Part shown: positions 1 to 64,000 of the stretch, piece by piece
Layout: each line of letters opens with the position of its first letter
Position numbering within the stretch: position 1 is the stretch's first letter
Origin: Ideonella livida
GTDB taxonomy: Bacteria; Pseudomonadota; Gammaproteobacteria; Burkholderiales; Burkholderiaceae_C
DNA: 64,000 bases
Assembly: GCF_010499455.1 (NCBI RefSeq)
Contig: NZ_JAAGOH010000005.1
Location: 124,001 to 188,000, forward strand
Direction: 5' to 3'
Made by a program: the position numbers and the translations under genes
Notes under the pieces: generated by a model
The model's database searches: none
What the model was told of the DNA's origin: nothing
Seen by the model: only the letters and a program-made list of their open reading frames with translations

Positions 1-150
1 GTGGGCACCGCCCCGCCGCTTTCCAAGCTCAACTTGACGGTGGGGCAGCACACCATCACCATCCGCAACGCCGATTTCCCTCCCGTAACCCGACTGGTGG
101 AGGTGGAGGGCGACAAGACGGTGGTGGTCAAGCACAAGTTTGGCAACTGA
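1..150 (+). CDS. PEGA-domain protein, C-terminal end (partial)
   Basis: An open frame enters from the left edge and stops at 148-150, giving 49 residues. The residues fit the last beta-strands of a PEGA domain: a Leu-x-Val-Gly-Gln-His turn, a Phe-Pro-Pro-Val strand and a closing Val-rich strand. PEGA repeats often end Ser/Thr kinase-like or envelope proteins in Burkholderiales. The next gene resembles a T6SS-associated lipoprotein, so this may be the last part of a kinase or regulator of a type VI secretion cluster. That role is inference, because the catalytic part lies outside the window. Confidence 0.6.
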   Translation: MGTAPPLSKLNLTVGQHTITIRNADFPPVTRLVEVEGDKTVVVKHKFGN

Positions 151-212
151 CGCCCGGCGCCCGCGGCCGCGCCTGGCCGGCCAACGCCTTTTAAGCTCTC
201 CGTTCCTTGCGC

Positions 213-653
213 ATGACCCGTCCTCACCCGCCCTCTGCCCTCCTCCGCCCCACGCTGGCCTCGCTCCTGCTGGCCAGCGCCTGGGCCTTGTCGGCCTGCA
301 GCGGCGGCTTGCCGCTGCTGGGCGGTCCTGATCCCGGCAGCAGCGGCCTCACCGAAGTGATGAACCGCCCGGCTGAACGCAACCTGCTCAACGGCATCCG
401 CGCCTATGACGATGGGCAGTACACCGAAGCCGAGCGCCACCTGGGTGATGCCTTGCGTCTGCAGTTGGTGAGTGCCAAGGACCGGTCCACGGCCTACAAG
501 ACGTTGGCCTTCATCTACTGCTCGACGGGGCGGCGAGTCGACTGCGAGAAGGCCTTCCGGCAGGCCCGCCTGGCCGATCCGGCCTTCGCCCTCACCAAGG
601 CTGAAGCAGGCCACCCCCTCTGGGGTCCGGTCTATGCCGAGTCGCTGCGCTGA
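213..653 (+). CDS. TssQ-like T6SS-associated lipoprotein with TPR-like repeats
   Basis: The 146-residue product opens with a basic segment, a hydrophobic stretch and the lipobox Leu-Ser-Ala-Cys near residue 28, so it is a predicted lipoprotein. The mature part is helical and TPR-like: a first helix pair around Arg-Ala-Tyr-Asp-Asp-Gly-Gln-Tyr, then a second pair ending in Asp-Pro-Ala-Phe-Ala. It closes with Gly-His-Pro-Leu-Trp-Gly-Pro-Val-Tyr, a tail I associate with the TssQ family of T6SS lipoproteins. I chose the ATG at 213 over the in-frame TTG at 207. The upstream PEGA protein supports a T6SS context, but no core Tss gene is in the window. Confidence 0.65.
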   Translation: MTRPHPPSALLRPTLASLLLASAWALSACSGGLPLLGGPDPGSSGLTEVMNRPAERNLLNGIRAYDDGQYTEAERHLGDALRLQLVSAKDRSTAYKTLAFIYCSTGRRVDCEKAFRQARLADPAFALTKAEAGHPLWGPVYAESLR

Positions 654-733
654 GGCTGCGGCGGTGTCTGGCGCCCGGGGCGGAGCGCTCCGCTAACATG
701 GCGCGCCGGCGCCTTGAGCCCGGCCCCTTGCCG

Positions 734-1192
734 ATGCACGACGAACCGAGTTCCACGCCCTGCCCCGATGCGGCGCTGCCCCCTGCCCACTTCGAGTGGC
801 CAGCCCGCGTGTACTGGGAAGACACCGACGCCGGCGGCATCGTCTTCTACGCCAACTACCTCCGTTTTTTCGAGCGCGCGCGCACCGAGTGGCTGCGCGC
901 CCTGGGACTGGGCCAGCAGGCGCTGGCCGAGCAGACCGGAGCGATCTTTGTCGTGAGCCGCACCGCGGTGGACTACCGGCGGCCCGCCAGGCTGGATGAT
1001 CTGCTGCGCCTGACCGTCCAGCTGCAACGCTGCGGACGTGCCGGCTTCGAGGTCCATCAACAGGCCTGGCGCGGAACCGAGCTGCTCTGCGAGGGTCAGG
1101 TCCATGTGGCCTGTGTGGACCGTCTCACCTTCCGCCCGCGGCGCATGCCCGACGCGGTGCTTCAACCGCTTTCCTCCTTTGCCTGTGTATGA
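734..1192 (+). CDS. ybgC: Tol-Pal associated acyl-CoA thioesterase YbgC
   Basis: A 152-residue single hot-dog fold thioesterase of the 4-hydroxybenzoyl-CoA thioesterase/YbgC family, which hydrolyses acyl-CoA thioesters in the cytoplasm. The family motif Glu-Asp-Thr-Asp-Ala-Gly-Gly-Ile-Val-Phe-Tyr-Ala-Asn-Tyr-Leu (residues 29-43) is intact and carries the active-site Asp region, followed by the Phe-Glu-Arg-Ala-Arg helix. The ATG at 734 leaves a short N-terminal tail before the domain; an in-frame ATG at 698 would add 12 Arg/Pro-rich residues and is less likely. The stop overlaps the tolQ start by 4 bases, so it is the first gene of the tol operon, its usual place. Confidence 0.93.
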   Translation: MHDEPSSTPCPDAALPPAHFEWPARVYWEDTDAGGIVFYANYLRFFERARTEWLRALGLGQQALAEQTGAIFVVSRTAVDYRRPARLDDLLRLTVQLQRCGRAGFEVHQQAWRGTELLCEGQVHVACVDRLTFRPRRMPDAVLQPLSSFACV

Positions 1193-1878
1193 ACCACCAG
1201 GATCTGTCCATCATCAATCTCGTGCTGCAGGCCAGCCTGGTCGTGCAGTTGGTCATCGCCGGGCTGTTGCTGATCAGCCTGGCCAGTTGGAGCGTCATCT
1301 TCGCCAAGCTGGTCGGCCTGCGCCGGGTGAAGAACCATAACGAGGGCTTCGAGCAGGAATTCTGGTCAGGCAAGAACCTCAGTGAGCTCTACCGGGCCGC
1401 CAGCAGCAAGGCCGACGCGGGCCCCATGGAGCGGGTCTTTGCCAGCGGCATGCGGGAGTTCATGAAGCTGCGCGAGCGCCGACTGGACGGCCCCACGCAA
1501 CTCGACGGTGCGCGGCGGGCCATGCGTGCCTCGCTGCAGCGGGAACTCGACACGCTGGAAGGCAACATCGGCTTTCTGGCTTCGGTGGGTTCGGTCAGCC
1601 CGTATGTCGGCTTGTTCGGCACGGTCTGGGGGATCATGCACGCCTTTGTGGGCCTGTCCAACCTGCAGCAGGTCACCCTGGCCACGGTGGCCCCCGGCAT
1701 CGCCGAAGCCCTGGTGGCCACGGCGATCGGCCTGTTCTCTGCCATTCCCGCCGTGATCGGCTACAACCGCTTCGCCCGGGAGGTGGACCGCATCGCCATC
1801 CAACTGGAGAGCTTCATGGAGGAGTTCTCCAACATCCTGCAGCGCAACCTGTCGGCCTCCCCGGCCGCCTCCCACTGA
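1189..1878 (+). CDS. tolQ: TolQ, inner-membrane proton channel subunit of Tol-Pal
   Basis: A 229-residue protein of the MotA/TolQ/ExbB family and of normal length. There is one N-terminal membrane segment (about 13-35) and two C-terminal segments that contain the signature Gly-Leu-Phe-Gly-Thr-Val-Trp-Gly-Ile-Met (near 141-150) and the Glu-Ala-Leu-Val-Ala-Thr-Ala-Ile-Gly-Leu segment (near 170-180). With TolR it forms the proton-motive-force-driven stator that energises TolA during outer-membrane constriction at division. Its start overlaps ybgC, and tolR follows after 12 bases. Confidence 0.97.
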   Translation: MNHQDLSIINLVLQASLVVQLVIAGLLLISLASWSVIFAKLVGLRRVKNHNEGFEQEFWSGKNLSELYRAASSKADAGPMERVFASGMREFMKLRERRLDGPTQLDGARRAMRASLQRELDTLEGNIGFLASVGSVSPYVGLFGTVWGIMHAFVGLSNLQQVTLATVAPGIAEALVATAIGLFSAIPAVIGYNRFAREVDRIAIQLESFMEEFSNILQRNLSASPAASH

Positions 1879-1890
1879 GAGGCGCCGACC

Positions 1891-2319
1891 ATGGCCAGCG
1901 TGATGTCCCGTGGCGGCGGGCGGCGCCGCCGCTCGATGGGCGAGATCAACATGGTGCCCTTCATCGACGTGATGCTGGTGCTGCTGATCATCTTCATGGT
2001 GAGTGCGCCGCTCATCACCACCGGGGTGGTGGACCTGCCCACGGTCGGCAAGGCCAAGCAGATGCCCACGGCCGTGGTGAAGATTGAAATCAGCGCCGAA
2101 GGCTCGCTGAGCGTACGCAAGGATGCGGAGGAGCCCACGGTCGTGACCGACAAGACGCTGGTGTCGACCGTCAAACGTCTGCAGGGCGGCAATGCCGAGG
2201 TGCCGGTCATCCTGTTCGGCGACAAGAACGTGAAGTACGACGCCGTGGTGCAGGTCATGAAGAAGCTCAACGCCGAGGGGGTCCAGCGTGTGGGCCTGGC
2301 CCTCAAGCAGGGCGGATGA
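1891..2319 (+). CDS. tolR: TolR, Tol-Pal stator subunit
   Basis: A 142-residue ExbD/TolR-family protein. A short Arg-rich cytoplasmic start leads to one membrane segment (about 20-42) with the proton-carrying Asp26 in the motif Pro-Phe-Ile-Asp-Val-Met-Leu-Val-Leu-Leu. The rest is the periplasmic dimerisation domain, ending in a Val-Gln-Arg-Val-Gly-Leu-Ala strand. It works with TolQ upstream and TolA downstream; its stop overlaps the tolA start by 4 bases. Confidence 0.97.
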   Translation: MASVMSRGGGRRRRSMGEINMVPFIDVMLVLLIIFMVSAPLITTGVVDLPTVGKAKQMPTAVVKIEISAEGSLSVRKDAEEPTVVTDKTLVSTVKRLQGGNAEVPVILFGDKNVKYDAVVQVMKKLNAEGVQRVGLALKQGG

Positions 2320-3356
2320 CGCCGCGGCCCCAACCCGTCCCGACCACGATGATGTCTGCCCGACAGGCTGACCTGCTGCGGCCGCCCAGCGCCGACAGCC
2401 ATGGCTTGGGGGTGTCCCTGGCCCTGCTGATCCACCTGGGCCTGGTGGGTGCCCTGACCTGGAGCGTGCAATGGCGCTCCGAAGAGCCACAGCCCGTGGC
2501 GGCTGAGCTCTGGGCCGCGGTACCGCAGGTGGCGGCCCCGCCGGCCCCCGAGCCGCCGCCAACCCCTGAGCCAACGCAGGAACCGGAACCTGCCCCCCTT
2601 CCGCCGCCGCCGGCCCCAACCCCGGAGCCGGTGCGCGCGCCCGCACCACCGCCCCCGGTGGCCGACCGCGAGGCCGAGATCGCCCTGGAGAAGCGGCGGG
2701 AGGCTGAACGGCAGGCCCGCAAGGAAGAGGAGCGGCTACAAGCCCGTCGCGAGAAGGAACGCCAGGAGAAGCTGCAGGCGGAGCGGGAAAGGGCCGAGGA
2801 GCTCGCCCAGCAAAAAGCCCTCAAGGAAAAGGCGGCCAAGGAGAAGGCCGCCAAGGAACAGGCCGCCCGCGAGAAGGCGGCCAAGGAAAAGTCGGACAAG
2901 GAGCGCCAGGCCCGAGAAGACGCCACGCGGGACAAGGCAGCCAAGGAAAAGGCCGCGCGAGAGGAATCCGCCCGCGCGGAGAAGCTCCGGCAGGAGCAAA
3001 TCCAGCGCATGCAGGCCCAACTGGGCGGCGTGCCGGGCGCCACTGGCGGGCCCCAGAGCAGCGGTCGGGATCTGCGAGATGCCGCCCCCTCCGCCGCGTA
3101 CGCCGGGCGAATCAAGGCGCGCATCAAGCCCAACATCGTGCTCACGGAGCAGGTGCCGGGCAATCCGGTGGCCGAGGTCGAGGTGCGGGCCGCCCCGGAC
3201 GGCACCATCCTTGGCCGCCGGCTCGTCAAGAGCAGTGGCAACGGCGATTGGGATGATGCCGTGCTGCGTGCCATCGACCGGACCGGCATGCTGCCGCGGG
3301 ACACCGACGGCCGCATTCCGCCCACCCTGCTGATCGCTTTCAAGCCCTACGACTGA
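2316..3356 (+). CDS. tolA: TolA, periplasm-spanning energy transducer
   Basis: A 346-residue TolA. It has an N-terminal membrane segment (about 30-50) and a Pro-rich stretch (about 68-110), then a long Lys/Ala/Glu-rich helical domain II (about 112-235) with repeated Lys-Ala-Ala-Lys-Glu-Lys units. A C-terminal TonB/TolA-like domain (about 255-346) with the Val-Ala-Glu-Val-Glu-Val strand completes it. It links the TolQR stator to Pal and TolB at the outer membrane. The ATG at 2316 gives translational overlap with tolR; an in-frame ATG at 2349 is a possible alternative. The usual downstream tolB and pal are absent here. Confidence 0.93.
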   Translation: MTPRPQPVPTTMMSARQADLLRPPSADSHGLGVSLALLIHLGLVGALTWSVQWRSEEPQPVAAELWAAVPQVAAPPAPEPPPTPEPTQEPEPAPLPPPPAPTPEPVRAPAPPPPVADREAEIALEKRREAERQARKEEERLQARREKERQEKLQAERERAEELAQQKALKEKAAKEKAAKEQAAREKAAKEKSDKERQAREDATRDKAAKEKAAREESARAEKLRQEQIQRMQAQLGGVPGATGGPQSSGRDLRDAAPSAAYAGRIKARIKPNIVLTEQVPGNPVAEVEVRAAPDGTILGRRLVKSSGNGDWDDAVLRAIDRTGMLPRDTDGRIPPTLLIAFKPYD

Positions 3357-3361
3357 TGCGG

Positions 3362-3385
3362 CGCGGCGCCCCGCAGGGCGCCGCG
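3362..3385. terminator. perfect GC hairpin between convergent genes
   Basis: Two 10-base arms (3362-3371 and 3376-3385) pair perfectly around a 4-base loop just after the tolA stop. No T-run follows, so it is an atypical intrinsic terminator. It sits in the 71-base gap between tolA and the convergent binding-protein gene and could stop transcription from both sides. Confidence 0.5.
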
Positions 3386-3427
3386 TGCTCGCACCTCACC
3401 AGCCCGATAGGCCGGACGGGTCCAGGT

Positions 3428-4282
3428 TCAGACCGGACGCCAGCTCACCTTGGCCCGCTGGAAGAGGGCCGCCAGCCGACCGTCCTGGGACAGGCCGTTC
3501 ATGGCCGACTGCACCGCTTGGGCCAAGTCCGTGGCATCGGCCTTGACGGCGCAGCCCACAGCCCAGCCGTCACGCATGCGCGTGACAGGCAGGGGCTCGA
3601 TGGCAAACCGAGGATCGCCACCCAGGGTGCTTTCCAGCTCGGAGAGGTGTCCGGCCGCGGCCGCCACCTCGCCACGCATCAGGGCGCCAGCCGCCTGGGT
3701 GCCGTCGCTCCATTTGGTCAGCAACTGCGAGCGGTAGGCGCCACCGTCCGCACCGATCAACAACCACCCGGCCAGCGACTGGCCCGGCACGGCGATGGGC
3801 AAGCCCTTGAGCGCCGAAAGATCGTCCATGCGTGGCACGCGTGACAGGTCCCGTGCCATGGCCACCCGCTCCCGGTAGTACGGCGCGAAGATCTTGACGC
3901 GGGGGTTGGCGTCCATCAGCGGCTTGTCCACCGGCACATGCAGCAGCACATCCGCTGGACCGAAACCCAGATAGTGCCCGCGCCAGACCATGTTGCGCAG
4001 GTCGTCGTTCATGTTCTCGTCCGCATTGAACGGCAGGAACGACGCCTTAAGCCCCAGGCTGGCCGCCAGCGCCTCGGCAAGTTCCACCTCGATGCCTTTG
4101 CCGGCCACATGGAAGGGTGGCAGGTCGTTGTAGAGCCCGAAGGTGATGCGTCCGCGCTCACGCAGACGCTCCAGGGTGGAGGGCTGCCCTTGGGCCCACA
4201 GGGGCAAGGACAGGCCGGACAAGGTCAGTGCGGCAGCCTGACCCAGCCAGTGGCGGCGTGTGCGGACGTCTTGGGGTTTCAC
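3428..4282 (-). CDS. quinoprotein dehydrogenase-associated ABC-type substrate-binding protein (MoxJ-like)
   Basis: A 284-residue periplasmic protein with a Tat-like N-terminus (Thr-Arg-Arg-His-Trp-Leu-Gly-Gln near residues 8-15) and a family 3 solute-binding fold. The first lobe starts at Leu-Arg-Glu-Arg-Gly-Arg-Ile-Thr-Phe-Gly, with the Gly-Ile-Glu-Val-Glu-Leu-Ala-Glu-Ala helix after it. Proteins of this type accompany PQQ alcohol dehydrogenases (MoxJ/XoxJ group) and probably help dehydrogenase maturation or electron transfer instead of transport; no cognate permease lies beside it. It starts with GTG at 4282, overlapping the pedF stop by 4 bases, so the two genes are co-transcribed. Confidence 0.8.
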   Translation of the reverse strand: MKPQDVRTRRHWLGQAAALTLSGLSLPLWAQGQPSTLERLRERGRITFGLYNDLPPFHVAGKGIEVELAEALAASLGLKASFLPFNADENMNDDLRNMVWRGHYLGFGPADVLLHVPVDKPLMDANPRVKIFAPYYRERVAMARDLSRVPRMDDLSALKGLPIAVPGQSLAGWLLIGADGGAYRSQLLTKWSDGTQAAGALMRGEVAAAAGHLSELESTLGGDPRFAIEPLPVTRMRDGWAVGCAVKADATDLAQAVQSAMNGLSQDGRLAALFQRAKVSWRPV

Positions 4283-4764
4283 AGCGGCTTCTCGCGGCGG
4301 GATTCCAGATAGGACTTGATGGCCCAGATGGCTTCCTGGTTGAGGATGCCCTCGAACGGGGGCATGTACACGGCGCCATTGCGGGTGCGGCCGCGACGGA
4401 CGGTGGTGCTCATGTATTCATCCACTTCCGCCACGCACTGGGCCTTCTTGCGGGGATTGGCCTGGGTCGCGCACTCGTTGTCGAGCTTGCGCAGGTCGGG
4501 CGCGATGCCGCCGGAGATGGCTTCCAGGCCGTGGCATCGCGCGCAGTTCTGGTTGTACGCCGAAGTGCCAATGCGCACGGCAATCTCGTTGCCGCGGTAG
4601 GGGTTCTCGGTGCGCCACTGTTCACCCAGCTGGGGCAGCTCGTGGGTGTCCACGGCCTGCGGGGTCACATCACCATGGGCCAGGCAGTGGCTGCCCCAAG
4701 CCAGTAGCAGGGCCCCCAGGCCGGCGGTCAGTCGGCGGGCGGTCAGGGTGGACGGTCGGGTCAT
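4279..4764 (-). CDS. pedF: cytochrome c-550 PedF-type electron acceptor
   Basis: A 161-residue periplasmic mono-haem cytochrome. A signal peptide ends near Ala29-His30. The haem site is Cys74-Ala-Arg-Cys77-His78 and the likely axial Met is Met134 in Val-Tyr-Met-Pro-Pro-Phe-Glu-Gly. The spacing and the Asn-Gln-Asn-Cys-Ala-Arg-Cys-His context match the cytochrome c-550 that accepts electrons from PQQ-dependent ethanol or methanol dehydrogenases. I chose the ATG at 4764; upstream in-frame codons up to 4908 would destroy the signal peptide and overlap the promoter. A strong sigma-54 promoter lies at 4892-4907. Confidence 0.88.
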   Translation of the reverse strand: MTRPSTLTARRLTAGLGALLLAWGSHCLAHGDVTPQAVDTHELPQLGEQWRTENPYRGNEIAVRIGTSAYNQNCARCHGLEAISGGIAPDLRKLDNECATQANPRKKAQCVAEVDEYMSTTVRRGRTRNGAVYMPPFEGILNQEAIWAIKSYLESRREKPL

Positions 4765-4879
4765 GCTTGTCTCCGGAAATCGATCGGTCGGTAGGAAAGG
4801 TGGTCCCGGCAGCGACAGGCTGACATGGCCTGCCGGTGCGGGGAGAGGGTGCCGCGAGGTCGGGGGCCCTGGCGCGATC

Positions 4880-4895
4880 AGGCACCAAAACTGCA
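4880..4895 (+). promoter_or_regulatory. possible second sigma-54 element facing the activator gene
   Basis: AGGCACCAAAACTGCA has GG and GC separated by exactly 10 bases (GG at 4881-4882, GC at 4893-4894). The -24 half is good and the -12 half is weaker. It overlaps the pedF promoter on the opposite strand, so one of the two may be fortuitous. If real it would drive the activator gene with a leader of about 210 bases. Confidence 0.3.
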
Positions 4896-4907
4896 AGGGG
4901 TGTGCCA
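4892..4907 (-). promoter_or_regulatory. sigma-54 (-24/-12) promoter for pedF
   Basis: Read on the minus strand the site is TGGCACACCCCTTGCA. It matches the TGGCAC-N5-TTGC consensus with the obligatory GG-N10-GC spacing. The predicted start is near 4882, giving a leader of about 118 bases before the pedF ATG. A sigma-54 activator gene is transcribed divergently from the same region, which strongly supports function. Confidence 0.85.
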
Positions 4908-5119
4908 CAACCAGAAACAGCCTCTATCGGCCGGTGACACGGGGGTCGGCATCGGGGTGAATCCCAGGTCAGGTGCTGCCGATTGGCGCGACCATGGCCA
5001 GCTTGACCCGCCGAAGTGACAGGCTTACTGTGCGCGCTGTTCGATTTCTGAGCAATGTGGATTGATGACAGCCGCCGGGGGCCGATACCGGTGGCACACA
5101 ACAGTTAGGAGACTCGCCC

Positions 5120-7441
5120 ATGTCCGCGTTCTTTCCGTCGTCGCCCGGCGGGTCCCGGAATCGTCGCCTTGCCGAGACGGCGCCGCGCCCGGCCGCCTGG
5201 CCCAATCAGGGCGACTCGACCCATGCCATGGTCATCAACCAGTCGCATGAGCGTTGCCAGGCTCTGGGACTTTCCCGGATCGAACGGCCCGACTTCTCGC
5301 CGCTGGGCCGCAGCGACCTCACCGTGGCCCGGGACCGCAACCAGCGGCTGTACTCGCACGCTGCGCCGGTGATGGAGATGCTCTACGAGCAGATCGTCAA
5401 CAGCGAGAGCATGGTGGTGCTGACCGACGCCACCGGCACCATCCTGCACTCCATTGGCGACGACGACTTCCTCTCGCGTGCCAACAAGGTGGCCCTCTCG
5501 CCGGGGGCCAACTGGTCGGAGGCGGCCAAGGGCACCAATGCGGTGGGCACGGCCCTCGTGGACGAAGTGCCCACGCTGGTCCATGCCGACGAGCACTTCA
5601 TGCACGCCAACCACTTCCTGACGTGCTCGGCGGCCCCCATCCTCGACCCGCGCGGCAACATCCTGGGTGTGCTGGATGTATCCGGCGACCAGCGCAGCTA
5701 CCACCAGCACACGATGGCGCTGGTGAAGATGTCGGCGCGGATGATCGAGAACCACTGGTTGAGCGACGACTACCGCAACGTCATGCGCCTGCACTTCCAC
5801 AGCCGGGTCGAGTTCATCGGCACGCTGATGGAAGGGATCCTGGCGGTGGCCCCCGACGGCAAGATCGTCGGCGCCAACCGTGGCGCCCTGGAACAGCTGG
5901 GCATGAGCGGTGCCGCCTTGCGCATGCACGCCCTGCCCTCGCTGTTCGGCGTGGCCATGGGCACGGTGGTCGACCGCTTCCGCTCGCCGCTGGCGGTGCC
6001 AATGCCGGTGCAGCTGTCGGACGGCCGCCAGTTCCACATCCAGGGCCGGTTCAATTCCCCCGTGTGGTCCAGCCCGGATGCCCCCGGGCGCGGCACCGAG
6101 TCGGGCTCGGGCCAGGTGGAGGAGGCCACCGTGCGCACGGCCTCCGGTGCAGGCCCCTCGGCAGAGACAGAAGGGGGCGCCGACGCCCGCCACGGTGCCA
6201 TGCCGGCGGTGCGCGCCGGGCTCAAGCAGCTGCAGACGGGCGACGCCCAGGTGGACACCGTCATCCAGAAAATCCGGCGGGTGCTCAACCGCGACATTCC
6301 CATCTTGGTGCTGGGTGAGACCGGCACCGGCAAAGAACTGCTGGCCCGCGCCATCCACCAGGATTCGGACCGTTCCCGTCAGCCCTTCGTGGCGGTGAAC
6401 TGCGCCTCCATCCCCGACACGCTGATCGAAGCCGAGCTGTTCGGCTATGAAGAGGGTGCGTTCACCGGCGCCCGCCGCAAGGGCGCGCCGGGCAAGATCG
6501 TCCAGGCCAATGGCGGCACGCTGTTCCTGGATGAGATCGGGGACATGCCGCTTCCCCTCCAAGCCCATCTGCTTCGGGTGCTGCAGGAGCGGCAGGTCAC
6601 CCCCCTGGGCAGCAACAAGTCGGTGTCGGTCGATGTGGCCATCATCTGCGCCACCCACCGCAACCTGCGCGAGATGATCGAGGCCAAGTCCTTCCGGGAG
6701 GACCTCTACTACCGCCTCAATGGGCTGGCCGTGCGTATCCCGTCGCTGCGCGAGCGCACCGACCTGATGGTGCTGGTGCAACGCATCCTGGACCGCCAGA
6801 CCACCGACCGCCGCCTGAGCCTGTCCTCCGAGGTGGTCAAGCTGTTCCAGCATTACCACTGGCCGGGCAATGTGCGTCAGCTCTTCAACGTGCTGCGCAC
6901 GGCCGCGGTGATGGCGGCCGGGGAGTCGGTCATCACCCGGGACCACCTGTCCGACGACTTCATCGAGGACGCGCTGCAGGCCGCACGCTCGCATGGTGAG
7001 GCGGCGGCCGCGCCGCACGCCGGGGCCGCCCCTGCACCGATGGAAGTCCACCTGCAGCAGGCCCAGGGCGGCCAGGCCTCCCTGGGGATGGGCGCTCCCA
7101 TGGGCGTCGGGCCGGTGGGCGGACTGCCCCACGCCGCACAGCCAGGCGGCCACCCGGGCGCCTTCGGCACCGGGTCGGGGTCGCCCTTCGTACACCCCTT
7201 CGCGCCGTCGGCCCCCACCGGCTACGGCCTTCCCGGTGGCTTCGGCACACCCGCCGGCAGCCAAGGCCCACGCGAAGCACCGATGGACACTGGACGCTCC
7301 CTGCAGGACATGGAGATCGAAGCCATCCGCCGGGCGGTCGAGGCGGCGGGCGGCAACATCTCCGAGGCGTCCAAGCGCCTGGGCATCAGCCGCAACACCA
7401 TCTACCGCAAGCTGCGCTGGCAGCAGGGCGGCACGGACTGA
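5120..7441 (+). CDS. AcoR-type sigma-54-dependent Fis-family activator
   Basis: A 773-residue enhancer-binding protein. Domains in order: GAF-like sensor (about 75-205), PAS-like (about 230-295), AAA+ (about 370-600) and a Fis-type helix-turn-helix (about 725-770). The AAA+ part has Walker A Gly-Glu-Thr-Gly-Thr-Gly-Lys-Glu (near 399), the sigma-54 contact loop Gly-Ala-Phe-Thr-Gly-Ala (near 446) and Walker B Leu-Phe-Leu-Asp-Glu-Ile (near 470), so it should remodel sigma-54 polymerase. It resembles AcoR regulators of acetoin or alcohol catabolism. It is longer than they usually are because of a roughly 100-residue Gly/Pro/Ala-rich linker (about 620-724) before the DNA-binding domain. The likely targets are the sigma-54 promoters at 4892-4907 and 8616-8631. 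The start is supported by AGGAG at 5107-5111. Confidence 0.93.
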   Translation: MSAFFPSSPGGSRNRRLAETAPRPAAWPNQGDSTHAMVINQSHERCQALGLSRIERPDFSPLGRSDLTVARDRNQRLYSHAAPVMEMLYEQIVNSESMVVLTDATGTILHSIGDDDFLSRANKVALSPGANWSEAAKGTNAVGTALVDEVPTLVHADEHFMHANHFLTCSAAPILDPRGNILGVLDVSGDQRSYHQHTMALVKMSARMIENHWLSDDYRNVMRLHFHSRVEFIGTLMEGILAVAPDGKIVGANRGALEQLGMSGAALRMHALPSLFGVAMGTVVDRFRSPLAVPMPVQLSDGRQFHIQGRFNSPVWSSPDAPGRGTESGSGQVEEATVRTASGAGPSAETEGGADARHGAMPAVRAGLKQLQTGDAQVDTVIQKIRRVLNRDIPILVLGETGTGKELLARAIHQDSDRSRQPFVAVNCASIPDTLIEAELFGYEEGAFTGARRKGAPGKIVQANGGTLFLDEIGDMPLPLQAHLLRVLQERQVTPLGSNKSVSVDVAIICATHRNLREMIEAKSFREDLYYRLNGLAVRIPSLRERTDLMVLVQRILDRQTTDRRLSLSSEVVKLFQHYHWPGNVRQLFNVLRTAAVMAAGESVITRDHLSDDFIEDALQAARSHGEAAAAPHAGAAPAPMEVHLQQAQGGQASLGMGAPMGVGPVGGLPHAAQPGGHPGAFGTGSGSPFVHPFAPSAPTGYGLPGGFGTPAGSQGPREAPMDTGRSLQDMEIEAIRRAVEAAGGNISEASKRLGISRNTIYRKLRWQQGGTD

Positions 7442-7462
7442 ACCCGCCCCTGCGGGAGCAGG

Positions 7463-8524
7463 TCACGGCCGGCTGGCACCGGAGGAGAACGACTCCGGCT
7501 CCAGCGCCTGCCAGACCCGCTGCCAGTTAAGGCCCGCGCGGCGGTGGCCCCCCCATGCCACCAGCGGAGGCGGCGGCGCTGGCGGCTCATCCGTCTCCAG
7601 CCGGCCTGCGGCCTGTTGGGCCCGCACCGCCTCGCCCAGCCACCGGCCGTAGTGCAGGTGCAGCGCCAGCAGCGCATCATCCGCCCAGGGGCCCTGCTCC
7701 GGCAGCCAGCGGGCGACCGGGGCCACACGCGTTCCGTCACGGTCCGCTTCCTGGCGCCAGGCCAGGAGGGCCTGCACCGAGGCTTGCCAGGTCTGCAGCT
7801 GAGCATCGCGGAGGTCCGGCGGGCCGCCGTCATGCCAGAGCAGGCCGGGCGCCGCCACCAGCCCCGTGCCCCACAGGTGCAGGGCCACCACCGGCAGGCC
7901 CTCGGCCCGGTAGAACCGGCGCCAACGCCAAGGCCCCCAGCGGCCGGACTCCCCCACCACCGCCACCTCAGGCAGCACGATGGGGGCTTCCCCCAGGTCG
8001 GCCTGTGCCGGCCCCAGGCGCTGGCGCAAGGTGGCCTCGCAATGCGGACACTGGCGCGCCATGCGCTCCCGGACCTCGGCGTGGGCCCAGAGCCGGGCCG
8101 CGGGCGTGCCACGCCAGCGCCGCTGCCAGCCTTGCAGGCCCAGGGCCTGTTCAGCCTGTGGCCAGGGTACCCAGACATCGGTCACCGTCCAGCCCCAACG
8201 GGTCTGCAGCTGGCAGTCCAGCGCCCGGGCCTGCGCCGGGCTGGGCCCGGCCCCCACCAGCCAGACCTGGCGCCCCTGGCGCACCAGCCACTGGTTGCGG
8301 GTACGTCCATGGTTGCCTGCATCGGGCTCACCCGGCAACCCCGGCAGCCACATCACCCCGGGCGCCACCACCTGCAGCGCCAGCGACGGCCCCGGACAAG
8401 CGGGAGCACCGGCCGCAGCCAGTCCGCACCAAAGGCCCAAGGCGGCGGCCAGCGGCCACCAGCGCCCGGGCCTGCCAGCCGCTACCGACAAACCCTGTGA
8501 CAGTTTGGAGCACCAAGCCGGCAC
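7463..8524 (-). CDS. degenerate metallo-beta-lactamase-like protein of the quinoprotein relay type
   Basis: A 353-residue predicted exported protein with a Trp/Ala/Leu-rich signal segment ending near Ala-Gly-Ala-Pro-Ala-Cys. The early part (Pro-Gly-Leu-Pro-Gly-Glu-Pro-Asp-Ala-Gly-Asn) and the following Val-Trp-Leu-Val-Gly-Ala-Gly-Pro strand resemble the quinoprotein-associated metallo-hydrolases found beside PQQ dehydrogenases. The catalytic His-x-His-x-Asp-His motif is not visible, and the expected position reads Val-Pro-Trp-Pro-Gln-Ala-Glu-Gln. There is a Cys-Pro-His-Cys pair in mid-protein. The GTG at 8524 is the best start before the signal peptide; no clear ribosome binding site was seen, so the start is uncertain. 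It converges with the activator gene and is divergent from the PqqB-like operon. Confidence 0.6.
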   Translation of the reverse strand: MPAWCSKLSQGLSVAAGRPGRWWPLAAALGLWCGLAAAGAPACPGPSLALQVVAPGVMWLPGLPGEPDAGNHGRTRNQWLVRQGRQVWLVGAGPSPAQARALDCQLQTRWGWTVTDVWVPWPQAEQALGLQGWQRRWRGTPAARLWAHAEVRERMARQCPHCEATLRQRLGPAQADLGEAPIVLPEVAVVGESGRWGPWRWRRFYRAEGLPVVALHLWGTGLVAAPGLLWHDGGPPDLRDAQLQTWQASVQALLAWRQEADRDGTRVAPVARWLPEQGPWADDALLALHLHYGRWLGEAVRAQQAAGRLETDEPPAPPPPLVAWGGHRRAGLNWQRVWQALEPESFSSGASRP

Positions 8525-8615
8525 GGTGACACACCCGGCTCGCCGCCGGGCACCAGACCCGGGGTTCACCCCAGCCCCAAGCGGGTGGACGAGCGTTCGC
8601 AACGCCTGCACGGCA

Positions 8616-8631
8616 CGGCATGTCTTTTGCA
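8616..8631 (+). promoter_or_regulatory. sigma-54 (-24/-12) promoter for the PqqB-like/ABC operon
   Basis: CGGCATGTCTTTTGCA has GG at 8617-8618 and GC at 8629-8630, exactly 10 bases apart, with the T-rich TTTTGCA -12 element. The predicted start is near 8642, about 170 bases before the ATG at 8812. It is the second sigma-54-like site close to the AcoR-type activator gene, suggesting a shared regulon. Confidence 0.7.
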
Positions 8632-8811
8632 GAACGGCACCCCAGATTGACACGCCGGGCGTGCCGGCTCCGCCCGGTGCCGTCGGGCCTCCACCCTCTA
8701 CATGCCTTTGATCCGTTCGCATCGTCCCCTCCACCGGCCCCTTGCCGGCGTATTCTGTCGCGCCCGCATCGGCCATGCCCGCCACCTTGGCGTCCTGGTC
8801 TGGAGGACCCC

Positions 8812-9627
8812 ATGAAACTGGTGGTGCTGCGTGGCAGCCAGCCGCATGATGCCCAGACGGCCCAGGCCCCTGTCCGCCACCGTCGCCCCCCCACCCGAGA
8901 CCCCGCACCCACCGGACAGCTGGGCGCCATCGCCCTGTCGGATGCCGGGGAGCAGTGGTCTCTGCTCAACGTCTCACCGGCCGTGGCGCAGCAGCTGCTG
9001 GAAGACCCCGGGCTCTCAGAACACGCCGGCCTGGGGGATGCCGAGGTCCGCAGCATCATCCTGACCGACGCGCAGATCGACCATGTAACCGGCCTGCTGA
9101 GCCTGCGCGACGGCGCACCCATCAGCCTGTACTGCACGCCCGCGGTGTTTGAGGTGCTGAGCCAACGCATGCCCGTGCTGCAGGTGCTGCAGCGCTACTG
9201 CGGCGTGCACTGGCATGTGATCCCGGTGGCAGGCGAAGCGTGGTCGGCCAGCTTCCGGGTGGAGACCCTGCCGGCGCTGGAGTTCACCGCCTTCGCCACC
9301 GACGCCCTGCCCCTGCCCTACCCGCTGGAGCCCGGCACGCCCACCTCCACCGGCCTGTCCATCGCCCTGGCCGTGCGTGACCTGCGCACAGGGCAGCGGC
9401 TGTTTCTGGCACAGGGCGGACAGAGCCTGGGACCGACCGAGCTGGACTGGCTACGCGGCGCCGACTGCGTGATGGTGGACGACCGCACCACCTGGCCCGA
9501 TGATCCGGAGGGTGTGCCCTGGCGGGCACACCGCAAGGTGCTGCTGCAAGGTGGCATCGGGCCGGAGACCCCGGCCCGTCCCGCCGGTTTTGAGCCGGCC
9601 TATGACGGCATGGTGATCACCCTGTGA
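8812..9627 (+). CDS. PqqB-like metallo-hydrolase-fold protein
   Basis: A 271-residue protein similar to PqqB, the metallo-beta-lactamase-fold enzyme of pyrroloquinoline quinone biosynthesis. Shared features are the Leu-Leu-Asn-Val-Ser-Pro strand, the Leu-Thr-Asp-Ala-Gln-Ile-Asp-His segment (residues 84-91) followed by Gly-Leu-Leu-x-Leu-Arg, the Tyr-Cys-Gly-Val-His-Trp-His motif, and the C-terminal Ala-Tyr-Asp-Gly-Met. It is shorter than PqqB (usually about 300). It lacks the Cys-rich N-terminal Asn-Cys-Asn-Cys segment and the His-Ile-Asn-Asn-Thr-Asn-Pro motif, which is replaced by Gln-Gly-Gly-Ile-Gly-Pro. It may be a paralogue with a changed role. TGGAGGA at 8801-8807 supports the start; the stop overlaps the next gene by 4 bases. 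Confidence 0.75.
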   Translation: MKLVVLRGSQPHDAQTAQAPVRHRRPPTRDPAPTGQLGAIALSDAGEQWSLLNVSPAVAQQLLEDPGLSEHAGLGDAEVRSIILTDAQIDHVTGLLSLRDGAPISLYCTPAVFEVLSQRMPVLQVLQRYCGVHWHVIPVAGEAWSASFRVETLPALEFTAFATDALPLPYPLEPGTPTSTGLSIALAVRDLRTGQRLFLAQGGQSLGPTELDWLRGADCVMVDDRTTWPDDPEGVPWRAHRKVLLQGGIGPETPARPAGFEPAYDGMVITL

Positions 9628-10361
9628 ACGCTTCCCCAGCCACGCCCGCGTTGCAGTTGCAAGGCCTGGTCAAGCGCTACGGCGCCCGCACCGCGCTTGA
9701 TGGTCTGACACTCGGCCTGCCGGCCGGCCAGTGTGTGGCCCTGCTGGGCCCCAACGGCGCGGGCAAGTCCACCTTGTTCCAGGTGTTGACCGGTCTGTTT
9801 GTGGCCGACGCAGGCGAGGTGGAGGTGGCAGGCCACTGCCTGCGGCGGCACGCGGTGCGTGCACTGGCCCACATCGGCGTGGTCTTCCAGCAGATGTCGC
9901 TGGACCTGGACCTGACCGTGAGGCGCAACCTGCAGTTCCATGCCGATCTGCACGGCCTGCCACGTGCCTTGGCTGCAGAGCGCATGGCCCAGGGCTGCGC
10001 CGCGCTGGGCACCGCGCCCGACCTGGACCGCACGGTGCGCGAGCTCTCCGGCGGCAACCGCCGCAAGGTGGAGCTGGTGCGTGCCCTGCTCCACCACCCC
10101 GCCGTGCTGCTGATGGACGAGCCCACGGTGGGCCTGGACCCGCGCAGCCGGCGCGACCTGCTCGCCGCTGTGCGCGCCGATGTGCAGACGCGCGGCAGCA
10201 CTGTGCTGTGGGCCACCCACCTCGTGGAAGAGGCCGAAGCCGCCGACCGGGTGCTGGTGTTGCACCGTGGCCGCCTGCTGGCCGACGGCAGCCCGGCGGC
10301 GGTCAGCGCTCAACTGGGTGGCCCCGACCTGGAAAGCGGCTTCATCGCCGCGACCACATGA
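9624..10361 (+). CDS. ABC transporter ATP-binding protein, PQQ-alcohol dehydrogenase system
   Basis: A 245-residue cytoplasmic ATPase. Walker A Gly-Pro-Asn-Gly-Ala-Gly-Lys-Ser-Thr (near 41-49), signature Leu-Ser-Gly-Gly-Asn (near 140), Walker B Leu-Leu-Met-Asp-Glu-Pro (near 163) and the switch His in Trp-Ala-Thr-His-Leu are all intact. Sequence type and neighbours match the ABC-2 exporter found with PQQ-dependent alcohol dehydrogenases. The GTG start overlaps the stop of the PqqB-like gene; the cognate permease is at 12739-13560. Confidence 0.9.
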   Translation: MNASPATPALQLQGLVKRYGARTALDGLTLGLPAGQCVALLGPNGAGKSTLFQVLTGLFVADAGEVEVAGHCLRRHAVRALAHIGVVFQQMSLDLDLTVRRNLQFHADLHGLPRALAAERMAQGCAALGTAPDLDRTVRELSGGNRRKVELVRALLHHPAVLLMDEPTVGLDPRSRRDLLAAVRADVQTRGSTVLWATHLVEEAEAADRVLVLHRGRLLADGSPAAVSAQLGGPDLESGFIAATT

Positions 10362-10449
10362 CCCACAGGCCCACCTGAGAAGCGGCGAAGGACCGCCAGA
10401 GTCCCGCCCCCCAGCCCCCCCCCCAGCCCCGTCCCAGGAGACAAACCCC

Positions 10450-11520
10450 GTGATCCAGAACTCTGTCCACGCCCCGGTACCGCACGCCACAGCCGCCACC
10501 GCCTGCCGCACCGCGCCTGCCCCGTGCCCGTCACAGTCCAAGTGGACCGGCCGGTGGGTAGGCCAGGTCGGCGCGCTGCTGCTGGGCACGCTGACCGCCG
10601 CGGCCGCACAAGCCGGCCCCGTCGCCTGGGTCAGCAGCGAGAAGGACGCCGCCCTGACCCTGGTGGACCTGGACACCCTGGCCGTGACCGGCACGGTGGC
10701 CACCTGCAAACGTCCGCGCCACATGCGCCTCACGCCAGACGGTCGGCAACTGATGGTCGCTTGCGGCGACTCACAGCAGGCCGACGTCATCGACCTGGCC
10801 AGCCGCAAGTCGGTGGGTCGGGTACCGCTGGGCGATGATCCCGAGATCTTCGACCTGAGCCCCGATGGCAAAACCCTCTATGTGAGCAACGAGGAGGACG
10901 CCGAGGTGGGCGTGGTGGACGTGGCCACCGGCAAGCGCAAGGGCGCGTTCAAGGTCGGCGAGGAGCCCGAGGGTGTGCTGGTCTCGCCCGACGGCAAGAC
11001 GGTCTATGTCACCTCCGAGGTCGCCAGCCTGATCCATGTCATCGACGCGGCCACCGGCAAGGTGGTCAAGAACGTCAAGGTGGGCAAGCGGCCACGGCGC
11101 TTGGCCCTGACCCCCGACGGCAGCCAGCTCTGGGTGAGCAACGAGCTGGGGGCCAGCGTGAGCATCCTGAACACCAAGGACCATGCGGTGATCGACACCC
11201 TGAAGTTCAAGGTCAAGGGTGCGCGCGACGCCGACATCACCCCGGTGGGCCTGACCATCAGCGCCGACGGCAAGCGTGCCTACGTGGGCCTGGGCCGCGC
11301 CAACCACGTTGCCTTTGTGGACGTGGCCACCCGGCAGGTGACCGACCTGGTGCTCACCGGCAAGCGGGCCTGGGGCGTGGGGCTGAACAAGGCCCAGAAC
11401 CGGTTGCTGGTGGTCAACGGCCTGTCCGATGATCTGACCGTGGTGGACACCCAGGCGGCCAAGGCGCTCAAGACAGTGCCGGTGGGTCGGGTGCCGCACA
11501 GCGTGGTGGTGGTGGAGTGA
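10450..11520 (+). CDS. PQQ-dependent catabolism-associated beta-propeller protein
   Basis: A 356-residue predicted periplasmic protein with a long Ala/Thr-rich leader and a hydrophobic segment ending near Ala-Ala-Ala-Ala-Gln-Ala-Gly. The rest consists of YVTN-type beta-propeller blades with repeats such as Pro-Asp-Gly-Lys-Thr-Leu-Tyr-Val-Ser-Asn and Val-Val-Asp-Val-Ala-Thr-Gly-Lys. Such propellers regularly accompany the ABC transporter of PQQ alcohol dehydrogenase clusters; their biochemical role is unknown. The GTG at 10450 is preceded by CAGGAGACA. A run of ten C lies at 10415-10424, upstream of the start. The stop overlaps the next gene by 4 bases. Confidence 0.88.
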   Translation: MIQNSVHAPVPHATAATACRTAPAPCPSQSKWTGRWVGQVGALLLGTLTAAAAQAGPVAWVSSEKDAALTLVDLDTLAVTGTVATCKRPRHMRLTPDGRQLMVACGDSQQADVIDLASRKSVGRVPLGDDPEIFDLSPDGKTLYVSNEEDAEVGVVDVATGKRKGAFKVGEEPEGVLVSPDGKTVYVTSEVASLIHVIDAATGKVVKNVKVGKRPRRLALTPDGSQLWVSNELGASVSILNTKDHAVIDTLKFKVKGARDADITPVGLTISADGKRAYVGLGRANHVAFVDVATRQVTDLVLTGKRAWGVGLNKAQNRLLVVNGLSDDLTVVDTQAAKALKTVPVGRVPHSVVVVE

Positions 11521-12680
11521 GCCCCCTGGTGCGCGCCCCGGCGCTGACCCTGCTGGCCCTGCTGGGCGTGGGTGCCCAGGCGGCCGCCTTCAAAGCCGTG
11601 CTGCTGGTGCCTCAGGACGACCCCCGCCTGGAACGCGCCCGGGTGGAACGGGCCTACCTGGGCCACCCCACGGGCCCGGCCACCGAGGCCGTGGCGGTGG
11701 CGCTGAAGGAGGCCCGGCTGGAACTGGAAGCCGTCGGCGCCAGCCTGACCGTGGACACGGTGCCCGTGGGCGACGCCGCGGCCGCACGCGCTGCCGCCCA
11801 GAAGGCCGAGAAGGCTGGGGCGGTGGCCCTGCTGGCCGACCTGCCGGCCGACACGCTGCTGGCCGCCGTCGATGCCGTGCGCCTGCCGGTGCTCAACCTG
11901 AGTGCAGCCGACGACCGGCTGCGTGGGCCCGACTGCCGGGCGCACCTGCTGCATGTGGCGCCGTCTGAGCGCATGCGCGCCGACGCGCTGGCCCAGACCC
12001 TGGTGGCGCGCAAGTGGTCCCAGGTGCTGCTGCTCACCGGGCCCGGGCCGCAGGACACGACCCGCAGCGCGGCGGCCCAGGCGGCCCTCAAACGCTACGG
12101 ACTGAAGCTGGCGGGCGCCAAGCCCTACAAGCTCTCGGCCGACCCGCGTGAGCGCGAGCTGGCCAACCCCCTGCTCCTGACCCAGGGCAGCCACGATGTG
12201 GTCTGGGTGGTGGACAGCGACGGCGAATTTGCCCGCACCTTGCCCTACCGCACCGCCACCCCGCGGCCGGTGGTGGGTGACGCGGGCTTGGTGGCCCTGG
12301 CCTGGCATGCGCAATACGAGCGCTTTGGCGCGCCGCAGGTCTCCCGCCGGCTGTGGCGCCAGGCCAGCCGCCCGGCCACGGCCCAGGACTGGCAGGCCTG
12401 GCTGGGCGCCAAGGCACTGGCGGCCGCGGTGGTGGCCGCCCCCAAAGGACCGGCCACCGCCGTTCAGCAAGCCCTGATGGCCGGCGAACTGGACGGCTCC
12501 AAGGGCGTGCCCATGACCTTCCGCCCCTGGGACGGCCAGCTGCGCCAGCCCTTGCTGCTGACCGACGGCCAGGGCGTCATCGGCACTGCGCCGGTGGACG
12601 GCGTGCTGCACCCCCGCAACCACCTCGACACCCTGGGCGCAGACGCGCCGGAGAAGCTGTGCAAGGCCCGACCCGCATGA
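11517..12680 (+). CDS. ABC transporter substrate-binding protein, PQQ-dependent alcohol dehydrogenase system
   Basis: A 387-residue periplasmic protein with a short signal peptide (Leu-Leu-Ala-Leu-Leu-Gly-Val-Gly-Ala-Gln-Ala-Ala) and a branched-chain amino-acid-receptor-like two-lobed fold. It contains the segments Val-Leu-Leu-Val-Pro-Gln-Asp-Asp-Pro-Arg, Val-Leu-Asn-Leu-Ser-Ala-Ala-Asp-Asp-Arg-Leu-Arg and Val-Trp-Val-Val-Asp-Ser-Asp-Gly-Glu-Phe. These match the binding-protein family unique to PQQ-linked ABC systems. The GTG start overlaps the propeller gene stop (GTGA), supporting translational coupling. Confidence 0.87.
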   Translation: MSPLVRAPALTLLALLGVGAQAAAFKAVLLVPQDDPRLERARVERAYLGHPTGPATEAVAVALKEARLELEAVGASLTVDTVPVGDAAAARAAAQKAEKAGAVALLADLPADTLLAAVDAVRLPVLNLSAADDRLRGPDCRAHLLHVAPSERMRADALAQTLVARKWSQVLLLTGPGPQDTTRSAAAQAALKRYGLKLAGAKPYKLSADPRERELANPLLLTQGSHDVVWVVDSDGEFARTLPYRTATPRPVVGDAGLVALAWHAQYERFGAPQVSRRLWRQASRPATAQDWQAWLGAKALAAAVVAAPKGPATAVQQALMAGELDGSKGVPMTFRPWDGQLRQPLLLTDGQGVIGTAPVDGVLHPRNHLDTLGADAPEKLCKARPA

Positions 12681-12738
12681 CCGGAGCGGCTGCGGCTGGC
12701 TCCCCCGCCCCGAGCCGACCCGCCTTCCGGAGGCTGGC

Positions 12739-13560
12739 ATGAAGCACGCTTTGCAGGCTTGGTGGGCCATCGTGCAGCGCGAGCTGCTCAAGTTCTCCCG
12801 CCAGACCGGACGCCTGGTCTCGGCCCTGGTGCGCCCTCTGCTATGGCTGGCGGTATTTGCCGCCGGCTTTCGCAACGTCTTCGGCATGGCCATTGCCGAG
12901 CCCTACGACACCTACATCCCCTACGACCTCTACATCGCGCCCGGCCTGGTAGGCATGGTGCTGCTGTTCAACGGCATGCAGTCCAGCCTGGCCATGGTCT
13001 ACGACCGCGAGATGGGCCTGATGCGGCTGCTGCTGACCGCCCCGCTGCCGCGCTGGTGGATCCTGGCGGCCAAGCTCAGCGCCACCGCTGTGCTCTCCTT
13101 GCTGCAGGCCGCCGCGTTCCTGGCCGTGGCCGCCGCGCTGGGCACGGTGTTGCCGCTGTGGGGCCCGCACACGCCGCATGTGCTGCTGGCGGCCGTCTGC
13201 ATGGCCCTGATGCTGGGGGCGCTGGGTCTTTTGCTGAGCGTGTACGTGCAGCAGCTGGAGAACTTCGCCGGCACGATGAACTTCGTCATCTTCCCGATGT
13301 ACTTCATGTCCACGGCGCTGTATCCACTGTGGAAGCTCGAGGAGTCCGGCGCGGCCTGGGTGTGGTGGATCGCGCGCTTCAACCCCTTTACCCATGCCGT
13401 GGAGTGGCTGCGTTACGCGCTCTACGACAAGGACCCCGGCCTGGCCCCCTGGGTGGTGGTGGGCACCGGCCTGCTGTGCTTTGGGCTGGCCGCCTGGGGC
13501 TACGACCCGCAACGCGGCTTCGGCGCCCTCACCCGCCGCGGCCCGGGGGGCGCACCATGA
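12739..13560 (+). CDS. ABC-2 type transporter permease of the PQQ-linked system
   Basis: A 273-residue inner-membrane protein with about six hydrophobic segments: 33-53, 77-97, 111-137, 146-170, 178-196 and 244-262. It shows the ABC-2 permease layout, including Arg-Glu-x-x-Lys-Phe-x-Arg near the N-terminus and the Asn-Pro-Phe-Thr-His-Ala-Val-Glu motif near 215. It pairs with the ATPase at 9624-10361. ATPase-type ABC-2 pairs are exporters, so this system probably moves something out of the cytoplasm; the substrate is not evident. The next gene starts inside its stop codon. Confidence 0.9.
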   Translation: MKHALQAWWAIVQRELLKFSRQTGRLVSALVRPLLWLAVFAAGFRNVFGMAIAEPYDTYIPYDLYIAPGLVGMVLLFNGMQSSLAMVYDREMGLMRLLLTAPLPRWWILAAKLSATAVLSLLQAAAFLAVAAALGTVLPLWGPHTPHVLLAAVCMALMLGALGLLLSVYVQQLENFAGTMNFVIFPMYFMSTALYPLWKLEESGAAWVWWIARFNPFTHAVEWLRYALYDKDPGLAPWVVVGTGLLCFGLAAWGYDPQRGFGALTRRGPGGAP

Positions 13561-14330
13561 GCGGTCGGCCCTTCCCCCCTGACGCCGCGCGGTGGCTGCC
13601 CGGGCTGGGCAGCCGGCGTGGCGGTGCCCAGTCGGACCGGCCTTCCCAGGTCGAGCCCCTGTGGCTGGAGTGGCTGGCCCTGGGCGGCCTGCTGACCTTC
13701 GGCGCCTGGCTGCTGGGCGTCAAGGGCGTGTGGCACCTGCTGCTCACCTCCGACCCCACCGGTCTGACCGGCGTGATCATCCTGGTCTTTCTGGGCGCCA
13801 CCTTCTGGGCGGGCAGCCGCAGCCGTGAACTGCAGCGCCAGCACTTGGCACTGCAGGCCCTCACCCGGCAGGAGGCCCACGCCCCCTTGCCCGCCGAGGG
13901 CGGCGGCTGGGCGGCGCAGTACCTGCACGCCCTGTCGGCACAGCCCCAGGACGCCAATGCCCCGCTGGACCTGCTGCTGGAGGACAGCCACGGCCCCCAC
14001 CAGACCGCCTGGTGGGTCAATGGCATCCAGCTCAAGCTGGGTCTGCTGGGCAAGGTCATCGGCTTTTCGGTACTGGCCCTGCACATCGGCCAACTGCAGA
14101 GCTTCGATCCGGCCCAGTCACAGGAACTGCTCAAGAGCCTGACCGCTGGCCTGGGCATCGCCCTGCTGACCACCATGGTCGGGCTGGTGGGCAACATCCT
14201 GCTGGGTCTGCAACTGACCCGCCTGGACCGCTTTGCCGACCGTCTGGTGGCCGACTGCCAGCGGGAAGGCCTGCGGCGACAGGCCCAACACGCCGCGGCG
14301 CCCCCTGGCGGTACGGCCCCGCAGGCCTGA
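13557..14330 (+). CDS. MotA/TolQ/ExbB-like proton channel protein in the PQQ operon
   Basis: A 257-residue membrane protein. Predicted segments are about 33-56, 64-85, 157-180 and 194-219. The third contains Leu-Gly-Leu-Leu-Gly-Lys-Val-Ile-Gly-Phe and the fourth Gly-Ile-Ala-Leu-Leu-Thr-Thr-Met-Val-Gly-Leu-Val-Gly-Asn. These correspond to the Leu-Gly-Leu-Leu-Gly-Thr-Val and Ala-Leu-x-Thr-Thr-x-x-Gly-Leu motifs of ExbB/TolQ. It overlaps the ABC permease stop by 4 bases, and an ExbD/MotB-like gene follows after 15 bases, so I infer a stator-type proton channel. It is clearly distinct from the TolQ at 1189-1878. Family assignment is likely; function is unknown. Confidence 0.75.
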   Translation: MSGRPFPPDAARWLPGLGSRRGGAQSDRPSQVEPLWLEWLALGGLLTFGAWLLGVKGVWHLLLTSDPTGLTGVIILVFLGATFWAGSRSRELQRQHLALQALTRQEAHAPLPAEGGGWAAQYLHALSAQPQDANAPLDLLLEDSHGPHQTAWWVNGIQLKLGLLGKVIGFSVLALHIGQLQSFDPAQSQELLKSLTAGLGIALLTTMVGLVGNILLGLQLTRLDRFADRLVADCQREGLRRQAQHAAAPPGGTAPQA

Positions 14331-14345
14331 CGCCGGGCCCCCGCC

Positions 14346-14951
14346 ATGCCCAGCCGCCGCCACGCCCGCGAACCGGAGGTCGACCCGTTCTACGACATGT
14401 TGTTCAACATGTTGATTGCCTTCGTCTTCTGTTTCATCGTGGCCCTGCTGGCGATGAACCCCAAGGCCCTGAAGACCGGAGACATCCCCGCCAAGGCCGA
14501 GTTCATCATCACCGTGACCTGGCCCGACATGAACCCCAACGACATCGACACCTGGGTGCAGGATCCCGGTGGCAACCTGGTGTGGTTTCGCGCCCGCGAG
14601 GCCGGCCTGATGCACCTGGACCGCGACGACCGCGGCCTGTCCAACGACAGCATCGTGGTCAACGGCCACCACGTGGTGAACCCGTTGAACCAGGAGGTGG
14701 TCACCCTGCGGGGCATCGCCGCCGGGGAGTACACCGTCAACGCCCACTACTACGACGCCAAGGACGGCCAGCCCGTCGAGGTGTCGGTGTCCATCGTCAA
14801 GGTCAATCCCCGGGCGGAAGTGGTCTATTACGGCCAGGTCACCTTGGCCCGCAAGGGGGATGAGGCCACCGCCGCCCGCTTCACCGTGCTGCCAGACGGC
14901 AGCGTGGGCCAGGTGAGCACCCTGCCCAAGACCCTGGTGCAACGCCAATGA
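14346..14951 (+). CDS. ExbD/MotB-like single-pass protein with an uncharacterised periplasmic domain
   Basis: A 201-residue protein with a short Arg-rich start, then Asp13-Pro-Phe-Tyr-Asp17-Met leading straight into one membrane segment (about 18-40). An Asp at the cytoplasmic side of a single segment is the hallmark of ExbD, TolR and MotB. The rest is a beta-rich periplasmic domain with Trp-Pro-Asp-Met-Asn-Pro-Asn-Asp-Ile-Asp-Thr-Trp-Val and a Leu-Asp-Arg-Asp-Asp-Arg-Gly-Leu turn. It shows neither an ExbD dimerisation domain nor an OmpA-type peptidoglycan-binding domain that I recognise. It is the likely partner of the channel-like protein upstream. Confidence 0.65.
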   Translation: MPSRRHAREPEVDPFYDMLFNMLIAFVFCFIVALLAMNPKALKTGDIPAKAEFIITVTWPDMNPNDIDTWVQDPGGNLVWFRAREAGLMHLDRDDRGLSNDSIVVNGHHVVNPLNQEVVTLRGIAAGEYTVNAHYYDAKDGQPVEVSVSIVKVNPRAEVVYYGQVTLARKGDEATAARFTVLPDGSVGQVSTLPKTLVQRQ

Positions 14952-15003
14952 GCCTTCAGCCCACCCGCCAAGCACAGCGGGCGCGCCCCACCGGACCCCT
15001 GAC

Positions 15004-15498
15004 ATGACCACCGCCATCGTCCTCTCCTTCTGCGCCCTGCTGCTGCTGCTCACCCTGGCCCTGCTGTGGTCGAGGTGGCCCGCCTGGCTCAAAACCATGC
15101 TGGTGGTCGCTGTGGCAGGCTTCTACTTCGTGGCCGACGACACGGTGCACCAGATGTGGGGGTGGCCGGCGGCCGACCCGCTGCCCGAGCGCTTCGTCCT
15201 GCTGGCTGCGGTCATCGAGGAGCCCAGCCAGAAAACGCCAGGGGCCCTGTACGTCTGGGTCAACGCGCTGGAAGACGGCAAGCCTGCCGCCCAGCCGCGG
15301 GCCTACCGCCTGCCCTATGCCAAGGACCTGCACGCCCTGCTCAACGAGGGCATCAAGAAGAGCCGCCAAGGCGTCACCCAGATGGGCACGGCCGAACCCA
15401 AGCGGGGCAAGAAGGGCCTGGGCTGGCTGCGCCCGGGCAGCGATGAGCAGGAGGTCAAGATCCGTGACCTGCCCGCGCCGCAATTGCCGGAGAAGTGA
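15004..15498 (+). CDS. uncharacterised two-pass membrane protein of the PQQ/stator operon
   Basis: A 164-residue protein with two hydrophobic segments (about 4-22 and 28-46), then a roughly 115-residue soluble part ending in a Lys/Arg/Gly-rich stretch and a Pro/Leu tail. Within it are Gly-Ala-Leu-Tyr-Val-Trp-Val-Asn-Ala-Leu and Arg-Ala-Tyr-Arg-Leu-Pro-Tyr. I do not recognise a family. Position (52 bases after the ExbD-like gene, 2 bases before a lipoprotein gene) makes it a probable part of the same envelope machine. Confidence 0.7.
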   Translation: MTTAIVLSFCALLLLLTLALLWSRWPAWLKTMLVVAVAGFYFVADDTVHQMWGWPAADPLPERFVLLAAVIEEPSQKTPGALYVWVNALEDGKPAAQPRAYRLPYAKDLHALLNEGIKKSRQGVTQMGTAEPKRGKKGLGWLRPGSDEQEVKIRDLPAPQLPEK

Positions 15499-15500
15499 AC

Positions 15501-16277
15501 ATGGCGGCAACAGCAGCGATGGCAGCCCCCGGACGCCCGGCCGGGGCGCGCCTGCAGGGGGCCCTGCGGGTGGGGCGGAGGGTGGGCATGGCCGGGGCCA
15601 CGTTGGTCGTCGGCCTGAGCGCCTGCTCGCCTCCGCCGGGCGATGAGCTCTTTCCCCTGGGGCAGGGGCGCCACTGGACCTACCGGCAGGTCACCACTTG
15701 GGAGAACGACACCGTGGAGACCGACACGGTGGAGATCTCCGGCCATGGCAGCGAGCTGCTGGAGGACGGACAACGCGCCTTCCGCCGCCGCAGCGCCAGC
15801 GGCATGACCTACTGGCTGCGCAGCGACGAGACCGGCGTGTACCGGGTGGCGTCCAAATCCGACGTGGAGGCCGAGCCCCAGCCCGACAAGCCGGTGCGCT
15901 TTGTGCTCAAGGCCCCCATCGCCGCAGGCACGAGTTGGCAGGCCACCACCACGGCCTATCTGCTGCGGCGGCGCCAGGAATTCCCCCGGGAGATCCGCCA
16001 CAGCCATCCCCGCATCCCCATGAACTACATCATCGAGGCGCTGGGCGAGACGGTGGACACCCCGGCCGGCCGCTTCAGCGCTTGCGTGCGGGTCAAGGGA
16101 AGCGCCCAGCTCAAACTCTTTGCCGACCCCGTGGTGGGCTGGAAGGACATGCCGCTGACCACCCTGGAGTGGTACTGCCCTGGCGTGGGCCTGGCCAAGC
16201 TGCAACGGACGGAGCCCGCCAACTCCACCTTCCTTGAAGGCGGCACCGTGACCCTGGAGCTTACCGATTACCGGTGA
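15501..16277 (+). CDS. uncharacterised lipoprotein at the end of the PQQ/stator operon
   Basis: A 258-residue protein with an Arg-rich N-terminus, a hydrophobic stretch and the lipobox Gly-Leu-Ser-Ala-Cys near residue 43. The mature part begins Phe-Pro-Leu-Gly-Gln-Gly-Arg-His-Trp-Thr-Tyr, typical of beta-rich lipoproteins that often carry a lipid- or ligand-binding fold. It contains Asp-Thr-Pro-Ala-Gly-Arg-Phe-Ser-Ala-Cys and a final Trp-Tyr-Cys-Pro-Gly-Val-Gly-Leu segment. A GTG six bases earlier is also in frame; I prefer the ATG at 15501. It follows the previous gene after 2 bases. Confidence 0.75.
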   Translation: MAATAAMAAPGRPAGARLQGALRVGRRVGMAGATLVVGLSACSPPPGDELFPLGQGRHWTYRQVTTWENDTVETDTVEISGHGSELLEDGQRAFRRRSASGMTYWLRSDETGVYRVASKSDVEAEPQPDKPVRFVLKAPIAAGTSWQATTTAYLLRRRQEFPREIRHSHPRIPMNYIIEALGETVDTPAGRFSACVRVKGSAQLKLFADPVVGWKDMPLTTLEWYCPGVGLAKLQRTEPANSTFLEGGTVTLELTDYR

Positions 16278-16325
16278 GTCCCCAGCAGCACACCTGCCGC
16301 CACATTCCGCGCCCCTGCCCAGACC

Positions 16326-17348
16326 ATGACCTTGAACCGCCGCCACGCCCTGCATCGGCTGGCCCGCCAGACCACCGGCCTGGCCTGCGCCCCCGCCATG
16401 CCCTGGGCAGCCCTTGCCGGCCTGCCCAGCGCGGCCCGCGCACAACCCGGCGACGCCTTCCCCCACCGCCCGATCACCTTGTGGGTGCCCTGGCCCGCCG
16501 GCGGCGCCACCGACCAGACCCTGCGCCTGCTGGCCGACCTGGCCAGCCGACACCTGGGCCAGAAGGTGCTGGTGGACAACCGCGCCGGCGCAGGCGGCAC
16601 GCTGTGCATGCCCATCCTCCAACAGGCGGCGCCCGATGGCTACCACATCGCCCAGATGCCGCAGCCGGTGTTTCGTGCCCCCTGGATCCAGAAAGTGATG
16701 TGGGACCCGGTGCGTGACACCACCCCGCTGCTGCAGCTCTCCGGCGTGACTTTCGGCATCCTGGTGCCCACGGCCAGTCCCTGGCGCAGCCTGGAAGACC
16801 TTTTCCAGTGGGCGCGGCAGCGGCCGGGAGAGCTCACCGTGTCCACCAACGGCGTGGGCACCACACCCCACCTGGTGATGGAGGAGCTGATGGGGCGCCG
16901 GGGCCTGAGCTATGTGCATGTGCCGTACAAGGGCACCTCCGAACAGATGCTGGCGGTGGCTTCCGGCCAGGTCATGGTGGGCATCAATTCCAATGGCTTC
17001 GCCCCGCATGTGGACGGCGGACGTCTGCGTCTGCTGGCCACCATGGGCGAGCACCGCACGCGGCGCTGGCCGCAGGCGCCCACCCTCAAGGAACTGGGGC
17101 ACGGCATCGTGGCCGCCTCGCCCTATGGCCTGGCCGGCCCCGCCGGCCTGCCGCCTGCGGTGGTCCGGGTGCTGCATGACGCCTTTCGCCAGGCCTTGCA
17201 CGACCCGGCGCATGTGGCCGAGCTCGCGCGTTATGACCAGGAAGTGGCCTACCTGGGGCCGGAGGACTACGGCCGCGCCATGCGCGAAACCTATGCCGCC
17301 GAGAAGCGCGCCGTCGAGCGCCTGGGGCTGGCGCGTCCGCCCGCCTGA
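16326..17348 (+). CDS. Bug/TctC-family substrate-binding protein
   Basis: A 340-residue periplasmic binding protein of the large Burkholderiales Bug family (tripartite tricarboxylate transporter binding proteins). The signal peptide ends around Ala-Arg-Ala-Gln. Then come Pro-Ile-Thr-Leu-Trp-Val-Pro-Trp-Pro-Ala-Gly-Gly-Ala-Thr-Asp, the Val-Asp-Asn-Arg-Ala-Gly-Ala-Gly-Gly-Thr loop and the Val-His-Val-Pro-Tyr-Lys-Gly-Thr segment, all diagnostic. No tctA or tctB gene is nearby, as is usual for orphan Bug proteins. It starts 48 bases after the lipoprotein gene and may be read through from that operon. Confidence 0.9.
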   Translation: MTLNRRHALHRLARQTTGLACAPAMPWAALAGLPSAARAQPGDAFPHRPITLWVPWPAGGATDQTLRLLADLASRHLGQKVLVDNRAGAGGTLCMPILQQAAPDGYHIAQMPQPVFRAPWIQKVMWDPVRDTTPLLQLSGVTFGILVPTASPWRSLEDLFQWARQRPGELTVSTNGVGTTPHLVMEELMGRRGLSYVHVPYKGTSEQMLAVASGQVMVGINSNGFAPHVDGGRLRLLATMGEHRTRRWPQAPTLKELGHGIVAASPYGLAGPAGLPPAVVRVLHDAFRQALHDPAHVAELARYDQEVAYLGPEDYGRAMRETYAAEKRAVERLGLARPPA

Positions 17349-17463
17349 GCGGGCGCCTTCACGGCCCCCCAATTGAAGGGAGCTCCACATGGACGCGGCG
17401 CAGACCGGGCCGGGCCGCGCCCCTACACTTCACCCTCCTTCACACCGCGCCAAGAGTGACCCG

Positions 17464-18477
17464 ATGCGTCTGTCCGCCCCCCAATTCCTGAGCCTGTTGA
17501 GCCTGGGCCTGCTGAGCGCCTGCGGTGGCGGTGGCAGCGACAGCAGCGAGCCCGACACCGTGACCCTGGCCGCGGGCGACACCTTCACCTACCAGCGGGT
17601 GGTCACGCCGGAGGGTGGCAGCGGCACCACCAGCCATTTCACCGAGGCCCTGGCCAGCATCAACCTGGTCAACGGCAAGTCGACCCGCATCCACACCTTC
17701 AGCAATGGCGCGGCCGGCCGCACCTTGCAGTACGCCAGCACCGACGTGCTCAGCGGCGCGACCTATGGCAGCACCAACTGCGTGCGCACGGCCAATGCCG
17801 GCGCTTCCACCCGCACCTTCGCCGCGCCGCCCCTGGCCACGGAGCAGACCTGGACCTATGGCTATGTGGACACCTGCACCACCGGCGCGGCCGTCACCGC
17901 ACTGTCGGTGACCGGCAGTGGCCGCATCATCGCCCTGGAAACCGTCTCGGGCACCGCAGGCAGCTTCCAGGCGGTGCGCTACGCCCTCAACGAGATGGAG
18001 TTCAACAGCGCCGCCAGCACCTACACCCAGCGCAGCGCCACCTGCCTGCGCGACACGGTCATGGGCATCGTCCTGAGCTGCACCACCCGTGAAGCGGTCA
18101 CCACCGAAGTGGGCGGACCAGCCGTCGTGACCACCCTGCAAACCGACCTGATCGGCTTTAAGGTGGCGGACCATCCCGCCTCGGTCAGCACGGTGGCGCG
18201 CTTTGCCGGCGTATGGAGCCTGGACTACACCGGCAGCGACACCGGCGAATGCGCTTCGCTGCGCGTTGACGCCGACGGCCTGGTCTCAGCCACCTGCGCC
18301 AGCGACCTCTCCGGCGACTTCACCCTGGCGGGCACGGTGAGCAGCAACGGTGCGTTCTCCGCCACCACCAGCCATGGCCGCAACTTCAGCGGCACCTTCT
18401 CCAGCCCCAGCACGGCCACCGGCAATTGGTTGGGCACGGTGGGCGCGGTGGGCGCCTGGAGCGCCACCCACCGCTGA
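17464..18477 (+). CDS. uncharacterised secreted lipoprotein
   Basis: A 337-residue protein with a typical lipoprotein signal (Leu-Leu-Ser-Leu-Gly-Leu-Leu-Ser-Ala-Cys followed by a Gly4-Ser spacer). It is rich in Thr, Ser, Ala and Gly, suggesting a beta-rich extracytoplasmic protein. The last 90 residues (Gly-Val-Trp-Ser-Leu-Asp-Tyr onward) look like a separate small beta domain. I recognise no family. An in-frame ATG at 17389 would add 25 residues before the signal peptide and is rejected. Confidence 0.8.
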   Translation: MRLSAPQFLSLLSLGLLSACGGGGSDSSEPDTVTLAAGDTFTYQRVVTPEGGSGTTSHFTEALASINLVNGKSTRIHTFSNGAAGRTLQYASTDVLSGATYGSTNCVRTANAGASTRTFAAPPLATEQTWTYGYVDTCTTGAAVTALSVTGSGRIIALETVSGTAGSFQAVRYALNEMEFNSAASTYTQRSATCLRDTVMGIVLSCTTREAVTTEVGGPAVVTTLQTDLIGFKVADHPASVSTVARFAGVWSLDYTGSDTGECASLRVDADGLVSATCASDLSGDFTLAGTVSSNGAFSATTSHGRNFSGTFSSPSTATGNWLGTVGAVGAWSATHR

Positions 18478-18562
18478 GACCGGCGCCGATCTGGCACGAC
18501 CTTCGTGCCGGGTCGGCCTCCTGGCGGGGTGGTGAGCCCGGCCCGGGGGCAGAAGGGGGACC

Positions 18563-19216
18563 TCAGGCCACCTCCAGCCCGTGCTCGCGGGCGTAGCGCA
18601 ACAGCTCCACGGCCGTGCTCACCCCGAGCTTCTGGCGGATGGCCGTCTGGTAGTTAGCCACGGTCTTGAGCGACAGGCTCATGCGCTGCGACACCTCTTC
18701 CACCGTGAGGCCCTGCAACAGGTAGCGCAGCACATCAAACTCACGAGAGGACAGCTGCCGATGGGGCGCCTGAGCCGACTGGTCCGCCGCCAGCTGTTCG
18801 CTCAAGCCCGACGCCAGGTAGCGCCGGCCCTGGGCCACCTCGCGCACCGCGTGGATCAGCTCCTCGGGCTCGCTGCTCTTGCCCACAAAGCCATCGGCCC
18901 CCGCCTTGAGGGCCTGGTCCACCATGGCCGGGCTGTCGTGCATGCTGAAGACCAGCACCTTCAAGCCTTCCCACCGCGCCTGGACCCGGCGCAGCAAGTC
19001 CAGGCCACTGCGGCCCGGCATCGACAGGTCCAGCACCATCACATCCACGCCCGGGCCCTCCTGGCCCTGGGCAGCAGCCTGCAGGCCGCGGTACGCGTCA
19101 TCGGCATCCGCATGCTCGCCCACCACCTTGAGGTCAGGCTCCAGCTCCAGCAGGCGACGGTAGCCGGTGCGCACGACGGCATGGTCATCCACCAGAAGAA
19201 CGCGGGTTGTCTGCAT
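18563..19216 (-). CDS. NarL/UvrY-type LuxR-family response regulator
   Basis: A 217-residue response regulator. The receiver domain has Asp10-Asp11, phospho-acceptor Asp63 in Val-Leu-Asp-Leu-Ser-Met-Pro-Gly and a conserved Lys in Val-Gly-Lys-Ser. The C-terminal LuxR helix-turn-helix (about 150-210) carries Leu-Ser-Ser-Arg-Glu-Phe-Asp-Val-Leu-Arg and Lys-Thr-Val-Ala-Asn-Tyr. It overlaps the end of the histidine kinase gene by 32 bases and is surely its partner. Position beside a TonB-dependent receptor and the PQQ cluster suggests it controls one of them, which is inference. Confidence 0.95.
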   Translation of the reverse strand: MQTTRVLLVDDHAVVRTGYRRLLELEPDLKVVGEHADADDAYRGLQAAAQGQEGPGVDVMVLDLSMPGRSGLDLLRRVQARWEGLKVLVFSMHDSPAMVDQALKAGADGFVGKSSEPEELIHAVREVAQGRRYLASGLSEQLAADQSAQAPHRQLSSREFDVLRYLLQGLTVEEVSQRMSLSLKTVANYQTAIRQKLGVSTAVELLRYAREHGLEVA

Positions 19217-20813
19217 GGTCTGCGGTGTCCTCGAGAGCAGTCGGGTCGGGCCCGGGGGCGACCATGATGCCACTGGCAGGCAGGTCGAAGCTGGCCCGCA
19301 GGCACAAGCCGCAGGGCGGCTCGGTGGGTCGCGGGCCGCAGGCCAGCTCAGCCCCATGCGACCAGATGCGCGACTGGATGCCCGCCAGGCCGCTGCCCCG
19401 TCTGCGGGCTCCGTCCGGATCCGCCAGACCCACACCATCGTCACAGACCTGCCAGTCCAGGCGCCCGCCCTCGCCGTGGGCATCCGCCGTCCAGCCCAGA
19501 AACAGACGGGCATGGCGGGCCTGTGCATGGCGGGCCACATTGGTCAACGCCTCCTGGCTCATGCGGTAGAGGCTCAAGGCCAGCTCCGGCGACAGGCCGC
19601 GGGGGTGGCAGTCGGGCCAATCCGCCTGGCGCCCCAGCGCATCGCGCACCTCCACGCAAAACTCGAACTGCGTGGGCAGGCCCGCGCTGGCCTGCCACCC
19701 CTTGACCAGACCGGCGAGCGCCGGCACCAATTCCAGGGCGGGCACATGGCCCTCGTCCAGCGGCAGGGGACGCAGGCGCTGCAGCAGGTCTCGCACCGTG
19801 GCCTGCAGGCCTGACAGCCGCTGCCCCAGGGACTCGACCACCTCCGCCAAATCCTGCAGCCCCTCGCGCCCCTTCACCCGGGAGCGCACCCAGGCCAGGT
19901 CCACCCGCAGACCGGTGAGCTGCTGGCCCAGCTCGTCATGCAGCTCTGCTGCCACACGCTGGCGTTCGTCCTCCTGCAGGCTGGCCACTTGGCGTGCCGT
20001 GCGCTGACGCTCCAGATCATGACTGCGCAAGGCCTGCTCCAGGTGCTGCAGCACCGAAGCCAGCATGGCCAGCTCGGAGCCGGCCAGTCGAGGCCAGGCC
20101 CGCTCCGGCACCGGCGCGCCGCGGGCGATGAGTCTCACCACCTTCATCAGCCGCTGCAGGGGTTCCAGCGCCAGCTGGCTGTTGAGGTGCAGCAGGGCGA
20201 GCAGCCCCATGCCGAACACCAGGCCCACGCCCAACTGGAACAGCAGGTCGTGCAAGGCCTCGTGGCGCTCCGCGGCCGGATTGGGCCTCAGGGTCACGGA
20301 CCAGACCCGGCCGTTCTCCCGCGGCAGCGACCAGCTCACCGCCTGCACAGGCGAACGCTCCATCCAGTCCAGCACGGGACTGAGCGCCGGCAGCATCCAC
20401 AAGGAGACCAAGTCGGCATGGTCGTGCCTGGTGCCTGCAGGCGGGGTGTCAATAAGGGGACGTCCGGAGTCGTCATGCACCAGCAGCGTCAAATGCCTCA
20501 GCTCTTCCTGTGACACCCATGCGCCAAGTCGTGACAGGGCCTGCTGGTCATCCATGAGGTGCATGGCGGAGACGAGTGCCGCAAACCGGGCCAGGCTCTC
20601 GGCCGAGGACACCTCCTCATCCACCCGGTCACCCGCGCGCAGCAAGCCGCCAAGCAGCGCCACCACCAGTCCGGCCAGTAGGAGAAACCAGGCCCGGCGC
20701 AGCAAGGACCTGCGCAAGTCCAGGCCGGGGGCGAACCAGCTTCGCACGGACCACCAGAGTCTCAGGCCTTGGCGGGACAGGGCAGAAGCCAGGGGAGCGT
20801 CCTGTGATGACAT
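19185..20813 (-). CDS. NarX-type sensor histidine kinase
   Basis: A 542-residue inner-membrane kinase. It has TM1 (about 41-58), a 130-residue periplasmic sensor with no family I recognise, TM2 (about 193-210), then a HAMP-like and coiled linker. The HisKA_3 dimerisation box carries His292 in Ala-Ala-Glu-Leu-His-Asp-Glu-Leu-Gly-Gln. The ATPase domain has the N-box Gln-Glu-Ala-Leu-Thr-Asn-Val-Ala-Arg-His and the Asp-Asp-Gly-Val-Gly loop. About 35 extra residues follow the kinase domain and overlap the regulator start. It is transcribed divergently from the TonB-dependent receptor. Confidence 0.93.
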   Translation of the reverse strand: MSSQDAPLASALSRQGLRLWWSVRSWFAPGLDLRRSLLRRAWFLLLAGLVVALLGGLLRAGDRVDEEVSSAESLARFAALVSAMHLMDDQQALSRLGAWVSQEELRHLTLLVHDDSGRPLIDTPPAGTRHDHADLVSLWMLPALSPVLDWMERSPVQAVSWSLPRENGRVWSVTLRPNPAAERHEALHDLLFQLGVGLVFGMGLLALLHLNSQLALEPLQRLMKVVRLIARGAPVPERAWPRLAGSELAMLASVLQHLEQALRSHDLERQRTARQVASLQEDERQRVAAELHDELGQQLTGLRVDLAWVRSRVKGREGLQDLAEVVESLGQRLSGLQATVRDLLQRLRPLPLDEGHVPALELVPALAGLVKGWQASAGLPTQFEFCVEVRDALGRQADWPDCHPRGLSPELALSLYRMSQEALTNVARHAQARHARLFLGWTADAHGEGGRLDWQVCDDGVGLADPDGARRRGSGLAGIQSRIWSHGAELACGPRPTEPPCGLCLRASFDLPASGIMVAPGPDPTALEDTADHADNPRSSGG

Positions 20814-20895
20814 GCCTGCAGTCTGCCACTGGTGCGATCGGGAGAGATTCCCCCTGGCCGGGGCACAGGGCTTGCAGCCTTCGCCACCCTAAAAC

Positions 20896-23265
20896 ATGAA
20901 GTCCGGAGACCCCTTTTCCATGCGCCCCGTCCGATCCCTGCAGAGTCCCCGCCACCTCACCGGCAGGTCCGCCCCGCACAGCCCCCCTCCCACCTGGCAC
21001 CTCTTCCACCAGGCCTGGCGGCTGCTCCCTCCTGCACTGGGCCTGGCCTTGACCGCCTCCTTCAGCCACGCCCAGGCCACCACCGCGCAGGTGGAGGTGG
21101 TGGGCGTCAGCCCGCTGCCCGGCCAGGGGGTCCCGCGTGACCAGCTGCCCTACACCACGCATGTGCTGCGGCGTGGCGACATCCAGCAGGCCCAGGCCGA
21201 CACCACCACCGAGCTGCTGGCACGTCGCGTGCCGGGCCTGCAGGTCAACGACATCCAGGGCAGCACCTTCCAGGGTGACCTGACTTTCCGCGGCCACCGG
21301 GCCTCCGGCCTTTTGGGGGCCTCCCAAGGCCTGAGCGTGTACCTCGACGGGGTGCGCATCAACGAAGCCTTTGGCGACGTGGTGAACTGGGACCTGGTCC
21401 CCGAGGGCGCCCTCGACAGCATCAGCCTGGTGTCGGCCGCCAACCCCGCCTTCGGCCTGAACACACTGGCCGGCGCCATCTCGCTGCAGACCGCCTCGGG
21501 CCTGACCCGGCCCGGCACGGAGGCAGAGTTGGAGTGGGGAGCCTTCGGGCGCAAGCAACTGACCGTCGGCCAGGGCGGCCGGCACGCAGAAGGCTGGCAC
21601 CACCGGCTGAGCGTGCGCGGCCTGGAGGAGGACGGCTGGCGCGACCATTCCGGCAGCCGCGTCCACCAGCTGCATGCCCGGGTGGGGCGCGAGACGGCAC
21701 GGGGAGACTTCAGCGCCAGCCTGCTGTTGGCACGCACCCGGCTGGTGGGCAATGGCCTGGTGCCCTGGGCCACCCTGGCAGAGGATGGCCAGACCACGCC
21801 CGCCCTGGGCCAGGACCGCCGCACCGCGGTCTACACCCACCCGGATGAGACCCGCCACCGCCTTCAGCAGCTGGGCCTGCAGTGGTCCCGCACACTGGAG
21901 GATGGCCAGCAGCTGCAGGCCCTGGCCTATGTGCGCCACAGCCGGCGCGACACGGTCAATGGTGATGTGGCCGAGGAGGAGGAAGGCGGCGGGGCGGACG
22001 CCGCGCTCAACCAGACCACCAGCCGGCAGCGGGGCCAGGGTCTGGCCTTCAACTGGTCGGGCCGCAGCGGTGAGCACCAGTGGTCCTGGGGCGCCAGCTT
22101 CGACCACGCCCGCGTGGACTTCCGCCAGGGCGAAACCGAAGCCGCATTCAACGACAGCCGCGGCGTGGTCGCGTTGCCGGGCGCCGAGCAGGCGCTGAGC
22201 GCCACGGTCGCCGGCAGCAGCCGGCTGTGGGGCCTGCACGCCACCGACACCTGGCGGCTGTCACCGGCCAGCCACCTCACCGTGGGCCTGCGCGCCAACC
22301 ACGCCACCGTCGGCAACACCTTGGCCAGCGAAGATGATGACACCGGCGAATTTGAGGCCCATCCCCATGAGCGCTTCACCTACCGCAGCCTCAACCCGGC
22401 CCTGGGCCTGACCCACCGGCTGGGCGCCAGCGCCCCCACTCTTTTTGGCAGCGTGGCGCGCAACACCCGCGTGCCCACCGTCATCGAGCTGGGCTGCGCC
22501 GACCCCCAGGAGCCCTGCCGCCTGCCCGCCGGCCTGCAGTCCGACCCCTACCTCAGGCAAGTGCGCGCCACCACGCTGGAAGGCGGCCTGCGCTGGGGCC
22601 ACCCCACCCGCCAGGGCGGCAGCCTGACCCTGTTCCAGACCGACAACCGCGATGACATCGTGTTTGGCAGCGTGAGCCTGAACGGTCAGCTGGGCTACTT
22701 CCAGAACTTCGACCGCACCCGCCATCGCGGACTGGAACTGAGCCAGAGCCTGCCCTGGGCAGGTGCGCAGTGGTCCGCCAGCCTGAGCTGGCTGCGGGCG
22801 ACCTACGAAGCCCAGGGCGTGCTGCGCATGGGCGAGCGCAATGTGCAGGTGGCGCCCGGCACCCGCATGGCCGGCCTGCCCGAACGCATGGCCAAGGTGG
22901 GGGCCGACTGGACGCTGGGGGGCGGCTGGCTGCTGGGGGCCGATGTGCAGGCGGTCTCCTCGCGCCAGGTGGCAGGCAATGAGGACGGCCGGCTGGAGGA
23001 CGACGCCGAGGAAACCGTCTGGCTGAAGGTGCCTGGGCACGCCCTGCTGCACCTGCGCGCCAGCTGGCAGCCGGCGAACTGGCCGGGGGTGCAGTGGCTG
23101 GTACGGCTGAACAACGCCACCAACCGCCACACCGCGAGCTTTGGTGCCCTGGCCGAAACCCGCTTTGACCGTGACGGCCAGCTGATGCCAGAGGGCCGGG
23201 AAGCGTTGTTCCTGGCCCCGGGGGCCCCACGGGCGCTCAGCCTGGGCCTGCGTGCCCGTTTCTGA
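20896..23265 (+). CDS. TonB-dependent outer-membrane receptor
   Basis: A 789-residue receptor. The signal peptide ends near Phe-Ser-His-Ala-Gln-Ala. The plug domain contains Leu-Leu-Ala-Arg-Arg-Val-Pro-Gly-Leu-Gln-Val-Asn-Asp and Val-Tyr-Leu-Asp-Gly-Val-Arg-Ile-Asn-Glu; the barrel ends in Leu-Gly-Leu-Arg-Ala-Arg-Phe with the terminal Phe signature. A loop with Gly-Cys-Ala-Asp-Pro-Gln-Glu-Pro-Cys-Arg-Leu-Pro recalls receptors placed near lanthanide- or PQQ-dependent alcohol oxidation genes (LutH-like). The ligand is inferred from context only. In-frame ATGs are at 20896 and 20920; the second gives a more typical signal peptide. It is divergent from the histidine kinase gene. Confidence 0.92.
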   Translation: MKSGDPFSMRPVRSLQSPRHLTGRSAPHSPPPTWHLFHQAWRLLPPALGLALTASFSHAQATTAQVEVVGVSPLPGQGVPRDQLPYTTHVLRRGDIQQAQADTTTELLARRVPGLQVNDIQGSTFQGDLTFRGHRASGLLGASQGLSVYLDGVRINEAFGDVVNWDLVPEGALDSISLVSAANPAFGLNTLAGAISLQTASGLTRPGTEAELEWGAFGRKQLTVGQGGRHAEGWHHRLSVRGLEEDGWRDHSGSRVHQLHARVGRETARGDFSASLLLARTRLVGNGLVPWATLAEDGQTTPALGQDRRTAVYTHPDETRHRLQQLGLQWSRTLEDGQQLQALAYVRHSRRDTVNGDVAEEEEGGGADAALNQTTSRQRGQGLAFNWSGRSGEHQWSWGASFDHARVDFRQGETEAAFNDSRGVVALPGAEQALSATVAGSSRLWGLHATDTWRLSPASHLTVGLRANHATVGNTLASEDDDTGEFEAHPHERFTYRSLNPALGLTHRLGASAPTLFGSVARNTRVPTVIELGCADPQEPCRLPAGLQSDPYLRQVRATTLEGGLRWGHPTRQGGSLTLFQTDNRDDIVFGSVSLNGQLGYFQNFDRTRHRGLELSQSLPWAGAQWSASLSWLRATYEAQGVLRMGERNVQVAPGTRMAGLPERMAKVGADWTLGGGWLLGADVQAVSSRQVAGNEDGRLEDDAEETVWLKVPGHALLHLRASWQPANWPGVQWLVRLNNATNRHTASFGALAETRFDRDGQLMPEGREALFLAPGAPRALSLGLRARF

Positions 23266-23272
23266 GGCAGGA

Positions 23273-23293
23273 CCGGGCCCCACCAGGGCCCGG
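23273..23293. terminator. perfect GC hairpin between convergent genes
   Basis: Arms 23273-23280 and 23286-23293 pair over 8 bases with a 5-base loop, 7 bases after the receptor stop and 12 bases before the convergent dehydrogenase stop. There is no T-run. It probably blocks read-through in both directions. Confidence 0.45.
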
Positions 23294-23305
23294 CACGCCC
23301 ACCGC

Positions 23306-24154
23306 TCAGTAGGTGTAGACCCCGCGGCCGGTCTTGCGACCCAGCCAGCCGGCCGCCACCATTTCCTTGAGCAGCGGGCAGGGGCGGTACTTCGAGTCGT
23401 TGAACTCGGCCATGTAGACGTTCATCACCGCCAAGCACACATCCAGGCCGATCATGTCGGCCAGGGCCAGCGGACCGATGGGTTGGTTGCAGCCCAGCTT
23501 CATGCCCGCATCGATGTCTTCGGGCGTGGCAGTGCCCTCGGCGAGCACGAAGAACGCCTCGTTGATCATCGGCACCAAGATGCGGTTGACGACAAAACCG
23601 GGAGCGTTCTTCACCGTGATCGGCGTCTTGCCCAGGGCCTTGGACAGCGCCTCCACCGCCGCATGGGTCGCGTCGCTGGTCTGCAGGCCGCGGATGATCT
23701 CCACCAGGGCCATCATGGGCACCGGGTTGAAGAAATGCATGCCGATGAACCGGTCGGGCCGCTGGGTGGCCGCCGCCAGTTTGGTGATGCTGATGGAACT
23801 GGTGTTGGTGGCCACCAGGGTCTGCGGCGGCAGCAAGGCATCGAGCTGCTGCAGGATCTTGACCTTCAGCGCCTCGTTCTCGGTCGCGGCTTCAATCACC
23901 AGCTGGCAGTCGGCCAGCGGAGCGTAGTCGGTACCCGCCCGCACCAGGGCCAGTGCCTGCGCCTTCTGCGCCTCGGACAGCTTGTCCTTTTTGATCAGCC
24001 GGTCCAGGCTGGCCCCGATGGTGACCAGACCACGCTGCACCGCGGCCTCGCTCACGTCCACCATCACCACCTCGATGCCGCTGACGGCGCAGGCCTGCGC
24101 AATGCCATTGCCCATGGTCCCGGCGCCGACGACGCCCACACGCTGAATGCTCAC
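23306..24154 (-). CDS. 3-hydroxybutyryl-CoA dehydrogenase
   Basis: A 282-residue NAD(P)-dependent dehydrogenase that interconverts 3-hydroxybutyryl-CoA and acetoacetyl-CoA in fatty-acid, butanoate or polyhydroxybutyrate metabolism. The dinucleotide site is Gly-Ala-Gly-Thr-Met-Gly-Asn-Gly-Ile-Ala-Gln (near residues 9-19). The catalytic His lies in Gly-Met-His-Phe-Phe-Asn-Pro-Val, with the domain boundary at Pro-Gly-Phe-Val-Val-Asn-Arg. I set the GTG at 24154 as the start because AAGGAAG precedes it closely; an upstream frame to 24178 adds residues not seen in the family. Confidence 0.95.
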   Translation of the reverse strand: MSIQRVGVVGAGTMGNGIAQACAVSGIEVVMVDVSEAAVQRGLVTIGASLDRLIKKDKLSEAQKAQALALVRAGTDYAPLADCQLVIEAATENEALKVKILQQLDALLPPQTLVATNTSSISITKLAAATQRPDRFIGMHFFNPVPMMALVEIIRGLQTSDATHAAVEALSKALGKTPITVKNAPGFVVNRILVPMINEAFFVLAEGTATPEDIDAGMKLGCNQPIGPLALADMIGLDVCLAVMNVYMAEFNDSKYRPCPLLKEMVAAGWLGRKTGRGVYTY

Positions 24155-24280
24155 TTGGCTTCCTTTCCGGCCATCCACTGGCCTGGTCTTGGGGGAGAGT
24201 TCCGGGGCTGCTGCACCGCAGCAAACCTCGCAGCAGTCTAGTGGCCCGGCGTTTCAGCAGCCTGTCGCCTGCTCAACAGT

Positions 24281-24308
24281 TTCACACTTGCGAAATTCAG
24301 TCTAGAAT
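24281..24308 (+). promoter_or_regulatory. sigma-70-like promoter of rpsU
   Basis: TTCACA (24281-24286) and TAGAAT (24303-24308) are separated by 16 bases, and the surrounding DNA is unusually AT-rich for this window. The predicted start near 24315 leaves a leader of about 100 bases. Confidence 0.55.
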
Positions 24309-24418
24309 ATTGGACTTTGCTGGCAAGCCGCGCGTGTCGATCCAGCACCAGAGACTTCCGGAAGCATGTTCTGGCACTGGGCTCCGAGCGCATCTACCCC
24401 CGAAGGATTCTTCGCTAC

Positions 24419-24631
24419 ATGACCACTATCCGCGTCAAGGAAAACGAGCCGTTTGATGTCGCCCTGCGTCGCTTCAAGCGCACCATCGAAAAGCTGGGTC
24501 TGCTGACCGACCTGCGTGCTCGCGAGTTCTACGAAAAGCCGACCGCTGAGCGCAAGCGCAAGAAGGCCGCTGCCGTCAAGCGTCACTACAAGCGCGTGCG
24601 CAGCATGCAGCTGCCCAAGAAGCTGTACTGA
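24419..24631 (+). CDS. rpsU: 30S ribosomal protein S21
   Basis: A 70-residue, very basic protein that begins [11 protein letters not shown] and ends in Met-Gln-Leu-Pro-Lys-Lys-Leu-Tyr, with the Lys/Arg-rich helix typical of S21. It binds the small ribosomal subunit and aids initiation. It is followed by a strong intrinsic terminator, so it is a single-gene unit. Confidence 0.97.
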
Positions 24632-24650
24632 TCGCCTCGGTCTGCTCTTG

Positions 24651-24686
24651 AAAAAGCCCGCACGGGACGCCGTGGCGGGCTTTTTT
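24651..24686. terminator. bidirectional intrinsic terminator, rpsU / lysR
   Basis: Five A, then the stem GCCCGC (24656-24661) pairing with GCGGGC (24675-24680), then six T. The A-run on one side and the T-run on the other let it act on both strands. The last T at 24686 is already the first base of the lysR stop codon on the complementary strand, so the two genes share the element. Confidence 0.88.
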
Positions 24687-25615
24687 CATGGCTGCTCACC
24701 TTCGCACCCCGGCAACCTGGCCGCCAGCTCGGCCGCGGCCTGCCGCAGGGCGGCCACCATGGCCGCCCTGGCCGGATGGGGCGGACGCCACTGCGGCAGC
24801 ACCAGCGCCACCTGAAACGGCACCTCCACCGTCAGGGGCACGACGCGCAGCGCCGGGCCGGCCAAGGCCCGCGCGGTCAAGGGGTTGACGATGCCCACCC
24901 CCAGCCCCTGAGCCACCAGGGCACAGACCGACACGGCACTGGGCGTCTCGAGCACCATCTGGCGGCGCACGCCCGCCTGCGCAAACAACCCGTCGAGCAG
25001 CTGGCGGTAGGGATCACCCACCGCCAGGCTCACAAAACGCTCGCCCTCGAAATCCCGCAGGTCAAGCGCAGCACGGCCCGACAGGGCATGACCCGCCGGC
25101 AACACCGCCACCTCGTGCGCCCGCAGCAGCAGCTGGCCGGTGGTGGCCCCCGGGGGTTCCAGGCGCTCGGTCAGGCCCAGGTCAAAACGCTGCTCCGAGA
25201 GCGCCGCCTCCAGCGCCGGAGACTCCAGGGTGGAGATCGCCACCGCCACCGACTGGCGCTGCACCGGAGGCAGCGCCGAGAGCGCCTGCGGCACCAGCGC
25301 GTGCGACAGCGCCGGCAGGCAGGCCAGGCGCAGCTGCCCCTGCGGCTGCTCCCGCAGCGCCAGCGCCGTGGCGGCGATGCGCTCCAACCCCAAAAAGGAC
25401 TGCTCCACCTCCTCCAGCAGGCTGCGGGCGGCAGGCGTGGGCTGCAAGCGCCCCCGCACCCGGTCAAACAACCGCAGCCCCAGCACCTGCTCCAGGCGGG
25501 CCAACTCACGGCTGACGGTGGGTTGCGAGCTGTGCAACATCTCGGCGGCGCGGGTGACATGGCCGGCCAGCATGACCGCCCGGAACACACTGAGTTGTCT
25601 ATGGGTCAGGTTCAT
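24686..25615 (-). CDS. lysR: LysR-family regulator, probable activator of lysA
   Basis: A 309-residue LysR-type regulator. The winged helix-turn-helix is at about 5-63 (Arg-Gln-Leu-Ser-Val-Phe-Arg-Ala-Val then Gln-Pro-Thr-Val-Ser-Arg-Glu-Leu), followed by the linker helix and a substrate-binding effector domain (about 92-300). It is divergent from lysA with 85 bases between, the classical lysR-lysA layout in which LysR activates lysA when diaminopimelate is available. Repeats at 25605-25633 and 25627-25643 are candidate operators. Confidence 0.9.
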   Translation of the reverse strand: MNLTHRQLSVFRAVMLAGHVTRAAEMLHSSQPTVSRELARLEQVLGLRLFDRVRGRLQPTPAARSLLEEVEQSFLGLERIAATALALREQPQGQLRLACLPALSHALVPQALSALPPVQRQSVAVAISTLESPALEAALSEQRFDLGLTERLEPPGATTGQLLLRAHEVAVLPAGHALSGRAALDLRDFEGERFVSLAVGDPYRQLLDGLFAQAGVRRQMVLETPSAVSVCALVAQGLGVGIVNPLTARALAGPALRVVPLTVEVPFQVALVLPQWRPPHPARAAMVAALRQAAAELAARLPGCEGEQP

Positions 25616-25633
25616 ATTCAGTCAGGTTCATAT
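25605..25633. repeat. 13-base direct repeat over the lysR start
   Basis: GTCAGGTTCATAT occurs at 25605-25617 and again at 25621-25633, a period of 16 bases. The first copy contains the lysR start codon (complement of CAT at 25613-25615). The second looks like a tandem copy of the same start region, but 16 bases away and therefore out of frame. Confidence 0.8.
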
Positions 25634-25643
25634 CCAAATTGAA
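25627..25643. promoter_or_regulatory. candidate LysR operator in the lysR-lysA intergenic region
   Basis: TTCA-N9-TGAA is an inverted repeat that fits the T-N11-A pattern of LysR-type boxes. It lies between the divergent starts and overlaps the second copy of the direct repeat. Confidence 0.5.
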
Positions 25644-25700
25644 TGGATCGGCGAAAACATCTCATTATTCAGCATGACATGGCTGCGCGATGATGCGGCC

Positions 25701-26966
25701 ATGGCCCTCTCCACCTCCCCCTTCCACACCCAGATCGACCCCCAGCAGCTGCGCGCCCTGGCACGCCAGTACGGCACCCCACTGTGGCTCTACCACGCCG
25801 AGACACTGCGGGCGCGCATCCGCGAGCTCAAGGCCTTCGACACCATCCGCTTCGCCCAGAAGGCCAACTCCAATCTCCACATCCTGCGGCTGATGCGTGA
25901 GGAGGGTGTGGTGGTGGACGCCGTCTCCCGCGGCGAAATCGAGCGGGCGCTGGCCGCCGGCTTCACGGCCCAGCCGGGACAGGGCGCCAGCGGGATCGTC
26001 TTCACGGCCGACCTGCTGGACGAGCTGACACTGCAGACCGTGGTGCGCCACAGCATCCCGGTCAACGCCGGCTCCATCGACATGCTGCACCAGCTGGGCA
26101 GCCGGTCGCCCGGCCACCGCGTCTGGTTGCGCATCAACCCGGGCTTCGGGCATGGCCACAGCAACAAGACCAATACCGGCGGCGAACACAGCAAGCACGG
26201 CATCTGGCACGAGGACCTGCCGCAGGCCTTGGCCGCGGTGCAGGCCCACGGCCTGCACCTGGTGGGCCTGCACATGCACATCGGCTCCGGGGTCGACTAC
26301 GGCCACCTGCAACAGGTCTGCACCGCCATGGTGGAGCTGGTCAAACGCGCGGGCGTGACGTTGGAGGCGATCTCGGCCGGCGGCGGCCTGTCCATTCCTT
26401 ACCGCGAAGGCGAAGCCCGCCTGGACACGGCCCACTACTTCAGCCTCTGGGACGCCGCCCGCCGCGCCATCGCCAGCCACCTGGGCCGCGACGTGCACCT
26501 GGAGCTGGAACCCGGGCGCTACCTGGTGGCCGAGTCGGGCGCCCTGCTGACCGAGGTGCGCGCCACCAAGCACATGGGTCGCAACCCTTTCGTGCTGGTC
26601 GATGCCGGCTTCTCCGACCTGATGCGTCCCTCGATGTACGGCGCCTACCACGCCATCAGCCTGCTGCCGGCGGACGACCAGGCGCGCCCGGTGCAGGCTT
26701 GCGTGGTGGCCGGCCCGCTGTGCGAATCAGGCGACGTGTTCACCCAAGGCGATGGCGGCGTGGTGCTCACCCGCGAGCTGCCGCAAGCCCGCGTGGGGGA
26801 CCTGATGGTGCTGCACGATGCCGGCGCCTACGGCGCCTCGATGTCCTCCAACTACAACAGCCGCCCGCTGGCGGCCGAAGTCCTGATCGAGCATGGCCAG
26901 GCCCGTCTGATCCGCCGGCGCCAAACCATCGAGGAGCTGCTGGCCCTGGAGACCCACCTGGACTGA
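25701..26966 (+). CDS. lysA: diaminopimelate decarboxylase
   Basis: A 421-residue fold-type III PLP enzyme that makes L-lysine from meso-diaminopimelate. PLP Lys54 lies in Phe-Ala-Gln-Lys-Ala-Asn-Ser-Asn. Also present are His-Met-His-Ile-Gly-Ser-Gly, the phosphate-binding Gly-Gly-Gly-Leu-Ser-Ile-Pro and the active-site Cys in Gly-Pro-Leu-Cys-Glu-Ser-Gly-Asp. An in-frame ATG at 25674 could add nine residues; I prefer 25701. Divergent lysR is the expected regulator. Confidence 0.94.
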   Translation: MALSTSPFHTQIDPQQLRALARQYGTPLWLYHAETLRARIRELKAFDTIRFAQKANSNLHILRLMREEGVVVDAVSRGEIERALAAGFTAQPGQGASGIVFTADLLDELTLQTVVRHSIPVNAGSIDMLHQLGSRSPGHRVWLRINPGFGHGHSNKTNTGGEHSKHGIWHEDLPQALAAVQAHGLHLVGLHMHIGSGVDYGHLQQVCTAMVELVKRAGVTLEAISAGGGLSIPYREGEARLDTAHYFSLWDAARRAIASHLGRDVHLELEPGRYLVAESGALLTEVRATKHMGRNPFVLVDAGFSDLMRPSMYGAYHAISLLPADDQARPVQACVVAGPLCESGDVFTQGDGGVVLTRELPQARVGDLMVLHDAGAYGASMSSNYNSRPLAAEVLIEHGQARLIRRRQTIEELLALETHLD

Positions 26967-27057
26967 TCCACCGGCGGGGGCACCAGGTTTTCCGGACAAT
27001 GGGGGCATGCGGCGTGGCGCAACGCCCCGCCCCCTACACCACAGACAGGACTGACCC

Positions 27058-27504
27058 ATGAGCCTCAAGGACCAGATCACCGAAGACATGAAGACCGCCA
27101 TGCGCGCCAAGGACAGCGAACGCCTGGGCACGATCCGCATGCTGCTGGCCGCCTGCAAGCAAAAGGAAGTGGACGAGCGCATCGTGCTGGACGACGCCGC
27201 AGTGGTGGGCTTGGTGGACAAGCTGATCAAGCAGCGCAAGGACGCCGTGGCGGCCTACCAGCAGGCCTCCCGCCAGGACCTGGCCGACAAGGAAGCTGCA
27301 GAAATCACCGTGCTGCAGGCCTACCTGCCGGTGCGCCTGACGGCCGAGGAGATCGCCACGGAGGTGGCCGCCATCGCGACCGAGCTTGGCGCCACCGGCC
27401 CCGGCGACATGGGCAAGGTCATGGGGGCAGCCAAGCAGCGCCTGGCCGCCAAGGCCGACATGGGCCTGGTCTCGGCGGCCGTCAAGGCCGCCCTGGCCCG
27501 CTGA
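27058..27504 (+). CDS. yqeY: GatB/YqeY domain protein
   Basis: A 148-residue all-helical protein of the YqeY family, beginning Ser-Leu-Lys-Asp-Gln-Ile-Thr-Glu-Asp-Met-Lys and carrying Thr-Ile-Arg-Met-Leu-Leu-Ala-Ala and Gly-Asp-Met-Gly-Lys-Val-Met-Gly-Ala. It resembles the C-terminal tRNA-binding tail of GatB. A role linked to amidotransferase or tRNA is assumed but not established. It commonly follows rpsU in Gram-negatives; here lysR-lysA separates the two. Confidence 0.93.
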   Translation: MSLKDQITEDMKTAMRAKDSERLGTIRMLLAACKQKEVDERIVLDDAAVVGLVDKLIKQRKDAVAAYQQASRQDLADKEAAEITVLQAYLPVRLTAEEIATEVAAIATELGATGPGDMGKVMGAAKQRLAAKADMGLVSAAVKAALAR

Positions 27505-27563
27505 TTCCGCCTGCCGTCTCCTCACCTCTACCCGCCTGCGTTCCCACCTCCCTGGAGCCGACC

Positions 27564-27914
27564 TTGAGCAGCACTTCCCTTCCCATCGGCCGCGTCACCG
27601 AAACCCTGTGCGTCGCCCCCCAGCTCACCCCGGACGCCATGGCCGAACTGGCCCGACTGGGCTTTCGCAGCGTGGTCAACAACCGGCCCGACTTCGAGCA
27701 CGGTCCCGATCAACCTACCAGCGCCGAAATCGCCGCCGCGGCCCAAGCCGCCGGCCTGACCTACCACCACCTGCCGGTGGCCGGTGGCTACCAGTCCCCC
27801 GAGGAAATCGAGGCCTTCGGCCAACTCCTGGCGGGGCTGCCCCGCCCCACGCTGTGCTTCTGCCGCTCGGGCGCACGCTCCACGCGGCTGATCATGGCCA
27901 GCGGCGCGCAATAA
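27564..27914 (+). CDS. TIGR01244-type dual-specificity-phosphatase-like protein
   Basis: A 116-residue protein of the beta-lactamase hydrolase-like/TIGR01244 family. It has Phe-Arg-Ser-Val-Val-Asn-Asn-Arg-Pro-Asp near the N-terminus, His-His-Leu-Pro-Val-Ala-Gly-Gly-Tyr in the middle and the Cys-x5-Arg-like P-loop Cys-Arg-Ser-Gly-Ala-Arg-Ser near the C-terminus. The Cys and Arg would suit a phosphatase or sulfur-transfer reaction. The start is a TTG at 27564, favoured by GGAG just upstream and because the next ATG would remove the first conserved strand. Confidence 0.82.
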   Translation: MSSTSLPIGRVTETLCVAPQLTPDAMAELARLGFRSVVNNRPDFEHGPDQPTSAEIAAAAQAAGLTYHHLPVAGGYQSPEEIEAFGQLLAGLPRPTLCFCRSGARSTRLIMASGAQ

Positions 27915-27949
27915 GCCACGCCAGACGCTACCCAGCGTCAGCGCATCCA

Positions 27950-27978
27950 GGGCGGCCGCCGGCCGCCCTTGGTGTTTT
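27950..27978 (+). terminator. hairpin after the TIGR01244 gene
   Basis: GGGCGGCC (27950-27957) pairs with GGCCGCCC (27961-27968) around three bases, followed by a T-rich TTGGTGTTTT stretch. It separates the upstream genes from the TRAP operon. Confidence 0.6.
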
Positions 27979-28105
27979 CCCGTGACGGGGATCACTTTCA
28001 GCCTGATTTCAGTGCCGACTCCGTACAGTGCGCAGCGTCGCCGGATCTTGGGGAGATCCCCCGCCCGGCAAGACTCCAAGCCCGCCTCTGAACACTGGAG
28101 ACACT

Positions 28106-28699
28106 GTGTCAGCCTTCCTTCAACTATCCCGCCTGATCGACCGGCTCAATGAGCAGGTCGGGCGCTGGACCTCGTGGCTCGTGCTGGCCGCCGTGGTCAT
28201 CAGCGCCGTCAACGCCTCGGTCCGCAAGGCCTTCAGCATCGGCTCCAACGCCTTTCTGGAAGTCCAGTGGTACCTCTTCGCCGCCGTGTTCCTGCTGGGT
28301 GCGGGCTACACCATGCTGCGTCAGGAACACGTGAAGATCGACGTGATCCTGGGCCGCTTCAGCAAGCGCACCCAGATCAAGGTGGAGATCTTCGGCATCG
28401 TCGCCTTCCTCTTCCCCTTTTGTTACGAGGTCATCAGCCTGGTCTTTCCGCTGGTGATCAAGGCCTACCAGACGGGCGAGATGTCGTCCAACGCTGGCGG
28501 CTTGATCCGCTGGCCGGTGTACGCGCTGGTGCCCATTGGCTTCACGCTGCTGTGGCTGCAAGGCGTCTCCGAGCTCGTCAAGCGCGTGGCCTTCCTGCAG
28601 GGTCTGATCGAAGACCCGACCCAAAAGAAGCAGGAGAAGTCGGCTGAAGAAGAACTGGCCGAAGCCATCCGCGCCCAGGCTGAAGGAGCCCAGAAGTGA
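28106..28699 (+). CDS. TRAP transporter small permease subunit (DctQ)
   Basis: A 197-residue inner-membrane protein with four hydrophobic segments (about 18-38, 52-74, 92-114 and 132-156) and a charged Glu/Ala/Lys-rich C-terminal tail. The layout and the Phe-Leu-Glu-Val-Gln-Trp-Tyr-Leu-Phe-Ala motif are typical of DctQ. The GTG start follows GGAG by five bases. Its stop overlaps the DctM start (GTGA), so the two are coupled. Confidence 0.93.
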   Translation: MSAFLQLSRLIDRLNEQVGRWTSWLVLAAVVISAVNASVRKAFSIGSNAFLEVQWYLFAAVFLLGAGYTMLRQEHVKIDVILGRFSKRTQIKVEIFGIVAFLFPFCYEVISLVFPLVIKAYQTGEMSSNAGGLIRWPVYALVPIGFTLLWLQGVSELVKRVAFLQGLIEDPTQKKQEKSAEEELAEAIRAQAEGAQK

Positions 28700-30438
28700 T
28701 CGAGTTCATCAGTGCCAACATGGCCCCGATCATGTTCGCGGGCCTCATCGTGTTCCTCCTGATGGGGTTCTCGGTGGCTTTCTCGCTGGCTGCGGCCGGC
28801 CTGACCTTCGGTTTCATCGGTGTGGAGCTGGGCCTGCTGCCCGCCTCGCTGATGCAGGCGCTGCCGCTGCGTATTTTCGGCATCATGCAGAACGAGACGC
28901 TGCTGGCGATCCCGTTCTTCACCTTCATGGGCCTGATCCTGGAGCGCTCCGGGATGGCCGAGGACCTGCTGGACACCATCGGCCAGCTCTTCGGTCCCAT
29001 CCGCGGCGGCTTGGCTTACGCGGTGATCTTCGTGGGCGCCATGCTCGCTGCCACCACCGGTGTGGTGGCCGCCTCGGTGATCTCCATGGGCCTGATCTCG
29101 CTGCCCATCATGCTGCGCTACGGCTACGACCGTCGCCTGGCCTCGGGCGTGATCGCGGCCTCTGGCACGCTGGCCCAGATCATCCCGCCCTCGCTGGTGC
29201 TGATCATCATGGCCGACCAGCTGGGCCGCAGCGTGGGCGAGCTCTACAAGGGCGCCTTCATCCCAGGCTTCGTGCTGACCGGCCTTTATGTGGGCTATGT
29301 CCTGCTGATCACCCTGTGGAAACCGACCTGGGCCCCGGCCCTGCCGCCGGAAGCCCGCACCATCCGCGAGGATGACGGCAGCGCCGGCCTGAAATCCCTG
29401 GGCGTGCTCACTGTGCTGTCCGTCGGCACGGCCATCGCCTTCGCCAAGACCCGTCCCGACACCACGCCCACCGACGAGATGATCGTGCTGTCGATGTGCG
29501 TGGGGGTGGGCGTGGCCTTCGTGCTGGCGGTGGTCAACAAGGTGCTCAAGCTGGGACTGCTGTCCCGCATGGCCGAGCGCGTGACCTTTGTGCTGATCCC
29601 GCCCCTGGGCCTGATCTTCCTGGTCCTGGGCACCATCTTCCTGGGTATCGCCACCCCGACCGAGGGTGGCGCCATGGGGGCTGTGGGGGCACTGGTCATG
29701 GCCGTGAGCCGCAACCGCCTGAGCCTCAAGCTCATGCGCCAGGCCATGGACTCGACCATGAAGCTCTCCTGCTTCGTCGTGTTCATCCTCCTGGGCTCGA
29801 CGGTGTTCAGCCTGGCCTTCCAGGGCGTGGATGGCCACATCTGGGTGGAGCACCTGCTGACCAGCCTGCCGGGCGGCCAGCTGGGCTTCCTGATCGTGGT
29901 GAACATCCTGATCTTCGTGCTCGCCTTCTTCCTGGACTTCTTCGAGCTGTCCTTCATCGTGGTCCCGCTGCTGGGCCCGGTGGCTGAGAAGCTGGGCATC
30001 GACCTGGTGTGGTTCGGCGTGCTGCTGGCCATCAACATGCAGACCTCGTTCATGCACCCGCCGTTCGGCTTTGCGCTGTTCTACCTGCGCAGCGTGGCCC
30101 CGACGTCGGACTATGACGACAAGGTCACCAAGAAGCGTGTGGCCAAGGTCACCACCGGCCAGATCTACTGGGGCGCCGTGCCCTTCGTCGTGATCCAGAT
30201 CATCATGGTGGCCCTGGTCATCGCCTTCCCGGGCATGGTGTCGGGTGGCATGGACAAAAAGGAGGAGGTGAACCTGGACAACGTTGTCATCGACATGCCC
30301 ACCTCTGCCGACGACGGCCAGCCGCAGATGAACCAAGACCAGCTTTTCGGGCCGGCGGGCGGCGCCAGCCAGCCTGAGGAGAAGGCCGAGGATCCGATGG
30401 CGGTCTTCAAGCAGGCGGACACCGCCGCCAGCCGCTGA
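28696..30438 (+). CDS. TRAP transporter large permease subunit (DctM)
   Basis: A 580-residue protein with about a dozen membrane segments. It carries the DctM motifs Pro-Phe-Phe-Thr-Phe-Met-Gly and Ala-Ala-Thr-Thr-Gly-Val-Val-Ala-Ala-Ser in the first half and Leu-Gly-Ile-Ala-Thr-Pro-Thr-Glu-Gly-Gly-Ala in the second. Ordinary DctM proteins have about 430 residues. This one has an extra central section (about 225-305) and a hydrophilic tail of about 60 residues after the last segment. With DctQ it imports an organic acid using a sodium gradient; the binding proteins are the two convergent genes downstream. Confidence 0.94.
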   Translation: MIEFISANMAPIMFAGLIVFLLMGFSVAFSLAAAGLTFGFIGVELGLLPASLMQALPLRIFGIMQNETLLAIPFFTFMGLILERSGMAEDLLDTIGQLFGPIRGGLAYAVIFVGAMLAATTGVVAASVISMGLISLPIMLRYGYDRRLASGVIAASGTLAQIIPPSLVLIIMADQLGRSVGELYKGAFIPGFVLTGLYVGYVLLITLWKPTWAPALPPEARTIREDDGSAGLKSLGVLTVLSVGTAIAFAKTRPDTTPTDEMIVLSMCVGVGVAFVLAVVNKVLKLGLLSRMAERVTFVLIPPLGLIFLVLGTIFLGIATPTEGGAMGAVGALVMAVSRNRLSLKLMRQAMDSTMKLSCFVVFILLGSTVFSLAFQGVDGHIWVEHLLTSLPGGQLGFLIVVNILIFVLAFFLDFFELSFIVVPLLGPVAEKLGIDLVWFGVLLAINMQTSFMHPPFGFALFYLRSVAPTSDYDDKVTKKRVAKVTTGQIYWGAVPFVVIQIIMVALVIAFPGMVSGGMDKKEEVNLDNVVIDMPTSADDGQPQMNQDQLFGPAGGASQPEEKAEDPMAVFKQADTAASR

Positions 30439-30480
30439 TCGGCAGCCTCTCACGCGGGGCCTGCGACCCCGCCTCCCCCA

Positions 30481-30513
30481 GACAAGGGCCGCCTAAAGCG
30501 GCCCTTGTCTTTT
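30481..30513 (+). terminator. intrinsic terminator of the TRAP permease operon
   Basis: A perfect 12-base stem (30481-30492 with 30498-30509), a CTAAA loop and four T. It lies 43 bases after the DctM stop. Confidence 0.9.
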
Positions 30514-30584
30514 GGGCGGAGCCAAGCGCAGGCCGAAGCGTCGCTTCCGCCTGCCGTCGGGCCCTTAGTGGTGGACCCAAGGCA

Positions 30585-30627
30585 GAAAACAAACGCCCCG
30601 GGGACCTGTCACCAGACCCCCGGGGCG
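30585..30627 (-). terminator. intrinsic terminator of the TRAP binding-protein genes
   Basis: On the minus strand a 10-base GC stem (30618-30627 with 30594-30603) is followed by TTTGTTTTC. It lies about 60 bases beyond the stop of the first binding-protein gene. Confidence 0.8.
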
Positions 30628-30685
30628 CTCTTGCCCTGCCCCACGCGACCCTAGGTGGGCCGCCGCGGCAGGCGCCGCTTCAGGC

Positions 30686-31768
30686 TCAAAGCTTCTGCTT
30701 CTGCATGAAGTCGTCAAAACCCGCCTCAGCGAAGCGGAACCACAGGTTCTGCTCGGCGCGGAAGCGGCTGTAGTCGTCGTACACCTTCTTCCAGTTCGGG
30801 TTCTTCGCGCCGATCTCGCTATAGAGCGCCAGCGCTTCCTTGAAGGCCGCCTCCATCACGTCCTTCGGGAAGGGGAAAAGCTTGGTGCCGCCGGCCACCA
30901 ACTGGCGCAGGGCGTTGGGGTTACGGGCGTCGTACTTGGCCTGCATGTCCACATGGGCGTAGGCCGCAGCGGCCTCGACGATGGCCTTGTAGTCGGCGCT
31001 CAGGCCTTCGTAGGCCTTGGTGTTGAGGAAGAAGTCCAGCTGCGGCCCGCCCTCCCACCAACCCGGATAGGCATAGTGCGGCGCCACCTTGTTGAAGCCC
31101 AGCTTCTGGTCGTCGTAGGGGCCAACCCACTCGGCTGCATCAATCGTGCCCTTCTCGAGTGACTGGTAGATCTCGCCGCCCGGAATGTTCTGCGGCACGC
31201 CACCCAGGCGCTCGACCACCTTGCCGGCAAAGCCACCCACCCGGAACTTCAGTCCCTTCATGTCCGCCAGGGACTGCACCGGCTTGCGGTACCAGCCGCC
31301 CATCTGGGCACCGGTGTTGCCGCCCGGGAAACTGATGATGTTGTAGTTGCGGTAGAACTCGCGCATCAGCTTCAGGCCGTTGCCCTCGAACATCCAGGCC
31401 GACATCTGGCGGCTGTTCAGGCCGAAGGGGATGGCGCAGCCCAGGGCGAACGTCTCATCCTTGCCGAAGAAGTAGTACGGCGCCGTATGGGCCATCTCCA
31501 CGGTGCCGTTCTGCACCCCATCGACCACGCCGAACGGAGGCATCAGCTCGCCCCCAGCATGCACCGAGATCTGGAACTTGCCGCCCGACATCTCGCCCAC
31601 CTTCTTGGCGAACACTTCGGCCGCGCCGAAGATCGTGTCCAGCGACTTGGGGAAGCTAGAGGCCAGACGCCAGCGGATGTTGGCCTGGGCCTGCACCACG
31701 GCCGGTGCGGCTCCTGCAGCCAAGACTCCTGCCAGGCCTGCTTGGCGGACAAAGGCACGACGCTCCAT
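30686..31768 (-). CDS. TRAP transporter substrate-binding protein (DctP), copy A
   Basis: A 360-residue periplasmic protein with a Tat-like signal (Glu-Arg-Arg-Ala-Phe-Val-Arg, cleavage after Val-Val-Gln-Ala-Gln-Ala). The fold is DctP, of the TakP-like group that often binds 2-oxo acids or related carboxylates: Trp-Arg-Leu-Ala-Ser-Ser-Phe-Pro-Lys-Ser, Gly-Gly-Trp-Tyr-Arg-Lys-Pro, Phe-Arg-Val-Gly-Gly-Phe-Ala-Gly and Glu-Trp-Val-Gly-Pro-Tyr-Asp-Asp. ATG 31768 has AAGGAG upstream at good spacing, better than the TTG at 31771. It is about 88% identical (my count) to the next gene and converges with the DctQM operon. Confidence 0.93.
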   Translation of the reverse strand: MERRAFVRQAGLAGVLAAGAAPAVVQAQANIRWRLASSFPKSLDTIFGAAEVFAKKVGEMSGGKFQISVHAGGELMPPFGVVDGVQNGTVEMAHTAPYYFFGKDETFALGCAIPFGLNSRQMSAWMFEGNGLKLMREFYRNYNIISFPGGNTGAQMGGWYRKPVQSLADMKGLKFRVGGFAGKVVERLGGVPQNIPGGEIYQSLEKGTIDAAEWVGPYDDQKLGFNKVAPHYAYPGWWEGGPQLDFFLNTKAYEGLSADYKAIVEAAAAYAHVDMQAKYDARNPNALRQLVAGGTKLFPFPKDVMEAAFKEALALYSEIGAKNPNWKKVYDDYSRFRAEQNLWFRFAEAGFDDFMQKQKL

Positions 31769-31910
31769 CAATATCTCCTTCGTGTAAGAAAAAGGCGCGG
31801 GGTCCGGGTAGGACCAGCCGCGCCGATTCTAGGAAGGGGCCTGAAACGTCAAGCCGGGGACTAACCCCTGCGTGACCCGCCCGCCACAGGCGGTGCGGAT
31901 CCGCGAAGCA

Positions 31911-32993
31911 TCACAGCTTCTGACGCTGCATGAAGTCGTCGAAGCCCGCCTCTGCGAAGCGGAACCACAGGTTCTGCTCGGCGCGGAACTTGGCGAAGTC
32001 GCTGTAGACCTTCTTCCAGTTCGGGTTCTTGTCCGACAGCTCGCTGTAGAGCGCCATGGCCTCCTTGAAGGCCAGATCCATGACGTCCTTGGGGAATGGG
32101 AAGAGCTTGGTGCCAGCGGCCACCAGCTGCTTGAGCGCGGTGGGGTTCTTCGCATCGTACTTGGCCTGCATGTCCACATGGGCATAGGCCGTGGCGGCTT
32201 CGATGATGGCCTTGTACTCGGCGCTCAGACCTTCATAGGCCTTGGCGTTGACGAACAGGTCGATCTGGGGGCCACCTTCCCACCAGGCCGGGTAGGCGTA
32301 GTGCGGCGCCACCTTGTTGAAGCCCAGCTTCTGATCGTCGTAGGGACCGATCCACTCGGCCGCGTCGATGGTGCCCTTCTCCAGCGACTGGTAGATCTCG
32401 CCGCCCGGGATATTCTGCGGCACGCAGCCCATGCGCTCGGCCACCTTGCCGGCGAAACCGCCTACGCGGAACTTCAGCCCCTTGAGGTCAGCCACGGACT
32501 GCACCGGCTTGCGGTACCAGCCACCCATCTGGGCGCCGGTGTTGCCGCAAGGAAAGCTGATCATGTTGAAGTTGCGATAGAACTCGCGCATCAGCTTCAG
32601 GCCGTTGCCCTCGAACATCCAGGCCGACATCTGGCGGCTGTTCATGCCGAAGGGAATGGCGGCGCCCAGCGCGAAGGTCTCATCCTTGCCGAAGAAGTAG
32701 TAGGGCACGGTATGCGCGCATTCGATCGTGCCGTTCTGCACGCCATCGACCACACCGAACGGGGGCATCAGCTCGCCACCGGCATGCACCGAGATCTGGA
32801 ACTTGCCGCCCGACATCTCGCCGACCTTCTTGGCGAAAACTTCAGCGCCACCAAAGATGGTGTCCAGCGACTTGGGGAAGCTGGACGCCAGGCGCCAGCG
32901 GAGGTTGGCCTGGGCCTGCACGATGGCCGGTGCGGTGCCAGCGGCCAGTACGCCTGCCAGACCGGCGCCGCGAACGAATGAACGACGTTCCAT
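31911..32993 (-). CDS. TRAP transporter substrate-binding protein (DctP), copy B
   Basis: A 360-residue paralogue of copy A with no length change and about 43 substitutions by my count. Several substitutions put Cys in place of Gly or Met (Phe-Pro-Cys-Gly-Asn, Arg-Met-Gly-Cys-Val, Ile-Glu-Cys-Ala-His). The core binding segments Phe-Arg-Val-Gly-Gly-Phe-Ala-Gly and Gly-Pro-Tyr-Asp-Asp-Gln are unchanged. ATG 32993 is preceded by AGGAGA; the upstream frame to 33011 is not needed. It is separated from copy A by 142 bases without a clear terminator. Confidence 0.93.
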   Translation of the reverse strand: MERRSFVRGAGLAGVLAAGTAPAIVQAQANLRWRLASSFPKSLDTIFGGAEVFAKKVGEMSGGKFQISVHAGGELMPPFGVVDGVQNGTIECAHTVPYYFFGKDETFALGAAIPFGMNSRQMSAWMFEGNGLKLMREFYRNFNMISFPCGNTGAQMGGWYRKPVQSVADLKGLKFRVGGFAGKVAERMGCVPQNIPGGEIYQSLEKGTIDAAEWIGPYDDQKLGFNKVAPHYAYPAWWEGGPQIDLFVNAKAYEGLSAEYKAIIEAATAYAHVDMQAKYDAKNPTALKQLVAAGTKLFPFPKDVMDLAFKEAMALYSELSDKNPNWKKVYSDFAKFRAEQNLWFRFAEAGFDDFMQRQKL

Positions 32994-33212
32994 GGGGTGT
33001 GTCTCCTGCATCGAGTGAAAGGGGGAGCGGATCGAGCGGATCCCGGCCCGTCAGCCGCGCACGCAGGTGCGGCTGCAACCGTCTCCAGCACCCTGGCAGG
33101 ATGCCGCCCCTCACCTTGAAACGACCTGAACGCGTCCACACCACCCCACAGGCGCGCTTTCGCGGTGCCAAGACCTGCGCCCGGCCTTGGCGCCGCCACG
33201 GGCAAAGAGGAC

Positions 33213-34583
33213 TCAGTGACCCGCGATCTTCAGGTTGCCCAGCAGCAGGGACCCCACGGTCTTGGAGCCCGAGGTGAACGTGTCCGCCCCGACTGCCACC
33301 ACGCCCTTGAGCATGTCACGCAGGTTGCCGGCAATGGTGATCTCCTGGACGGGGTAGGCGATGCAGCCATCCTCCACCCAGAAGCCGGAGGCCCCACGGG
33401 AGTAGTCGCCGGTCACACCATTGACGCCCTGGCCCATGAGCTCGGTCACGAACAGCCCGCGACCCAGCTTGCGCAGCATCTCTTCCAGGTGGTCGCCCGG
33501 CCGGGTCAGACGGCTGCTCAGGCTCAGGTTCTGCGCCCCACCGGCGTGGCCGGTGGTCTGCATGCCCAGCTTGCGTGCCGAATAGCTCGACAGGAAATAG
33601 CCCTGCACCTCGCCGGACCGGACCACATGACGGGTACGGGTGCGGACCCCCTCGTCGTCGAAAGGCGCACTGCCACGGCCGCCGGCCAGGTGGGGCTGCT
33701 CCCGGATGTCGATGTGGTCTGCCCAGACCTGCTGGCCCAGGCTGTCCTGCAGGAAGGAGGCGCGGCGGTAGAGCGCGCCGCCGCTGACGGCCTGCACGAA
33801 GCTGCCCAGCAGGCCTGCGGCCAGCGTGGACTCAAACAGCACCGGGGCTTCGCAGGTGGCGATTTTGCGCGCGCACAGACGCGAGAGCGCCCGCTGCGCG
33901 GCGTAGCGGCCGACCTCCTCAGGGGCAGACAGCTGCACCGCCTGCCGCGCCGAGCTGTACCAGTAGTCGCGCTGCATGGCGTCGCCCTTGCCTGCGATGG
34001 GCGACACCGACAGGGAATGCCGGGAGCTGGCATAGCCTCCGCGGAAACCACGCGAATTGCCCGCCCAGAAGTGCGACTGTTGCGCCGACACCCCCGCACC
34101 CTCGGAATTGGTGACCCGCGAATCCAGCCCCAGCGCGGCGGCCTCGGCGCGGCGGGCCAGGGCGGTGGCCTCCTCGGTGCTGGGATTCCAGGGGTGGAAC
34201 AGGTCCAGGTCACGCTGCGCCTCCTCGGGCGTCGCCAAGTCCTCGGCATCGGGCAGACCGGCCGCAGGATCCTCAGCCGTGAAGCGGGCGATGTCATACG
34301 CCGCCTGCACCGTCTGCAGCAATGCTTGGCGTGAGAAATCAGACGTGCTGGCATTGCCACGGCGCTGGCCGAGGTAGACGGTCACCCCCACCGACTTGTC
34401 ACGGTTTCGCTCCACCTGCTCGACCTCGCCCAGGCGCACAGACACCCCCAGGCCGCAACCCTCGGAGACCTCGACCCCCGAATCGCTGGCGCCGAGCTGA
34501 CGCGCCATCGTCAACACATCCTCGACGATCTGCTGGAACTGTTCGCGGCTGTAAGCAAAGCCGGCTTGGGCATGGAGGCTCAT
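33213..34583 (-). CDS. pmbA: metalloprotease PmbA (TldE)
   Basis: A 456-residue member of the TldD/PmbA family, which in E. coli matures microcin B17 and degrades the CcdA antitoxin with TldD. PmbA is the subunit without the His-Glu-x-x-x-His zinc motif, and none is seen here. Recognisable parts are Val-Glu-Gln-Val-Glu-Arg-Asn-Arg-Asp-Lys near the N-terminus, Gly-Arg-Gly-Leu-Phe-Val-Thr-Glu-Leu-Met-Gly-Gln-Gly-Val-Asn and the Asp-Tyr-Ser-Arg-Gly-Ala-Ser-Gly-Phe-Trp segment. It is divergent from darP, the usual arrangement in proteobacteria. Confidence 0.95.
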   Translation of the reverse strand: MSLHAQAGFAYSREQFQQIVEDVLTMARQLGASDSGVEVSEGCGLGVSVRLGEVEQVERNRDKSVGVTVYLGQRRGNASTSDFSRQALLQTVQAAYDIARFTAEDPAAGLPDAEDLATPEEAQRDLDLFHPWNPSTEEATALARRAEAAALGLDSRVTNSEGAGVSAQQSHFWAGNSRGFRGGYASSRHSLSVSPIAGKGDAMQRDYWYSSARQAVQLSAPEEVGRYAAQRALSRLCARKIATCEAPVLFESTLAAGLLGSFVQAVSGGALYRRASFLQDSLGQQVWADHIDIREQPHLAGGRGSAPFDDEGVRTRTRHVVRSGEVQGYFLSSYSARKLGMQTTGHAGGAQNLSLSSRLTRPGDHLEEMLRKLGRGLFVTELMGQGVNGVTGDYSRGASGFWVEDGCIAYPVQEITIAGNLRDMLKGVVAVGADTFTSGSKTVGSLLLGNLKIAGH

Positions 34584-34707
34584 GTGGGGATCCGTCTGGA
34601 GAGATCTGGCGTCCGGGGCCCGGGCGGGCGCCCCCCCGAAAACGGAGGCCGGGACAAGATGCGGGAGAATGATAGCGATCCCCTGTCTCCGGCTGTCCAG
34701 CTTGCCC

Positions 34708-35305
34708 ATGCGTCGAAACCGTGCCCTTGCCCCTTCCGCCCTTGATGTACGCGATCCGGGGGACCCCGAGGCGCGCCCCAGCAAGACCGCCCTCAAGCAG
34801 CAGAGCCACGACCTGCAGCAACTCGGCCAGGAGCTGGCCGAACTTCCCGCCCACCGCCGCGCCCAGCTCGACCTGCCCGAAGGCCTGCGTGACGCGTTGG
34901 AAGAATGGCTGCGCATCCGCAACTTTGAAGGCCGCCGCCGCCAGTTGCAGTACATCGGCAAGCTCATGCGGCAGGTCGACGTGGCGCCACTGCGCGAAGC
35001 TGTCGCCGAGTTCCGCCTGGGTGGAGCCCGGGAAGCCCTGCAGCTGCACGAGGCCGAACGCTGGCGCGAGGAACTGCTGGCCAGTGACGACGCCTTGACC
35101 CGCTGGATGCAGGACCATCCTGACACCGATGCGCAAGCCCTGCGCTCGCTCGTGCGCGCGGCCCGCAAGGACGCCGCGCCGGGCCCGGACGGCGAGCGCC
35201 GCCACGGTCGCGCCTACCGCGAGATCTTCCAGCTCATCAAGGCGGCCCAGGCCGCAGCCCGCCAGGCCGAGCAGGGCAACGCAGCACAAGAGGAAGCAGA
35301 CGACC

Positions 35306-35316
<11 letters not shown>
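34708..35316 (+). CDS. darP: ribosome biogenesis factor DarP (YjgA)
   Basis: A 202-residue highly charged helical protein. The Ser-Lys-Thr-x-Leu-Lys-Gln-Gln-Ser-His-Asp-Leu-Gln-x-Leu-Gly motif (about 25-40) and Arg-Arg-Gln-Leu-Gln-Tyr-Ile-Gly-Lys-Leu-Met-Arg (about 80-91) are diagnostic for the family, which assists late 50S assembly. The ATG at 34708 starts just before the conserved Arg-rich N-terminus. It is divergent from pmbA and overlaps mog by 11 bases. Confidence 0.94.
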
Positions 35317-35908
<592 letters not shown>

Positions 35909-35926
35909 AGTCGGACCACGCCCCGC

Positions 35927-36706
35927 CTACTTCACCAAGCGGTTCAGCCGCTCGGCGTCGAACTGTTCGGTCCGGTGGGCATCGCCGGGCACGCAAGGTG
36001 CGGCCGGGAGCTCGCGGGTCTGCGAGGAAAGCTTCTCGATGGCCTGCCACAGCAGGGCAATCTGGTGCTCATGGGTGGAGGCGTTGTCGATCAATCCCTT
36101 CATGGCTTGGGCCATCGGATCGTCGCCGCTGGTAACCCCGTAGGCCGAGAAGCCCATGCGGGCCGCCGCCACCTCACGCTGGGCATCGGCCTGTGCCTGG
36201 ATGATGCGGGCGGGGTTGCCCACGGCGGTCGCCCCTGCCGGAACAGGCTTGGTCACCACCGCGCCCGACCCCACCCGCGCCCCGGCCCCGACGGTGAAGC
36301 CACCCAGCACCGCGGCGTTGGCGCCGACGATGACACCCGGCTCCAGGGTGGGATGACGCTTGGCCCCCTTGACCAACGAGGTGCCTCCCAGGGTCACCCC
36401 CTGGTAGATCGTGCAATCGTCACCCACCTCGGCCATCTCGCCGATCACCACCCCCATGCCGTGGTCGATGAAGACCCGCCGGCCCAGCGTGGCGCCCGGG
36501 TGGATCTCGATGCCGGTGAAGAAGCGACCGAGGTGCGAGATGAATCGCCCCAGCCAGCGCAGCCCGCGCCGCCAGCAGGCGTGCGCCACACGGTGCATCA
36601 GGATGGCGTGCAGACCCGGGTAACAGGTCAGCACCTCCCATCTGCTGCGGGCCGCGGGGTCGCGCTCCAGGATGCAGGCGATGTCTTCGCGCAGTTGGGA
36701 GAACAT
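35927..36706 (-). CDS. cysE: serine O-acetyltransferase
   Basis: A 259-residue left-handed beta-helix acetyltransferase making O-acetylserine for cysteine synthesis. An N-terminal helical part is followed by hexapeptide repeats with [11 protein letters not shown] and Val-Thr-Leu-Gly-Gly-Thr-Ser. About 75 residues follow the beta-helix, longer than in short EpsC-type enzymes. The ATG at 36706 begins directly at Phe-Ser-Gln-Leu-Arg-Glu-Asp-Ile. It lies 55 bases after trmJ on the same strand. Confidence 0.94.
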
Positions 36707-36761
36707 GGGGAAACGTCGTGGGTTGCGTATTGAAGAGGTGCGGTCGAGTGTAGCCCCGGCC

Positions 36762-37562
36762 TCAGGAACCCGACCGCGCATCCGGACTTTGGCCCGCAGC
36801 GGCCCCGGAGGCACGCTGCACGGCACGGGCAATCCCACGCAGGATGTGGATCTCCTCCACTGTGAGCGCCGCTCGGTTGAGCAGCTGGTGCAGCCGCGGC
36901 ATGAGCTTGCGCGGTGCAGCAGGATCCAAGTAGCCCACCTGCTGCAGCGCCTGCTGCCAGTGCTCAAGCGCCCCGGCGACGGCGGCCGCGTCAGCCTGCT
37001 GCACAGGCGCCGTGCGGGCCTGCACCGCAAACCCGCCCAAAGCCTGGCGCCACTCGTAGGCCAGCACCTGCACCGCCTGGCTGAGGTTGAGCGAGCCATA
37101 GTCGGGATCGGTCGGAATGCTCAGGCAGGTGTGGCAGCGGTAGACGTCATCGTTGGACAGCCCGTAACGCTCGCATCCGAAGACGAAGGCCACCCGCTGC
37201 CCCTGCCCGGCCAGGGCAGGCAGATGCTCCCGCGGCGCCCGTGTGGGCGGCCCGAAGTCGCGCGGTGTCATGGCCGTGGCGCAGACATGGGTCATGCCCT
37301 CCAGCGCCTGCGCCAGGGTGGGTACCACCCGGGCATGGGCCAGGATGTCCGCCGCACCGCTGGCCATGGCCACGGTCTCCTCGCGGGACAAAACGTCCTC
37401 GAAACGGGGGGCGACCAAGACCAGGTCGGCAAAGCCCATCACCTTCATCGCCCGCGCCGTGGCCCCCACGTTGCCGGGGTGGCTGGTGCCCACCAGCACA
37501 AATCGGCTGGGGTCGCGGCCCTGGAACCAGGGGGAAAGGGGTTGGGCAGTGGAATCAGTCAT
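36762..37562 (-). CDS. trmJ: tRNA (cytidine/uridine-32-2'-O)-methyltransferase TrmJ
   Basis: A 266-residue SpoU-class (SPOUT) methyltransferase that 2'-O-methylates position 32 of tRNAs. It has [18 protein letters not shown] (motif 1), [10 protein letters not shown] (motif 2) and Ser-Leu-Asn-Leu-Ser-Gln-Ala-Val-Gln (motif 3). The C-terminal helical extension is typical of TrmJ. It is divergent from suhB, a common arrangement. Confidence 0.95.
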
Positions 37563-37589
37563 TGCGCGCTGCAGTTCGGCAAGTACAAT
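37562..37589 (+). promoter_or_regulatory. sigma-70-like promoter of suhB
   Basis: TTGCGC (37562-37567) and TACAAT (37584-37589) with 16 bases between. The -35 box touches the divergent trmJ start codon. The predicted start near 37596 leaves a leader of about 265 bases, which contains no obvious gene. Confidence 0.6.
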
Positions 37590-37860
37590 CGAGGGTTTTG
37601 CCGAGCGCTGACCAGGGTCCTAAATCTCACGCAAAAGGCGTGGGGGCACCGAGACAGCCGCCGGCCCCTCGGGGGCGGGGCGGCATTGTCCACCCTGCGC
37701 CTTAGGCGGTCCGCGCCGGCCCCGTTCTTTCGTCACCGTCGATTCCGATCCAGATCGCCTCCCGCCGGCGCGTCTGCGGCCCGCCCCACACGGCCCGGTC
37801 CCGCGACGCCAGCACGGGCGGTGAACCTGCCGCCCCAACCTCCGCACAGACTGCCACACC

Positions 37861-38895
37861 ATGTCCCAGACCACCCTGCATCCGATGCTCAACATCGCCA
37901 TCAAGGCGGCCCGTGCAGCCGGGAACATCATCAACCGGGCTTCGATGGATCTGGAATCGCTCAAGGTCAACACCAAGAGCCCCAACGACTTCGTGACGGA
38001 GGTGGACCAGGCTGCCGAGGCCGCCATCATCGACACCATCCTGGCGGCCTATCCCGGCCACGGCATCCTGGCCGAGGAGTCGGGCCGTGAGCGCGGCGCC
38101 AAGCACAGCGACTTCGTCTGGATCATCGACCCGCTGGATGGCACCACGAACTTCATCCACGGCTTCCCGGTGTACTGCGTGTCCATCGCCCTGGCCTTCC
38201 GCGGCAAGGTCGAGCAGGCCGTGGTGTACGACCCCACCCGCAACGACCTGTTCATGGCCTCCAAGGGGCGAGGCGCCTACCTCAACGACAAGCGGCTGCG
38301 CGTCTCCCGACGCACCCGCCTGGCAGACTCGCTGGTGGGCACGGGCTTCCCCTTCCGTAAGGGCGACAACTTCCAGCGCTACCTCAAGATGTTCGAGACG
38401 GTGATGCCGCACGTAGCCGGCCTGCGCCGCCCAGGGGCCGCCGCGCTGGACCTGTGCTACGTCGCCGCCGGCATGTATGACGGCTTCTTCGAGACGGGCC
38501 TGCAGCCCTGGGACATTGCCGCGGGCTCGCTGATCGTCACCGAGGCCGGCGGCCTGATCGGCAACTTCACCGGCGAAGCCGACTACCTGCACCAGCGTGA
38601 GGTGCTGGCCGGCTCGCCGCGCATCTATGCCCAGCTGGTCAAGCTGTTGAGCCCCTACAGCCGCGTCATCAGCGCCGACGACGAGGACCTGCCGGCCAAC
38701 CGCAAGGCTGGCAGCACGCCGGCGGCGGATTCGTCGGCCGAGGCCGGTGACACCGTGGTGGCGGCCCTGGCCGCCGCCTCGACACCGCCGGCGGTGGACG
38801 CGCCCAAGCCCGCGCGCAAGGCCATCCGCCTGCGCAAGAAGCCGGCTGAGGAGGACCGGGCCGCCCCGGCTGCCGGCGAAGACGCACCCTTCTGA
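37861..38895 (+). CDS. suhB: inositol-1-monophosphatase family protein SuhB
   Basis: A 344-residue protein of the inositol monophosphatase family; SuhB also binds the Nus transcription complex in E. coli. Metal-binding motifs are intact: Asp-Phe-Val-Thr-Glu-Val-Asp, [11 protein letters not shown] and Pro-Trp-Asp-Ile-Ala-Ala-Gly. The family domain ends near residue 270. The last 70-odd residues are an Ala/Pro/Lys-rich, low-complexity tail that E. coli SuhB (about 267 residues) lacks. Confidence 0.93.
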
Positions 38896-38977
38896 GCCCC
38901 GAAATGCCCTGGCGCGCCCGGGCCGCGCCGGGCTCCGCCCCCGACGCCCACCCTCCTGCCTCACCGCCCTGTCACCC

Positions 38978-41599
38978 GTGACCGCCCCCCACGTCGAGAC
39001 CGATCCCAGTGGACGGCCGCTGGACCTCCACACGCCGATGATGGCCCAGTACTACCGGCTGAAGGCGGGGTACCCGCAGACGCTGCTGTTCTACCGGATG
39101 GGGGACTTCTACGAGCTGTTCTACGAAGATGCGCGCAAGGCGCACCGCCTGCTCGATATCACCATCACCACCCGCGGACAGAGCGCCGGGGAGCCGGTGG
39201 TCATGGCCGGGGTGCCGGTCCATGCGGTCGAGAACTACCTGGCCCGACTGATCCGGCTGGGCGAGTCCGTCGCCGTGGCCGAACAGGTGGGCGACGTGGC
39301 CACCGCCAAAGGCCCGGTGGAGCGCAAGGTGGTGCGCGTGGTGACACCGGGGACGGTCACCGACAGCGAACTTCTGGATGAACGCAGCGACACAGTGCTG
39401 CTGGCCCTGGCCCGTTCCCCACGCCAGCGGGCCACCTACGGCCTGGCTTGGCTCAGTGTGGCCGGGGGTCAGCTGGGACTGACCGAGTGCGGCGAACGGG
39501 AGCTGGCAGGCTGGCTGGCCCGGCTGACCCCGGCGGAAGTGCTGGTCACCGGCCACGAGGCGCCCGAGGCGCTGCCTGAAGCCCTGCGCCAGCACAAAGC
39601 CCCCCGCACGCCGAGGCCGGCCTGGCAGTTCGACGCCGCGCTGGGCGTGCGCAAGCTGCAGGAGCAGCTCAAGGTGGGCACGCTCGTGGGCTTTGGCGCC
39701 CAGGACCTGGGCGTGGCCCACGCCGCCGCAGCCGCCCTGCTGAGCTACGCCGAGCATACCCAGGGCCGCGCCCTGGCCCATGTGCAAACCCTGAAGGTGG
39801 AACGCGCCAGCGAGTTGCTGGACCTGCCGCCTTCCACCCACCGCAACCTGGAACTCACCGAAACCTTGCGCGGTGAGCGTGCCCCCACCCTGCTGTCTCT
39901 GCTGGACACCTGCCGCACCGGCATGGGCAGCCGTGCGCTGCGGCAATGGCTCACCGCCCCCTTGCGAGACCGGAGCCCTGCACTGGCTCGCCAGACGGCC
40001 ATCGCACGGCTGTTGGCTGCAGGTTTCGAGCCGCTGCGCGAAGCCATGCGGGGCATCAGCGACGTGGAACGCATCACGGCGCGCATCGCACTGCGCCAGG
40101 TGCGCCCGCGGGAACTCTCCGGTCTGCGTCAGACGCTGCTGGACCTGCCCTCCCTGGCTGCGGCCACACCCGGCGGCTGTCCCCTGCTGGATGAGCTGGC
40201 CAAGGCCCTGCAGCCCGACCCCGCAGTGGCCCGGCTGCTGGCCACGGCCATTGCCGAGGAGCCCGCGGTCCTGCTGCGCGACGGCGGCGTGATCGCCACC
40301 GGTTACGACGCCGACCTGGACGAGCTGCGCGCCATCGGACAGAACTGCGACGACTTCCTGCTGGCCCTGGAGGTGCGCGAACGCGAGCGCACGGGCATCG
40401 GTAACCTGCGGGTGCAGTTCAACAAGGTCCACGGCTTCTACATCGAGGTCACCAGCTCAGGCCTGGACCGCGTGCCTGTCGACTACCAGCGCCGCCAGAC
40501 CCTCAAGAACGCCGAGCGCTTCATCACCCCGGAGCTCAAGGCCTTCGAGGACAAGGCCCTGTCGGCACAAGAACGCGCGCTCGCCCGGGAAAAGTGGCTC
40601 TTCGAGCAACTGCTGGACCACCTGCAAGGCTGGCTGCAACCGCTGGCGCACCTGGCGCGTGCCCTGGCCACGCTGGACGCGCTGGCCGCACTGGCCGAGC
40701 GGGCCCACAGCCTGGAGTGGTGCGCGCCCGAGTTCGTCAACCACCCCTGCATCGACATCGAAGCCGGCCGCCACCCCGTGGTGCAGTCGCGGCTGGCCGA
40801 GACCGGGGCCGGCGACTTCATGCCCAACGACTGCCGCCTGGACGCGCGCACCCGGCTGCTCATCGTCACCGGACCCAACATGGGCGGCAAGAGCACCTGG
40901 ATGCGGCAGACCGCCCTCATCGTGCTGCTGGCAGCCATGGGCAGCTTCGTGCCAGCGCGCCAGTGCCGCCTGGGCCCGATCGACGCCATCCACACCCGCA
41001 TCGGCGCCGCCGACGACCTGGCCAACGCGCAGTCCACCTTCATGGTGGAGATGACCGAGGCCGCCGCGATCCTGCACAGCGCCACCGAGCATTCCCTGGT
41101 GCTGATGGACGAGATCGGCCGCGGCACCTCCACCTTCGACGGTCTGGCCCTGGCCGCGGCCATCGCCGGTCACCTGCATGACCGCAACAAGGCCTTCACC
41201 CTGTTCGCCACCCACTACTTCGAGCTGACCGAATTCCCGCGCGACCATGCGCGGGCCCTCAACGTGCATGTGGGCGCGGTGGAGAGCGGCGAGGACATCG
41301 TCTTCCTCCATGCCATCGCGCCGGGCCCGGCCAGCCGCAGCTACGGGGTGCAGGTGGCCCGACTGGCGGGCATGCCGCCCTCGCTGGTGCGCCACGCCCG
41401 CGCCACGCTCGAAGCGCTCGAGTCGCAGTCCCGGGCCGGCGAGGCCCAGGTGGACCTGTTCGCGGCCCCACCCGCTCCGCCGCCGGCGCCAGTTTCCGAG
41501 GTGGAGGAAGCCCTGGCGGCCATCGACCCCGATACGCTCACCCCGCGGGAGGCGCTCGATGCGCTCTACCGCCTGAAGTCCCTGCAGAAAGCCTCCTGA
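38978..41599 (+). CDS. mutS: DNA mismatch repair protein MutS
   Basis: An 873-residue MutS. The mismatch-reading N-terminus has [11 protein letters not shown]. The ATPase has Walker A Gly-Pro-Asn-Met-Gly-Gly-Lys-Ser-Thr, Walker B [10 protein letters not shown] and the His of Ala-Thr-His-Tyr-Phe. A C-terminal helical tail for tetramer formation follows. The GTG at 38978 is the best start, but no ribosome binding site is clear. The suhB stop lies 82 bases upstream and the next gene starts 2 bases after the stop. Confidence 0.96.
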
Positions 41600-41601
41600 T
41601 C

Positions 41602-42426
41602 ATGACCTACTGCGTCGGCATCCGGCTCAACGCCGGCCTCGTCTTCCTCTCCGACAGCCGCACCAACGCCGGCGTGGACGCCATCAGCACCTTCCGCAAG
41701 ATGATGGTCTACGAGAAGCCGGGGGACCGCTTCCTGACCCTGCTGTCGGCGGGCAACCTGAGCATCAGCCAGTCGGTGCGCGAGATCCTGCAGGTCGAGA
41801 AGCTGCCCAACGGCGACGGCGAACCCATCACCATCTGGAATGCCACCAGCATGTTCGACGCTGCCCGCGTGCTGGGCAGTGCGGTGCGTCGCGTGTACGA
41901 GCAGGATGGCCCCGCCCTGCGGGCCGCCGGCGTGGACTTCAACTGCTCGATGATTTTTGGTGGACAGATCGGCGACGAGGCCACCCGGCTGTTCCTGGTG
42001 TATTCCGCCGGTAACTTCATCGAGGCCACCCGCGAAACCTGCTTCTTCCAGATCGGCGAAAGCAAGTACGGCAAACCCATCCTCGACCGGGTGCTGACGC
42101 CCACCACCCCCCTGGCCGAAGCCGCCAAGTGCGCCCTGGTGTCGATGGACTCCACCATCAAGTCCAACCTCTCCGTGGGCCTGCCGCTGGACCTGCTGGT
42201 CTACGAATCGGGCCGACTGCAGAGCGACAAGGTCATCGTCATCGACGACCAGAACCCGTATTTCCAGATGATCCACAGCACCTGGGGCCAACGGCTGCGC
42301 GAGGTCTTCGAGGGCATCGACGACCCATGCTGGGACAGCCGCGAGGTGGATCATCCGCTCATGGCACAGAGCGAGCGATACGAGCCCATGCGCAAGATCG
42401 TCCGCCCGGAAGACCGCATCGTCTGA
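41602..42426 (+). CDS. Anbu-type proteasome-like peptidase
   Basis: A 274-residue member of the bacterial Anbu family, distant relatives of the proteasome beta subunit and HslV. After Met1 the Thr2 nucleophile is followed by Tyr-Cys-Val-Gly-Ile-Arg-Leu, then Gly-Leu-Val-Phe-Leu-Ser-Asp-Ser-Arg-Thr-Asn-Ala-Gly with the catalytic Asp region and Lys in Phe-Arg-Lys-Met. Anbu usually travels with an ATP-grasp, an alpha-E and a transglutaminase gene. None of these is here; the neighbours are mutS (2 bases upstream) and a hydrolase. Confidence 0.92.
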   Translation: MTYCVGIRLNAGLVFLSDSRTNAGVDAISTFRKMMVYEKPGDRFLTLLSAGNLSISQSVREILQVEKLPNGDGEPITIWNATSMFDAARVLGSAVRRVYEQDGPALRAAGVDFNCSMIFGGQIGDEATRLFLVYSAGNFIEATRETCFFQIGESKYGKPILDRVLTPTTPLAEAAKCALVSMDSTIKSNLSVGLPLDLLVYESGRLQSDKVIVIDDQNPYFQMIHSTWGQRLREVFEGIDDPCWDSREVDHPLMAQSERYEPMRKIVRPEDRIV

Positions 42427-42441
42427 CCCTCCACCGGCCCC

Positions 42442-45073
<2,632 letters not shown>

Positions 45074-45076
45074 GCC

Positions 45077-45934
45077 ATGAAGCTCTGCGGTTTCGACGTC
45101 GGCCTGGACAAGCCCTTCTTCCTGATCGCCGGCACCTGCTCCATCGAGGGCCTGCAGCTCTCGCTGGACACGGCGGGTCAGCTGAAGGAAGCCTGCGACG
45201 CCCTGGGCATCCCCCTGATCTACAAGGGCTCCTTTGACAAGGCCAACCGCTCTTCGGGCACCACCGCCCGCGGCCTGGGCCTGGACAAGGGGCTGCAGGT
45301 CCTGGACGAGGTGCGCCGCCAGACCGGCCTGCCGGTGCTGACCGACGTGCACGACGAGGCCCAGGTGCCCGAAGTCGCCAGCGTGGTCGACGTGCTGCAG
45401 ACCCCAGCCTTTCTGTGCCGCCAGACCGATTTCATCCGCGCCGTCGCCAAGTCGGGCAAGCCGGTGAACATCAAGAAGGGCCAGTTCCTGGCACCTTGGG
45501 ACATGAAGAACGTCATCGACAAGGCCCGCGCCGCCGCGCTGGAGGCCGGTTTGTCGTCTGACCGCTTCCTGGCCTGCGAGCGGGGCGTGAGCTTCGGCTA
45601 CAACAACCTCGTGGCCGACATGACCAGCTTGGCCGAGATGCGCAAGTCCGGCGCGCCGGTGGTCTTTGACGTCACTCACTCGGTGCAAAAGCCGGGGGGT
45701 CTGGGCGGCGCCAGCGGTGGCGCCCGCGAGATGGTGCCGGTGCTGGCCCGTGCCGGCGTGGGTGCCGGCGTGGCGGGCCTGTTCATGGAAACCCACCCCG
45801 ATCCGGCCAAGGCCTGGAGCGACGGCCCCAATGCCGTGCCGCTCAAGCGCATGCGTGCCCTGCTCGAAACCCTGGTCGCCCTGGATCGGGTGGTCAAGTC
45901 CCAGCCCCTGCTGGAAGACGACTTCACCGCCTGA
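45077..45934 (+). CDS. kdsA: 3-deoxy-8-phosphooctulonate synthase
   Basis: A 285-residue KDO-8-phosphate synthase, condensing phosphoenolpyruvate and arabinose-5-phosphate for lipopolysaccharide core. It has [11 protein letters not shown], [12 protein letters not shown] and Asn-Ile-Lys-Lys-Gly-Gln-Phe. It starts 3 bases after the pyrG stop. Confidence 0.97.
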
Positions 45935-45947
45935 ACCGTCCGCTCCG

Positions 45948-46241
45948 ATGCCCAGCGCCTACATCGTCGCCGACGTCACCGTGACCGATGCCGAAGCGAT
46001 GGCGCGCTACCGGGAATGGAGCAGCCGGGCCATCGCGGAGCACCAGGCCGAGGTGCTGGTGCGTGGCGGCGCCATCGAGGTGCTGGAAGGCCCCTGGCAA
46101 CCCAGCCGGCTGGTCATCCTGCGCTTTGCCAGCAGCGAAGCTGCCCACGCCTTCTACAACAGCCAGACCTACCAGCACGCCCGGCAGCTGCGCGAGCACG
46201 CCGGCGTGATGCGCATGGTGCTGGTCGAGGGCGTGACTTGA
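45948..46241 (+). CDS. DUF1330 domain protein
   Basis: A 97-residue small alpha/beta-barrel (ferredoxin-like) protein. It begins Ser-Ala-Tyr-Ile-Val-Ala-Asp-Val-Thr-Val-Thr-Asp, has Tyr-Arg-Glu-Trp and Val-Arg-Gly-Gly in the middle, and Leu-Arg-Phe-Ala-Ser-Ser-Glu-Ala-Ala-His-Ala-Phe-Tyr towards the end. DUF1330 proteins resemble small monooxygenases, but their function is unknown. It often sits between kdsA and eno in Burkholderiales. Confidence 0.9.
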   Translation: MPSAYIVADVTVTDAEAMARYREWSSRAIAEHQAEVLVRGGAIEVLEGPWQPSRLVILRFASSEAAHAFYNSQTYQHARQLREHAGVMRMVLVEGVT

Positions 46242-46349
46242 CCCGGGCCCAGCAGGCTGACGCTGCCATGTTCCCGGCTTCAGGCATGCTGCGCGGCGCA
46301 AACCTTCCCCCTTTTTCCAGATCCTGACCTTTCACACACAACGGAGTGA

Positions 46350-47636
<1,287 letters not shown>

Positions 47637-47759
47637 GCGTGACGGGCGCCCGGCCGCGGCGCCTGTCCGGTCCCCTGCCGGAGACCCTGACCCTTCCGAA
47701 GACGCGCCGCCGACCCACCCGTTTGGGGCGACGGCGCGACACCCAGGCACAATCCCCAT

Positions 47760-48032
47760 ATGCGCCTGCTCCTCATCCTCCAGTTGCTGCTGCTTGCCGG
47801 TGTGCACTTTGCCCTGTGGGTGGGCGACAACGGCGTGGCCAACGCCGCCAGCCTGGAGCGTGAGAAGCAGCAGGCGCAGGCCGCCAACGCCGCCAAACGG
47901 GCCGAGATCGCGCGTCTGCAGGCGGAGTTGGCCGACCTGGTGGAAGGCACTGAGGTGGTCGAAGATTGGGCCCGTGGCCAGCAAGCCATGGTCAAACCCG
48001 GCGAAACGCTGGTGCAGTTCATCCAGCGCTGA
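47760..48032 (+). CDS. ftsB: cell division protein FtsB
   Basis: A 90-residue bitopic protein. One N-terminal membrane segment (about 3-21) ends in Trp-Val-Gly-Asp-Asn-Gly-Val, then a coiled coil with Ala-Lys-Arg-Ala-Glu-Ile-Ala-Arg-Leu-Gln-Ala-Glu-Leu and the Pro-Gly-Glu-Thr C-terminal motif. It joins FtsL and FtsQ at the divisome. Position after eno is conserved. Confidence 0.94.
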   Translation: MRLLLILQLLLLAGVHFALWVGDNGVANAASLEREKQQAQAANAAKRAEIARLQAELADLVEGTEVVEDWARGQQAMVKPGETLVQFIQR

Positions 48033-48124
48033 CCGCCCGACACGGGCCATCGGCCGCCCCGCCCCCGTGGAGTCTTGCCCCACGGTGTGCCCTGCGACCC
48101 TGTTGCTTACCCCCACCCCGTCCC

Positions 48125-48634
48125 ATGGCCCGACCCCTGCTGCTTCTGGGGTGCCCCGGTAGCGCCGTGGAGCTCCTCGCGGCGCGCCTGTCGCGTCAAC
48201 CGCCCGGCAGACCGGCTGAACACGGTCCACTGCGGCTGATTACCATCGACCGTCCGCCGGCCGCTGGCGAGCTCGAGTCGCTGCGCGCCAGCCGTACCCG
48301 CGTGTGGCTGTGCCCCCTGCCCCAACCCGCCGCCCCTGGCGCCAGAGACCTGGAAGACCGCTGGCGCACCGCCTTGCTGGCGTCAGGACTGGATTTCAGC
48401 GTGGTGGCCGCCTGGTCACCGGGATGGCCGGGCGCCCCCGGGGCCGAGGCGGCGTCCCCAGGCCCGGAGATACAGGCCAGCGGCGCGACCGGGCCGCAGC
48501 AGGCCGCCGCCCAGGCGTCAGGCGAGCACCCGGGCTGCCTCACGCCCTGGGGGAACTGTGATTGCGATGTGCCCGGCCTGGAGCAGGCCACCTGGGCACG
48601 CTGGCGACAGTACCGCGACGACCGCGCCGTCTGA
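48125..48634 (+). CDS. uncharacterised protein
   Basis: A 169-residue protein beginning Ala-Arg-Pro-Leu-Leu-Leu-Leu-Gly-Cys-Pro-Gly, with Leu-Arg-Leu-Ile-Thr-Ile-Asp-Arg and Arg-Thr-Arg-Val-Trp-Leu-Cys-Pro-Leu-Pro strands that suggest an alpha/beta fold. A Gly/Ala/Pro-rich middle leads to Trp-Gly-Asn-Cys-Asp-Cys-Asp-Val-Pro near the end. I recognise no family. Its place between ftsB and hslO and the plausible start make it probably real, but codon bias alone cannot rule out a chance frame; a competing minus-strand frame overlaps it. Confidence 0.55.
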   Translation: MARPLLLLGCPGSAVELLAARLSRQPPGRPAEHGPLRLITIDRPPAAGELESLRASRTRVWLCPLPQPAAPGARDLEDRWRTALLASGLDFSVVAAWSPGWPGAPGAEAASPGPEIQASGATGPQQAAAQASGEHPGCLTPWGNCDCDVPGLEQATWARWRQYRDDRAV

Positions 48635-48658
48635 GTCCGCCAGCGGCCGGGACAGGGC

Positions 48659-49612
48659 TCAGTGCCGGCCCGGGCCGGTGCTGCCATCCCAGCCGGGTGC
48701 CGCAAACAGCGCCGCAGCGTCCACCGCATCAAAAAGGTGGTGCTGGCCGCAGTGCTCGCAACCCACGTCGATCTGTCCCTGCTCCGCCAGCACGGACTCC
48801 ACCTCCTCGCGCCCCAGGGAGCGCAGCATGCTGGCCACGCGCTCACGCGAGCAGCTGCAGGCAAAGCGCGGCGTCTGGGGCTCGAACACGCTCACCGTCT
48901 CCTCCCAGAACAGGCGGCGCAGCAGCGTCTGGGTGTCGAGCGTGAGCAGTTCCTGCTCGGTCAGCGAGCCCGCCAGCATCGCGATGCGGTTGAAGTCCTC
49001 CGACTGCCCCATGCCATCGGCTTGGGCCTGCGGACCGAGATTGCCCACCCCTTCGCCCGGCACGCGCTGGATCAGCAGCCCTGCGGCCACCTCGGCATTG
49101 GCGGCCAGCACCAGCCGCGTGTCGAGCTGTTCGGAGCGACGCATGTAGGCCTCCAGCGCCTGAGCCACCGAGGTCAGGGCGAGCCCGTCCTCACCGGCCA
49201 GCGGCACCACCCCTTGGTAGGGCTGCTGACCCGGCTGACGGTCTTCCGGGTCCAGCGTCAAGGCGCAGCGGCCCTGGCCCCGCACATTCAGCAGCTGGTC
49301 CAGGGCGGGCCCGGTGACCGGCGCGCTCACCTTGGCGGTGGCACGGAAACTCAGGTCGGAACGGGCCTCGGCCACCGCCAGGCGCACCGGCCCATCGCCC
49401 ATCATCTGCAGCACCACAGCACCCTTGAACTTGATGCTCGCCTGCATCATGGTCACCGCTGCGGCCATCTGGCCCAGCAGCTGGTTGACCGCGGGATCGA
49501 ATGCCTGCTCACCCTGGCGGCGGGCCAGCAGTTCCTGCCAGTCCGAGGTGAGTCGAACCAGCACGCCGCGGACCGGCAGACCATCGAATAGAAACTTGTG
49601 GAGTTCGCTCAT
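48659..49612 (-). CDS. hslO: redox-regulated chaperone Hsp33
   Basis: A 317-residue Hsp33. The N-terminal folding domain starts Glu-Leu-His-Lys-Phe-Leu-Phe-Asp. The C-terminal redox switch retains all four zinc Cys as Cys-Ser-Cys and Cys-Glu-His-Cys, about 34 residues apart. On oxidation these form disulfides and unfold the linker to activate holdase function. It is convergent with the uncharacterised gene upstream. Confidence 0.96.
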   Translation of the reverse strand: MSELHKFLFDGLPVRGVLVRLTSDWQELLARRQGEQAFDPAVNQLLGQMAAAVTMMQASIKFKGAVVLQMMGDGPVRLAVAEARSDLSFRATAKVSAPVTGPALDQLLNVRGQGRCALTLDPEDRQPGQQPYQGVVPLAGEDGLALTSVAQALEAYMRRSEQLDTRLVLAANAEVAAGLLIQRVPGEGVGNLGPQAQADGMGQSEDFNRIAMLAGSLTEQELLTLDTQTLLRRLFWEETVSVFEPQTPRFACSCSRERVASMLRSLGREEVESVLAEQGQIDVGCEHCGQHHLFDAVDAAALFAAPGWDGSTGPGRH

Positions 49613-49808
49613 GACAGGCGGGGAAATCGGCGCCGCGTCGGGCGCCTTGAAGTTTGAGGGGACAATGGCGCCACGTGCCCGTCACCCCGGGCACACGCCA
49701 GGGCCGGCGACGCCGCCGGGAGCAGCCCAGATCGGCAGCCCCATGAGGCGCGGCGCAGGAGCCACCCACGCCACCACCTGGCAGGCCCCGAGGGCCAGCA
49801 GACAGACC

Positions 49809-50681
49809 ATGGATTTTACCGACCCCTCCCTGCCGCTGCGGGCAGGCGCCCTGATGGCCTTGCAGGAGGCCGATCCCCACCGCAAATGCGCCCAGGCGGC
49901 AGCACTGCACGGGCGTCTGCTCGGCGGTGAGCCTGCCGATCCGGATTGGCAGGTCAGCAAGGCACCCACGGGTCTGCCCGGCCGGCCGGCCTTGCCGCGC
50001 CTGGTGCATCCGGCCCAGGTGCCACAGCGCAGCCCCTTCACGCCGGCCGGGCGCGCCGCCCTCATCCACGCCATCTGCCACATCGAATTCAACGCCATCA
50101 ACCTGGCCTTGGACGCAGTCTGGCGCTTTGGCGGCATGCCACCTGACTTCTACGCCGATTGGCTGCGGGTGGCCGCCGAAGAGGCCACCCATTTCCAATT
50201 GCTGCAGCAGCACCTGTCGCAGCTGGGGCACGCCTATGGCGACTTCGACGCCCACGACGGCCTGTGGATGATGGCCGAGCGCACGCAGGCTGACGCCCTG
50301 GCGCGCATGGCCTTGGTGCCGCGCACCCTGGAAGCGCGCGGCCTGGACGCCACGCCCCCCATCCAGGCCCGGTTGCGGGAGGCGGGCGACACCGCAGCGG
50401 TGGCCATCCTCGACGTCATCCTGCGCGATGAGATTGGCCATGTGGCGGTGGGCAACCGCTGGTACCGCTGGCTGTGCGACCGGCAAGGTCTCGAACCCGT
50501 GGCGCACTACCGGGAGCTGGCCCGTCAGCACCGGGCGCCCCGCCTGCACGGCCCCTTCAACCTGCCCGCGCGCCGCCAAGCGGGCTTCACCGCGGAAGAG
50601 CTGGAGGCCTTGCAGCACGGCGATCGCCAGGGCACCTCCACCCCCGCCGGTCAAACCCAAGCCCCCCAAAGCGGTGCATGA
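49809..50681 (+). CDS. DUF455 ferritin-like domain protein
   Basis: A 290-residue helical protein of the DUF455 group. It has the di-iron-type motifs His-Ile-Glu-Phe-Asn-Ala-Ile-Asn-Leu-Ala-Leu-Asp, Glu-Glu-Ala-Thr-His-Phe and Arg-Asp-Glu-Ile-Gly-His-Val-Ala. These conserved Glu and His residues suggest a metal site as in rubrerythrin- and MiaE-like proteins; the reaction is unknown. It is divergent from hslO with 196 bases between, in which I see no further gene. Confidence 0.88.
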   Translation: MDFTDPSLPLRAGALMALQEADPHRKCAQAAALHGRLLGGEPADPDWQVSKAPTGLPGRPALPRLVHPAQVPQRSPFTPAGRAALIHAICHIEFNAINLALDAVWRFGGMPPDFYADWLRVAAEEATHFQLLQQHLSQLGHAYGDFDAHDGLWMMAERTQADALARMALVPRTLEARGLDATPPIQARLREAGDTAAVAILDVILRDEIGHVAVGNRWYRWLCDRQGLEPVAHYRELARQHRAPRLHGPFNLPARRQAGFTAEELEALQHGDRQGTSTPAGQTQAPQSGA

Positions 50682-50801
50682 TGCGCGCTGCCGGCGCCGC
50701 GACGCCGGCGGGCGCCGTTGGCGCGAATCTTGCCAAGCGACCCGATGGCCCGGACACGCCTCCAGGTGCCATTGACCCCAACCCCACGAGGACACCCTTC
50801 C

Positions 50802-51668
50802 ATGGCTCAACACGACACCCGACGCTTCCTCAAGGCCTCCACCGCCCTGGTGGCCGGCCTGCTCCTGGCCGCTTGCGGCAAGCAGGAGCCGCCGCCCGCA
50901 CCGGCGGCCTCCGCCCCGGCCTCGGCGGCGCCGGTGCCTGAAGTCAAGACCTTCACCGTGGGCACCGACGCCGCCTATGCGCCGTTCGAGTACCAGAACG
51001 AGAAGGGTGAAATCGTCGGTTTCTCGGTCGACCTGCTGACCGCCGTGGCCGAAAAAGCGGGCTTCAAGGTCAAGTTCGTCAACACCCCGTGGGAGGGCAT
51101 CTTCAACGCGCTGGCCCAGGGCGACCGCGACATCCTGATCTCGTCGATCACCATCACCGACGAGCGCAAGCAGACTATGGATTTCTCCGACCCCTACTTC
51201 GACGCGGTGCAGCTCATCGCGGTGAAGGATGGCGCCAAGGTCACCAAGTTCGCCGACCTGAAGAAGCTCAAGGTGGGCGTGCAGACCGGCACCACGGGCG
51301 ATGAGGTCGTGACCAAGCTCCAGGGCAAGACCGCCACCACCACCAAGCGCTTCGAATCCACCCCGCTGGCCCTCAAGGAGCTGGAAAGCGGCGGCGTGGA
51401 CGCCGTGGTGGCCGACAACGGCGTGGTCATCCACTATGTGGCCAACAACCCGGGCGCCAAGTTCAAGACGGTGGCCGACAGCACCTTCGCCCCCGAGCAG
51501 TACGGCCTGGCCGTCAAGAAGGGCAACGCCGAGGCGCTGGCCCTGGTGAACAAGGGCCTGGCCGCCATCAAGGCCGACGGCACCTACGCCGCGATCTACA
51601 AGAAGACCTTCGGCGTCGAGCCGCCGGCAGCCGCGCCCGCCGCCGCCGCCTCGGCCGCCTCGAACTGA
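50802..51668 (+). CDS. polar amino-acid ABC transporter substrate-binding lipoprotein
   Basis: A 288-residue family 3 solute-binding protein with lipobox Leu-Ala-Ala-Cys near residue 25 and a Pro/Ala-rich linker. The binding domain starts at Phe-Thr-Val-Gly-Thr-Asp-Ala-Ala-Tyr-Ala-Pro-Phe-Glu-Tyr and contains Ile-Thr-Ile-Thr-Asp-Glu-Arg-Lys and Val-Gly-Val-Gln-Thr-Gly-Thr-Thr-Gly. An Ala-rich tail ends the protein. The permease gene follows after 42 bases. An earlier in-frame start at 50718 would disrupt the signal peptide. Confidence 0.93.
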   Translation: MAQHDTRRFLKASTALVAGLLLAACGKQEPPPAPAASAPASAAPVPEVKTFTVGTDAAYAPFEYQNEKGEIVGFSVDLLTAVAEKAGFKVKFVNTPWEGIFNALAQGDRDILISSITITDERKQTMDFSDPYFDAVQLIAVKDGAKVTKFADLKKLKVGVQTGTTGDEVVTKLQGKTATTTKRFESTPLALKELESGGVDAVVADNGVVIHYVANNPGAKFKTVADSTFAPEQYGLAVKKGNAEALALVNKGLAAIKADGTYAAIYKKTFGVEPPAAAPAAAASAASN

Positions 51669-51710
51669 GCCCCACGGCGCTGACCTGAGAGAAGACGGGG
51701 AGAAGCTGCG

Positions 51711-52463
51711 GTGGATCTACGCTGGGACATTCTGGCCGGCTACGGGCCCTTGTTCATGGAGGGCCTGTGGACCACGGTGAAACTCACCGGGGTGGCCATC
51801 GCGGTCGGCCTGCTGCTGGGCGCCCTGCTGGGCCTCATCAGCAGTTCACGGGACGCGCCACGGCCCAAGTCGCCGGCAGTGGCCGTGCTGCTCAAGGTGG
51901 CCCGCTGGATCACGCTGGTCTACGTGACCTTCTTCCGCGGCACGCCGCTGTTCGTGCAGATCCTGCTGGTGCACTTCGCGGTCATGCCGGCCCTGGTCCA
52001 TCCGGACCATGGCCTGCTGCTGGCGGGTGAAGCGGCACGCACCTTCCGCCAGGAGCATGGCGCCTTCTTCTCAGGGGCCGTGGCGCTCTCGCTCAATGCC
52101 GGCGCCTACATCTCCGAGATCTTTCGCGCCGGCATCCAGAGCATTCACCTGGGTCAGACCCAGGCCGCCTGGAGCCTGGGGCTGAGCCACGGACAGGCGA
52201 TGCGCTTCGTGATCCTGCCCCAGGCCTTCCGGCGCATGGTGCCAGCCCTGGTCAATGAAGGCGTCACCCTGATCAAGGACTCGTCCCTGGTCTCCGCCAT
52301 CGGCCTGGCCGAATTGGCCCTGGCCGCGCGCACCGTGGCCGGGGCCTACTCCCGCTACTGGGAGCCGTACTTGGCCATCTCCGTGCTCTACCTGGCGCTC
52401 ACACTGCTGCTGTCGGCCCTGGCGCAGCGCCTGGAGGCGCCCGCCCACCTGCGCGGCCGCTGA
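51711..52463 (+). CDS. amino-acid ABC transporter permease
   Basis: A 250-residue HisM/GlnP-type permease with about five membrane segments, the family start Leu-Trp-Thr-Thr-Val-Lys-Leu-Thr and the ATPase-contact loop Gln-Ala-Ala-Trp-Ser-Leu-Gly-Leu-Ser. A segment around 85-112 (His-Pro-Asp-His-Gly-Leu to Glu-His-Gly) is longer than usual between the third and fourth segments. The GTG start is preceded by GGGGAGAAG. No ATPase gene follows; the next gene is on the other strand. Confidence 0.92.
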   Translation: MDLRWDILAGYGPLFMEGLWTTVKLTGVAIAVGLLLGALLGLISSSRDAPRPKSPAVAVLLKVARWITLVYVTFFRGTPLFVQILLVHFAVMPALVHPDHGLLLAGEAARTFRQEHGAFFSGAVALSLNAGAYISEIFRAGIQSIHLGQTQAAWSLGLSHGQAMRFVILPQAFRRMVPALVNEGVTLIKDSSLVSAIGLAELALAARTVAGAYSRYWEPYLAISVLYLALTLLLSALAQRLEAPAHLRGR

Positions 52464-52636
52464 GCCGACGCCCTGGACCGGCCAGCGCCTCGTCCGTGCA
52501 ACGGACTGCAGGGGCGTGTGCACGGATCCTCAGCGGTGCGGGCCGCACCGGCGCCCGGAATCCCGCCCACCACCGCGGCAGGCCGGCCTCACGGCCTTGC
52601 CAAAACGCGGCCGGTCAAGCCGGCCGGCCCCGGACC

Positions 52637-53233
52637 TCAAAGGCCCAGGAAGTAGCGCTTGAGGCCTGCCAAGATCATCTCCACGGCGATGGCGGTCAGC
52701 ACCAGGCCCATGAGTTTTTCCAGCGCGGTCACCACCGCCTGACCCAGCAGCTTGCGGATGCGTCCCGCCCCCAACATGGCCACGGCGCACACCACGATGA
52801 CCAGGGCCAGCGCGCCAATCCAGTGCGTCAGGCGCTCGGGCTGGCGCGAGGCCAGCAGCAGGACCGTGGCCATGGCCGACGGACCCGCCAGCAGCGGCAC
52901 GGCCAGCGGAAACACCAGCGGCTCACGCCCGCCCTCGCTGCCGTAGACCTCCGACCCACCGGAGAAGATCATCTTGATGGCGATGATGGCCAGGATGACA
53001 CCACCGGCCACCTCCAGCGACCGCTCGGAGAGGTGCATGAGCGCCAGGAATCCCTGCCCGCCCAGCATGAACGCCAGCAGCACGCCAAAGGCGATGCAGG
53101 CCTCCCGAATCACCACCACCTTGCGACGCTCCGGTTTCACGCCTTCCAGCACCGAGATGAAGATCGGCAGGCTGCCCAGGGGATCCAGCACCAGCAAGAG
53201 CAGGACAAAGGCGGAAAGAAAGGTGTGATCCAT
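52637..53233 (-). CDS. MarC-family integral membrane protein
   Basis: A 198-residue protein with six hydrophobic segments and the MarC features Leu-Asp-Pro-Leu-Gly-Ser-Leu-Pro-Ile-Phe near the start and Pro-Leu-Leu-Ala-Gly-Pro-Ser-Ala-Met-Ala in the middle. Transport substrate and role are unknown; the family is not a proven antibiotic resistance determinant. It is convergent with the ABC permease, with 173 bases between in which only a weak TCCGTGCA/TGCACGGA inverted repeat is seen, and divergent from the porin. Confidence 0.92.
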   Translation of the reverse strand: MDHTFLSAFVLLLLVLDPLGSLPIFISVLEGVKPERRKVVVIREACIAFGVLLAFMLGGQGFLALMHLSERSLEVAGGVILAIIAIKMIFSGGSEVYGSEGGREPLVFPLAVPLLAGPSAMATVLLLASRQPERLTHWIGALALVIVVCAVAMLGAGRIRKLLGQAVVTALEKLMGLVLTAIAVEMILAGLKRYFLGL

Positions 53234-53276
53234 GGTGGTGCGTGATATTGGCCCGTTTGTTGCAACTGTACGCGAT

Positions 53277-53292
53277 GTTGCGTTTGCGCAAC
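53277..53292. promoter_or_regulatory. inverted repeat in the marC-porin intergenic region
   Basis: GTTGCG-TTTG-CGCAAC is a perfect 6-base inverted repeat. A palindromic GTTGCAAC lies just upstream at 53259-53266. Both are in the 143-base gap between divergent marC and the porin gene, about 90-120 bases before the porin ATG, and could bind a regulator. Confidence 0.4.
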
Positions 53293-53376
53293 TTCGGACA
53301 GGAGTTTGATTCGCTTTCTTCTTGTCCGAGCCTAGACTGACAATCCTCGTTAACCCTGGAAACCCGAAGGTAATCC

Positions 53377-54369
53377 ATGAAAAAGGCTTTGATCCCCGCC
53401 GCCGTGATGTTGACCCTGGCCGGTGCCGCCCAGGCTCAAGTGGCTGTTTACGGCCTGATCGACCTGTCCTACGGCAAGAACGACATTTACCCCGGCATCG
53501 AGGCGGTGAACGACGGCAAGGCTTCGTTCTACTCGGGCGGTGACGGCAACCACGGCAACTCCACCAGCCGCTTCGGCATCAAGGGCTCGATGGACGTGGG
53601 CTCTGGCTACAAGGCCAACTTCAAGCTGGAATCGGCCGGCATCGACAGCACCGGCAACGTCGGCACCCCCTTCTTCGCCCGCCAAGCCTGGGCCGGTCTT
53701 TCTGGCTCCTTCGGTGAAATCCGTGCTGGCCGTCAGGACAGCGTGGCTTTCCAGACCATGATCGGCTTTGACGCCAACGGCGCCGCCAACGCTGCCTCCG
53801 CTTGGGGCAACGCCGGCGTGGGCCCGTGGGCTCCCGGCCGCCAGATCGGCGTGGGCCAGTACATCTCCCCGAACATGGGCGGCGTGACCGTGATGGCCAG
53901 CCTGCAAGTCGAAGGTGACGCCATGGCCCAAGCCGGCGGCACCACCGGCAAGGCCAACGCTGGCCTGGGCGTGACCTACGCCGCCGGCCCGGTGGCCGCT
54001 GCCGTCGCCTACCAAGGCAAGACCGTGAAGGCCGGTGAGGACTTCATGTCGGTGGCGGGCTCCTACGACTTCGGCGCCGCCAAGGTTGCCCTGACCTACA
54101 CCGACGGCGGCGACGTCGCCAAGGGTGGCAGCGGCGCTGGCTACGGCCTGAGCATCTCCGCTCCGGTGGGCGGCTTCACCGTCGGCCTGCTGTACGGCGA
54201 GAACAGCGACACCGACGCCAAGGCCACCGAAGTGTTCATCAACCGCGAAGTCCTGAAGGGCACCTACGCCTACGTCGATTTCGGCCAGGCCAAGAACGCC
54301 CCGGGCTCCACCTCCACCGCGGGCAAGACCAAGAGCGCCTACGCCGCTGGCATGATCTTCACGTTCTGA
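53377..54369 (+). CDS. Gram-negative general porin
   Basis: A 330-residue outer-membrane porin of the betaproteobacterial OmpC-like family. Signal peptide Lys-Lys-Ala-Leu-Ile-Pro with cleavage after Ala-Gln-Ala-Gln, mature start Val-Ala-Val-Tyr-Gly-Leu-Ile-Asp, a Ser-Arg-Phe-Gly-Ile-Lys-Gly strand, Arg-Ala-Gly-Arg-Gln in the eyelet region, and a C-terminal aromatic Ile-Phe-Thr-Phe. Codon use is more biased toward frequent codons than in neighbours, in keeping with high expression. A strong terminator follows. Confidence 0.95.
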   Translation: MKKALIPAAVMLTLAGAAQAQVAVYGLIDLSYGKNDIYPGIEAVNDGKASFYSGGDGNHGNSTSRFGIKGSMDVGSGYKANFKLESAGIDSTGNVGTPFFARQAWAGLSGSFGEIRAGRQDSVAFQTMIGFDANGAANAASAWGNAGVGPWAPGRQIGVGQYISPNMGGVTVMASLQVEGDAMAQAGGTTGKANAGLGVTYAAGPVAAAVAYQGKTVKAGEDFMSVAGSYDFGAAKVALTYTDGGDVAKGGSGAGYGLSISAPVGGFTVGLLYGENSDTDAKATEVFINREVLKGTYAYVDFGQAKNAPGSTSTAGKTKSAYAAGMIFTF

Positions 54370-54425
54370 TTTTCGGCCTGAATCTGCGGTCGGATTTCCG
54401 ACCGCTGGATTGGCAGATGCAGACC

Positions 54426-54460
54426 AAAACCCGCGCTGTTAACCCGGCGCGGGTTTTTTT
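54426..54460 (+). terminator. intrinsic terminator of the porin gene
   Basis: CCCGCGC pairs with GCGCGGG, flanked by four A on the left and seven T on the right, about 60 bases after the stop. The A-run may also let it act for the convergent xerD. Confidence 0.9.
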
Positions 54461-54475
54461 ATTCGGCACCGGACC

Positions 54476-55423
54476 TTATGCCCTGGGGTGGTGCAAATGG
54501 TGCAGTTGGCGCAGCCGCTCTCGCGCCACATGGGTATAAATGGTGGTGGTGGAAATATCTGCATGCCCCAGCAGCAATTGCACCGCCCTCAGGTCGGCAC
54601 CATGGTTGAGCAGGTGCGTGGCAAAGGCGTGCCGCAGCGTATGAGGTGAGAGGGCCACCGTGATGCCGCTCGTCTGCGCATGGCGACGGACCATTACCCA
54701 GGCCATCTGCCGTGTCATGGCCCCCCCACGGGCGGTGACGAACAGGTCATCACTGCGCTGCCCCCCCAAGATCTCGGCACGGGCCTGAGTCAGGTAGCGC
54801 GACAGCCATTCAGCAGCCTCCTGGCCAAAGGGCACCAGCCGCTCCTTGCTGCCCTTGCCTGCCACCTTGAGCACCCCATCGGCCAGCGCCACCTGCAACA
54901 GGGTGAGGGTGACCAGCTCGGTCACACGCAGTCCGCTGGCGTACATCAGCTCGAGCATGGCCCGGTCGCGCAGACCCAGCGGGGTGGCCGTGTCAGGCGC
55001 TTGCAGCAGGGCCAGCACCTGGGCTTCGCTGAGCGTTCCCGGCACGCGGGGTGCCTGGCGTGCGCGCTGTAACGGCAGACTGGGATCCTCGGTCACCAGG
55101 CCCTCGCGCACCGCCCAACGGAAGAATCGCCGCAGCGCCGCCACGCGCCGGTTGGCGCTGCTGGGTTTGTCACCCAACTGCCAGCGGTGGTCGAGAAAGT
55201 CGCGCAGCGCCTGCGCGGTCAGGGCCAGCAGGCCGCCCCGGGCCCCGCCCTCGGCGCGGGCCGCTTGCCAGCGCGCCAAGGCCGTCAGGTCTGCCCGGTA
55301 GGCCGCCAGGGATGGTGCGGCCAAACCGTCCTCCAGCCACAAAGCGTCCAGCCAGCTGTCGAGCAGGGCTTGGTCTTGGGTCGACAGCACGCCCGCCACC
55401 GCCGCCTGCACCGGCTCAGACAT
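54476..55423 (-). CDS. xerD: site-specific tyrosine recombinase XerD
   Basis: A 315-residue tyrosine recombinase of canonical length, resolving chromosome dimers at dif with XerC under FtsK control. Catalytic residues are all present: Arg166, Lys190, His261, Arg264, His287 and Tyr296 (the last in Thr-Thr-Thr-Ile-Tyr-Thr-His-Val). An N-terminal core-binding domain occupies about 15-115. Length and the Leu-Gly-His-Ala-Asp-Ile-Ser-Thr-Thr-Thr-Ile-Tyr-Thr segment fit XerD better than a phage integrase. It overlaps the next gene on this strand by 8 bases. Confidence 0.93.
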   Translation of the reverse strand: MSEPVQAAVAGVLSTQDQALLDSWLDALWLEDGLAAPSLAAYRADLTALARWQAARAEGGARGGLLALTAQALRDFLDHRWQLGDKPSSANRRVAALRRFFRWAVREGLVTEDPSLPLQRARQAPRVPGTLSEAQVLALLQAPDTATPLGLRDRAMLELMYASGLRVTELVTLTLLQVALADGVLKVAGKGSKERLVPFGQEAAEWLSRYLTQARAEILGGQRSDDLFVTARGGAMTRQMAWVMVRRHAQTSGITVALSPHTLRHAFATHLLNHGADLRAVQLLLGHADISTTTIYTHVARERLRQLHHLHHPRA

Positions 55424-56432
55424 CCAGGCTCAGCTTCTGTTCCTGCACCACTCGCCGGTAGACCTCGTACTCGGCCTTGATCTGCACCGCGAACTGCTCC
55501 GGTGTGTTCAGGGCCAACACCGAGCCGGTGTCCTCGATGCGCCGGCGCACCTCGGGCAGCTCCACCGTCCGGCGCACCGCCGCATGCACCTTGTCCACCA
55601 CCTCCCGCGCCAGGCCCCTGGGGCCGTAAAGCCCGTAGAAGGCCATGCGGTTGACCGGCTCCAATCCCACCTCCTTGAAGGTGGGCACCTCGGGCAGCTG
55701 CGGCAGCCGGCCGCCCGACGCCAACACCAGGGGCGTCAGGCGCCCTTCGCGGATGAAGGGCAGCGCCGAGGGCAGGTTGTCAAAAATCATCGGCACCTGC
55801 CCGGCCACCGTGTCATGCAGGGCAGGCCCGGCGCCCCGGTAAGGCACATGGGCGATGCTCACGCCCGCCAGGCTCTTGAGCAGCTCCATCTGCAGGTGGC
55901 CGATGCCCCCCGTACCCGAACTGGCGTAGCTGTAGCGGTCGGGGCCCTTGCGCAGCAGCGCCAGCAGGCCCTTGAAGTCCTGCACGCCCAAACTGGGGTG
56001 GACCGCCAGCACATTGGGTGTGGCGGCGATGTTGAGGACGGGCGTGAAATCGTGGAGGGGGTGGTAGCCAATGCGAGGGTTGATCGCCGGATTGGCTGCC
56101 GTGGTGGAGACGGTGGCCATGCCCAGGGTGTACCCGTCGGCCGGGGCGCGTGCGGTCTCGGTAGCCCCCACGACCCCGCCGCCACCGGAGCGGTTCTCGA
56201 CCACGATTGCCTGCCCCAGGAAAGGGGCCATGCGTTCGGCCAGCACCCGGGCGATGAGGTCCGTGGTGCCCCCCGTGGCAAAGGGCACGATCAACCGCAC
56301 CGACCGTGACGGATAGGCCTGCGCCCGCCCGGGCGGGGCCGCCATCCCCAGCGCCAGCCAGGTGGACACGGCGCGACGGCTCAGCCGCTGCGCTTGCGGC
56401 GCGTGGATGCTGGCGCCGTGCAAGGGGGACAT
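55416..56432 (-). CDS. Bug/TctC-family substrate-binding protein
   Basis: A 338-residue periplasmic binding protein with an N-terminal signal ending around Pro-Gly-Arg-Ala-Gln-Ala. The mature part shows Val-Arg-Leu-Ile-Val-Pro-Phe-Ala-Thr-Gly-Gly-Thr-Thr-Asp, Val-Val-Glu-Asn-Arg-Ser-Gly-Gly-Gly-Gly and His-Val-Pro-Tyr-Arg-Gly-Ala-Gly-Pro. The start is uncertain (ATG 56432, 56453 or an upstream codon at 56492); 56432 gives the most normal signal peptide. The ligand is unknown and no tctAB genes are near. Overlap with xerD suggests co-transcription. Confidence 0.9.
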   Translation of the reverse strand: MSPLHGASIHAPQAQRLSRRAVSTWLALGMAAPPGRAQAYPSRSVRLIVPFATGGTTDLIARVLAERMAPFLGQAIVVENRSGGGGVVGATETARAPADGYTLGMATVSTTAANPAINPRIGYHPLHDFTPVLNIAATPNVLAVHPSLGVQDFKGLLALLRKGPDRYSYASSGTGGIGHLQMELLKSLAGVSIAHVPYRGAGPALHDTVAGQVPMIFDNLPSALPFIREGRLTPLVLASGGRLPQLPEVPTFKEVGLEPVNRMAFYGLYGPRGLAREVVDKVHAAVRRTVELPEVRRRIEDTGSVLALNTPEQFAVQIKAEYEVYRRVVQEQKLSLDV

Positions 56433-56475
56433 AGGGAAGCAGGGAGGCGGCATGGCAGGTTGGGAAGCAGGGCCC

Positions 56476-57099
56476 TCAGCCCACCGGGCCACCCAGCAGG
56501 CCGGTACGCATCTCGGGATCGATGGCCTTGGGACCGATGAAGATGGCCAGCAACGCCCCGTAGAGGTCGGCGCCAGGCACCGGCGCGCCCAGTACCCGGC
56601 CGTTGTGCCGCAGCGTCAGGCCCTGGGTCGGCTGGAAGTCCAGGTCCACCAGATCGCCCTTGCGCAGCGTACCCAGGCCGCGGATCTGGGCGTCTACCGC
56701 GGCCACCCGCGGTCGCAGGCTGTCATGCCGCTCGGCGGGCGCATTGCGGAAGACCCCCTTATCAAACGCCTTGACGAACTCTTCGGCCGGCGCCTCCATG
56801 AGCAGCCTCAGTTGCAGCCGCTTGGCGCCTGGCAGGGCGATCACCTCGCTGGGCGAAGCGCTGCGGCGCGTCAGGTAGAGCGCTGCCGCGTAGCCTTTGA
56901 CCCAGGCCACGGCACGCAGACCCACCCCGTTGAGCTGCAGGCTCTCGTTCCCCACCTGCTGTTCGGCCGCAAACACATGCCCCTCTGCCCGGATCGGCCG
57001 CGCCGGGCCTGGATCAGCGGCCTGGGCCACATGCGGCAGCCCCACCCACAGCGCCAGCCCGCTGCCGGCCAGTGCCAAGCTGGCCCGGCGGCGCGACAT
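56476..57099 (-). CDS. chalcone isomerase-like exported protein
   Basis: A 207-residue protein with a Tat-like signal (Ser-Arg-Arg-Arg-Ala-Ser-Leu-Ala-Leu-Ala-Gly, cleavage near Ala-Gln-Ala-Ala). The mature domain has Gly-Asn-Glu-Ser-Leu-Gln-Leu-Asn-Gly-Val-Gly-Leu-Arg, Lys-Gly-Tyr-Ala-Ala-Ala-Leu-Tyr-Leu and Phe-Val-Lys-Ala-Phe-Asp-Lys-Gly, typical of bacterial chalcone-isomerase-fold proteins. Their bacterial role is unclear and may be fatty-acid binding. An in-frame ATG at 57174 would add 25 residues before the signal; AGGTGG just upstream favours 57099. Confidence 0.83.
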   Translation of the reverse strand: MSRRRASLALAGSGLALWVGLPHVAQAADPGPARPIRAEGHVFAAEQQVGNESLQLNGVGLRAVAWVKGYAAALYLTRRSASPSEVIALPGAKRLQLRLLMEAPAEEFVKAFDKGVFRNAPAERHDSLRPRVAAVDAQIRGLGTLRKGDLVDLDFQPTQGLTLRHNGRVLGAPVPGADLYGALLAIFIGPKAIDPEMRTGLLGGPVG

Positions 57100-57293
57100 G
57101 GCCACCTGCTGCGCCGGGAGGGCGTTCGCAGCGGGCCGGTGGCGTGGGGGGGGCATGCGGGCAGATTCGGTCATGTACGGAAGGGTGAGCGGTGCTGGCC
57201 CTGTGGAACGGCACGCGTGGCATGGCCTTGGCGCAACCGCGGGCGGCGAGCTTGCACACGGGCCCAGGCCGCCAGGCTGGCACACTGCCGACC

Positions 57294-58211
57294 ATGAGCC
57301 AAGTGCTGTTGTTGTTGCCTGATTTCCTGTTGATTGTGGCGGGCGCCTGGATATGCCGTCGCACCGCGCTGAATCGTCCCATCTGGGAGGGCGTGGAGCG
57401 ACTGGTGTATTACCTGTTGTTCCCCTGCCTGCTGTTCGTGGCGATTGTGCGCCAGCCCCTGCAGCTGGGCACGGCCCTGAACTTTCTGGGCTGCGGGCTG
57501 GCGGTGATTGGCGCCGGCATCGCCATGGCCTACCTGCTGCGCCGTTGGCCCGGAGTCGATGCCCTGACCCACGCGTCCGGGGCGCAGACCGCCTTCCGTT
57601 TCAACTCCTACGTCGGTCTGGCCCTGGCCGAGCGGCTGGGCGGTGTGCAGGGGGTGGCGGCCATCGCGGTGCTCATTGCGGTCTGCGTCCCGGTGTGCAA
57701 CGTGGCCGCGGTGTGGCCGCTGGCCCGCCAGGGCGGTCAGCACCTGGGCCGGGAGCTGGCGCGCAATCCGCTCATCCTGGGCACACTCAGTGGCCTGGCG
57801 GTCAACCTGCTGGGGGTTCCGATGCCCGACCTGCTCACCACCACCCTGGCGCGGGTGGGCGGCGCTGCCCTGCCGCTGGGCCTGATGGCCGTGGGCGCCG
57901 GCCTGCAGATGGGCGCACTGCGGGATGCGCCAGGGCTGGCCAGCGGCTTTCTGGCCATCCGGCACCTGCTGCTGCCCGCCCTGGCCATCGCACTGGTGAC
58001 GGCAGCGGGCCTGCCACCGCTGCAGCAAATGGTCATCGTGGCCTTCTCGGCGCTGCCCACGGCCTCCAGCGCCTATGTGTTGGCCGCACGCATGGGTGGG
58101 CACGGCGCCTTCGTGGCCGGACTGGTGAGCCTGTCCACCCTGCTGGGCATGCTCAGCGTGCCCCTGGCACTCGGCGGCCTGGCGCTGGCGCAGGCCAGCG
58201 GTATGGGCTGA
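57294..58211 (+). CDS. AEC-family (auxin efflux carrier-like) transporter
   Basis: A 305-residue inner-membrane protein with about ten hydrophobic segments in two halves. It begins Val-Leu-Leu-Leu-Leu-Pro-Asp-Phe-Leu-Leu-Ile and has Phe-Arg-Phe-Asn-Ser-Tyr-Val-Gly in the first half and Asn-Pro-Leu-Ile-Leu-Gly-Thr in the cytoplasmic loop. Bacterial members export or exchange dicarboxylates such as malate or malonate; the substrate here is unknown. I use the ATG at 57294 because it begins the first membrane segment. Confidence 0.9.
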   Translation: MSQVLLLLPDFLLIVAGAWICRRTALNRPIWEGVERLVYYLLFPCLLFVAIVRQPLQLGTALNFLGCGLAVIGAGIAMAYLLRRWPGVDALTHASGAQTAFRFNSYVGLALAERLGGVQGVAAIAVLIAVCVPVCNVAAVWPLARQGGQHLGRELARNPLILGTLSGLAVNLLGVPMPDLLTTTLARVGGAALPLGLMAVGAGLQMGALRDAPGLASGFLAIRHLLLPALAIALVTAAGLPPLQQMVIVAFSALPTASSAYVLAARMGGHGAFVAGLVSLSTLLGMLSVPLALGGLALAQASGMG

Positions 58212-58233
58212 GCCCCGCACGGCGGAGCAGGAC

Positions 58234-59367
<1,134 letters not shown>

Positions 59368-59394
<27 letters not shown>

Positions 59395-59907
59395 CCGCCG
59401 ATTCTAGAAACCCGCCTCTGGCGCTGGCCCGACGAGACCGCCTGCGAGGCCAGCGCCCAGGCGCTGGCCCGGGGGGTATGGGCCCTGCCGGCCCTTGCCG
59501 CCCTGCGCCTGGAGCTCGACGGCCCCCTGGGGGCTGGCAAGACCACCTTCACCCGCCACCTGCTGCGCGCCCTGGGCGTGCAGGGCCGGGTCAAGAGCCC
59601 GACCTACGCCGTCGTGGAGCCTTACCAGCTCAGCGGCCCGCAGGGCCGGACGCTGGAGGTGGCGCATTTCGACTTCTACCGTTTCAGCGACCCGCGGGAG
59701 TGGGAAGACGCGGGCCTGCGCGAGCTCTTCGACCGGCCGGGCCTGTGCCTGAGTGAATGGGCCAGCAAAGCCCATCCCTGGCTGCCCGGGCCCGACCTGC
59801 GCCTGGTGCTGACGCCCCAGGACGACGAATCGAGGGAGGTGGCACTGGAGGTGCTCACGGCCCAGGGCCTGCAGTGGCTGGCCGTCGCGGACGGGAACCC
59901 GGCATGA
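59368..59907 (+). CDS. tsaE: tRNA threonylcarbamoyladenosine biosynthesis ATPase TsaE
   Basis: A 179-residue P-loop protein acting with TsaB and TsaD in t6A formation. The Walker A is Gly-Pro-Leu-Gly-Ala-Gly-Lys-Thr-Thr (about 53-61), followed by Ser-Pro-Thr-Tyr and the Asp in His-Phe-Asp-Phe-Tyr-Arg, then Glu-Trp in Leu-Ser-Glu-Trp-Ala. The ATG at 59368 lies inside the first codons of queG on the other strand. A later TTG would shorten that overlap. The stop overlaps the amiC start (ATGA). Confidence 0.94.
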
Positions 59908-61301
59908 AGCGACGCCAGTGGATGCTGGCGGCCACGCCGCCTGGCTGGCTGGTGCTCAGCCTGGGGCCGATGGCCCTGGCGCGGGCGGGCGGTGTGTTCT
60001 CGGTGCGGGTCTGGCCGGCGCAGGACTACACGCGCCTGACAATTGAATCCGACCAGGCGGTGCTGGCCCAGCACTTTCTGACCACCGGCCCGGATCGGCT
60101 GGTGGTGGACCTGCAGCAGCAGGAGCTGGCACCGGCGCTCAAGGAGCTGGTGGGCAAGATCCAGCCTTCGGACCCCTACATCGCCGGGGTGCGCATCGGC
60201 CAGTACCAGCCCACCGTGGTGCGCTTGGTGGTGGACCTGAAGCAGCCGGTCAAGCCCCAGCAGTTCACCCTGGCGCCGGTGGCGGCCTACCGGCACCGGC
60301 TGGTGCTGGACCTGTACCCGGTGCAGGAGGTGGACCCGCTGATGGCCTTCCTGGCCGACAAGGCGCGGGCCGAGGAGGAGGCCCGACGCAGCGTGCAGGA
60401 CGCCCTGGGGGAGTTCATCGGGCAGCTAGAGCGCCCGGGCCTGCCCGCGGGGGGTGCGGCCCCGGCGCCCCCCCTGGCCAGCGCGCCGGGCAGCGGCCCG
60501 GGCCCGGTCACCGCGGAGGCCGCGCGCCCCGGCCAGACCCCGGCACCGCCAGCGGCCACCCCCCCCGGGCCCGGGGCGCGCGCACGGCTGGATCGCCTGA
60601 TCATCGTTGCCCTGGACCCCGGCCATGGGGGCGAAGACCCCGGCGCCATCGGCCCCACGGGGCTGAAGGAGAAGGACGTGGTGCTGTCCATCGCGCTGAT
60701 GCTGCGCGAGCGGATCAACGCCAAGCCGGGCATGCGGGCCATGCTGACCCGGGACGAGGATTTCTTCGTGCCACTGACCGAGCGGGTGCGCAAGGCCCGG
60801 CGGGTGCAGGCCGACCTGTTCATCTCCATCCACGCCGACGCCTTCATGAACCCCGAGGCACGGGGCGCCAGCGTGTTCGCGCTGAGCGAGCGCGGCGCCA
60901 CCAGCACCGCGGCGCGCTGGCTGGCCAACAAGGAGAACGCCGCCGACGTGGTGGGCGGCGTGAACGTGGCCGCCCGCGACCAGCATGTGCTCAGCGCCTT
61001 GCTCGACATGAGCACCACCGCCCAGATCAAGGACAGCCTGAAGGTGGGCCACGAGGTGCTGGGCCTGATCGGCCGGCTGGGCAAGCTCCACAAGAACGAG
61101 GTGGAACAGGCCGGTTTCGCGGTGCTCAAGGCCCCGGACATCCCGTCGATCCTGGTGGAGACGGCCTTCATCTCCAACCCGGAGGAGGAGCGCAAGCTGC
61201 GCAGCGACGCCTACCAGCGCAAGCTGGCTGACGCGCTGTTCACCGGCATCGAGCGCTACTTCGCCAAGAACCCGCCGCTGGCGCGGCAGCGCACCGTCTG
61301 A
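59904..61301 (+). CDS. amiC: N-acetylmuramoyl-L-alanine amidase AmiC
   Basis: A 465-residue Tat-type secreted cell-wall amidase that cuts septal peptidoglycan. The order is a Lys-Arg-Arg signal, an AMIN domain (about 30-135), a Pro/Ala/Gly-rich linker (about 175-230) and the Amidase_3 domain (about 235-455). Zinc ligands appear in Asp-Pro-Gly-His-Gly-Gly-Glu-Asp, Leu-Lys-Glu-Lys-Asp-Val and Ser-Ile-His-Ala-Asp; the catalytic Glu is in Val-Glu-Thr-Ala-Phe-Ile-Ser-Asn. The tsaE-amiC order is common in betaproteobacteria. Confidence 0.95.
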   Translation: MKRRQWMLAATPPGWLVLSLGPMALARAGGVFSVRVWPAQDYTRLTIESDQAVLAQHFLTTGPDRLVVDLQQQELAPALKELVGKIQPSDPYIAGVRIGQYQPTVVRLVVDLKQPVKPQQFTLAPVAAYRHRLVLDLYPVQEVDPLMAFLADKARAEEEARRSVQDALGEFIGQLERPGLPAGGAAPAPPLASAPGSGPGPVTAEAARPGQTPAPPAATPPGPGARARLDRLIIVALDPGHGGEDPGAIGPTGLKEKDVVLSIALMLRERINAKPGMRAMLTRDEDFFVPLTERVRKARRVQADLFISIHADAFMNPEARGASVFALSERGATSTAARWLANKENAADVVGGVNVAARDQHVLSALLDMSTTAQIKDSLKVGHEVLGLIGRLGKLHKNEVEQAGFAVLKAPDIPSILVETAFISNPEEERKLRSDAYQRKLADALFTGIERYFAKNPPLARQRTV

Positions 61302-61341
61302 GCCCACGACCTGGGCGCGGTGGACATCGCGCGGCAGGGGC

Positions 61342-63486
<2,145 letters not shown>

Positions 63487-63843
63487 TCAGCGTGGGTTTT
63501 CGAAGAACACGTAGGCGTTGAAGTCGCCAACCTCGAAATACACCCGCTTCTCGCCCGGGTCGACCTGCCCGTTGAGGTTCTCGTCGAGCACGCCATAACC
63601 GTAGCGGTAGCTGCGCGGCGTGCTGTCGGAGGTGCCCAGGGCGGTGGAGAGCTTGTCGATCTTCAGGAAGCGCTTGACCACCTGCCCGCCGGCGTAGACC
63701 TCCAGCACCCCGTTGGTGCCGGTCCAGTTCTGGATGTCGCGCCGGATCTGGTTCTGCTGCTCCTGGGTGCAGCCGGCCAGCAGGGCCGCGCCCAGCAGGA
63801 GGGCGCCGGTGCGGCCGACGCGGCGGAAGGGGTTCGGGCTCAT
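63487..63843 (-). CDS. small uncharacterised lipoprotein
   Basis: A 118-residue protein with a clear lipoprotein signal, [11 protein letters not shown], followed by Thr-Gln-Glu-Gln. The mature part has [13 protein letters not shown], which resembles an EF-hand-like Ca-binding loop with Asp and Asn at ligand spacing, and ends in Tyr-Val-Phe-Phe-Glu-Asn-Pro-Arg. I know no family. It overlaps the upp stop by 4 bases and is probably co-transcribed with upp. Confidence 0.82.
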
Positions 63844-64000
63844 CGGGTCTGCTCGTCCTTGGTGCCGAAGATCTTGTCGCCAGCATCCCCGAGGCCGGGG
63901 ATGATGTAGCCCTGCTCGTCCAGGTGGCTGTCCACGGCAGCGGTCCAGCAGCGCACATCCGGGTGCGCGGCCTCCAGCGCGCGGATGCCCTCGGGCGCTG
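63840..64000 (-). CDS. upp: uracil phosphoribosyltransferase, C-terminal part (partial)
   Basis: The last 52 residues of a protein that starts beyond the right edge. The pattern [14 protein letters not shown] then [18 protein letters not shown] is the characteristic uracil-binding C-terminus of Upp, the pyrimidine salvage enzyme making UMP from uracil and PRPP. Confidence 0.93.

Follow-up and report, generated by a model that had tools for sequence, protein, structure and literature searches.

What does a stator-like gene pair do within a PQQ-associated ABC operon? The preliminary description of the window (the whole stretch of DNA analyzed here, 64,000 nucleotides, from a 5.26-Mb genome in 104 contigs, 99% complete) proposed that an undescribed stator is coupled to a PQQ-associated exporter. 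The undescribed, stator-like character of these genes and their position beside PQQ genes held up; coupling to the ABC genes proved not to be obligatory, and the unit comprises three genes, here A, B, and C, rather than a pair.

Locus architecture and the three subunits

The PQQ-linked ABC context is borne out by family matches (Table 1), with the ATPase, beta-propeller protein, and permease scoring over their cut-offs and the substrate-binding protein below its own. NCBIfam names the permease family "alcohol ABC transporter." Describing these genes as an exporter is probably incorrect, given that their family matches place them with PedA1A2BC, a lanthanide importer in Pseudomonas putida according to the available part of one report (PMC12997753).

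Table 1. Features of the locus in window coordinates
Feature	Position	Strand	Length, profile match, or basis of the name
PqqB-like metallo-beta-lactamase-fold protein	8812..9627	+	TIGR02108, 137.6 bits, below cut-off 245; start chosen
PQQ-associated ABC ATPase	9624..10361	+	TIGR03864, 315.7 bits, over cut-off
PQQ-associated beta-propeller protein	10387..11520	+	TIGR03866, 321.3 bits, over cut-off
PQQ-associated ABC substrate-binding protein	11517..12680	+	TIGR03863, E 1.6e-107, 359.5 bits, below cut-off 413.6
PedC-type ABC-2 permease	12739..13560	+	TIGR03861, 350.4 bits, over cut-off
Subunit A, MotA/TolQ/ExbB-like channel protein	13557..14330	+	257 aa
Subunit B, single-span, Asp17 at membrane edge, TerD-like predicted periplasmic beta sandwich	14346..14951	+	201 aa
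Subunit C, two-span, predicted periplasmic bbb-a-bb domain, PQLPEK-type C-terminal tail	15004..15498	+	164 aa
Predicted lipoprotein, DUF3108-like (weak), fourth gene	15495..16277	+	lipobox LSAC by eye
NarL-type response regulator	18563..19216	-	name and start by eye
Histidine kinase	19185..20813	-	named by eye
TonB-dependent-receptor-like protein	20896..23265	+	named by eye

The genes are tightly packed. As first described, subunit A starts within the permease stop, its ATG (13557) overlapping the TGA (13558-13560), and B begins 15 bases after A; the start of the lipoprotein gene (15495) likewise overlaps the stop of C. The start of A is an in-frame ATG within a longer mechanical ORF (12759-14330), and that of the beta-propeller gene (10387) was our choice within ORF 10180-11520. 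Ten MotA_ExbB matches were found genome-wide, one of them in the tol region (1420-1809), consistent with the earlier view of the tol genes as a separate system.

As judged from sequence, subunit A is a member of the MotA/TolQ/ExbB channel family; ring formation and ion conduction are predicted properties. The window protein matched Pfam MotA_ExbB (PF01618) over residues 161-234 (E 3.3e-4, 20.8 bits), just missing the curated cut-off of 22.9, and 41 of 42 family members scanned singly matched at E ≤ 0.01 (best, 4.2e-10). Comparison of the A profile with three TolQ/ExbB proteins of the same genome by hhalign gave E 8.9e-5 and a probability of 59.6% over the last two spans. Hydropathy indicates four hydrophobic regions in the window protein. 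Thr206 in the last span, which we take to be the channel Thr of the MotA/TolQ/ExbB family, is kept in 234 of 235 sequences, and Gly residues near 162-165 are conserved. Another position, presumably aligned with the other channel Thr of ExbB, is Lys in the window protein and in 82 of 151 bacterial sequences; Thr occupies it in 67 of the 151 and in 81 of 84 phage sequences. Median length of A is 171 aa in the best 80 IMG/VR loci versus 228 aa in the best 80 genome_contigs loci, and three very short phage proteins that we examined have 138, 148, and 175 aa.

The AlphaFold2 model of subunit B (mean pLDDT 86.6) consists of one long helix (14-37) followed by strands and one short helix, in keeping with the single-pass protein first described, and places Asp17 near the start of the long helix. 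Asp17 is present in 227 of 240 sequences; 11 of the 12 sequences with another residue have an Asp four residues earlier, and one sequence has a gap. Loss of Asp17 was seen in Bradyrhizobium-like loci (genus guessed). Four further acidic residues, D66, D68, D94, and D95, are invariant in the alignment. By its model, the periplasmic head adopts a TerD-like fold; ExbD is absent from the list of structures resembling the model, an absence that does not speak against an ExbD/TolR fold. The TerD profile (PF02342) did not match the window protein, and hhalign against 28 TerD sequences gave E 0.23, that is, no sequence similarity. The earlier statement that this domain matches neither ExbD nor OmpA agrees with the profile searches, in which neither ExbD nor an OmpA-type domain was listed for the window protein at E up to 10. 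An OmpA-type domain was also absent from the top 25 of 32 Pfam families for 78 B members, and hhalign of 78 B sequences against only three ExbD/TolR proteins of the same genome gave E 0.098. The best named genome_contigs match to B came from Rubrivivax pictus (now Pseudaquabacterium pictum, Sphaerotilaceae), with 86% identity; by our reading the genome belongs to Burkholderiales, close to Rubrivivax and Piscinibacter.

Subunit C corresponds to the two-pass membrane protein reported to follow B: its AlphaFold2 model (pLDDT 88.1) contains helices 2-22 and 27-51 and then a beta-beta-beta-alpha-beta-beta domain. No OmpA-type domain occurs among the Pfam families listed for C. The similarity of the adjoining lipoprotein, whose gene is missing from the preliminary description, to DUF3108_like is weak (E 0.0023, below cut-off).

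Distribution and genomic settings of the trio

The three genes behave as a unit. At 232 of 240 loci, A, B, and C follow one another on the same strand inside a 6-kb stretch; counted by distinct B sequence, this holds for 211 of 219. At five of the eight loci without a full trio, the match adjoins a contig end (L088, L119, L135, L198, and L238). A C-like gene was recognized by eye at L034, and no C was found at L248. The last of the eight, L320, carries a tandem pair of B-like genes (7018-8254), with A and C undetected within the 17-kb stretch. We detected subunit B in 25 of 199 relatives, in 19 of 398 genomes sampled from the phylum (16 of these matches strong), in 60 of 385 genomes in the class of G307, and in 40 of 369 in the class of the window itself. 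Presence counts lean upward because some of the counted loci had contributed to profiles A5, A6, and A9. The genome_contigs set holds the best 80 of at least 449 loci and the viral set the best 80 of 213 (65 distinct B sequences), in each case those most similar to the window protein, and five loci of the relatives repeat five genome_contigs loci. The 40 class-sample loci, 20 per class, were our choice among the 60 and 40 matching genomes.

Phages also carry the trio. B was found in 27 INPHARED records (including some GenBank/RefSeq pairs), all from Rhizobium or Sinorhizobium phages, the temperate phage 16-3 among them. IMG/VR added 213 metagenomic viral stretches, with contigs of up to 527 kb among the best 80. 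Genes recognized by eye around the viral trios include terminase-like and Hsp20-like ones. Taken together, the metagenomic loci and isolate phages indicate that the viral setting is real. Upstream of the trio, phage 16-3 (L354, 4247-7135, p036-p042) and loci L355, L356, L357, and L249 carry a gene for a trypsin-like protease; these are small Rhizobium phages and one prophage-like locus, and a homologue lies near the trio in 9 of the best 80 IMG/VR loci. Homing-endonuclease-type genes are inserted between trio genes in several Rhizobium phages (L355, 4243-5001; L356, 5544-6086; L357, 4252-4989, the last by eye). One in-frame stop (TAA, TAG, or TGA) interrupts the B matches at L263, L264, L265, L283, L284, L285, L294, and L295.

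Neighborhood counts are lower bounds because the available flanks are of unequal length, and flank gene calls are our own and crude. PQQ-core or Ped genes accompany 22 of 24 loci in relatives and 72 of the best 80 in genome_contigs (88 of 98 when the two sets are merged by distinct B). The preliminary description, which was to fall if homologous trios mostly lacked PQQ/ABC neighbors, is thus supported in these Burkholderiales-rich sets. The same criterion goes against it in phages (0/80 best viral and 0/5 Rhizobium-phage loci) and at 25 of the 40 class-sample loci, the other 15 having such genes; further loci gave 1 of 8 and Azospirillum 0 of 2. Among 120 relatives, the trio is missing from 11 of the 22 in which PedC scores above cut-off; conversely, 5 of the 16 trio genomes have no such PedC, although in one of these five (G015) PedC is cut by a contig end. 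In G061, PedC and the trio lie on separate contigs. From the neighbor counts and the 11 relatives with PedC but no trio, we conclude that the three genes form a portable module that PQQ clusters have often taken up and that is no constant component of the ABC transporter.

Other neighbors recur to varying degrees. The lipoprotein travels with the trio in Burkholderiales, where, as in some other bacteria, it is the fourth gene: a homologue was present at 23 of 24 loci in relatives, 78 of the best 80 in genome_contigs, 1 of 8 further, and 11 of 40 class-sample loci, and at none of the 2 Azospirillum or 85 phage loci. Homologues of the window response regulator were near the trio at 9/24, 19/80 (best genome_contigs), 5/8, and 2/40 loci of the same four sets, and those of the histidine kinase at 7/24, 8/80, 0/8, and 0/40; another neighbor count put the kinase at 8/24 and 11/80. 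At Bradyrhizobium-like loci L243-L247, a kinase and a regulator homologous to the Burkholderiales neighbors adjoin the trio (5/5). The TonB-dependent-receptor-like gene, which adjoins the kinase in the window, has homologues near the trio at 12/24, 17/80, 0/8, and 0/40 loci and is possibly the metal receptor of the cluster. A second bacterial setting was recognized by eye among class-sample loci, with L,D-transpeptidase-like (9/40), DUF302-like (9/40), and VWA-like (8/40) genes; it comprises L331, L333, L334, L336, L337, L341, L342, L344, and L345, most with the VWA-like gene. Four of these (L341, L342, L344, and L345) have two C copies and a B with Ala at position 17. A PmoA/AmoA-family gene occurs in one (G1125) of 22 trio genomes tested, and 26 of 36 genomes in the family of G1125 carry B.

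Proposed function and competing explanations

The family of A, together with the conserved Asp and Thr, points to an ion-driven periplasmic transducer. We somewhat favor the reading that the trio forms a conserved three-protein inner-membrane complex, ion-driven and working in the periplasm. A would form a MotA/ExbB-type channel ring, with B as its axle: a single span that has an Asp at the membrane edge and carries a TerD-like head in the periplasm. Ions passing Asp17 and Thr206 would make B shift or turn, so that the heads, together with C, do periplasmic work; C, with its periplasmic domain and conserved C-terminal tail, probably receives or anchors the movement. We infer the association of A, B, and C in one complex, its stoichiometry, and its ion drive. 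The window trio has been taken up by a PQQ alcohol-oxidation cluster, the enzymes of which depend on Ca2+ or a lanthanide. As its likeliest task there we propose, with rather low confidence, that it helps handle or load this metal in the periplasm; the TerD-like head and the invariant acidic residues (D66, D68, D94, and D95), which may bind metal, are compatible with a metal-linked task. Short of probable, but plausible enough to propose tentatively, is the broader view that large and temperate phages encode a complete, minimal ion-driven periplasmic motor of an unrecognized class (A often only 110-180 aa, a TerD-headed axle, and a third subunit), which would be the first 5:2-type stator from a virus, and that bacteria use the same module for PQQ metal handling and other envelope tasks.

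We consider it unlikely that the trio is an envelope-integrity motor like Tol-Pal, in which ion flow keeps or remodels the envelope, C or the lipoprotein acts toward the outer membrane, and infecting phages manage the host envelope. The by-eye L,D-transpeptidase-, DUF302-, and VWA-like setting and the lipoprotein as fourth gene in Burkholderiales speak for such a motor, as do the protease gene that small Rhizobium phages carry upstream of the trio and the endolysin-like and holin-like ORFs (by eye) beside the trio at one prophage-like locus; PQQ dehydrogenases also yield aldehydes and acids, which we count in its favor. However, OmpA-type domains are missing from the Pfam families examined for B (the top 25 of 32) and C, the window lipoprotein has no homologue at the phage loci, and the protease is confined to few of the best IMG/VR loci. 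Quite improbable is a non-motor role as gated ion channel or sensor, in which the TerD-like head would sense metal or stress and open A, signaling to a neighboring kinase or shifting the membrane potential. This would suit the very short phage A proteins, the loss of Asp17 at Bradyrhizobium-like loci, and the kinase and regulator adjoining the trio there and at part of the relatives and best-80 genome_contigs loci, yet it leaves C without a role, and neither kinase nor regulator has a homologue at the 85 phage loci, with only 2 of 40 class-sample loci positive.

We give very little weight to the preliminary proposal, in which the trio would be dedicated to the PQQ-linked ABC transporter as its partner. 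The overlap of A with the permease gene favors it, and a Ped-type permease flanks the trio at 15 of 24 loci in relatives, 25 of the best 80 in genome_contigs, and 6 of 40 class-sample loci; against it, no such permease was found in the flanks of the remaining loci or of the 85 phage loci, and half of the PedC-bearing relatives do without the trio. Should the favored reading of an ion-driven complex be correct, the small set of ion-driven 5:2 motors would gain a class whose periplasmic head is of a new type and which regularly includes a third partner; viruses would be among the carriers of such motors. Structural work might find its simplest members in the short versions from phages, and the trio offers a testable candidate for periplasmic Ca2+/lanthanide handling around PQQ dehydrogenases, an open question.

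Comparison with known systems

MotA has a large cytoplasmic torque domain. The trio resembles the MotA-MotB flagellar stator in the four hydrophobic regions of A and the Asp at the span of B; unlike MotB, B has no OmpA-type domain match. With the 5:2 proton motors ExbB-ExbD and TolQ-TolR, the trio shares a PF01618-type A with a channel region, adjacent A and B genes, and a B whose single N-terminal span has an Asp at the membrane edge. It differs in that B lacks an ExbD/TolR profile match and has a TerD-like predicted head, and in the two-span gene that regularly follows; neither TonB nor TolA was recognized in the trio. Relative to the TerD family, B differs in being membrane-anchored, encoded beside a stator-like protein, and dissimilar in sequence. 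When the four proteins were scanned against PADLOC, A weakly matched ZorA of Zorya (E 0.0075 to 0.06); B did not match ZorB, and genes 2-4 had no match at E ≤ 1.

Generic ion transporters (PMC12505986) are likewise nonflagellar A-B pairs, and many of them have additional domains and no assigned function; the available part of that text names DUF3450 and DUF2341 on A subunits, mentions neither TerD nor PQQ, and uses "phage" three times, at least once for phage defense. The trio does not appear in the accessible portions of a 5:2 review (PMC9389320) or a force-transducer paper (PMC12204202), and no description of it was found in the literature searched. The genes neighboring the trio match families of the same kind as the Pseudomonas lanthanide system PedA1A2BC; since the accessible text on that system (PMC12997753) mentions neither ExbB nor MotA, the trio appears to lie outside the cluster described. 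The same excerpt reports PedS2-PedR2 as lanthanide-responsive, PedH as lanthanide-requiring, and PedE as Ca-dependent. In Methylomicrobium alcaliphilum, two MotA/TolQ/ExbB genes were lower with La than with Ca, along with the Ca-dependent enzyme (PMC6277846, excerpt). TerD genes and a calcium P-type ATPase are reported from huge gut phages (PMC12363816, excerpt), which fits a phage interest in such domains, yet this is another system. Given that A falls within a known family, and that the head of B, the regular presence of C, and the viral distribution are new to us, we regard the trio as a new form of a known kind of machine.
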